The position numbers and the translations under genes are program-made. The notes under the pieces were generated by a model. That model saw only the letters and a program-made list of their open reading frames with translations, was not told the origin of the DNA and did not search any database. Shown in pieces: positions 1 to 29,394 of a stretch of DNA of 29,394 nucleotides. The stretch is taken from positions 1-29,394 of the IMG/VR virus record IMGVR_UViG_3300029448_000279, one strand, 5' to 3'. The DNA is from a virus. How positions within the stretch are numbered: position 1 is the first letter of the stretch; every line of letters begins with the position of its first letter.

Positions 1-154
1 TAACGACATCCGAGATATTAGCTGTACCAATATTTATTAATTCACTAGCTAATGCATCACGATTTTTATAAATAACTTCGCTGCCCTTGATCTTTCTTTT
101 GATCTGACGGACACTCGCAAAGTTGTCAAGACGAGGAAGGACTCTTTTAGTCAT
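1..154 (-). CDS. Unknown early protein, N-terminal 51 codons (cut by window edge)
   Basis: An open frame starts with ATG at 154 and runs off the left edge without a stop; the protein begins MTKRVLPRLDN. The start overlaps the stop of the SSB-like gene as TAATG (1-nt overlap), the same coupling seen across this genome, and this is the main support. The visible part is basic, with many Lys and Arg in the first 30 residues, and shows no motif I recognise. Its place at the end of the replication operon suggests a DNA-metabolism role, but that is inference only. Confidence 0.6.
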   Translation of the reverse strand, partial: MTKRVLPRLDNFASVRQIKRKIKGSEVIYKNRDALASELINIGTANISDVV

Positions 155-411
155 TAGAACGGAACATCATCGTTAAATTGATTATTCTGTCTAGGTTGTG
201 GCGAAGGCATTGATGCAGGACCATCTTTCGGTGGTAACAACATAACCTTCATAATTAGACTTCCGTCTTTGCTTTTCGTTTGTATTGGCAAAGAATTAAA
301 TATAATATCCCAGCCTCCTAACTTATTTTGAAAAGCCTTACCGACATTATGCCAATAAGTTTTACCATCTTTACCTTCTAAAGGTACGACAGCATTTAAT
401 TTATCAACCAT
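154..411 (-). CDS. Small SSB-like protein with acidic DDVPF C-terminal tail
   Basis: An 85-residue protein. I chose the ATG at 411 because AAAGGAG lies 5 nt upstream; a longer frame to 495 would be translated from a poly-G tract and looks spurious. The body contains a short Trp/Gly-rich block (KTYWHNVGKAF, then GGWDIIFNSLP) typical of small uncharacterised phage and plasmid proteins. The C-terminus is Pro/Gln/Asn-rich and ends NDDVPF, like the acidic DDxPF tip by which bacterial SSB recruits replication and repair proteins. It lies directly downstream of the replication initiator. I infer a single-strand-binding or SSB-mimic role. At 85 residues it is shorter than a canonical OB-fold SSB (about 110 residues plus tail), so it may only mimic the tail. 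Confidence 0.7.
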   Translation of the reverse strand: MVDKLNAVVPLEGKDGKTYWHNVGKAFQNKLGGWDIIFNSLPIQTKSKDGSLIMKVMLLPPKDGPASMPSPQPRQNNQFNDDVPF

Positions 412-452
412 AAAAACTCCTTTGTAAAAGTTGAAAAATATTTTTGTGGCAT

Positions 453-483
453 CCCCCCTATACGCATAGACCCCCCTCCCCCC
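453..483 (-). other. Triple G6 tract (possible G-quadruplex or super-Shine-Dalgarno)
   Basis: Read on the minus strand, three runs of exactly six G occur in 31 bases: 483-478, 476-471 and 458-453. A single A separates the first two and 12 nt separate the last two. Such runs stand out in an AT-rich genome. They lie in the 173-bp gap (412-584) between the replication initiator and the SSB-like gene. The same gap holds a 5-bp inverted repeat (559-563 with 570-574) and no convincing promoter. Function unknown. Confidence 0.6.
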
Positions 484-584
484 TAGGTACGCCACTTGGC
501 AGTTCGCCTTTTTTATTTTTTAGAGGTGGGATTATTGCGTATTCTTTGCTTTGCATTTCTAGACTTGACTCTAGGTTTGCTAAA

Positions 585-1496
585 TTAATCAAACTTCAAT
601 CTCCTTTTCGGTCGCATTGCTTTCACTAAGTCCTGGATAATTTCTTTGGTTGTCGTAGGTTCTGGCTTTAGACAAGCGAGTATGTATGATATGGGAAACA
701 CCGGTGGTTTCTTTTTCTTCTTCAGTATGTTCTCTATCTTAGTTAGCAATGATGGTGTCTTATCCTGGTATTGGATTAGCTGAGTCATCTGTCGCCAATC
801 TCTTCTGTCTGGTTGAAATGTAGTTTGGTAGATTTTTAAATGGATGTTCTGGAACTTCTTCATCATTTCCATTTCATCTAATTTTTTATTCTCTTTAATA
901 GTACTTCTAGTATTATTATTTAAGTCTAGTTCCTTGAGTCTAGTTTTAGTTGCGCTAGGCTCAACTTGTTTGTTGCGCTCACCGCAACTTGTTTGGCTTT
1001 TTTTATCTCTTTTCATAGTAGCTTGTATTGTATCTTTCTGCACTATTTCTTGCAACTCTTCATCGTTATTTAATGCTCTAGAATATACTTCATTATCGTT
1101 CATTAATGGATCGTAGAGTATTCTATAGACGGAAGATTTATGTTTCACATTCTTATACAGCGGTGAACCTTTTCTGAGTCGTTTGATATAGCCCCATTCA
1201 ATCAGAGATTTTATGGCTCTGGATACACTTGATTTATCTCTCATCACTTGATTACCAATGTATTGGTATGTGGGAAAGCAGACTCCGGTATAATTATTTG
1301 CGCAGCTGCATAACACAGATAAGATCAGGTATTTAATTGGTGATCTGGCGATGCGTTTATCATTCAAAGCTCTTCTGGGTACGACAGTAAATGGCCCTCC
1401 AGAATACACACTTTGAATGTTATTCTTACCATTGTCCAGAATCTTCTTCCGTATCTTGTCTTTGTAGTCTGTATCCATTCTTAACAAATTGTTCAT
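585..1496 (-). CDS. Replication initiation / replisome-organiser-like winged-helix protein
   Basis: Up to 303 residues. Roughly residues 35-115 look like the helix-turn-helix domain of phage replication proteins (lambda O / DnaD / plasmid Rep class): a FTVVPRRAL entry, a hydrophobic helix, then FPTYQYIGNQVMRDKSSVSR with a recognition helix and a wing (GYIKRLRKG). A polar linker rich in Lys, Glu and Asn follows, then a basic C-terminal region that could bind helicase or loader. Its neighbours (SSB-like, DUF3310, DUF1064 nuclease) fit a replication operon. The start is uncertain: ATG 1496 overlaps the upstream 61-residue gene by 71 nt, ATG 1478 is an alternative, and neither has a strong ribosome-binding site. 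The class is fairly secure; a specific role in origin recognition is inference. Confidence 0.75.
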   Translation of the reverse strand: MNNLLRMDTDYKDKIRKKILDNGKNNIQSVYSGGPFTVVPRRALNDKRIARSPIKYLILSVLCSCANNYTGVCFPTYQYIGNQVMRDKSSVSRAIKSLIEWGYIKRLRKGSPLYKNVKHKSSVYRILYDPLMNDNEVYSRALNNDEELQEIVQKDTIQATMKRDKKSQTSCGERNKQVEPSATKTRLKELDLNNNTRSTIKENKKLDEMEMMKKFQNIHLKIYQTTFQPDRRDWRQMTQLIQYQDKTPSLLTKIENILKKKKKPPVFPISYILACLKPEPTTTKEIIQDLVKAMRPKRRLKFD

Positions 1497-1611
1497 AGCA
1501 TTTAATTTCTAATGTAATTTTACTTGCGGTTACAACAAAAGGTTCATCACTCCAAAATATATTATTACACCAATCACATTTAATCCTATGCGGTCTGTTC
1601 TTCTTTTTCAT
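1426..1611 (-). CDS. Small Cys-containing protein, possible zinc-knuckle
   Basis: A 61-residue basic protein beginning MKKKNRPHRIKCDWC. A C-x2-C pair (residues 12 and 15) and a third Cys near residue 38 could form part of a zinc site, but no clear fourth ligand is visible. It overlaps its upstream neighbour by 26 nt and its downstream neighbour (the initiator) by up to 71 nt, in different frames. There is no strong ribosome-binding site. It is kept because the leftward operon has no other candidate in this stretch and the CxxC start is protein-like. No function can be assigned. Confidence 0.5.
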   Translation of the reverse strand: MKKKNRPHRIKCDWCNNIFWSDEPFVVTASKITLEIKCYEQFVKNGYRLQRQDTEEDSGQW

Positions 1612-1819
1612 ACTTCATAGATAATTTGACATGACAATCAATATGCTCGTTAATTAATGCCTGTAATACATTGGCATAGGTAAGATTGTTCAATTCCTTT
1701 TTAATGTACATTCGCTGTATGTCCGCTAACTTCATATCATTATCCAGGCATAACAATAAGAATTCTATGGCTTCCTTGGCGAGCAATCTATGCGTTTCAC
1801 TATTTTTGTTCAGAATCAC
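1586..1819 (-). CDS. Hypothetical small helical protein
   Basis: A 77-residue, mostly helical, charged protein with an ETHRLLAKEAIEFLLLCLDN block. It overlaps the 3' end of the DUF3310 gene by 20 nt and the next gene by 26 nt, in line with the compact style of the operon. No recognisable motif, membrane segment or signal peptide. Probably an early accessory protein. Confidence 0.55.
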   Translation of the reverse strand: MILNKNSETHRLLAKEAIEFLLLCLDNDMKLADIQRMYIKKELNNLTYANVLQALINEHIDCHVKLSMKYEKEEQTA

Positions 1820-2147
1820 TTGGTATATCCCCCGCTGAATATTCTATCTCTTGTCTATTATCTTCTTCCTGATGAGCTTCTATTTCCTTTTTACATATAT
1901 CCTGGTAGCGACATAGATACCACATTGCCTTGCGTAAATCTCTATCCTCTTCTTTCTTTCTTGATAACGGATCAAGATTCTTATGTTTGTAACCAAAACG
2001 ATAGGTGTATTTGTAATGTGATCCCAAAAGATATGCTTTGAATCCTTCGTAACCAAGTCTATCTCGTATGTAATCAATACACTCTACAGTTCCTTGTTTG
2101 TAATGATCAGGATTAATTAATTCTATGTTGTATTTAGGGTCAGCCAT
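1800..2147 (-). CDS. DUF3310 family protein (T7 gp1.7-type nucleotide kinase relative)
   Basis: A 115-residue protein with the DUF3310 pattern: PDHYKQGTVECIDYI at the start, a central KAYLLGSHYKYTYRFGYKH block, then DLRKAMWYLCRY. T7 gp1.7, which phosphorylates dGMP and dTMP, belongs to this family; nucleotide metabolism is therefore likely but not shown here. Two ATGs are in tandem. The second (2147) is preferred because GGAGG lies 4 nt upstream and because it shares one base with the previous gene's stop (TGATG). The C-terminal 30 residues are acidic and probably disordered. Confidence 0.8.
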   Translation of the reverse strand: MADPKYNIELINPDHYKQGTVECIDYIRDRLGYEGFKAYLLGSHYKYTYRFGYKHKNLDPLSRKKEEDRDLRKAMWYLCRYQDICKKEIEAHQEEDNRQEIEYSAGDIPSDSEQK

Positions 2148-2452
2148 CATACCTCCTTTATTGTTATGTCATAAATAGCTTCGGTTAGTTTTTTCTTTAT
2201 TCTATACACAGAAGTTTTCACTCCCTTTACATCCTCAATGACCTTATTACCATTTTCATAATATAAAAAGTCCGCAATGTATGTGCATATCTTTTTCCCA
2301 CAAACTTCAATAGGAAACTTTGGTTGTAATACTAGATCACTAATTCTTTTTTCTTCTCTCATAAACTTTAGTTCTTTATATCGCATAGCCTCTTTCTTCG
2401 AAGCAAAGGTAATGCCATCAACTTCAGTTCTAATCGCTTTGTATTTTGTCAT
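2147..2452 (-). CDS. DUF1064 family PD-(D/E)XK-like nuclease
   Basis: A 101-residue protein matching the phage DUF1064 family, with KYKAIRTEVDGITFASKKE at the start, QPKFPIEVCGK, then YIADFLYY and VIEDVKG. The spacing of Glu21, Asp61 and Asp74-x-Lys76 is that of a PD-(D/E)XK nuclease core, so a metal-dependent DNA nuclease, perhaps structure-specific, is likely. The family's substrate is not something I can state. It is coupled to the DUF3310 gene by TGATG and overlaps the upstream 83-residue gene by 23 nt. Length is typical for the family. Confidence 0.8.
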   Translation of the reverse strand: MTKYKAIRTEVDGITFASKKEAMRYKELKFMREEKRISDLVLQPKFPIEVCGKKICTYIADFLYYENGNKVIEDVKGVKTSVYRIKKKLTEAIYDITIKEV

Positions 2453-2681
2453 CGTTTACTCTGTCCTTATATCGCCTTCCAGCATACAATAAATTTAAAT
2501 GTTCCTCCCACTTCAAGCATACCCATCCATAATAGCCTTCTGGTTTATGATATTTTTCTACCCATTCTTCCACTAATCTTGGTGCATACTTACAACTAGT
2601 GGTGTCACCAATATAATGGTGATTAGCTGGTGGAGGGTAGTTAGAAAAAACCATAATCCAAACTGCAAACTTTACAAACAT
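2430..2681 (-). CDS. Small protein with N-terminal hydrophobic segment
   Basis: An 83-residue protein. The first 13 residues (MFVKFAVWIMVFS) form a short hydrophobic stretch that could be a signal peptide or membrane anchor. The rest is aromatic-rich with two Cys (in TTSCKYAP and YGWVCLKW), which would suit a disulfide outside the cytoplasm. The start is fixed by a TAATG overlap with the RHH gene rather than by a good ribosome-binding site. As an early product it might act at the cell envelope, for example in superinfection exclusion. That is speculation. Confidence 0.55.
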   Translation of the reverse strand: MFVKFAVWIMVFSNYPPPANHHYIGDTTSCKYAPRLVEEWVEKYHKPEGYYGWVCLKWEEHLNLLYAGRRYKDRVNDDKIQSD

Positions 2682-2836
2682 TACAGCCCAAACAATCGTC
2701 TAAATGCGCCTTGATCCTGTAGACCCTCTTCACAGTAATGCTCTACAAGTCTACCCATAGGAACTCTTTTATTCTTAGATTCTTTTTTTAATCTGTCGTA
2801 AACTTTCTGATCAATTCTAATAAATAAACCTTTCAT
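2681..2836 (-). CDS. Ribbon-helix-helix (Arc/CopG-type) regulator, 51 residues
   Basis: A short gene: ATG at 2836, TAA at 2681-2683. The protein starts MKGLFIRIDQKVYDRLKKE, i.e. a beta-strand (GLFIRID) and first helix, followed by a second helix (VPMGRLVEHYCEEGL). This is the strand-helix-helix pattern and size of Arc/CopG/MetJ-type dimeric DNA-binding proteins. AAAGG sits 6 nt before this ATG; another in-frame ATG at 2842 is too close to it. It is the first gene of the leftward operon and sits beside the divergent control region, so it is the obvious candidate to bind the operator-like repeats there and autoregulate. DNA binding is family knowledge; the target is inference. Confidence 0.8.
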   Translation of the reverse strand: MKGLFIRIDQKVYDRLKKESKNKRVPMGRLVEHYCEEGLQDQGAFRRLFGL

Positions 2837-2851
2837 CGTCATCCTTTCTGC

Positions 2852-2902
2852 GCCTACCTGTGGCTATATATGGGGAAGGATTCCAAAAAAATACAGGTAG
2901 GC
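2852..2902. repeat. 10-bp perfect inverted repeat with 31-bp spacer
   Basis: GCCTACCTGT at 2852-2861 and its exact reverse complement ACAGGTAGGC at 2893-2902. The right arm ends 2 bp from the -35 hexamer of the rightward promoter. The left arm lies about 10 bp from the RHH gene's Shine-Dalgarno. It could be a pair of operators, a recombinase site, or an RNA hairpin in the leftward leader. Confidence 0.75.
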
Positions 2903-2904
2903 AT

Positions 2905-2933
2905 TTGACAATATATCATAATAATATTATAAA
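2905..2933 (+). promoter_or_regulatory. Sigma70-type promoter for the recombinase operon
   Basis: TTGACA (2905-2910), 17-bp spacer, TATAAA (2928-2933). The -35 is consensus and the -10 has one mismatch. Predicted transcription start near 2940; the recombinase ATG follows at 2974 with AGGAAGG 6 nt before it. This is one of the two best promoters in the window. Confidence 0.8.
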
Positions 2934-2960
2934 TATAGAAGGCAATTATGCCTATAACAA
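2932..2960 (-). promoter_or_regulatory. Candidate leftward promoter overlapping the rightward one
   Basis: On the minus strand, TTGTTA (2960-2955), 17-bp spacer, TATATT (2937-2932). Its -10 shares two base pairs with the -10 of the rightward promoter, so the two could not be occupied together. It would start transcription near 2925 and give the RHH operon a leader of about 90 nt containing both arms of the inverted repeat. The -35 is weaker than the rightward one. Confidence 0.45.
2940..2953. promoter_or_regulatory. Short palindrome at the promoter overlap (operator candidate)
   Basis: AGGCA-ATTA-TGCCT, a perfect 5-bp-arm palindrome. It covers the predicted start site of the rightward promoter and lies in the spacer of the leftward promoter, so a protein bound here could block both. 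Its AGGCA/TGCCT core recurs at the outer ends of the larger inverted repeat (GTAGGCA on the right arm). Confidence 0.45.
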
Positions 2961-2973
2961 AGGAAGGTAAATA

Positions 2974-3681
2974 ATGGATATAGCAATAATAAGATTAAGT
3001 AATGACAAATCAGATGAAGATAGACAAAAGTTTATACTGAAAAATCATTTTAAGAAACATAACATTACTGATGTTAGGTATGTTGAGGACATAGGTATTT
3101 CAGGAGGAGTGCCTATCCTTGACAGACCTAAACTAGGTCCTGTCCTCAAAGCTGCTCCAAAAGGCACTACAGTTTATGTTTCTGACCTTTCAAGGTTAGG
3201 TCGTTTGGACTACGACATGATGAAGTTTAGAGATAATAAAAATTTTAATTTAGTGGTGTGTAATAATCCAGAGATAACTGAAGATAAAAATAGAATTATG
3301 TTTGGTGTGAATGCGATTATGTCTGACCAATACAGAAGGGATTTATCTGCCAAGCAAAAAGAAAAATGTTTAGAGATGAAAACTTCTATTGCTGAAACAG
3401 GTTATTACATTACTAAATCTACAAATCGTAAGATGACTAAACTTGGTGTGCATAACTCTATGGATAAAGCTAGATCAAAAGCTACTGAAGCTGTAAAACA
3501 GAAAGCTATGAGAGATTTATCTAAAGTTCAGATTCATCTTAACGATGCTAAGAATCATTCCAGGTCCTTACTTGGTATGGCTAATTATCTAAATGTTCGT
3601 AACATCAAAACTGCCAGAGGTTGTAGTTGGAGTGCCTCCACAGTTAAGAGAGCTTTAGATAGAATATCAACACTTCACTAG
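2974..3681 (+). CDS. Small serine recombinase (resolvase/invertase type)
   Basis: A 235-residue protein. The N-terminal catalytic domain (about 1-135) has Arg7 and Ser9 (IIRLS), EDIGISGG near 39-45, Arg51 and SRLGR with Arg74 and Arg77, matching the catalytic Arg/Ser set of gamma-delta resolvase. The Asp that normally precedes the first Arg of the RxxR pair is Ser73 here. The C-terminal part (about 195-232: GMANYLNVRNIKTARG then SWSASTVKRAL) resembles the DNA-binding 'recombinase' segment. It lacks the long zinc/coiled-coil region of large serine integrases. It may resolve, invert or integrate DNA; its substrate is unknown. First gene of the rightward operon, with a strong promoter and RBS. 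Confidence 0.85.
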   Translation: MDIAIIRLSNDKSDEDRQKFILKNHFKKHNITDVRYVEDIGISGGVPILDRPKLGPVLKAAPKGTTVYVSDLSRLGRLDYDMMKFRDNKNFNLVVCNNPEITEDKNRIMFGVNAIMSDQYRRDLSAKQKEKCLEMKTSIAETGYYITKSTNRKMTKLGVHNSMDKARSKATEAVKQKAMRDLSKVQIHLNDAKNHSRSLLGMANYLNVRNIKTARGCSWSASTVKRALDRISTLH

Positions 3682-3689
3682 GAGAGATA

Positions 3690-3896
3690 ATGGAAACATT
3701 AATTATAGGACTTGTTTTTAACTTGTACTCTTGGAGCAACGCAGACTTTTTTGTACAAAAGAAAAACAATGAAAGACAATATACTTGCGTATGGGTTGAT
3801 AAGGGTTGGTCAAAAGCCGATCCAAAGAATCCATCGCTTAGTGTATTTGGTTATACAAAATATAAACAACAATGTGTTACGAAGGAGAAAGAATGA
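3690..3896 (+). CDS. Small protein with N-terminal hydrophobic segment and two Cys
   Basis: A 68-residue protein. GGAGAG directly after the recombinase stop gives a good ribosome-binding site 3-4 nt from this ATG, which decides against an overlapping frame starting at 3712. The N-terminus (METLIIGLVFNLYSWSNA) is hydrophobic enough for a short signal or anchor, though it lacks the usual basic n-region. The remainder carries two Cys about 28 residues apart. Function unknown; an envelope location is possible. Confidence 0.5.
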   Translation: METLIIGLVFNLYSWSNADFFVQKKNNERQYTCVWVDKGWSKADPKNPSLSVFGYTKYKQQCVTKEKE

Positions 3897-4078
3897 AAGA
3901 TAAAATAATAAAACAACTTAAAGAGTACATAGAAGTCATACCCTCCGTACTTTTTTTAGTCTTATTTATGGTTATGGCATATATGTTTTTGCTTGTTAGT
4001 TGTGCCTATGATGACGAGTGTTATAACCTTCATATGAACCCAATACAGGAGATACCTTATGTCAGCGATAATGAATAA
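3893..4078 (+). CDS. Small membrane protein, possible lipoprotein
   Basis: A 61-residue protein starting MKDKIIKQ. GAAGGAG lies just upstream, and the start overlaps the previous stop as ATGA. A basic N-terminus is followed by about 19 hydrophobic residues (around 19-37) ending in LVSC, which fits a lipobox (L-x-[GAS]-C). The short tail is acidic (YDDECYN...). It could be a lipoprotein or a single-pass membrane protein. Being an early gene between a recombinase and an exonuclease, it is unlikely to be a lysis spanin. Function unknown. Confidence 0.6.
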   Translation: MKDKIIKQLKEYIEVIPSVLFLVLFMVMAYMFLLVSCAYDDECYNLHMNPIQEIPYVSDNE

Positions 4079-5018
4079 ATTTAGCCATGATGGATATGAA
4101 ATCGGAGCATCAAAGATTGGTGTAATCGTCCTCGGTAAAAACAATTTCTATGTCAGGGAATATCTTCGCTATCAATTTAGAAAGATTCAGCTCGGTGAGA
4201 TTGAACAAATGGATTCTACATCAGCACCTAATGCAGCTAAGAGGGGTCAGTACCTTGAACCTGGATTGAGGGAATGGGTATCCGATGAACTTGACGAGTT
4301 ATGTTCTCATCAAGAGGGTCAAATGTCCTGTAATCTTTACATACCTAAAGAAGGTTTTCATAAAAAAGAATATAAGATGGCAGCTTCTCTGGATGGTATT
4401 CTTGAAATCAAAGGTGGTAAACTTCCGTTCTACGATAGGCTTGAGGATAAGATGGTAAACCTAGAAGGCTTTGGAGTCTGTGAAATAAAGACTCAAGGAT
4501 ATAATTCTGGTCCACCAACTTACGAGAACATACTACAAGTACAAGCTCAGATGTTTTGTTCTGGTTACAAGTGGGCAATCATTGGTAAGCTCGGCCCTAA
4601 TCTTAAATTTGATATGTATGTTTATGAAGAAGATAAAGAGATTCAGAATACCATTGTTGAAGCGGTGAAGGATTTCTGGAAACGAGTGGATGATGACATT
4701 CCTTACGATGATGATAGTGAACCGGAGAAAACTTTTGTTGATTGGACTAATCACAGTAAGAGTAATGAGGTAATGGATTTAATTACTGACTTTGATAACT
4801 GTGATAAAAAGATTAAGGAACAAAAAGATTTAAAAGAAAGTGCCAGAGAAAAGATTATTGGCACTCTTAAATCTGAAAATGTTTCTTACATTACAATCAA
4901 TGATAGAAAGGTTGCGCTAGATACTATCGTTAGAAAGGCTACTCCAGAAAAGATAGTTCCAGCCAAGCCTGAATCTCAATATGAAAAATTAACAGTAAAG
5001 GAAATCAGAGATGAATAA
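4059..5018 (+). CDS. YqaJ-like viral recombination exonuclease (lambda Exo class)
   Basis: A 319-residue protein, preceded by AGGAG with 8-nt spacing. PD-(D/E)XK exonuclease motifs appear in order: a KRGQYLEPG block with Gly63 and Glu67, ASLDG with Asp112, CEIKT with Glu142-x-Lys144, and a QVQAQ helix near 161-165. This is the YqaJ/lambda-Exo arrangement, a 5'-3' double-strand exonuclease that makes 3' overhangs for annealing. A C-terminal charged helical region (about 230-319) may form a coiled coil or contact the partner. The next gene encodes a single-strand annealing protein, the usual two-gene phage recombination module. It overlaps both neighbours (20 nt upstream, 8 nt downstream). Confidence 0.88.
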   Translation: MSAIMNKFSHDGYEIGASKIGVIVLGKNNFYVREYLRYQFRKIQLGEIEQMDSTSAPNAAKRGQYLEPGLREWVSDELDELCSHQEGQMSCNLYIPKEGFHKKEYKMAASLDGILEIKGGKLPFYDRLEDKMVNLEGFGVCEIKTQGYNSGPPTYENILQVQAQMFCSGYKWAIIGKLGPNLKFDMYVYEEDKEIQNTIVEAVKDFWKRVDDDIPYDDDSEPEKTFVDWTNHSKSNEVMDLITDFDNCDKKIKEQKDLKESAREKIIGTLKSENVSYITINDRKVALDTIVRKATPEKIVPAKPESQYEKLTVKEIRDE

Positions 5019-5742
5019 AATGAAAGATATGATGAATGAAATCCAAAAGTTAAATCAGACTCAAGGAGTACCACAAAAAAGTGGTAAGAAATATACGCAA
5101 GTTCAGGACAGAGTTGATGTCTTTAGAAAACATTGCGAATTTAATTATGGCATAGAAACTTCTATGATTATTGATGATGGCAAGCGAATAGTTTTTAAAG
5201 CTGTAGTCAAAGACTTGGAGGGTACTATAATTGGATGTGGATATGCAGAAGAAATTAGAGGACAGGGTTATGTTAATAAAACTTCTGCTGTAGAAAATTG
5301 CGAAACAAGTGCAATCGGTAGAGCTTTATCAAGTATTGGACTAAGTGGTGGTGAATATGCGTCATCTATGGAGATGGACATAGCCAAAAAGAAAAAAAAA
5401 GCCACAGAGAAAGCCACCAGACCACAAAACGCAGGTCAGATGAGTGGTAGTACCCAAGAACTAAAGAAAGCTATACAGCAAGCGGAAAAGGCTGAATGGA
5501 GGTTAATGTTTCCTGGCAGTAAGTCAGAGTCCTTTAAATCGCATAATGAGGCTATAAAAAGAATAAATGTTATGTTAGATAACATATTTAACCATACTGA
5601 TTATAGTCCAGAGAAAAAAATAAAATTTATTTCTGAATTTTTTAAAGGTAACAAAGATCGCATTGATCATTTACGCAAACTAAATGCTGATGAGTTTTAT
5701 AGAATTGATGAAAAGATTAAGAGGTTTGAAGATGAAAACTAA
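5011..5742 (+). CDS. ERF/Rad52-type single-strand annealing protein
   Basis: A 243-residue protein. Residues about 28-120 look like a phage ERF/Rad52-like annealing domain: YTQVQDRVDVFRKHC, then IVFKAVVKD, then the diagnostic KTSAVENCETSAIGRALSSI helix and GLSGGEYAS. A Lys-rich linker (KKKKKATEKAT) leads to a helical C-terminal domain of about 90 residues. These proteins coat and anneal single strands made by the paired exonuclease, encoded directly upstream with an 8-nt overlap. The last 11 nt overlap the LexA-like gene. The family call is good; which subfamily (ERF, Sak or other) is not settled by eye. Confidence 0.82.
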   Translation: MNKMKDMMNEIQKLNQTQGVPQKSGKKYTQVQDRVDVFRKHCEFNYGIETSMIIDDGKRIVFKAVVKDLEGTIIGCGYAEEIRGQGYVNKTSAVENCETSAIGRALSSIGLSGGEYASSMEMDIAKKKKKATEKATRPQNAGQMSGSTQELKKAIQQAEKAEWRLMFPGSKSESFKSHNEAIKRINVMLDNIFNHTDYSPEKKIKFISEFFKGNKDRIDHLRKLNADEFYRIDEKIKRFEDEN

Positions 5743-5938
5743 ATCGTTAAAAGAAAGTGTGTTTGACTTCATTATCTCTTACTCAAGTAGCAATGGATTC
5801 CCTCCAACTCAAGCAGAGATAGCTGACGGACTTGGACACAATACTCGGTCGGCAGTTCAACAAGCTCTTACTAAATTAGAAACCGAGAATAAGATTGCTA
5901 GGATAAAAGGTTTGTCCAGATCAATCAGAATAATTTAA
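5732..5938 (+). CDS. Stand-alone LexA-like winged-helix DNA-binding domain
   Basis: A 68-residue protein with ATG at 5732 and a GAGG-like site shortly upstream; the longer frame would start inside the previous gene without an RBS. The sequence follows the LexA N-terminal domain closely: a first helix, then GFPPTQAEIADGLG, then NTRSAVQQALTKLE and a wing ending RSIRI. The self-cleaving peptidase half of LexA is absent: the gene stops after the DNA-binding domain. It could repress phage or host SOS-type promoters, or interfere with host LexA by binding its boxes. It would not be inactivated by RecA-driven self-cleavage. Last gene of the rightward operon. Confidence 0.82.
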   Translation: MKTKSLKESVFDFIISYSSSNGFPPTQAEIADGLGHNTRSAVQQALTKLETENKIARIKGLSRSIRII

Positions 5939-6328
5939 TGCTTGCATTGCCTGATTCCATGTGATGAGGGCAATGTCTTTTTTTTTATAATCAGAAATTC
6001 TTACTCTGGCTGTAACATTTACTTTTGTTTTGACCGGCATAAATATAACTTGTTGTTCAGGAATAGAAACTAAACCAATTACATCACACTCATTTCTTGT
6101 AAGTGCAACTTTTTTTTTACATCCTTTGGAGGTAGTAAACATATAAATTTTTTTTCTACGAGTATCTGGAACTGATCTGGCTTTAACTTGTACTCTTATT
6201 AATCTACTATTGTAATGTGCAGCTATGTCAAAACCATTGATGTGTGCAATCTCATTAGGTATACCTATCTCCTCTAATCGTAAACAACAGATTAGCTCTC
6301 CAATCCTACCAACAGTAATTTCAGACAT
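5921..6328 (-). CDS. PD-(D/E)XK nuclease-like protein (Holliday-resolvase/homing-nuclease fold)
   Basis: A 135-residue protein. GRIGELICC with Glu11, GFDIAAH with Asp34 and VQVKAR with Gln47-x-Lys49 fit the E...D...(E/Q)xK core of the PD-(D/E)XK endonuclease family related to archaeal resolvases and group-I-intron nucleases. Gln replaces the usual Glu of ExK, as in some family members. The C-terminal part is basic with Lys-rich loops. It is the last gene of the leftward late operon, behind the endolysin, and overlaps the end of the plus-strand LexA-like gene by 18 nt tail-to-tail. Roles could include resolving packaged DNA, attacking competitor DNA, or homing. None is shown. Confidence 0.72.
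   Translation of the reverse strand: MSEITVGRIGELICCLRLEEIGIPNEIAHINGFDIAAHYNSRLIRVQVKARSVPDTRRKKIYMFTTSKGCKKKVALTRNECDVIGLVSIPEQQVIFMPVKTKVNVTARVRISDYKKKDIALITWNQAMQALNYSD
5945..5986 (+). terminator. Intrinsic terminator of the rightward operon
   Basis: CATTGCC (5945-5951) pairs perfectly with GGCAATG (5969-5975), leaving a 17-nt loop, and is followed by TC then nine T (5978-5986). It begins 6 nt after the LexA-like stop codon. It lies wholly inside the convergently transcribed nuclease gene. On the opposite strand no U-run follows the stem, so it should act only rightward. Confidence 0.8.
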
Positions 6329-6329
6329 T

Positions 6330-6785
6330 TTATATTACCAATCCCTTGGCATATCCTTTCTCTTTGTTGTAGGTTAGAACCTCTTTTCTATTCTCTCCAG
6401 AAGTTAGACTTACATGCACCCATCCAGAGTTCATATCTCCCGGTGTATAACACTCCAAAATACATTGATCAAAATCAAAATGGTTTATTATTATTTCCGC
6501 AAGATTAAGTGTGGACATCCCCAAGGCTTCTATATCCACAGCTTCGCCTTTAGTATGCTGACTTTTCTCACTTGATCCAATGGCTTTAGATAACTCAACA
6601 CATCGGTAACCAGAAGTAATGATAATAGCTTTATCAATTTTTTCTCGAAGCGGTTGTAGTATCTGGCTACATAAAAAAGTAAGTTTAGGTATGACTTCCT
6701 CTGGCGGTGTATTATCAATACCTAGACGAGCAGCTGTCTGTGACTTTGTAAATTCTGATAACTTAAAATGTTTCGACAGTTGCAT
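6330..6785 (-). CDS. Endolysin, peptidase M15 family (zinc D,D-/L,D-carboxypeptidase type)
   Basis: A 151-residue protein. The ATG at 6785 is chosen because the protein then starts MQLSKHFKLSEFTKSQTAAR, the usual beginning of this family; a TTG at 6815 would add ten residues inside the holin gene. Zinc ligands are visible: His77 and Asp84 in SQHTKGEAVDIE, and His124 in GWVHVSL. ITSGYRC near 56-62 is the family's substrate-loop motif. The enzyme cleaves peptidoglycan peptide bonds at lysis. It lies right after the holin gene. Single-domain, with no signal peptide, so it should depend on the holin. Confidence 0.88.
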   Translation of the reverse strand: MQLSKHFKLSEFTKSQTAARLGIDNTPPEEVIPKLTFLCSQILQPLREKIDKAIIITSGYRCVELSKAIGSSEKSQHTKGEAVDIEALGMSTLNLAEIIINHFDFDQCILECYTPGDMNSGWVHVSLTSGENRKEVLTYNKEKGYAKGLVI

Positions 6786-6786
6786 T

Positions 6787-7179
6787 TTACTTCGTAAGTT
6801 TTTTGTGTTTCTCAAATGATCTTAAGCCACCTAATCCTAGCATACCTAAAAGTACTGTCATCAAAGTATCCATATCAAATGTAGGTATCTCCATCTTGAG
6901 TCCAAATAAAGCTAAAAAAAATATTAGAAAAGGTTGAATAATAAAATGGTATCCCATTGCTAAAGTACAAATCCATCCACAGGCAGGTCGCCATCCAGCG
7001 ATCCACCAATGACGACTCTGAGCTTCAGCTTTATTTACATCAATCTGTGATTTAGCAATTTCATGCGCCTGTTTATCAGCCATCGTTGCAATTTCATGTG
7101 CAAGTTTATTTTTCTGGTCTTTATCTTCTATGAATTTATCAAGTAACGAAGTTACAGGGCCTATTAGAGCAGTTAACAT
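6787..7179 (-). CDS. Holin, GTA/3TM holin-like
   Basis: A 130-residue protein with a strong RBS (AAGGAGGTAGA-ATG). The N-terminal half is an amphipathic helix rich in Lys, Asp, Ala and Gln. It is followed by RHWWIAGWRPACGWICTLAM, hydrophobic stretches at about 60-78 and 80-95, and a third at about 102-119 (MTVLLGMLGLGGLRSF). This is the pattern of the 3TM holin family known from gene transfer agents and many phages. Holins form the membrane lesion that releases the endolysin; the endolysin gene follows immediately. Confidence 0.8.
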   Translation of the reverse strand: MLTALIGPVTSLLDKFIEDKDQKNKLAHEIATMADKQAHEIAKSQIDVNKAEAQSRHWWIAGWRPACGWICTLAMGYHFIIQPFLIFFLALFGLKMEIPTFDMDTLMTVLLGMLGLGGLRSFEKHKKLTK

Positions 7180-7188
7180 TCTACCTCC

Positions 7189-7371
7189 TTAATGTAGACT
7201 TTCACCTTCAAGGGTGATCATGTCTGTATTTAACAGTATATTTAGATGTTCTGCAAGTTTATTTGCATCGGATAAATCCTTACAACCAAAGAAACGAATA
7301 CATACTGTGGGTGGTTGTTTTCCCTTTTTTTTACTTTCTATCTCAACAGTAAATGTATAGAAGTCTGTCAT
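7189..7371 (-). CDS. Hypothetical small protein in the lysis cassette
   Basis: A 60-residue soluble protein (MTDFYTFTVEIESKKKG...). The ATG at 7371 shares one base with the upstream stop (TGATG). No membrane segment or motif recognised; predicted beta-alpha with a KLAEHLNILLN helix. It sits between a membrane protein and the holin. Confidence 0.6.
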   Translation of the reverse strand: MTDFYTFTVEIESKKKGKQPPTVCIRFFGCKDLSDANKLAEHLNILLNTDMITLEGESLH

Positions 7372-7844
7372 CACATACCTAATAAATAATAAAACTCTAT
7401 TAATAATATTGTAACTGCTAATCCTACAGAACCAAGTATTATTAAATTATTTCTGAATCTTCTCTTTCTGGCTATTTGTTCCTTAATCCTTTGTTTATTT
7501 AAAGCTCGTTGATGAGCAATTTCTTTTTGGAGCTGTTCCCATTTATTTAGACCATCATCAACATACAATAAAAAAATTTCTCTGAGTTGCGCTCTCTGTT
7601 TTTCTATCTCTTGTTTGCGAATAAACGCAGCGATGGCATCTTGCTCAACTCCTGTAAACTTACCGAGAAAACCTGTGTTACCTTTTCTAGATGAGTGTGT
7701 TTCTAAATGCGCTTCATTACTCGCCCACTTCATTATCGGTGAAGCAAGCTCATGCAATTCTTTGCCAGCTTTGATACCTCTCTCTACTAAAGATATACCT
7801 GTCTTGATTGCAGCGAAAGCGGTTAACGGATCAATGAGAGCCAT
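7371..7844 (-). CDS. Virion/lysis-associated protein with coiled coil and C-terminal membrane helix
   Basis: A 157-residue protein. The N-terminus (MALIDPLTAFAAIKTGISL) is an amphipathic helix of a type common in phage proteins next to holins. A long Gln/Lys/Arg/Glu-rich helix (about 75-130) likely forms a coiled coil. A single membrane segment (about 134-155) ends the protein. The order coiled coil then C-terminal anchor and its position between an XhlA-like gene and the holin suggest a role in lysis or envelope interaction. It is not a classical spanin, which has its anchor or lipobox at the N-terminus. Function inferred only from place. Confidence 0.6.
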   Translation of the reverse strand: MALIDPLTAFAAIKTGISLVERGIKAGKELHELASPIMKWASNEAHLETHSSRKGNTGFLGKFTGVEQDAIAAFIRKQEIEKQRAQLREIFLLYVDDGLNKWEQLQKEIAHQRALNKQRIKEQIARKRRFRNNLIILGSVGLAVTILLIEFYYLLGM

Positions 7845-7846
7845 TA

Positions 7847-8035
7847 TTATAACTTCATAAACACAGAGATTAAAGCTACAAGTACAGCAACTGTGTTAGC
7901 CATCATTATGGACTCAAGTCTTTTTATTCTAGATTTAAGATCAGAAATATTATCATGTATATTACGATACCTTTCAGAACAAACTTCCTCATGTTTAGTT
8001 ATTCTCATCTCATTCTTATCCGCTTTAGTTGCCAT
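7847..8035 (-). CDS. XhlA-like small protein (coiled coil plus membrane helix)
   Basis: A 62-residue protein. Residues 1-44 are charged and heptad-like (YRNIHDNISDLKSRIKRLES), and residues 45-62 form one membrane helix (MMANTVAVLVALISVFMKL). This matches hemolysin XhlA and other short holin-accessory proteins in length and layout. The start overlaps the upstream stop as TAATG. It heads the lysis cassette XhlA-like / 157-residue protein / 60-residue protein / holin / endolysin. Confidence 0.65.
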   Translation of the reverse strand: MATKADKNEMRITKHEEVCSERYRNIHDNISDLKSRIKRLESIMMANTVAVLVALISVFMKL

Positions 8036-8244
8036 TACTTTTTACCTAACAAATCCTTGTCTGCTTTTCTAGCACCACCTTTACCAGATACAAAAGACTT
8101 TACCCTACCCATTGCCCAGGCATGTGCTGAAGTTTTTGGTCTGCTACCGCTACTATAGTAAGCACCTAAACCTCTACGATAAACTTTATCTAAGGTGGAT
8201 TTACCAAATCTTCCTGAACCTGGTATGCTAGAATATTTACTCAT
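8035..8244 (-). CDS. Small basic Gly/Ser-rich phage protein (DUF5824-like)
   Basis: A 69-residue protein with a conserved-looking core: KVYRRGLGAYYSSGSRPKTS, then AWAMGRVKSFVSGKGGARKADKDL. I recall this pattern (RGLaAY..SGSR, W..aRv.SFv.G..G.rkaD.DL) from small uncharacterised phage proteins of the DUF5824 type, but could not verify the match. Strongly basic, so possibly DNA-binding or packaged. The start overlaps the previous stop as ATGA. Confidence 0.65.
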   Translation of the reverse strand: MSKYSSIPGSGRFGKSTLDKVYRRGLGAYYSSGSRPKTSAHAWAMGRVKSFVSGKGGARKADKDLLGKK

Positions 8245-8348
8245 TTCTTTTTCCTCAGTTTTTTTAGATCAGCTCCTGTAATTTTGTTTCTCGGTTTTGC
8301 AACCGCAGCTAACTTCTTTTGCTTTGGACTATATTTACTAAATGGCAT
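8241..8348 (-). CDS. 35-residue Lys-rich mini-protein
   Basis: ATG at 8348, TGA at 8241-8243; the protein starts MPFSKYSPKQKKLAAVAKP and ends LKKLRKKK. A GGAG ribosome-binding site lies about 9 nt upstream. It is coupled at both ends: TAATG with the previous gene and ATGA with the next. About one third of residues are Lys or Arg. Near the 3' end an in-frame A_AAA_AAA run (8265-8259) could allow a -1 shift into the next gene. Function unknown; a nucleic-acid-binding peptide is plausible. Confidence 0.65.
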   Translation of the reverse strand: MPFSKYSPKQKKLAAVAKPRNKITGADLKKLRKKK

Positions 8349-8539
8349 TATCCTTTACTCCTTTGTTTTGATATTCTATCCATCATCGCTGGTGTTAGTT
8401 TACCCTGTTTATATAAACGAGCAGTTCTCTTAATCTCTGCTTCTCTGGCTTTAGGATTCTTTGCCCCAGATACATACTTCTTTGGAACTCCTCCTTTAGT
8501 TTTAGCTACAGGATTAAACTTTCTCATTAGTTTACGCAT
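8348..8539 (-). CDS. Small basic protein, hypothetical
   Basis: A 63-residue protein starting MRKLMRKFNPVAKTKGGVPK, with a charged helix KNPKAREAEIKRTARLYKQG. The block VPKKYVSGAKNPKAREAEIKR looks like a conserved small protein of marine phages, though I cannot name the family safely. The only SD-like sequence is the upstream A-rich run; the start shares one base with the stop of the 17-residue peptide gene (TAATG). Translation therefore probably depends on re-initiation or on the frameshift described at 8551-8557. Confidence 0.6.
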   Translation of the reverse strand: MRKLMRKFNPVAKTKGGVPKKYVSGAKNPKAREAEIKRTARLYKQGKLTPAMMDRISKQRSKG

Positions 8540-8592
8540 TATTTTTTTTTCTTTTTTTTAGTCATTGGTTTCTTTTTTCCATATCCTGGCAT
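8539..8592 (-). CDS. 17-residue poly-lysine peptide
   Basis: ATG at 8592, TAA at 8539-8541, encoding MPGYGKKKPMTKKKKKK (nine Lys of 17). AAAGGAGAG lies 5 nt upstream, one of the best ribosome-binding sites in the window, which argues that the peptide is made even though it is tiny. It overlaps the next gene by one base. The homopolymeric Lys codons contain a canonical slippery heptamer. It may serve mainly as a leader that delivers ribosomes to the following gene, or may be a polycation in its own right. Confidence 0.6.
   Translation of the reverse strand: MPGYGKKKPMTKKKKKK
8551..8557 (-). promoter_or_regulatory. Candidate -1 frameshift heptamer A_AAA_AAG
   Basis: In the reading frame of the 17-residue gene the codons ACT-AAA-AAA-AAG contain the heptamer A AAA AAG in the correct phase (8557-8551). 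A -1 slip then reads GAA-AAA-AAA-ATA-ATG and enters the 63-residue gene in frame with no stop. This is the most efficient bacterial slippery heptamer class. No obvious 3' stimulatory stem-loop was found by eye. Confidence 0.45.
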
Positions 8593-8708
8593 TTACTCTC
8601 CTTTCTATACCCCCATCTATTCTCGGACTTATCCCACACACCCTTCATAGCTTTAGGTATCTTAATTAAAAAATTACTAAACCTTATTATGTGTTTAGTT
8701 AACTGCAT
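8562..8708 (-). CDS. Possible 48-residue basic protein (overlaps the poly-Lys peptide)
   Basis: An open frame from ATG 8708 to TGA 8562-8564, starting MQLTKHIIRFSNFLIKIPKA. Its ATG shares a base with the stop of the tail chaperone gene (TAATG), the genome's usual junction, and it would fill an otherwise empty 115-nt gap. Against it, there is no good Shine-Dalgarno and its last 10 codons overlap the better-supported 17-residue gene in another frame. The first half is amphipathic and could be a membrane-active helix. Confidence 0.35.
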   Translation of the reverse strand: MQLTKHIIRFSNFLIKIPKAMKGVWDKSENRWGYRKESKCQDMEKRNQ

Positions 8709-9010
8709 TATTCAGGCTTAGTTGGAAATGTTACATTATCTACATCTTCTGCTGTATCATCATCAGATATAGTGCTTGGCAAATCTCTAAGTGCTTGTCT
8801 ATAAGTTGTCATTTCTGTACTCATAGTTACATCAGATAAAGCATAATAATCTGTTTCTTTTAACAAATCATTTCTTTTCATTCTAAGATTAACCATTGCT
8901 CTGTCTTTTGCTCCATTGTTCCACTCAGTATCCCTAGCTTCTAATTCAGCTATTTCTTCTGATGTCAAAGCAACCTGAACACCATTAACGATTTTATATT
9001 GATAAGACAT
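8708..9010 (-). CDS. Phage tail assembly chaperone-like protein (Phage_tail_APC type)
   Basis: A 100-residue protein with a strong RBS (AAGGAGGTAAAT-ATG). The pattern R...R..LL.ETDYYALSD, then YRQALRDLPST and a C-terminal VTFPTKPE is that of the phage tail/fibre assembly chaperone family with the LRDlP and FPxxP signature. It closes the fibre locus, directly behind the last fibre gene, so it probably folds or attaches the distal fibres. Probably not in the mature virion. Confidence 0.75.
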   Translation of the reverse strand: MSYQYKIVNGVQVALTSEEIAELEARDTEWNNGAKDRAMVNLRMKRNDLLKETDYYALSDVTMSTEMTTYRQALRDLPSTISDDDTAEDVDNVTFPTKPE

Positions 9011-9024
9011 ATTTACCTCCTTTC

Positions 9025-9612
9025 TTATTTAGTTTGTCCATATAAAGTGAATGTTCCATCAGCAATGTTGCCACTACTAAAACTAAATTCTATGTAATTG
9101 TAAGCAGTTGTCGCATCTAATACCCAAGATTCTGTTACTAAAGCACGAACATCATTTTGATTTTTTATAGAAAAATTATTTCTAATTGTTAAATAAGTTC
9201 CTGTATCTCTCAATGCTTCAAAATACATAACCCCATTATATGGATAACCTGCATCATTCCCTAAAGCAAAATCACCAAGAGCATAATTACTTTTTCCACT
9301 TCCACTATTTGCACCATCAGCTCCACCACATTTAGTAAAATGATATCCATAATGATAAGTACCTGTAACAAATGAACTTCCATTATCTGAAGAAACTCTT
9401 GATCTAAAATTTACACTATTTGTAACAGGTTTAAGTCCTGTATATTCAACAATGTATTTATCATAAGTATCAGTAATAAGTGTGTTATCAAAAGATAGAG
9501 TTGCTGTAGATGATGTAATATCTGTTGTGTTTAATTTAACCAACCCACCTGCTTCAAAAGGTAATGCAGTTACACTAGATAAAGTATTATTATTTGCTTT
9601 AATTATTGCCAT
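9025..9612 (-). CDS. Tail fibre protein (distal/receptor-binding type), paralogue of upstream fibre
   Basis: A 195-residue beta-rich protein. From the motif AGGLVKLNTT onward it parallels the C-terminal half of the preceding 345-residue fibre: (AG)GLVKL, a STATL/DNT strand, T.YDKYIVEY, VNFRSRVSSDNGSS, and a common ending GTFTLYGQTK against RHFTIYGLAK. It lacks the N-terminal virion-attachment domain and has only a 20-residue leader before the shared part. It could be a second tip, an alternative receptor-binding head, or a product of gene splitting. The start overlaps the previous stop (TAATG). Confidence 0.65.
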   Translation of the reverse strand: MAIIKANNNTLSSVTALPFEAGGLVKLNTTDITSSTATLSFDNTLITDTYDKYIVEYTGLKPVTNSVNFRSRVSSDNGSSFVTGTYHYGYHFTKCGGADGANSGSGKSNYALGDFALGNDAGYPYNGVMYFEALRDTGTYLTIRNNFSIKNQNDVRALVTESWVLDATTAYNYIEFSFSSGNIADGTFTLYGQTK

Positions 9613-10649
9613 TATTTTGCTAACCCATAAATTGTAAAATGTCGCATTATTATATTACCTGAACCCATATAAAATTTTAATCCATTAACCACTCCTGTAT
9701 ATCCGTTAGGGTCTTGACCACCTTGAAAAGTATATCCTGCTGTATTTGCATTAGTAGCAGCACTATATTGAAATCCGTGTATTCTTGTAGCTATTGTTGT
9801 GCTATTGGCATTTGATAAATCAAAAACTACTGTTCCTGTTTCTCCTGTTGCATTGCCACTTGCACCCCCAATTTGCATTGTTGAACCTCCGTGTGCATCA
9901 TAATAATAGGTAGAACTTGTCATTGCACCATTTTCATAAGTATAATTTGCAGTAACTTCAGACCCACCTACATAAAATCTTATGTTTAAACCGACATTAT
10001 CTGTAACATATTGGTATCCAGCAATAATTTTATAATTATCATAAGTAGAATTTATATATGTACTATCTACAATATATTCTGATGCACCAGAAGAAGCAGT
10101 TGTATTTAACAATTTAACTAGTCCACCTGCACTACCAAAAGATAGATTACCACTACCATCTGTAATTAATGCTTTGTCTGCACTTGGTGCTGTGCTTGGC
10201 AAGGTTAGTGTATAACTCTGCCCTGCCGAATGAGGTGGGCCTTTTATCTTCACACCATGAGTATTGACTTCGCAGTTAAGTTGGATCGCTCCTGAATCTG
10301 AACCTGCTCCTTTTGATATGATAGTTGGTGCAGTAGCTAACTTGTCATTCGTAACTGTGTTATCGCTAGGTGTTCCTATGTTTAACACATCACCTAAAGC
10401 TAAAATAAAATCTATTGAATCGCCTGTGCTTAAATTGCTAGCGAAAGTCAAAGTACTGCCTGAAACGCTAAAAGAATCTTGTGGAGCTTGTATCACCCCA
10501 TTTAAACTAACAATAAGATGATTTGCACTAGCAGGACTAAAGTTAGCAGAGTTATGCTGTAGGGTATAAGCTGCTTGACCATTAACTGCTGTAATAGAAT
10601 CTAGCTTCTTATATGCTCCGATTTCTGGTTGTTTTCCTATGTATGGCAT
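9612..10649 (-). CDS. Tail fibre protein with marine-phage-type N-terminal domain
   Basis: A 345-residue protein. The N-terminus (MPYIGKQPEIGAYKKLD...) followed by AAYTLQH, HLIVSLNGVIQAP, FSVSGSTLTFAS and GDSIDFILAL forms the beta-sandwich repeat often found at the virion-proximal end of marine phage fibres. A linker with TVTNDKLA follows, then a LTLPSTAP / KALITDGSGNLSFGSAGG shaft segment, and a C-terminal head (from about 178) shared with the next gene. It is coupled by TAATG to the preceding chaperone-like gene and has AAGGATGG upstream. Presumed role: adsorption to the host surface. Confidence 0.72.
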   Translation of the reverse strand: MPYIGKQPEIGAYKKLDSITAVNGQAAYTLQHNSANFSPASANHLIVSLNGVIQAPQDSFSVSGSTLTFASNLSTGDSIDFILALGDVLNIGTPSDNTVTNDKLATAPTIISKGAGSDSGAIQLNCEVNTHGVKIKGPPHSAGQSYTLTLPSTAPSADKALITDGSGNLSFGSAGGLVKLLNTTASSGASEYIVDSTYINSTYDNYKIIAGYQYVTDNVGLNIRFYVGGSEVTANYTYENGAMTSSTYYYDAHGGSTMQIGGASGNATGETGTVVFDLSNANSTTIATRIHGFQYSAATNANTAGYTFQGGQDPNGYTGVVNGLKFYMGSGNIIMRHFTIYGLAK

Positions 10650-10972
10650 TAGCTACCATCCTTTGGGTATTTCTTTTTAATTGCAGTAACATTTTCTTGC
10701 CACTTAGTAATTCCATTTTCTGTAATGTATTCAAGCTGTTGTTCAACAGTTCCATACTCTGCTTTTCTATTAGCTATTGCTGTTGCATTTTTTTCTAGTT
10801 TATCTGCATCAGATTCTTTAGCTTTGAGTTCGTCATCTGTTGGTTTAGCTTTATCTTTTATATTCCATTCAGAAATATATGCACCTTTACCATCATCTTG
10901 CAAAGTTACTTCTGATAAAAAGTTAACACTTCTTCCCATATATGCTTCTATTTTTTTATCAAGATTTGCCAT
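10649..10972 (-). CDS. XkdW-like tail fibre assembly protein (paralogue 2)
   Basis: A 107-residue mostly helical protein, with RBS TAGGAG before ATG. Its C-terminal block, EYGTVEQQLEYITENGITKW...KKKYPK, matches the signature at the end of the 91-residue gene at 11487-11762. XkdW-type proteins carry such a QLdyi..nG...w....k.kyP motif and accompany fibre genes. The N-terminal half differs between the two paralogues, perhaps to fit their partner fibres. It sits between two fibre genes. Confidence 0.65.
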   Translation of the reverse strand: MANLDKKIEAYMGRSVNFLSEVTLQDDGKGAYISEWNIKDKAKPTDDELKAKESDADKLEKNATAIANRKAEYGTVEQQLEYITENGITKWQENVTAIKKKYPKDGS

Positions 10973-10973
10973 A

Positions 10974-11483
10974 TTAAACTCCTAATTTAAATGCTCCAAA
11001 ATAAGTATGAGGTGTAGTTGCATTACCATAAGCTGTGGGAGTTCCACTTGATAAGCCTGGATATGAATAAAACTCAATGTAATCACTAGAACCATTCATA
11101 TCAAAAACACCAACTGCTATTGGGTTACCACTATTTGCAGGATTATTTCTAAAATCTATATACCCATAAACTCTTATACTACTTGATGTTCCATTCTTAA
11201 AAATTTCATTTAATATCCAATTAACTGTTCCTTGACCTTCACTTGCATATTCAGAATTTGCAAATACAAAATATTTTCCTGCCGTTGTGGGTGTAAATCT
11301 ATAATTAGTTGAGTTGTCATATTGCCCACCAGAGTCAAAAGTTTCAGTATTGCATAAAAGTTTGTTACGAGCATTATTAGTTAATGTTTGATTTGCACTT
11401 AAATATGCAAAAAATGCAGGGGTATTATCATCACTACCTACACCAGTTGCTAACGAATCTGTTAATATTTTACTTAATGGCAT
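10974..11483 (-). CDS. C1q-like tail fibre/tip protein
   Basis: A 169-residue protein, RBS AAAGGAATAG. It has the layout of a C1q/TNF-like beta-jelly-roll: NTPAFFAYLSANQTL near the start, NTETFDSGGQYDNST, YRFTPTTAGKYFVFAN, a central strand IRVYGYIDFRN, then SDYIEFYSYPG and TYFGAFKLGV at the end. Such trimeric heads occur at the tips of phage fibres and bind surface glycans or proteins. No N-terminal virion-attachment domain is present, so it probably joins another fibre. Flanked by the two XkdW-like genes. Confidence 0.7.
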   Translation of the reverse strand: MPLSKILTDSLATGVGSDDNTPAFFAYLSANQTLTNNARNKLLCNTETFDSGGQYDNSTNYRFTPTTAGKYFVFANSEYASEGQGTVNWILNEIFKNGTSSSIRVYGYIDFRNNPANSGNPIAVGVFDMNGSSDYIEFYSYPGLSSGTPTAYGNATTPHTYFGAFKLGV

Positions 11484-11486
11484 AAT

Positions 11487-11762
11487 CTATTCCTTTGGGT
11501 ATTTATCTTTAATTGTTTTTATTGTTTTTTTCCAACCATCTATTCCATTATGGTATATATCATCTAATTGATCTTCTATTCTTGGGTATTCATTTTCTCG
11601 TTTATCTTTATATGCTTCAGGGTCTGTCCACGCATTTACTTGTGTCCAATTAACAGTAACTTCTGCACCATTACTATCTGTAGCTACAATCGTTTCTTGC
11701 GTATCACCATTAATAGTAACTACTGAATTATGTATTGCTCGTATGGCTTTATGTAAATCCAT
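11487..11762 (-). CDS. XkdW-like tail fibre assembly protein (paralogue 1)
   Basis: A 91-residue protein starting MDLHKAIRAIHNS. The ATG at 11762 follows GGAGGTAGGAG and overlaps the previous stop as TAATG; a start at 11783 would lie within the fibre gene. The C-terminus has the XkdW-type signature EYPRIEDQLDDIYHNGIDGW...KDKYPKE. Its partner is presumably the 274-residue fibre directly upstream. Role inferred: folding or attachment of that fibre. Confidence 0.72.
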   Translation of the reverse strand: MDLHKAIRAIHNSVVTINGDTQETIVATDSNGAEVTVNWTQVNAWTDPEAYKDKRENEYPRIEDQLDDIYHNGIDGWKKTIKTIKDKYPKE

Positions 11763-12586
11763 TATGCTCCTACCTCCATACAAGTTAAACTTGATGCTCC
11801 TCTAAAAACATCATCTGCTGCTCTTCTGTTTATGTAAGAGGTATATGAACCACTACTTGATCTAAAATACAATTTGTAAGTAATTTCAGAAGTTGTATTA
11901 GGTGAATCTAAAAAATTATTTCCAAAAGCAGAATAATTATTATTACTCGTTGCATAGTGTGCTGAAGCATAATTATAAGAACTACCTCCTGTACCTAAAC
12001 CAATGGCATTATACCCACCACCTCCAATATCTCTGTAAGGTGTAAAAAAGAAATGTGCATTTGAATTATTTCCAGCAGTTCCCACATCAAACATTACTAA
12101 GACTTTACTAGATGTTGCTGATGGAGTTAAAGTTAAAGATAAGCCTGTAATAGCCACATCACTTGTACTGCTTGTACTTGCAGTATCAGATTTAAATGCC
12201 GATTGCACTTGTAATATTTTTCCAAATGAAGGAGTAACAAAAGTATTATCACCTCGTAAAAATGTTGTAGAGTCTTTTGTTCCTGTAGCTGATAACTCTC
12301 CTGTACCCACACTACCACTAGCAGGATTTATTGTACCTACTGCTCTACCTAAATATACACAGTACATATCATCTGAACTGCTTGTTGCTTCTGTCAATGT
12401 TAATGCAGTACCACTAGCTGAGTAAGCTGTAGTAGGCTCTTGTCTTACATTGTTTATAAATAGAGCTATGTCGTTAGCTGAGCTAACACTTTGAGATAAG
12501 GTATAACTAGTAGTGGCACTAGTCGTAAAGTCTTGCTTAGCAAGGGTCTGAAAGCTTGATGCTGGAGCTGGACCGATATATCCCAT
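11762..12586 (-). CDS. Tail fibre protein with MGYIGPAP N-terminal domain
   Basis: A 274-residue protein. The N-terminal domain (about 1-95) reads MGYIGPAPASSFQTLAKQDF, TTSYTLSQSV, IALFINNVRQEP, SGTALTLTEA and DMYCVYLGRAVGT. That series is common at the start of fibre genes in marine podovirus and myovirus genomes. A short GSVGTGELS / KDSTTFLRGDNTF linker leads to a Ser/Thr/Asn-rich C-terminal head (from about 125) unlike the heads of the 345- and 195-residue fibres. So this locus carries at least three head types. The gene starts 1 nt after the previous stop and has only a weak RBS. Confidence 0.72.
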   Translation of the reverse strand: MGYIGPAPASSFQTLAKQDFTTSATTSYTLSQSVSSANDIALFINNVRQEPTTAYSASGTALTLTEATSSSDDMYCVYLGRAVGTINPASGSVGTGELSATGTKDSTTFLRGDNTFVTPSFGKILQVQSAFKSDTASTSSTSDVAITGLSLTLTPSATSSKVLVMFDVGTAGNNSNAHFFFTPYRDIGGGGYNAIGLGTGGSSYNYASAHYATSNNNYSAFGNNFLDSPNTTSEITYKLYFRSSSGSYTSYINRRAADDVFRGASSLTCMEVGA

Positions 12587-12587
12587 A

Positions 12588-12914
12588 TTATGTACTTATT
12601 GCATCTACCACAGAAACCCACACATCAAGCGATGAGGCGGTATCAGAAATAACTTTTAAAGCATCTCCTGATTGTACAACAAATTTTGCACCACCATCCA
12701 AGACTTGTAATGCTGATCCAGAGGGAATAGATACATCCTTTACTAAATGAATATCATTACTGCCATCATTAATATAACAAGAAACTATAATTGCAGAGGT
12801 AGTTACATTAGCCAAACTTATACCGACAATAGTGTCAAAAGAGTCAGCGGTCAGAACTGTGGTAGCTCCTGTTCCTACATTGTTAGAAGTAAATCGTCTG
12901 AAATTCTGTGCCAT
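12588..12914 (-). CDS. Small beta-rich virion protein in fibre locus
   Basis: A 108-residue protein, RBS AAAGGAG. It begins MAQNFRRFTSNNVGTGATTV and is built of short hydrophobic strands (TIVGISLANV, AIIVSCYIND, SGSALQVLDG, GDALKVISD, LDVWVSVVD). This looks like a small jelly-roll or baseplate/fibre adaptor protein frequently found beside T7-type fibre genes in marine phages. It may link the gp17-like fibre to the other fibres. Role inferred from position. Confidence 0.6.
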   Translation of the reverse strand: MAQNFRRFTSNNVGTGATTVLTADSFDTIVGISLANVTTSAIIVSCYINDGSNDIHLVKDVSIPSGSALQVLDGGAKFVVQSGDALKVISDTASSLDVWVSVVDAIST

Positions 12915-12923
12915 ATTTCTCCT

Positions 12924-13679
12924 TTATAAAGCTATACTCATTGCTATTGAAAATCCAGCAGTTACTTCTCCAGCTGGTCCTTGAGGACCTGTCGCACCTG
13001 TAGCTCCTGTCGCACCTGTAGCTCCTGTCGCACCTGTAGCCCCTGTAGGACCTGTAGCTCCTGTAGCTCCTGTTGGTATTCCTAATGTTAAATTAAGTGT
13101 ATCTCCACTAACAGTTGCAGAACCTGTTGCACTAGCTCCAGCTGATAAAGTAGTTGTTGTTACATTACAGGTTGTTACACCCTTACTTAATAAAGTTAAA
13201 TCTGTACCACCTGTATTGTAGCCAATGACCTTATTGGCATTATCGGAGGCTGTATCGTTGTAGGGTACAGTTAGGCTTGGTGCTGTTGATCCTGTTACAA
13301 ACTCAGGTAACTGTAATGTTCTGTCAATCTTTTCTTCAAACTGTTGCAACACCATAATAGTGTTATCAAAATCTGTTTCTAATGATGCAGCTGTAAATGA
13401 AGCTCCTGTAGAATAAACACTTTCCCTTGATAAAGGTTTGTTAGCGAGGATGGTTAGTTTTTGTCCTGAAGACGGAGCTGAAGAATAATTAACTGTTCCT
13501 GTTCCGTCAGATGCTATGGTTACTGTATAATGTACCGAAAGAGTTTGCGTTGTTTCGCCAAGAATTACTTTAAGTTCAGAATCAGCATTGATCTGAAAAC
13601 TAAACGCAAAAGATGTTTGGCTGCCGTTCGTGGTGTATTGAACCCTGCGGTTTGTATCGTTAATGTTAAATGTTGCCAT
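12924..13679 (-). CDS. T7 gp17-like tail fibre, virion-attachment part with collagen-like stretch
   Basis: A 251-residue protein. Residues about 1-150 match the N-terminal domain of T7 gp17-type fibres: MATFNINDTNRRVQYTTNG, FAFSFQINADSELKVIL, YTVTIASDGTGTV, GQKLTILANKPLSRES, then TDFDNTIMVLQQFEEKIDR. This part binds the tail tube complex. After a short linker a collagen-like Gly-X-Y run (mostly GAT, GPT, GPQ, GPA) covers about 202-240, and the protein ends 12 residues later. A C-terminal head is missing, so the fibre is probably completed by the small proteins encoded downstream. First gene of the fibre locus. Confidence 0.85.
   Translation of the reverse strand: MATFNINDTNRRVQYTTNGSQTSFAFSFQINADSELKVILGETTQTLSVHYTVTIASDGTGTVNYSSAPSSGQKLTILANKPLSRESVYSTGASFTAASLETDFDNTIMVLQQFEEKIDRTLQLPEFVTGSTAPSLTVPYNDTASDNANKVIGYNTGGTDLTLLSKGVTTCNVTTTTLSAGASATGSATVSGDTLNLTLGIPTGATGATGPTGATGATGATGATGATGATGPQGPAGEVTAGFSIAMSIAL
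12991..13062. repeat. 18-bp tandem repeat encoding collagen-like Gly-Ala-Thr
   Basis: Four 18-bp units in register: two identical (12991-13008, 13009-13026), a third with one change, and a fourth more diverged. On the minus strand each encodes two Gly-X-Y triplets. Unit loss or gain by slippage would change fibre shaft length in steps of six residues without breaking the frame. Confidence 0.85.
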
Positions 13680-13706
13680 GTAATTCTCGCTTATAATATT
13701 TATACA

Positions 13707-16547
13707 CTATTCTCGCCCTAAATAAAAGTTTAATTTCTGTGTTTCACTATCAGTTCCTTCATACAATTTTTCTTTTGCAGCTTTTCTTTTGTTGGCTACA
13801 ATGGTATTTAAAAGGTCAAATTTTTCTTCTGGGTCAATAATTTCAAAATATCTTTTTCCTAATTTACCTTTACCACTTATGGTATCTTCTAATTTAGGTA
13901 TTAAAGAAGTATTAATATTGTAGTTAGGTTCACCATATATGTTGCCCCTATCATCAACTTCATTTATTAATCCAACATATGTATTATACAAAGGTGCTGA
14001 CAATTCAACTCGTTCTTTACCTGATAAGAATACACTTGGATGTTTTGAAAAAGCTCTACCTGTTTTATTTGCTAAGTCTATTAACTCTAACTCCAATGGT
14101 GTTTCTTGTCTACTCGTAGTTCTTTTAATGGGGTTAAAATATTCATCCCATCTACCCTCTGTCTGTGTTAATTCCTCACCCCAAAAATTTAATTTAGGGG
14201 ATAGACCACTACTAAAACGAGGGTTTCTTGATTTAGCTCTTTGTAGAGCAATATAATAACCTCTCATCCAGGAAGGTAATTCTCGTATTTGTTGCAGATC
14301 ATCTAATTTATAAGTTTCACTTAATTGAGGATCACCTACTCGTTCTAATGTAGCGGTAAAAGAAGAACTACTTACAGGAAAAACATCTGTGTATTCATTT
14401 AAATAATCAAATACCATACCTGAAGCTGGTCCAGCTACTCTACCAACTGTACTTGCTACATCACCACCTTTTTGACCTAAAAATTTAAATAGTGTTTCTG
14501 CACTTCTTTTTGGGTCACTTGAGAAATCTGAAAATAATCTTGAAATTTCTGAAACACCTTGAAGAAAAGGAAGTTGTCCAGCATAAGAAGTTATACTTGT
14601 CGTTAATGAATTTACTAAACCTTGAATTACACTTGGGTCTGATTCATTTTGCATATAATAAGCTAAATCAGCTGACATAGCTAATATACCAGATATAGGG
14701 TCAAAGCGAGAAAAACTTGTCCATTCATAACTACCATCATCTTGTTTTACACCAATACTATATTGAGGTATTCCTGCACCTTGCCAATATTTTTTTGCAC
14801 CTTTTGCTGAAGGACCAGCACCTGTAATTCTAATGTCATCACCAAAGAAACCAGAAGAAGCTGCAACCATTGTAGCTGCTATTGAATTACCTACTAATAA
14901 TTTTCCAACTAATTGGTCAAATTCTCTGCCTGAAGCATTTTTTAATTGTACATAAAATTTAGGATTAGCTGCGTTTAAAGTTGACCCTAATGCTTCTTTA
15001 ATTACATTTGTTGGAGTTCTAACAAAAGGGATTATATATCTCATAAACGGACTTATTTCCATTAATTTTTTAACACCTATTTCAGGAATTGAATTACCTA
15101 ATTCTTGTTGAAAGGTCATTCGTTTTGAAAATTGTTTAGCTCCCTCTATAGTGCCTTCTGATGGATTTTCCATAGCATCCACAAAAGTTTCAACAAATTG
15201 ATCTATTGCATCTTGTGATGTAGAACCATCAGCTTTTCTTGTAATTTGATAAGCCTTCATTGCATCTTTATATGCTTCTTTATAGATAAATCTCTTTCTT
15301 GATATGACTTTATAATACTCATCACCAGCTGCTAAAAACCTTCCTGGTAAACTATTATAAGAACCTATGACACTTAATGCAGCTCCTGGAACATCACCTT
15401 CTTTAAATTGTTTAATAATGTCTGATAAATTTCTATGTTTACCAATAGCATTTAAATCTTGTAATTCAGTTTTTGTTAATAAATCTGGAGCTTGTCCATC
15501 AAGAAAAGTTTTGCTCATAAGTGTAAGAGCATCTAATTGTGATGCAAATCCACCAACTAATTCAGCAGCAGCCTCACCCACAAAAACTCTGTCCAATTCA
15601 TCAAACTCTTGACCAGCTAATTTTTTTGTGCCTGTTCTAACTGTACCAACTAATCCAGCTACACCTGTATCTGCTAGAGTTTTAAATTGAAAAGCAAGGT
15701 TAGATGCAAAATTAACCATGTGTGTAACAGGTGATGATAATAGAGCATTAATATATATTTCTTGTAAGACATCATTGGCTTTTGCAAATGGTCCTTTCTG
15801 TTCAATAAATCTACTTTTTTTGTTCGTAGGTATTGCTAGAAAAGTTTTAGCTCGTTGTTTGATCATTGGTATGTTATCACTTTGTCTTGGTATTTCTTGA
15901 AATACTACATTTTCAATAACTTCTTTACCAAACGGATCACGCAATCCTCTTGCCATTTCTGATTTTACAGCCTTAATATTAAGTCCAACATTTTTATTTA
16001 TAGATGATAAAAATTGAATTTCTTCATCAAGGTCTTTAATTTCTTTTGTTGATGTGTTTGGCAGTTCTCTTATTTTTTTATAATTGTTTTCTATCTTTCT
16101 TAAATTTTTATGAACAACCAACATACCAGCAAAAAGATTTTCTGCTTTAGTTAGTTCTCCTGGTTTTAATTTTAATAAAGTTCTAATCGTATTTACTTCC
16201 CCTAACTCTCTAGCATACTGTATCATGTCACTTGTTTTTATTTTTCCTCTTTTAAGAAAGTTAAACAAGTCAGCATTTTTATTTTTAATAGCATTTAGAT
16301 ACGAACCAATTTCATCTGTCGGTATGTCCATAGCATCAAGATTCTGTAAAACTTGTCGCCCATCTATTGTTGTATCTTCTGCAAAAATTTTATTAAATGC
16401 TTCTGACATAGCATCAGCTTCAGCTTTAGTGGTTTTTTGTATTATTAATTTACCTTCTTGTTCTACAACATCTCTATCGTCAGGAATGTCTTTTCCATAC
16501 ACTCTCTTTTCAGCAGCTTCAAATATTTTTTTAATTTTCTTAACCAT
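13707..16547 (-). CDS. Large internal virion (ejection) protein, 946 residues
   Basis: The longest gene, at the position of T7 gp16. The N-terminal third is charged and helical (KIKKIFEAAEKRVYGK..., then a coiled-coil region around 100-200). A middle block contains NALLSSPVTHMVNFASN (about 260-280), LPGRFLAAGDEYYKVISRKR (about 400) and ISPFMRYIIPFVRTPTNVIK (about 500). These are typical of large polyvalent/ejection-type proteins of podoviruses. A hydrophobic segment follows near 540-560 (LLVGNSIAATMVAASSGFFG). No lysozyme or transglycosylase motif was seen, unlike T7 gp16. Likely packed in the head and ejected to extend the tail across the envelope. TAATG-coupled to the upstream gene. Confidence 0.75.
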   Translation of the reverse strand: MVKKIKKIFEAAEKRVYGKDIPDDRDVVEQEGKLIIQKTTKAEADAMSEAFNKIFAEDTTIDGRQVLQNLDAMDIPTDEIGSYLNAIKNKNADLFNFLKRGKIKTSDMIQYARELGEVNTIRTLLKLKPGELTKAENLFAGMLVVHKNLRKIENNYKKIRELPNTSTKEIKDLDEEIQFLSSINKNVGLNIKAVKSEMARGLRDPFGKEVIENVVFQEIPRQSDNIPMIKQRAKTFLAIPTNKKSRFIEQKGPFAKANDVLQEIYINALLSSPVTHMVNFASNLAFQFKTLADTGVAGLVGTVRTGTKKLAGQEFDELDRVFVGEAAAELVGGFASQLDALTLMSKTFLDGQAPDLLTKTELQDLNAIGKHRNLSDIIKQFKEGDVPGAALSVIGSYNSLPGRFLAAGDEYYKVISRKRFIYKEAYKDAMKAYQITRKADGSTSQDAIDQFVETFVDAMENPSEGTIEGAKQFSKRMTFQQELGNSIPEIGVKKLMEISPFMRYIIPFVRTPTNVIKEALGSTLNAANPKFYVQLKNASGREFDQLVGKLLVGNSIAATMVAASSGFFGDDIRITGAGPSAKGAKKYWQGAGIPQYSIGVKQDDGSYEWTSFSRFDPISGILAMSADLAYYMQNESDPSVIQGLVNSLTTSITSYAGQLPFLQGVSEISRLFSDFSSDPKRSAETLFKFLGQKGGDVASTVGRVAGPASGMVFDYLNEYTDVFPVSSSSFTATLERVGDPQLSETYKLDDLQQIRELPSWMRGYYIALQRAKSRNPRFSSGLSPKLNFWGEELTQTEGRWDEYFNPIKRTTSRQETPLELELIDLANKTGRAFSKHPSVFLSGKERVELSAPLYNTYVGLINEVDDRGNIYGEPNYNINTSLIPKLEDTISGKGKLGKRYFEIIDPEEKFDLLNTIVANKRKAAKEKLYEGTDSETQKLNFYLGRE

Positions 16548-18334
16548 TACTCGTTCTCCATAGAAGTTCCTGTTTCAAGTAATGTTATACCACCTAAAGA
16601 TAGTAATGGCATTTTACCTTGCATAAATTTTTTAAATACTTCTTCTTTATTCATATTGGTTAATTGAGATGTTACATCTATTCTATCTTCTATTAACTCA
16701 ACAATAGTTTTTGGTTCAGATGCTAGTCCTGTTTTTTCTCCGTTAGCAAACCATGATAAAGATTGTGCTTCGGCTGGTTTTACTCCAGCTTTCTCAGCAA
16801 CCTTTTTATAAATATCTGAAAATACTGCATACTCAGTTTGTTTGCTAATTTTATTTAGAGTCTGACTTGCTAAACCATCTCTTACCATTGTAGAAACATC
16901 AAGTGAGTTAGGATCTTTTTTATACATAGCTTGAAACTTCTTAGTTTTATCTGGGGTCTTACCTCCTATCCATTCAATAGGTACTGATCCTGGTTCTAAT
17001 TCATTAAGCACATCAATAACCGCTCTGATAGCATGAGTATCCACTGTAACACCTTCTAAGTTACCGGTTAGATTTTCAGAAAAGGTAGCTGGTTTAGGAT
17101 TTTTATCAAAGCTAATACCTTCAGCTTTTGTATCTTCAATAAGTTGTCTATGTAATCCTTTAGGACCAATTATCATAGGATACCCTTTTTCGTTTATACC
17201 ATCACCGCCAGGTCCTATTATTTTACCTATATCTATCCCAAGATTTTCTTTCACCCCTACTAGAGTTGCATTCCGTAAATTTTCTTCTGTCTGTGTTCTT
17301 GGACTTGTCGCAGCATAATTTTTACTAAACTTTTTAAGTTGTTCTATTGCTGTTTCTTTAGGTATTCCAAGCTCCACAGCCTTTTTAATAATTGGTGCGG
17401 TGTTATAAAAGTATTGAATGTTTCTACCTTTAAATGGAATTATTCGCTTTGCCAAGACATCTGCAATAGCATCTGATTTATCTTCTAAAGGTTTTGCTCG
17501 GTTCTTTAATGGATATGCTTGACCTTCAGTTTGTCTTGGTACAGGTGTCTCTTTTTGTTCTACCTCTAATTTTTTATAGGCATCTTCAGATGTATCAAAT
17601 AATTTATTTTGTCCACTTGGCATAATTCTGTCCTTTGGTGGTAATTGCATTTGTTCTGCCCTTTTTTCTAAAACAAGTTTAGTATCTTCCATAATATTGC
17701 TAGGAGCTAGTTTAGATAAACCTTTATCCACCATCTTACCCATTTCACCTACACCCATACTTGATACAGTTACTGAACCTTTATCTTCATCTAATCTTTT
17801 TTGTGCAGACTCACCTACTTGTTCTAACTTCTTCTTAGTACCTTTTATTATTTGTGGAGCTTTAGCTATACCTACACCAACAGGACCAGCAACATCAAAA
17901 AACTCACCTAAAGAAAAACCTGCTTTTGCATCCTCTTTCATTTCTGGTGAATATGTTTCTAAACTATCAACAGTTTTATCCCATGCCTCTTTATAAAATT
18001 CTGAACCAGGTATTATACCACCTTTAGAAAATTCACTAAAACCTTTAGAAAAAGCATCTAATTTTTTACCATCTTCTGCTGACACAGCATCCTTAATACC
18101 ATTTATTAATCCAAGTAGATCAGTAGGTAATCCTGCGGTTGCACCTAATACTCCTGCACCTGTGCCTACAACCGCAGCTCCTACTCTTTGTAAACCTTGC
18201 CCAACATTTTCTAATGTTGACATCTCGTCTTTTATTCTAGCAACAGGAATCCCTTGCTCATTTAAGACAAGCTCATAATCAATTCCTAATTCATCATACT
18301 CACTTCTTTTTGATAATTCTTCCATTACATCCAT
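16547..18334 (-). CDS. Internal virion/ejection protein, 595 residues
   Basis: The N-terminus is charged, followed by a Gly/Ala-rich amphipathic or hydrophobic stretch (VGAAVVGTGAGVLGATAGLP, about 52-71) that could insert in membrane, and a second (GPVGVGIAKAPQ, about 150). The C-terminal half contains LTGNLEGVTVDTHAIRAVID and YAVFSDIYKKVAEKAG ... EAQSLSWFANG, a conserved-looking block in marine podovirus virion proteins whose activity I cannot name. The protein ends LLSLGGITLLETG. Placed between two other internal proteins, it is probably part of the ejectosome. Confidence 0.65.
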   Translation of the reverse strand: MDVMEELSKRSEYDELGIDYELVLNEQGIPVARIKDEMSTLENVGQGLQRVGAAVVGTGAGVLGATAGLPTDLLGLINGIKDAVSAEDGKKLDAFSKGFSEFSKGGIIPGSEFYKEAWDKTVDSLETYSPEMKEDAKAGFSLGEFFDVAGPVGVGIAKAPQIIKGTKKKLEQVGESAQKRLDEDKGSVTVSSMGVGEMGKMVDKGLSKLAPSNIMEDTKLVLEKRAEQMQLPPKDRIMPSGQNKLFDTSEDAYKKLEVEQKETPVPRQTEGQAYPLKNRAKPLEDKSDAIADVLAKRIIPFKGRNIQYFYNTAPIIKKAVELGIPKETAIEQLKKFSKNYAATSPRTQTEENLRNATLVGVKENLGIDIGKIIGPGGDGINEKGYPMIIGPKGLHRQLIEDTKAEGISFDKNPKPATFSENLTGNLEGVTVDTHAIRAVIDVLNELEPGSVPIEWIGGKTPDKTKKFQAMYKKDPNSLDVSTMVRDGLASQTLNKISKQTEYAVFSDIYKKVAEKAGVKPAEAQSLSWFANGEKTGLASEPKTIVELIEDRIDVTSQLTNMNKEEVFKKFMQGKMPLLSLGGITLLETGTSMENE

Positions 18335-18336
18335 AG

Positions 18337-20100
18337 TTATTTACCTTCTCTTATTTTAATTAAGTTATCTAATTGTGTTTGTATCCTTTGTAGATTAGTT
18401 AACCTTTTACCATACCTTTTTTTTACAGATGAAAAACTGCTGTCTGGAACTTCTTGTTTAATTATTTTTGTTAAGAATGTTATAGCTTCGTCTATATCAA
18501 TAGTTTGTTTAGGATTATCTGTTTGTCCACCATATTTAAAATATGCAACTTTATTAAGTATGTTTTGTTTATCCGCAACAAGTTCTTTAAAAGCCTCATC
18601 TTGTAAAGCTGTAATTAAAGATTTTTCTTTTTTATCAAGGTTAGCTTTAACATCATAATATTCACCTTTTTTTTTAGCTGCTAAATACTCTTGAAAAACA
18701 TCATCAATAATCTGACTAGCAATCTGTCTATCATTCTTTTCGTCCTTATTAAAACCTTCAACAGAAACATCAAGTTTGTATTTAGTTTTAAATATTTGAG
18801 TTTGTTTAGTAAAAAGATTATCGTTATTCTGTTGTATTTTTTTTGATAAATCTTGAAAAATGTTATCTTTTATATTTTCTCTATTATCAAGTAAATCTGC
18901 TGAAATAAGACTACCATTATTACCTTTTTCTATTAAATTGTTTTCTATATCAATTTGTTCTTGAGTTTGTATTAATGGTGCAAAACTTGAACCTCTTTTA
19001 TCTAACTCTGTTTTTTTTTCGTTTTGTATCTTTAGTGGTAATAAAGGTAAAATTTTTTCTGCAAGTTCATAATTGTCAGATACTATAGCATCATCAAACC
19101 TTTTAGAATTAATTTTATCTTGACTCTCAATATTTTCTACTTGTCTTTTCTTTGCATTAGATATTTTTTTATCTTCATCCATTAAATATTGTTCTAATTT
19201 TTTTTTTTCTTCTGGTTTTAAAAAGTTATAAATCGCATCTATATTTTTATTACCTGTTCTACCATTAATAATTAAAGCCTCTGCATCGTCACTTGCTTTG
19301 TCGTTTATAAGAGCTTCTTGAGCAGCTGCATAATATAATGTTTGCACAAAATCTTTTCTATAATCTTTAAGACTACCTTCTAATGTAGAACGACTAACAT
19401 TTAAAATTTGAGCGGCATCAGATAAATCTCTATTATGTTTAACATATAAATCATTGATACTACCTCCAGCATCTACAATAGCAGTTATTTCTTTTGGCAG
19501 TTTATCTAAACCAACTTGAAACATTTCTGTAAATTTTCTTTTATCATTTTCTAAATCTTGTTTTGCAATTTCTTTATAGTAATCTTTTAAATAACCATTA
19601 GCTGTAACACTTAATGAGGCTTTTAATTTTGTATTAACTTCAGGAAAGTTTTTTGTCAAAGATGTAAAACCAAGAATTGTTGCATCTAATTGATCGCCAT
19701 ACTCTTCAGGTGATATTCTGTTAGCTTTAGCTTGTATATCTAACTCGGTAAATGATTTTACTGCTTGAGTTTCTACATCTAAAACTAAACCTTCAAGGGC
19801 AGCACTTCTCGCAAACTTACCTTTTGTACCATATCCATAACCTTTAAAAACATCTTCTCCGGTTTGATTTGCTTTTTTTATTTGTTCAAGAGTAATCGGA
19901 TTGGTAGCTCCATATAATGCACCTTCTTCCTGAACTCTCGTTTCCATTTCCTTAAAAAAGAAATTGGTCATTTGATTTAAATTTTCTGACAAAGCGGACA
20001 TTCCAGATTGTGCCTGGTTATATACACCCATTTCTGCCTCTGACGATGGAGAGTAGCGAGGACCTAGAAATTGTCTTTGATATGTTCTTCTTGTTGCCAT
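18337..20100 (-). CDS. Internal virion protein, T7 gp15-like by position, 587 residues
   Basis: Predicted almost entirely helical and highly charged, with many Lys, Asp, Glu, Gln and Asn. The N-terminus has RRTYQRQFLGPRYSPSSEAE, then a helix (MSALSENLNQMTNFFFKEME) and a conserved-looking Gly/Tyr patch (GYGYGTKGKFARSAALEG, about 88-105). Order after the gp14-like gene and before two large proteins matches T7 14-15-16. It likely forms part of the inner core and the periplasmic tunnel. Assignment rests on synteny, size and helical character rather than on a motif. TAATG-coupled to the previous gene. Confidence 0.65.
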   Translation of the reverse strand: MATRRTYQRQFLGPRYSPSSEAEMGVYNQAQSGMSALSENLNQMTNFFFKEMETRVQEEGALYGATNPITLEQIKKANQTGEDVFKGYGYGTKGKFARSAALEGLVLDVETQAVKSFTELDIQAKANRISPEEYGDQLDATILGFTSLTKNFPEVNTKLKASLSVTANGYLKDYYKEIAKQDLENDKRKFTEMFQVGLDKLPKEITAIVDAGGSINDLYVKHNRDLSDAAQILNVSRSTLEGSLKDYRKDFVQTLYYAAAQEALINDKASDDAEALIINGRTGNKNIDAIYNFLKPEEKKKLEQYLMDEDKKISNAKKRQVENIESQDKINSKRFDDAIVSDNYELAEKILPLLPLKIQNEKKTELDKRGSSFAPLIQTQEQIDIENNLIEKGNNGSLISADLLDNRENIKDNIFQDLSKKIQQNNDNLFTKQTQIFKTKYKLDVSVEGFNKDEKNDRQIASQIIDDVFQEYLAAKKKGEYYDVKANLDKKEKSLITALQDEAFKELVADKQNILNKVAYFKYGGQTDNPKQTIDIDEAITFLTKIIKQEVPDSSFSSVKKRYGKRLTNLQRIQTQLDNLIKIREGK

Positions 20101-20699
20101 TATAATGCTACTCCTGGAGTACCACCAAAAGCCGATCCAAATCTAACATACCCAGGTACATTTGTTGTTCCAGCTGCGCTTATGCCTTGGAAAGCACTAG
20201 CTGAATATCCTGTTGATGCACCAGAACTTAATCCACTAAACGCACCAGATAAACCAACCTGTAATGCTGCCATACCCAAACCACTTAATGCCGAACTTCT
20301 AGCTTGTGCTTGTGCCATCTGTCCTCTGTACTCTAAATAACGAGCTTCCCTATCCGCTTTTTCTACAGCTAATAAAGCCTCTTCTTCTTGAACATTTACA
20401 TCAAGAGCAGCTGGTCTTAAAATCTGTTGTTTACTTACAGTATCAACAGAACCAACAAAAGGATTTACTGCGCTTGCATAACCACCAGCTATGTTACTAG
20501 CTAAAGCTACCTTTGCTCGTCTTAATATTTCATTGGCTTTTTCTTTAGCACTAACCGCTTCTATTCTACCTTCTAATCGTCTGTTTCTAGCTTGAGCTTC
20601 ATAGGCTTGTCTTTGTATCTTACCACCAGCAACAGTTGCCTGATATTGTCGGTAAGACAAAAATAAACCAATTCCACCAAATACCGCTGAAGCACTCAT
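20100..20699 (-). CDS. Internal virion protein, T7 gp14-like
   Basis: A 199-residue protein. An N-terminal hydrophobic segment (AVFGGIGLFLSYRQYQ) is followed by a long Ala/Gln/Arg/Glu-rich helix (QRQAYEAQARNRRLEGRIEA), a conserved-looking GGYASAVNPFVGSV patch, another helix, and a Gly/Ser/Ala-rich hydrophobic C-terminus. This is the architecture of gp14-type core proteins, which insert into the outer membrane on ejection. It directly follows tail tubular protein B, overlapping it by 4 nt (ATGA), and precedes the gp15-like gene. Confidence 0.75.
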   Translation of the reverse strand: MSASAVFGGIGLFLSYRQYQATVAGGKIQRQAYEAQARNRRLEGRIEAVSAKEKANEILRRAKVALASNIAGGYASAVNPFVGSVDTVSKQQILRPAALDVNVQEEEALLAVEKADREARYLEYRGQMAQAQARSSALSGLGMAALQVGLSGAFSGLSSGASTGYSASAFQGISAAGTTNVPGYVRFGSAFGGTPGVAL

Positions 20700-22954
20700 T
20701 GACTACCACTCACATTGTATTCTAAACCAAGTAATGTAAAAAACAAAGGCTTAGTCTGGGTTATTTCTAATTGTACTTCGCTACTATATCCAAGTATCGG
20801 AGTGACTCTTTTACGACCAGAAAAAATAGTTTCGGCTGAATCAAGAGTATACGGAAACTGTTTTAACGGAACTTCCTTGCCATTGATAGCAATGTTTTGA
20901 GTTTGAAATAAAATAGGACTAGCATCTACAATTCTTTTCTTTCTACCGACCATAGTTCCAGAAGGTAGTTTAGGTTCAGCCGGTAAAGTCTTGGCAACAA
21001 CATCATAATGTAAACCTATCTCTACATAGGTTGTTGGCACTTGGTCTATAGTTATTTGCCCTGACGAAACAGTTTTCGTACCCAAGAATATATCATCTCT
21101 AATAACTTCCACAGTTTCTCCTTCCAGGTGCGTAAGACCTGTAACTGTCGTTGAGGTAGGCTTGCTCCCATCAGCAGACCCATCAAAAAGCTGGAAAGAA
21201 GCATCAGTAGTTCTATCGTCATCTAAAATCTCCACATAGTATTTTGTTGTTGAATTAATTGTTCTTTTAACAATAACATAAATATCGTTAATATCTACAC
21301 TACAATCTTCAAAAGTTCCGTCAGTTATAAATTCACTTGGTGCAACAACTTTCTGTGTTCTGTGTATTGAGTATGCTGCCATGGTGCCATCTTGTCCATT
21401 CACAATAATTAATAAATCACCATCGTCAGTAGAGGTTGCTCTTCGAAATGTCATCTTTACAGGAGTTTTTAGTAAGTGGCTAGATAGCAAAGATATGTTG
21501 TTAGATTGATAAGATAACTCAACATCACTAAATAAAAATTCTCGTAAGGCTTTCCCTGATCGTTGCAAAAATATAGTTCCCCCTTCAGCAGCCACAGGCA
21601 TAATACTTTCTTTTGATCCAGATTTAGTCGCAGCTTTGATTGTAAGATTACCAGGTGTTATTGGTTGTCCTTCTGCCTGTTGAACAAAAAATTCATTACC
21701 TGTCGTAAATATTTGTAAATCTCTTCCACTTCTTAAACCTGTAATTGCGTTTACAGCATCTGAGCTTAGGACACTAAAAATGGAATCGTCATCCAAGCCT
21801 TCAGATTCTTTAAAATTAAAAAAATCTCCCACCTTACTACCAAATAAAGCAGAAGGTAAACTTTTAGCACCACCAAAATATAAACGACCTTCATGGAATG
21901 TTCCTGATCTAGGATAGCCTCTGTCTGTTGACCACACATCTTCATAACCAAATTCTATTTTATAATCACCACTTGCTATGGCAGAGGTGTTAAAAAAAGG
22001 TACTTCTACATTAGTTTTAACTTTTGTAGCTGATTCAAATTCTATGATTCTAGCTCTACCAAATCCATTTGTTACATCTAAAAATTGTCCAACATGACTA
22101 TCAACTGAAAAAGTTGATGTGTTGTCTGGTTGAGTAGTCCAAGCCTCACTAACAGTTGCTACTTTTGAAGAACCTACATAATCAGATATGATTCTATTTT
22201 GTCCTGCCCCTGTACCACCTGTAATTCTTATTGTTGACCCATTGTATATGTCATCAGTAGCCACAGCGGAACTATCTAAAGTTATTCCACTTGATGCACC
22301 AGCTTGAGCTGTGCCTGTTCTTCCTTCATGGAATATACTTGCAGAAGCAGTTATCGTAGATGTACCATCTATTGATGAAGGTGTTATTGTTCCTGATGGT
22401 GTAGTTGTATTTAAATCAAATGCAAACTTAGGAGAGGTTAAAGAAATAGTTGTTGCTGTCCAAGTTGTATTGGTTGCACCTCTTACAATCTTTATGGGTG
22501 GTAAATCTTCATTAATAATAATTAAAGTATCAGCAGATTGAGTAAATGCTAATTTATCAAAAGATATATCACCAAAAGAAAGTGTAAGATAATTATTACC
22601 GCTTCCATTTATATTAGTCAGTAAAGCTCCAGATTTAAAAATAAACATTTTTACATTATTAGAAGCTCCTGTTCCGGTCTTAACAAATGCAAGCATAAAT
22701 GTATCAACAGTAGAAAATTCGAAGGGTATAAGTCTTATGCCTTGCTGAGCAGTAATTCCTGATCCTAGATCACTTGTTACATCTAATAAAAATTGTGTTC
22801 CTGGTCTGCGTTCTATTGCGCCTTGAGGAATACAAACAATGTTTGTCGCTTTCTGTAAAGCATTTTGATATTGAGCAATATCAACTCTACCTTTTACCAA
22901 TGGATCAAACTCGCCCATAGTAAATGACGATTGATACTGAACAATCCTAGACAT
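20696..22954 (-). CDS. Tail tubular protein B (T7 gp12-like nozzle)
   Basis: A 752-residue beta-rich protein. The N-terminus, QYQSSFTMGEFDPLVKGRVD, IAQYQNALQKATN and IPQGAIERRPGTQFL, is diagnostic for gp12-type nozzle proteins. Later blocks include RGYPRSGTFHEGRLYFGG, SDAVNAITGLRSGRDLQIF and a C-terminal LEITQTKPLFFTLLGLEYN. Length is close to T7 gp12 (794). The protein forms the tail nozzle below the gatekeeper ring and is a docking point for fibres. It follows gp11-like with a TAATG overlap, as in T7. Confidence 0.9.
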   Translation of the reverse strand: MSRIVQYQSSFTMGEFDPLVKGRVDIAQYQNALQKATNIVCIPQGAIERRPGTQFLLDVTSDLGSGITAQQGIRLIPFEFSTVDTFMLAFVKTGTGASNNVKMFIFKSGALLTNINGSGNNYLTLSFGDISFDKLAFTQSADTLIIINEDLPPIKIVRGATNTTWTATTISLTSPKFAFDLNTTTPSGTITPSSIDGTSTITASASIFHEGRTGTAQAGASSGITLDSSAVATDDIYNGSTIRITGGTGAGQNRIISDYVGSSKVATVSEAWTTQPDNTSTFSVDSHVGQFLDVTNGFGRARIIEFESATKVKTNVEVPFFNTSAIASGDYKIEFGYEDVWSTDRGYPRSGTFHEGRLYFGGAKSLPSALFGSKVGDFFNFKESEGLDDDSIFSVLSSDAVNAITGLRSGRDLQIFTTGNEFFVQQAEGQPITPGNLTIKAATKSGSKESIMPVAAEGGTIFLQRSGKALREFLFSDVELSYQSNNISLLSSHLLKTPVKMTFRRATSTDDGDLLIIVNGQDGTMAAYSIHRTQKVVAPSEFITDGTFEDCSVDINDIYVIVKRTINSTTKYYVEILDDDRTTDASFQLFDGSADGSKPTSTTVTGLTHLEGETVEVIRDDIFLGTKTVSSGQITIDQVPTTYVEIGLHYDVVAKTLPAEPKLPSGTMVGRKKRIVDASPILFQTQNIAINGKEVPLKQFPYTLDSAETIFSGRKRVTPILGYSSEVQLEITQTKPLFFTLLGLEYNVSGSQ

Positions 22955-23574
22955 TAATTTCTAACCTCAGTTAACAGATACTGAGCAATGACAGGTGGTG
23001 TTTCTCCAGCACCATCAATGTTAATAGCTGTTCTGAAATAACCTCCTCTATTGTTGTCGGCAGCTGTGCCTAATGCAATTTGTTTGTAATATGCACCTTT
23101 CTCTGTTTGGTCTGTTATTGGTTCGGCTAAGTTCCAAGCTAACATATACACTAGTAATTGTGTAAAGTAACTCGGTAGTTTGCCTTCAACCACATCCTGT
23201 TGATAATCAACAAAAATTTTATCTCTATCTGTAAGTAATGTTTCTCCTTGAATTTCCCATTCACCATTTATTTTTGGTGAGCCTCGGTCACCACTTGCAT
23301 AAACCGCTCTCGGAACACTATTAAGCATATCAGGGGGGAGGGCATATTGATATAAAAAATGTGCTGTTGGTGCGGTGGATAACCGAGAAAGCTCAGCCTT
23401 TTTTAAAGAAAAACTCCAGGGATACATACCTAGAGTCGTAGCTTTAATTTTTGGAAAAATTATAGAACACGCATTACCTACTGCTGTTCCGTTTGTAAAA
23501 TTTGATATTGTATCAGCACCAAGCAACAATAGAGCTTGATTCGCTATACTTACTTGAGTGTCACCTGCTGCCAT
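22954..23574 (-). CDS. Tail tubular protein A (T7 gp11-like gatekeeper)
   Basis: A 206-residue protein starting MAAGDTQVSIANQALLLLGA. The motifs TLGMYPWSFSLKKAELSRL, then YQYALPPDML, then a LVYMLAWNLAEPITD helix match the gp11 adaptor that sits between portal and nozzle. Size is near T7 gp11 (196). The RBS is AAGGA with a T-rich spacer. It lies just after a stable hairpin that follows the capsid genes. Confidence 0.9.
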   Translation of the reverse strand: MAAGDTQVSIANQALLLLGADTISNFTNGTAVGNACSIIFPKIKATTLGMYPWSFSLKKAELSRLSTAPTAHFLYQYALPPDMLNSVPRAVYASGDRGSPKINGEWEIQGETLLTDRDKIFVDYQQDVVEGKLPSYFTQLLVYMLAWNLAEPITDQTEKGAYYKQIALGTAADNNRGGYFRTAINIDGAGETPPVIAQYLLTEVRN

Positions 23575-23591
23575 AAAAATCCTTAAAAGTA

Positions 23592-23609
23592 GGGAGGGAA
23601 AACCCTCCC
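23592..23609 (-). terminator. GC-rich hairpin after the capsid genes (T-phi-like position)
   Basis: GGGAGGG-TTTT-CCCTCCC as read on the minus strand: a perfect 7-bp all-G/C-and-A/T stem with a 4-nt loop, followed by TACTTTT. It lies between the 91-residue gene and tail tubular A, where T7 has its partial terminator T-phi. The U-run is interrupted, so termination would be leaky. It could instead protect the capsid mRNA 3' end. Confidence 0.6.
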
Positions 23610-23621
23610 CACAGTTTATAG

Positions 23622-23897
23622 TTAGTCTGAGTCAGCTACACTAAGTGCTGTTCCGTCACTCACATCAACAACTCCACTTGAATTTGATAACACTATTACC
23701 AAACTAGCTGTGGGTGTGTTAGAGTCATGAACATAAATTAGATCACCGACTTTTACTTCATCCGATACCGAATTGAAGTAAGCTGCTGTATTCATAGTGG
23801 CTAAGCTATCAGTAGTGGTATAGCTCCACATTTGTGGTGCAGTACCTCGTTTACTCATACCGCCAATAGGATTCCAGCCTGTTCTAGAAAATGCCAT
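23622..23897 (-). CDS. Possible capsid decoration protein, 91 residues
   Basis: Very strong RBS (TAGGAGGTAAATT-ATG) 10 nt after the capsid stop. The protein starts MAFSRTGWNPIGGMSKRG, followed by PQMWSYTTTDSLATMNTAAY and strands KVGDLIYVHDS and ASLVIVLSNSSG. This is a small beta-barrel-like protein that recurs next to the capsid gene in many T7-like and other marine phages. Being expressed with the capsid and bounded by a terminator-like hairpin, it is probably a head decoration or fibre-like capsid protein. No direct evidence of binding. Confidence 0.65.
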   Translation of the reverse strand: MAFSRTGWNPIGGMSKRGTAPQMWSYTTTDSLATMNTAAYFNSVSDEVKVGDLIYVHDSNTPTASLVIVLSNSSGVVDVSDGTALSVADSD

Positions 23898-23907
23898 AAT
23901 TTACCTC

Positions 23908-24762
23908 CTATGACTCTCTACAAGTTACTTTAATAAGACCAGCTGTGTCAATGGCAACTGCGCCAGCACTATACATGGCTGAAACTAAGAAGGATGTCTT
24001 CTCAGGCACATAGTTGACTTCAACTTTTGGTGGGATACCCACACCGCAACCGATGGCTGAACGATGATAGAAGAAAGTATTTCTATCGCTTGAACCATCA
24101 ATAGCTAGTCCGCCTTCATCTCTGTCACCAACAATGTGAAACTGAAAACCCATCATAGTATTCAATTCACCAGCAACTAGAGCTTTAATGTTTTGGAAAT
24201 CTCCAGAGATTGCTCTTTCATCGCCAAGAAGACCTGCGAGATTGTTCGCATGACAAATTGCATGTCGGTCTGTTGGCGGAACATTAGCAGCATCCATAGC
24301 TTTTTTAGCTGCGATGATTTTACCAATGTTCAAATCTGAAGCTGCCGCAGAACCTGAAGTTACTACTGTGTTAGCAATAGTTGCTCCTGGTGAAGCTGCT
24401 TCCATAACATCAATTATTATTTGGTCCTCTCTACGAGCAATGGCTTTACCCACTACTTGTGCAAGTTCCTGTCTTTCGTCAAAATTAACCTTTGCTTGGT
24501 CAAAAATGTCCGAATATTCAGCCGCAATGTAGTTCTCCATAGTGGCTGTTACTGTTGAGAATGAAGTGTTTAAAGGAACAACATCTGTCTGTGGTGTTCT
24601 AATCTGTGCAGTTCCCTTACCAATTTTAGGGAATTTTACAGTTGAACCCTCAACATTTGTACGCATCCTTACACTATCTCTTAATACTGCATCACCTTGA
24701 TAAGCCTGTTTTACTTCAGCCTCAAACAAAGTAATAAATGCAGTTGATAATCCTGTACTCAT
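23908..24762 (-). CDS. Major capsid protein (T7 gp10-like, HK97 fold)
   Basis: A 284-residue protein. N-terminus MSTGLSTAFITLFEAEVKQAY; then VRMRTNVEGSTVKFPKIG, NYIAAEYSDIFDQAKVNFDE and ARREDQIIIDVMEAA, with ATNLAG-like AICHANNLAGLLGDER and a C-terminal YSAGAVAIDTAGLIKVTCRES. Order (portal, scaffold, capsid, gp11, gp12) and these blocks fit T7-type capsid proteins, shorter than T7 gp10A (345). RBS AAGGAG with 5-nt spacing. It has its own promoter and structured leader. No frameshift to a longer form was seen. Confidence 0.88.
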   Translation of the reverse strand: MSTGLSTAFITLFEAEVKQAYQGDAVLRDSVRMRTNVEGSTVKFPKIGKGTAQIRTPQTDVVPLNTSFSTVTATMENYIAAEYSDIFDQAKVNFDERQELAQVVGKAIARREDQIIIDVMEAASPGATIANTVVTSGSAAASDLNIGKIIAAKKAMDAANVPPTDRHAICHANNLAGLLGDERAISGDFQNIKALVAGELNTMMGFQFHIVGDRDEGGLAIDGSSDRNTFFYHRSAIGCGVGIPPKVEVNYVPEKTSFLVSAMYSAGAVAIDTAGLIKVTCRES

Positions 24763-24821
24763 TTGTACTCCTTGTTAAAGTTAATATAAAACTATTCGCC
24801 TATCGGTTATTGAAAAAAATT

Positions 24822-24900
24822 CAGCCTTGGCTACAAGATTCCGCTCTTGCAACGACTCATTTCTGAGCAGCCAAACTCGCCCTGAATAGGGTTGTGAGTT
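24822..24900 (-). promoter_or_regulatory. Structured 5' leader of the major capsid mRNA
   Basis: On the minus strand, in order: hairpin A, AACTC/GAGTT with inner CCCT/AGGG (24900-24874); a three-way junction closed by GGCT (24872-24869) and AGCC (24832-24829), holding CTCA-GAAA-TGAG (24867-24856) with a GNRA tetraloop and CAAGA-6nt-TCTTG (24849-24834); then a second GGCT (24826-24823) and seven U (24819-24813). The last GGCT could compete for AGCC and form a short terminator-like stem. No known RNA family was recognised. Pairing was found by eye. Confidence 0.6.
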
Positions 24901-24909
24901 AATATTATA

Positions 24910-24938
24910 TTTATAACTCTTTTTTAAGAAAAATTCAA
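24910..24938 (-). promoter_or_regulatory. Sigma70-type promoter for the major capsid gene
   Basis: TTGAAT (24938-24933), 17-bp spacer, TATAAA (24915-24910) on the minus strand, with a second TATAAT six bases later. Predicted start about 24903, directly before hairpin A of the leader. It lies in the largest late intergenic gap (183 bp). It suggests use of host RNA polymerase. Confidence 0.7.
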
Positions 24939-24945
24939 ATTTATT

Positions 24946-25755
24946 TTATAGCTTTCCAGCTCTCTCTAATTCTTCCAAATCTCTCTCAACTTGTTTTCTA
25001 AAGGCAACATCATCTCTATAACGAGGATCAGCAACTCTGGATAGAACCTCATCTTTAGCTAAACCACCATCAGAAACATTGACAGTAGGTATTTCTCGCT
25101 CACCCATTAATCCTCTAAATTTATTTAACAATCGTTGACCAGAGGCTGTGCCACCCCATACCTCAAGTTCACTATAATCTTGTTCAGATAAGACACCTTT
25201 AGAAACTAAACCCCTACCCCATTTAATGTTAGAGCTTACAATGTTGTCTGCGTTCTCACCGAGTTTTTCTTTTTCTTCTTTAATATGAATTGTTTCTTGT
25301 TCTTGCTGATCAACACCCATATCACCAATCTTTGTAACAATTTCATCAAAAGCAGTTTGCGAAATGTTATTTTGTTTCGCCCAATCCTTAAATGTATCTA
25401 GTACAGGATCGCCATCATCAAACCCCAATTCTTTTGATTTATCTAGAGAATATTCTTTTGGTGCTTTAAAATCACCATTATGAAATTTTTTCTCTAATTC
25501 ACCATAGGCTTTAGCTAAACCCTCTACATCAGGGCCATCTTTTTCATCCCAAAACTTTTCTGGAAAAGTATCTGGTTTAGTAAACTCAAGGTTTTCTAAA
25601 TCTTCACCATCAAGAACTTCTTCTTGTTTTCCTGTGGACATACCATCATCAGACACTTCTTTAGTATCTTCATGTGGCTGTGCCATTAGTCCTTTATCTT
25701 CTACAGGTTGTTCTACCTGTTGATTTTCTTGTTCAGTATTTTCATTTTCATTCAT
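24946..25755 (-). CDS. Capsid assembly scaffolding protein (T7 gp9-like)
   Basis: A 269-residue, strongly acidic protein, with an extended Glu/Gln/Asn-rich N-terminus (about 1-60). A conserved-looking block follows, TFPEKFWDEKDGPDVEGLAKAY, KAPKEYSL and LDTFKDWAKQNNISQTAFDE. The C-terminus, DPRYRDDVAFRKQVERDLEEL, is a basic/acidic helix typical of scaffold ends that contact the capsid protein. Lies between portal and capsid as in T7. It overlaps the upstream gene by 8 nt. It is expelled or degraded after procapsid assembly in relatives. Confidence 0.87.
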   Translation of the reverse strand: MNENENTEQENQQVEQPVEDKGLMAQPHEDTKEVSDDGMSTGKQEEVLDGEDLENLEFTKPDTFPEKFWDEKDGPDVEGLAKAYGELEKKFHNGDFKAPKEYSLDKSKELGFDDGDPVLDTFKDWAKQNNISQTAFDEIVTKIGDMGVDQQEQETIHIKEEKEKLGENADNIVSSNIKWGRGLVSKGVLSEQDYSELEVWGGTASGQRLLNKFRGLMGEREIPTVNVSDGGLAKDEVLSRVADPRYRDDVAFRKQVERDLEELERAGKL

Positions 25756-26038
25756 AATTTGCCCTCTTCATTTTAATTATTATTTCTCTTATTATAGTGT
25801 TCTGACCATCTCTAAAATATCCAAAACTTGAATCATATCCAGGAGTCCAAGTCGGTGCATCCAGATATGTTTTTTTAAGATGTATCAGTAATTTTTTCCC
25901 ATCGTTAGATGAAAAAACTCGTTGATATAGTTTATCTAATTCTGTTGGTTCAATAGTTTGATTAGGATTAGGTGTTGCATCTAAACCTTCCCAACCAGGA
26001 CTATTTATGTTTTGTGTTTCTTGGTTTGTTGCTTTCAT
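25748..26038 (-). CDS. Bbp19-like small head-assembly-region protein
   Basis: ATG at 26038 (96 residues) is preferred because GGAGGG lies 9 nt upstream; an in-frame ATG at 26068 adds 10 residues but has a poorly spaced AAGGG. The N-terminal 40 residues are polar and probably disordered. The folded part, LDKLYQRVFSSNDGKKLLIHL ending with YFRDGQNTIIREIIIKM, fits the Bbp19-type family found between portal and scaffold genes, with its 'F.s..G..vL..L ... reGq..ii..i' pattern. Function unknown. A run of nine A lies at the start codon. Confidence 0.7.
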   Translation of the reverse strand: MKATNQETQNINSPGWEGLDATPNPNQTIEPTELDKLYQRVFSSNDGKKLLIHLKKTYLDAPTWTPGYDSSFGYFRDGQNTIIREIIIKMKRANYE

Positions 26039-26092
26039 TTTTTTTTGCCCTCCAGAGCTTTGGTTCATATCCCTTATAGTTAAAATTCATTA

Positions 26093-27643
26093 TTATTCCT
26101 CTTGCGGTGGTGGTTGTTGTGCTTGTTGCTGAGCCATCATCTGAGCTTGTTCTGCCATAACTTGTTGCATCTGCATTCTCTCTTCCATAGTCGTTCTCAA
26201 TGCTGCTGGAATACCCATAGAATCAGCAACAAAATCAGCAAGGGCTTCAAGTTTAATTGTCATCTGACCTGTTGGTCCTAACTGACTAGCTATTTGTGCG
26301 TACTGCATAGCTTGATTTACTTTTGCCATATTAGTTGCCATAGCAATCTCACCTATTGGTTGTATCTTAACTTGTAGACCATTTACTTTCAATGGTAATT
26401 GTATAATACCTAGACTATCCATAACCTCTAATGTTCTTCTAACAACAGGATACATTGTTTCATTTATTAACCGACCATAAGCTGCACCAAGGTTCTGTGA
26501 AAGTTCTTTCATTCTTTGTGATACTTCTAAGGCTGTTCTCGCAGACATATTGTCAGGTGGCAATGACTCATCCAACATAATTTTTTTAATGTTCATTCTT
26601 AAATCATTTGCAACGATTTGTGATAACTGTGGATCACCGCTTCTCGGTAATGGTTGTAAGTCAGCTCCTCTCGGACCACCATTAGAGTTAACAGGAATGA
26701 TTGCACCAGGAACAAGATTTATAGAACCTGGATTTATTACACCAGAATCAACAGCAGTATAGACTCCTGCAATGGTTAATGAAGCATTTTTAAGAGTTAA
26801 TTCTAAAACTCTGTTTAATGTTTTTATATCTGGTAACGCAGTAAGTACAGGTCCTCTACCATATCTTTCGTTAGCTGCTTTCATATAACGAGCTACCACC
26901 CAAGGAAAAGATTTTAATCGTCTATAAACTAATTCATTATTTCCACTATGGTCAATAATTTGATAATGATAATCTCCTGTTTCTTTGTCGTAGTATGTAC
27001 CTTCAATTAATTTTACTGTTTCGTTTTCTCTTCCTTGAAAACTATTTTTCATATCTTGCGGAATATTAATATCAGGAAACTCTTGATCAAGAACACCAAA
27101 AGGCTTTCGCATTTGTCTGTACACTTTGTCTACTGTTCCGAATGGTCCTTCCTCAAAGGTAACTAAGAAGGTCGGTACAGCAGTATATCGTATGGGTGTT
27201 ATTTCATCTCCTGGCTGGATAAGCATAATCGCACTACCTATTGCAAGCTCTAATAAAAATTCTCCCATAGCCTGATCAAAATTAGATTGTCGCATAACAT
27301 CAAACATTTTGTTTTGATAACTGTCTAATACTTGTTGTGTTTCTATTTGTCTTTCTTCTGGTATTTCAGAACCAGGAACTAAACGACACCATTGCGTTGC
27401 CGGAGGAAACAATCCTGATTGCATTTTATTAGCAAATTTTTGTGTAGAGTCTATGGCTGTTGAATCAAATACCCTTGCCATTTTATCTTGTCCTGGAGTA
27501 TCGGATTCATAATATCCATCATAAAGATTTCTCATTGGTAAGGCATAGCGGTAGGCATCTTCGTAAATAGATCGCCAATTATCTTTATGACTATTTGTTT
27601 GTTCGTATTTTTTTTTTAATTGTTGTGGTCTAAGTTTTGCCAT
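26093..27643 (-). CDS. Portal / head-to-tail connector protein (T7 gp8-like)
   Basis: A 516-residue protein. The N-terminus KKKYEQTNSHKDNWRSIYED, YALPMRNL and FDSTAIDSTQKFANKMQSGL, then LFPPATQWCRLVPG, is diagnostic for the T7-type head-tail connector family. MSARTALEVSQRMKELSQNLG and the GRLINETMYPVVRRTLEVMD helix form the wing/stem part. A Gln/Met/Ala-rich C-terminal tail ends QQPPPQEE. Length is close to T7 gp8 (536). It forms the dodecameric vertex through which DNA is packaged and ejected. Coupled upstream by TAATG. Confidence 0.92.
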   Translation of the reverse strand: MAKLRPQQLKKKYEQTNSHKDNWRSIYEDAYRYALPMRNLYDGYYESDTPGQDKMARVFDSTAIDSTQKFANKMQSGLFPPATQWCRLVPGSEIPEERQIETQQVLDSYQNKMFDVMRQSNFDQAMGEFLLELAIGSAIMLIQPGDEITPIRYTAVPTFLVTFEEGPFGTVDKVYRQMRKPFGVLDQEFPDINIPQDMKNSFQGRENETVKLIEGTYYDKETGDYHYQIIDHSGNNELVYRRLKSFPWVVARYMKAANERYGRGPVLTALPDIKTLNRVLELTLKNASLTIAGVYTAVDSGVINPGSINLVPGAIIPVNSNGGPRGADLQPLPRSGDPQLSQIVANDLRMNIKKIMLDESLPPDNMSARTALEVSQRMKELSQNLGAAYGRLINETMYPVVRRTLEVMDSLGIIQLPLKVNGLQVKIQPIGEIAMATNMAKVNQAMQYAQIASQLGPTGQMTIKLEALADFVADSMGIPAALRTTMEERMQMQQVMAEQAQMMAQQQAQQPPPQEE

Positions 27644-27912
27644 TATGTCCTCTTATTTTTGTTAGCAAAGTTACGAGCTGACTCTACACTTCTAAATCCC
27701 CAAGCTCGTAAAGCTAGAGCTTTTCTAGTCGGAGTGCCATCAGGGTTCTTCATAGGGCCTTTCATTCCAGCAAACCGAGCTGCAAAACTTACTCGTCTAG
27801 GATTAGTTCCTGTTTTTACAGGAGGTTTAAGGTTTGATCCTTCTTTTCTTTTAAAAAATTCTCTGCCTTTTTTGGTAAGACCACCTCTGGGATTTTTATG
27901 TTCTTTTCTCAT
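27643..27912 (-). CDS. Small basic protein upstream of portal (DUF6321-like)
   Basis: An 89-residue, very basic protein: KNPRGGLTKKGREFFKRKEG, SNLKPPVKTG, RRVSFAARFAGMKGPMK, then PTRKALALRAWGF. The GGLTkkGR...kxGsNLkPPV...SFaaR pattern is a conserved phage/bacterial small-protein family that I recall as DUF6321, with no known activity. Its many Arg and Lys suggest nucleic-acid binding. Stop overlaps the portal start (TAATG). Probably terminase- or portal-associated by position only. Confidence 0.65.
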   Translation of the reverse strand: MRKEHKNPRGGLTKKGREFFKRKEGSNLKPPVKTGTNPRRVSFAARFAGMKGPMKNPDGTPTRKALALRAWGFRSVESARNFANKNKRT

Positions 27913-27914
27913 AC

Positions 27915-28136
27915 CTATTCATCGTAAGCTGAACTTATTACAGGTTCTCTCATAGCACTACCTCTCATCAAGTTTCTTCTTGATCGAGTATCTTTTTTTG
28001 CTGTAACTGTTCTTTGTCTACCTGGTGTTGCTGGTGCTGGTTCAGCTTTAGGCTTTGGTGTTGCTTTAGGTTTCTGATTTTTTTCTAACTCAGTAACTCT
28101 ATCTTGCAATCTTTTTTGACCTACACCAAAACCCAT
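27915..28136 (-). CDS. Basic Pro/Ala-rich small protein
   Basis: A 73-residue protein. A short N-terminal helix (KRLQDRVTELEKNQKPK) leads to a Lys/Pro/Ala repeat-like linker (ATPKPKAEPAPATPGRQR) and an Arg-rich end (TRSRRNLMRGSAMREPV). Low-complexity and probably disordered, histone-tail-like in composition. The start overlaps the previous stop as TAATG. Function unknown; may bind DNA or RNA. Confidence 0.6.
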   Translation of the reverse strand: MGFGVGQKRLQDRVTELEKNQKPKATPKPKAEPAPATPGRQRTVTAKKDTRSRRNLMRGSAMREPVISSAYDE

Positions 28137-28303
28137 TATGCTTTACCTTTTTTAGCAAATTTCATTTTAGATTCGTTCACAGACATTTTCATTTTACCGC
28201 CTGTCATTTTAGCAAAGGCTTTAGCCTGTTCTAATCCTGATTTATTATAACTAAATGATTTAGTTTTCATGCCATCTTTAGTTTTGTACATTACTTGGGG
28301 CAT
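28136..28303 (-). CDS. 55-residue Lys/Met-rich protein
   Basis: ATG at 28303, TAA at 28136-28138. RBS AAGGAGAG at 6 nt. The protein begins MPQVMYKTKDGMKTKSFSYN, followed by a helix (GLEQAKAFAKMTGGKMKM) and a basic end (KFAKKGKA). The TAATG overlap with the next gene and the good RBS support it. Eight Met in 55 residues is unusual. Function unknown; part of the run of small basic proteins before the portal. Confidence 0.65.
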   Translation of the reverse strand: MPQVMYKTKDGMKTKSFSYNKSGLEQAKAFAKMTGGKMKMSVNESKMKFAKKGKA

Positions 28304-28346
28304 CTTCTTCTCTCCTTTTTTTTGGATTTCTAATATATTTTTTCAT
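28278..28346 (-). CDS. Possible 22-residue basic mini-protein
   Basis: ATG at 28346 shares one base with the stop of the 81-residue gene (TAATG) and the frame encodes MKKYIRNPKKRREED..., ending after 22 residues inside the next gene. It has no Shine-Dalgarno of its own, so it would depend on re-initiation. It resembles the other Lys/Arg-rich mini-genes in style. Could be chance. Confidence 0.3.
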   Translation of the reverse strand: MKKYIRNPKKRREEDAPSNVQN

Positions 28347-28591
28347 TAAGACCTCGGGTTACGACTTGGGCCTAATGTGCTTTGAGCATCATCGTCTGGT
28401 TCTCTTCCGATGAAAGCGGTCATCAAACCTTGTGATCCTCTTTTTACTCGTTTACGAGCAGCAATCTCTCTTGACTCTCTTGCTTTCTGTTCTTCAGCTA
28501 ACTTCTCTCGTCTAGCAATAGCATCAAGCTCGGCTTGGCTAGGACCAGGTGGAGGTGCTGGTGCTTTTGGTGCTGAAAATATTCCACCCAT
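28346..28591 (-). CDS. Small Pro/Ala-rich N-terminal, charged virion-region protein
   Basis: An 81-residue protein with RBS AAAGGAG. The N-terminus MGGIFSAPKAPAPPPGPSQ is a type seen often in small head-region proteins of marine podoviruses. A strongly charged helix follows (AIARREKLAEEQKARESREI), then KRVKRGSQGLMTAFIGREPD. No enzymatic motif. The N-terminal MGG could be a site of lipid modification only in eukaryotes, so this is not implied here. Probably a structural or assembly factor. Confidence 0.65.
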   Translation of the reverse strand: MGGIFSAPKAPAPPPGPSQAELDAIARREKLAEEQKARESREIAARKRVKRGSQGLMTAFIGREPDDDAQSTLGPSRNPRS

Positions 28592-28593
28592 AT

Positions 28594-29106
28594 TTACTCC
28601 TTTTCTTTTGTTTTAAACAAACGACTCATAATATAAAAGTCAGATTTGTCTGGACCATACTCTCGTAGTAATCCTTCCTGAATAAAGTAGCACTTTTTTG
28701 CCCACTTGTATGCTAGGCAATTTTGACTATTAACATTTATCTGTAATCTATGTATATTTAATTTCTCAGCAACATACTCAAAAAACTTTAAACTTGATTT
28801 ATGAAATACAAATTTATTCTTAATTAAGTTTGAGCAAGGCACTAACCATGCCTCGTATACTCCTTCCCATAAAGGTATAACTCCAAAACAACAAACAATA
28901 TCTCGGTGACTTATTCCAGAAAAAGATAATCCCTCTACAGGATATGTTTTAATGCGGTCATCATAATCTATAAAACTGTTGATTAAATCATTATCAGCTT
29001 TTCTAATATCCATAATTTTTAAATGTGTATAATGAAAAGGTACAACTCTATTATTAATTCCATCTAATCCAAAAATAATATTTAAATCATCATAATCAAT
29101 TCTCAT
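28594..29106 (-). CDS. GNAT-like protein, T7 gp13 / DUF2833 type
   Basis: A 170-residue protein. The ending, NSQNCLAYKWAKKCYFIQEG then LLREYGPDKSDFYIMSRLF, is the last part of an N-acetyltransferase fold as seen in the T7 gp13 family. The middle has CCFGVIPLWEGVYEAWLVPC, the central GNAT strands. Whether it binds acetyl-CoA is uncertain, since the usual Q/RxxGxG/A loop is not clear. In T7 this protein lies between gp12 and gp14 and aids virion assembly. Here it is upstream of the portal. Starts with an ATGA overlap. Confidence 0.72.
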   Translation of the reverse strand: MRIDYDDLNIIFGLDGINNRVVPFHYTHLKIMDIRKADNDLINSFIDYDDRIKTYPVEGLSFSGISHRDIVCCFGVIPLWEGVYEAWLVPCSNLIKNKFVFHKSSLKFFEYVAEKLNIHRLQINVNSQNCLAYKWAKKCYFIQEGLLREYGPDKSDFYIMSRLFKTKEKE

Positions 29107-29318
29107 TTATTCATTTTCCTAATGTTGCGAATATGAGTAATAATCATACAGATGCAAAGAAAGTATAAAGTCTTATGGTCATTGATGTAAGTAAATAACA
29201 CCCACCAAAATTGTGAGAATAAACCAAAGTATCCAGAATATTTCCAACCATTACCATAAAGATAAATAGAAATTATAGCACTAAGTGTGGCAATAGATTC
29301 AACAAACAAATACATCAT
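29103..29318 (-). CDS. Small membrane protein (2-3 transmembrane helices)
   Basis: A 71-residue protein with hydrophobic segments at about 2-20, 29-46 and 51-63, and a basic C-terminus (RNIRKMNK). The YGNGWKYSGYFGLFSQFWWV block resembles small PnuC-like or uncharacterised inner-membrane proteins found near phage head genes. Two ATGs stand in tandem (29318 and 29315) and both overlap the upstream stop. Function unknown. Confidence 0.6.
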   Translation of the reverse strand: MMYLFVESIATLSAIISIYLYGNGWKYSGYFGLFSQFWWVLFTYINDHKTLYFLCICMIITHIRNIRKMNK

Positions 29319-29394
29319 TTCAATGGGTCAAAATCTATTTTAGCAACAAGTGGTTTTAATTGCTGTCGGTTACCTTTTGTCATTCGCCTATGCT
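29315..29394 (-). CDS. C-terminal end of an upstream gene (cut by right edge)
   Basis: An open frame runs from the right edge to TGA at 29315-29317 and ends KPLVAKIDFDPLK. An ATG at 29383-29381 could start a very short gene (MTKGNRQQ...), but the frame is also open through to the edge, so this may be the end of a longer protein. It overlaps the membrane-protein start. No identity can be given. Confidence 0.45.
   Translation of the reverse strand, partial: HRRMTKGNRQQLKPLVAKIDFDPLK

Follow-up and report, generated by a model that had tools for sequence, protein, structure and literature searches.

The window analysed here is the whole of a 29,394-base IMG/VR virus record (at 29.4 kb the record may be incomplete), whose late genes, for a head-tail adaptor, scaffold, capsid, 91-aa protein, tail and internal virion protein, are all transcribed from the minus strand. 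Resolvase and YqaJ domains at its left end match the gene set of the Methylophilales phage MEP301, for which no RNA polymerase gene is reported (PMC8024684). A sequence-only reading of the region had described a promoter and RNA folds, and we recover both on the minus strand between the scaffold and capsid genes, where the leader lies in a gap of 183 nt. That this is the longest gap of the operon, as the same reading held, is doubtful, because positions 28137-28345 likewise lack a listed minus-strand open reading frame. Reading the coordinates on the plus strand was rejected, as no structure appears there (z 0.17). The features of the locus are the following:

26093-27643, minus: portal-like head-tail adaptor gene
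24946-25755, minus: scaffold gene
24910-24938, minus: sigma70-type promoter, from sequence (TTGAAT 24938-24933, 17-nt spacer, TATAAA 24915-24910)
24909-24904, minus: overlapping second -10 candidate TATAAT, from sequence
24763-24795, minus: A/U-rich spacer with the Shine-Dalgarno AAGGAG before the capsid ATG (24762), from sequence
23908-24762, minus: major capsid gene, 284 aa (PHROG 3437, E 7.8e-49)
23622-23897, minus: 91-aa gene, second in the capsid cassette (PHROG 18004)
23595-23610, minus: terminator-like hairpin after the 91-aa gene, the positional equivalent of the relatives' downstream terminators

The conserved element was indeed found where the sequence-only reading had placed it; it continues, however, 26 nt beyond the end given there, to 24796 (24900-24796). 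The two-part hairpin of that reading corresponds to P1 and H1 below, and we also find the three-way junction, one arm of which is capped by GAAA, and the second GGCU ahead of the U7 run. The predicted parts of the leader are:

24874-24900, minus: M1 (P1, internal loop and H1)
24900-24896/24878-24874, minus: helix P1 of M1, AACUC/GAGUU
24895-24892, minus: M1 internal loop ACAA, opposite C 24879
24891-24889/24882-24880, minus: helix H1 of M1, CCC/GGG
24828-24873, minus: three-way junction (P2 and arms A and B)
24873-24870/24831-24828, minus: P2, UGGC/GCCA, partly supported (72% of cells paired)
24868-24864/24859-24855, minus: arm A with GAAA loop, both-sided changes at every pair (34-sequence alignment)
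24851-24845/24838-24832, minus: arm B with loop GCGGAA, both-sided changes at every pair (34-sequence alignment)
24805-24826, minus: M2, a circularly permuted copy of M1, from alignments and descriptor
24826-24825/24806-24805, minus: Q of M2, GG/CC, with C 24824 opposite AUAA 24810-24807
24823-24820/24814-24811, minus: hairpin P3 of M2, UGAA/UUCA, the U7 run forming its loop and 3' arm
24796-24804, minus: conserved tail GAUA-GGCGA (N-GCG[A] in relatives), apparently single-stranded, from alignments

The core of the element is a single 4x1 internal loop (AYAA or CAUA-like, opposite C) that is present twice. M1 has the order P1a-AYAA-H1-C-P1b and M2 the order Q-C-P3 hairpin-AYAA-Q', so that M2 is the M1 loop entered from the other side. 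Among relatives Q appears as CAG/CUG, AGG/CCU, GGG/CCC, UGG/CCA and other pairs, and MEP301-type leaders replace AYAA by CAUA, CUUA or CCUA; we note that, in sequence terms, the CAUA-type loops may resemble the C-loop of the literature. The junction arms are missing from some relatives (L036, L041 and L134).

Folding of the window leader as a single sequence is modestly unusual (z -1.5 to -1.8). Rfam 15 returned no match at the gathering threshold for the window and 20 relatives (99,715 bases), and matches below the threshold look like chance, in agreement with the earlier statement that no known riboswitch or ribozyme is recognisable. The judgement on the structure therefore rests on relatives, for which about 320 IMG/VR loci were gathered through capsid searches, with isolates and genome contigs added. 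Their leaders are strongly alike in pattern and not in sequence. In 92 distinct leaders, which were picked solely by a regular expression for A[CT]AAC motifs and thus blind to pairing, P1 (the five nucleotides before the first motif against the five after H1) is paired in 99.3% of 447 cells, compared to 15-52% when its partner is slid by 1-3 columns, and H1 is paired in 97.3%. P1 reads AACUC/GAGUU in the window and GACUG/CGGUC, GAGCG/CGCUC, AACAG/CUGUU, GUACU/AGUAC, GAACG/CGUUC or GAUCG/CGAUC in relatives, and its changes on an independent capsid-protein tree are two-sided in 22 cases and one-sided in 12.

The remaining helices follow the same pattern. With all seven helices counted, 90.3% of cells are paired in the 34-sequence alignment, which has a covariation score of 0.543, against 0.205 for shuffled and at most 0.133 for slid versions, and both-sided changes occur at every pair of P1 (5/5), arm A, arm B and P3. 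The weakest helix is P2, with 72% of its cells paired and a single pair that changes on both sides. Part of this weakness comes from the window-type rows, which stand one column out of register in this stretch; when the consensus of the alignment (A1) is imposed on every sequence, these rows are off by one column 3' of arm B, and their energy gaps are inflated accordingly. A tree-null, R-scape-like test on 84 group-1 sequences, which is underpowered, gave two pairs at E<=0.05, one in P1 and the other not structural. Covariation in relatives, the check proposed together with the first description of the folds, is clearly present, and we regard the existence and the predicted architecture of a true structured RNA as well shown by these alignments.

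The minimum free energy fold of the window (-27.6 kcal/mol) is in a different register and lies 3.6-4.8 kcal/mol below the phylogenetically supported fold (-22.8 to -24.0 kcal/mol). It pairs the second GGCU, after which the U7 run comes, with GAGUUUGGCU. Nearest-neighbour energies ignore tertiary contacts and proteins, so that this difference does not decide the fold. In relatives P3 has a GC arm in place of the U run, as in CGGGG-ACU-CCCCG; neither is the U run conserved among them nor is the alternative pairing kept in all of them, and a GC-rich hairpin directly before a conserved U tract, as expected of an intrinsic-terminator attenuator, was not found. The terminator/antiterminator switch that had been proposed thus fails as a shared mechanism, because the U run forms the loop and 3' arm of hairpin P3 and not a terminator tail.

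The TTGAAT-17-TATAAA promoter is present as it had been described. Taken alone it is not above chance, with 37 such sites in the window against 53 expected in shuffles, and it fails the T-at-position-6 rule of the promoter tool. Its position relative to P1 is more informative: when -10/-35 pairs were scored upstream of P1 in 86 leaders, the gap between -10 and P1 was 5-7 nt in 51, where about 10% would be expected under a uniform spread. Because the promoter ends about 6 nt before P1, the RNA is predicted to start at the base of P1, and a transcription start there from a sigma70-like promoter is strongly suggested by this spacing. The gap in the window is 9 nt (from TATAAA) or 3 nt (from TATAAT), and with the 9-nt gap 2-3 unpaired 5' nucleotides may remain.

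The promoter region carries further features in subsets of relatives. A dyad, TTTACAAG-CTACAG-CTTGTA, lies between the -35 and -10 of the capsid promoter in L051, L055, L067, L106 and similar leaders, 100-145 nt upstream of the capsid ATG and with covarying arms (e.g., ACAACC..GGTTGT), and looks like an operator. In the MEP301-type leaders L089, L168, L189 and L204 an inverted repeat, GCCTTA...TAAGGC, spans the -10 region, and P1a has two possible partners, P1b and the promoter spacer. An HNH-endonuclease-like reading frame remnant (..HKDGNPKNNNSSNLKIVSRSYNRAKK*) is inserted between the scaffold gene and the leader, just 5' of the promoter, in L002, L004, L005 and L036, in which the leader is intact.

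Intrinsic terminators are predicted 150-250 nt upstream of the capsid AUG in 32 of 96 loci and 300-399 nt after the capsid stop in 51 of 92 relatives; no other 50-nt bin of the downstream stretch contains more than two. Judged by these predicted sites, promoter, leader, capsid gene and small gene are a terminator-bounded cassette comparable to phi10/gene 10/Tphi of T7, with a promoter before and a terminator shortly after the capsid gene. The parallel to T7 phi10 that had been drawn from the window fits well, because predicted terminators flank the cassette and no RNA polymerase gene was found in the relative MEP301. Towards the ribosome-binding site, M2 and the AUG are 45-53 nt apart in 70 of 80 non-redundant leaders. 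The structure consequently closes about 36 nt upstream of the AUG, and open A/U-rich sequence surrounds the Shine-Dalgarno.

The twin motif is closely tied to capsid leaders. A descriptor that needs both M1 and M2 matches 68 of 102 non-redundant leaders (67%) and 0.34% of dinucleotide shuffles (64% and 0.05%, respectively, at scores of at least 35). Over 1.5 Mb of loci, both strands included, it has 227 matches in capsid leaders and two elsewhere, and the window carries one match. The covariance model R1 finds the element in 33 of 86 sources, always in the capsid leader; it misses the elements of the MEP301 type, of CKB-S2, of Baldr and of L435, which are recognised by the descriptor only. A pattern scan of all IMG/VR yielded 110 stretches, and among those checked the full elements precede a capsid gene or lie at contig ends; none stands before another gene, and the other matches without a capsid gene are chance matches in which the element is absent. 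Beyond IMG/VR, the element is found in Vibrio phage CKB-S2, in Pelagibacter phage Baldr, which has two M2-type copies, and in contig L435 of an alphaproteobacterial MAG, and by eye only in an Opitutae MAG, the Pelagibius litoralis chromosome and a Paraglaciecola MAG. In the Vibrio phages 1.138.O, 456E52 and ZCVPP1 and in virus SI2 it is absent or was not recognised. INPHARED DNA similarity searches gave nothing useful with the window and L058 leaders, and with the MEP301-type leader only itself and chance matches.

Several single cases deserve mention. Pelagibius litoralis DSM 21314 (L436, NZ_JAAQPH010000002) has a 45%-identical capsid gene within a 425-kb bacterial contig, and its capsid leader has a larger-loop version of the twin motif. 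HTVC010P-type pelagiphages (L092, L439, L445-L450) strongly keep an M1-like hairpin, GUAAG ACAA UUC..GAA C CUUAC, which lies inside the gene upstream of the capsid gene and without M2, and hence was not counted as an element. The capsid leader of Alteromonas phage ZP6 (L454) contains the near-duplicate stretches GGTAGCCATAGGGTC and GGTAGCCACTAGGTC, perhaps another twin element.

Searches of open-access papers found no description of this leader, and for the pelagiphage Skadi sigma70 promoters near replication genes, and no terminators or riboswitches, were reported (PMC10504331). By the alignments and the database comparisons, this RNA represents a new structured-leader family before podovirus capsid genes, with an unusual predicted architecture in which one motif recurs circularly permuted within a single molecule.

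As to its role, the earlier interpretation as a cis-acting RNA holds in so far as there is a structured, covarying RNA at the predicted start of the capsid transcript, and does not hold for the terminator/antiterminator switch. Stabilisation of the mRNA is our leading idea. We infer that host RNA polymerase would begin the capsid mRNA at the base of P1 or no more than about 3 nt from it, so that the 5' end of the RNA would be captured in a helix on emergence. M1 and M2 would then give the leader a compact fold, in which the two may dock, and the leader would stop about 36 nt before the capsid AUG, leaving the A/U-rich ribosome-binding site open. RppH and RNase E need or prefer single-stranded 5' ends, and 5'-terminal structure stabilises mRNA (PMC3997798); the leader may thus shield a short, terminator-bounded capsid mRNA from 5'-end decay. 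Protection and an open ribosome site together could give a high capsid dose, as T7 obtains from phi10/gene 10/Tphi. This complete model, in which a leader starting with P1 caps and protects a dedicated capsid mRNA, keeps its ribosome site open and raises the capsid dose, is held tentatively, at somewhat less than even confidence. The 9-nt promoter gap of the window and the lower energy of its alternative register count against this model. A plain stabiliser, too, would need neither two conserved copies of a specific internal loop nor a conserved GCGA tail, which suggests that these reflect specific recognition by a protein, the ribosome or the polymerase.

Such recognition might serve translational control, with both motifs bound by a host protein or by one of the phage's own (the scaffold, the capsid or the 91-aa protein), which would control the ribosome site from there. 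We consider this rather unlikely, even though the two conserved asymmetric internal loops resemble a paired protein-binding site, the element is found only before capsid genes of one family, its distance to the AUG is narrow, and T4 gene 32 provides a precedent in which gp32 acts from a pseudoknot in the leader, some 67 nt ahead of the gene's AUG (PMC3014915). The open A/U-rich setting of the Shine-Dalgarno speaks against it, and feedback repression of the most abundant virion protein would be unusual. Complementarity of at least 6 bp between P3 and the Shine-Dalgarno occurs in about 17 of 80 leaders, with more pairs in own than in permuted combinations (11.18 against 10.36, sd 0.22), a permutation that ignores relatedness; it is missing in the window and in most relatives. 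In L057, L105, L121, L097 and L152 the Shine-Dalgarno has its complement in the P3 loop and 3' arm, and the two appear to covary (e.g., AUACUCC/GGAGUAU and UUACUCC/GGAGUAA). A switch that sequesters the Shine-Dalgarno seems unlikely as a general reading, as the complementarity is confined to a subset and does not extend to the window.

Recognition by the polymerase could alternatively amount to factor-independent antitermination, in which host RNA polymerase, bound by the leader as it is being made, would pass the terminator that follows the 91-aa gene and go on to transcribe the tail genes. HK022 put suppresses termination by binding the beta' zinc-binding domain of RNA polymerase, and putL likewise lies at the transcript start, is of similar size and consists of stem-loops with internal bulges (PMC9378689). 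The phages considered here appear to have no polymerase of their own, and terminators do occur downstream. Yet a terminator right after two genes suggests a cassette meant to end there, and the leader is a single copy at an internal promoter before the capsid gene, not at the head of long operons. Across the whole HK022 genome the best R1 match (12.3 bits, E 1.1) falls within tail genes and is not credible. We regard this mode of action as improbable, and membership in HK022 put itself was rejected, since neither sequence nor the R1 model matches in that genome.

A metabolite riboswitch or self-cleaving ribozyme controlling capsid expression would accord with the compact junction, the conserved internal loops, the GNRA-capped arm and the bistable folding of the window. 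It appears very unlikely given the empty Rfam scan of the window and 20 relatives, the lack of a conserved terminator, SD-sequestering switch or metabolic gene, the loss of arms A and B in L036 and L134, and the failure to recognise a conserved cleavage core. Similarly, the active species might be a non-coding RNA or a processing product of the leader, such as a packaging or scaffold RNA. The 5' and 3' boundaries are conserved and the three-way junction recalls the phi29 pRNA in outline; no conserved terminator or processing site lies between M2 and the AUG, however, the leader is directly linked to the capsid gene and its arms are dispensable, and we give this option very little credence. An attenuator in which GAGUUUGGCU pairs with AGGCUGAAUU before U7 as terminator, and the conserved fold acts as antiterminator, has in its favour that the alternative register is the window's minimum (-27.6 kcal/mol) with U7 after it, and is scarcely credible because P3 with a GC arm takes the place of the U run in relatives, the alternative helix is not common to L064 or L069 types, and covariation backs P1, Q and P3.

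Whatever its role, the RNA family seems widespread in marine and freshwater viromes and is absent from Rfam, and it bears on how the abundant marine podoviruses that lack an RNA polymerase gene obtain sufficient capsid protein from host promoters. The leader and its bracketing terminators offer a concrete, testable answer on capsid supply, and isolates with the element (Methylophilales phage MEP301 and Vibrio phage CKB-S2) open it to experiment. The twin motif may, with about as much reserve as the model above or slightly more, be a new RNA recognition module, acting either on its own as a modifier of host polymerase or ribosome, or as an operator with two sites for a phage protein, by which podoviruses of different bacteria set their capsid dose without a phage polymerase.

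Several known systems are close to the leader. Like the T4 gene 32 leader, it is an mRNA structure tens of nucleotides before the AUG followed by an A/U-rich ribosome site; unlike the latter, it precedes a capsid gene and not that of a single-stranded DNA-binding protein, and no pseudoknot was recognised. With HK022 put it shares a structured RNA at what is here the predicted transcript start, paired bulged stem-loops and, apparently, the use of host RNA polymerase only, whereas it differs in its one copy before the capsid gene (put being located in early operons), in its loop and helix layout and in the terminator kept after the cassette. Stem-loops of the ompA/papA type have a helix at the very 5' end and then an open ribosome-binding site, and a helix near the start is predicted here from the promoter spacing (5-7 nt in 51 of 86 leaders; 9 or 3 nt in the window); the present leader is far more elaborate, sequence-specific in its two AYAA/C loops and GCGA tail, and conserved across distant phages. 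The organisation of T7 phi10, gene 10 and Tphi is paralleled in that the major capsid gene is immediately preceded by a predicted promoter and a structured leader and soon followed by a predicted terminator; the differences are that the promoters here are of the host sigma70 type, where T7 uses a phage polymerase, and that the leader RNA is conserved, covaries and carries a twin motif.
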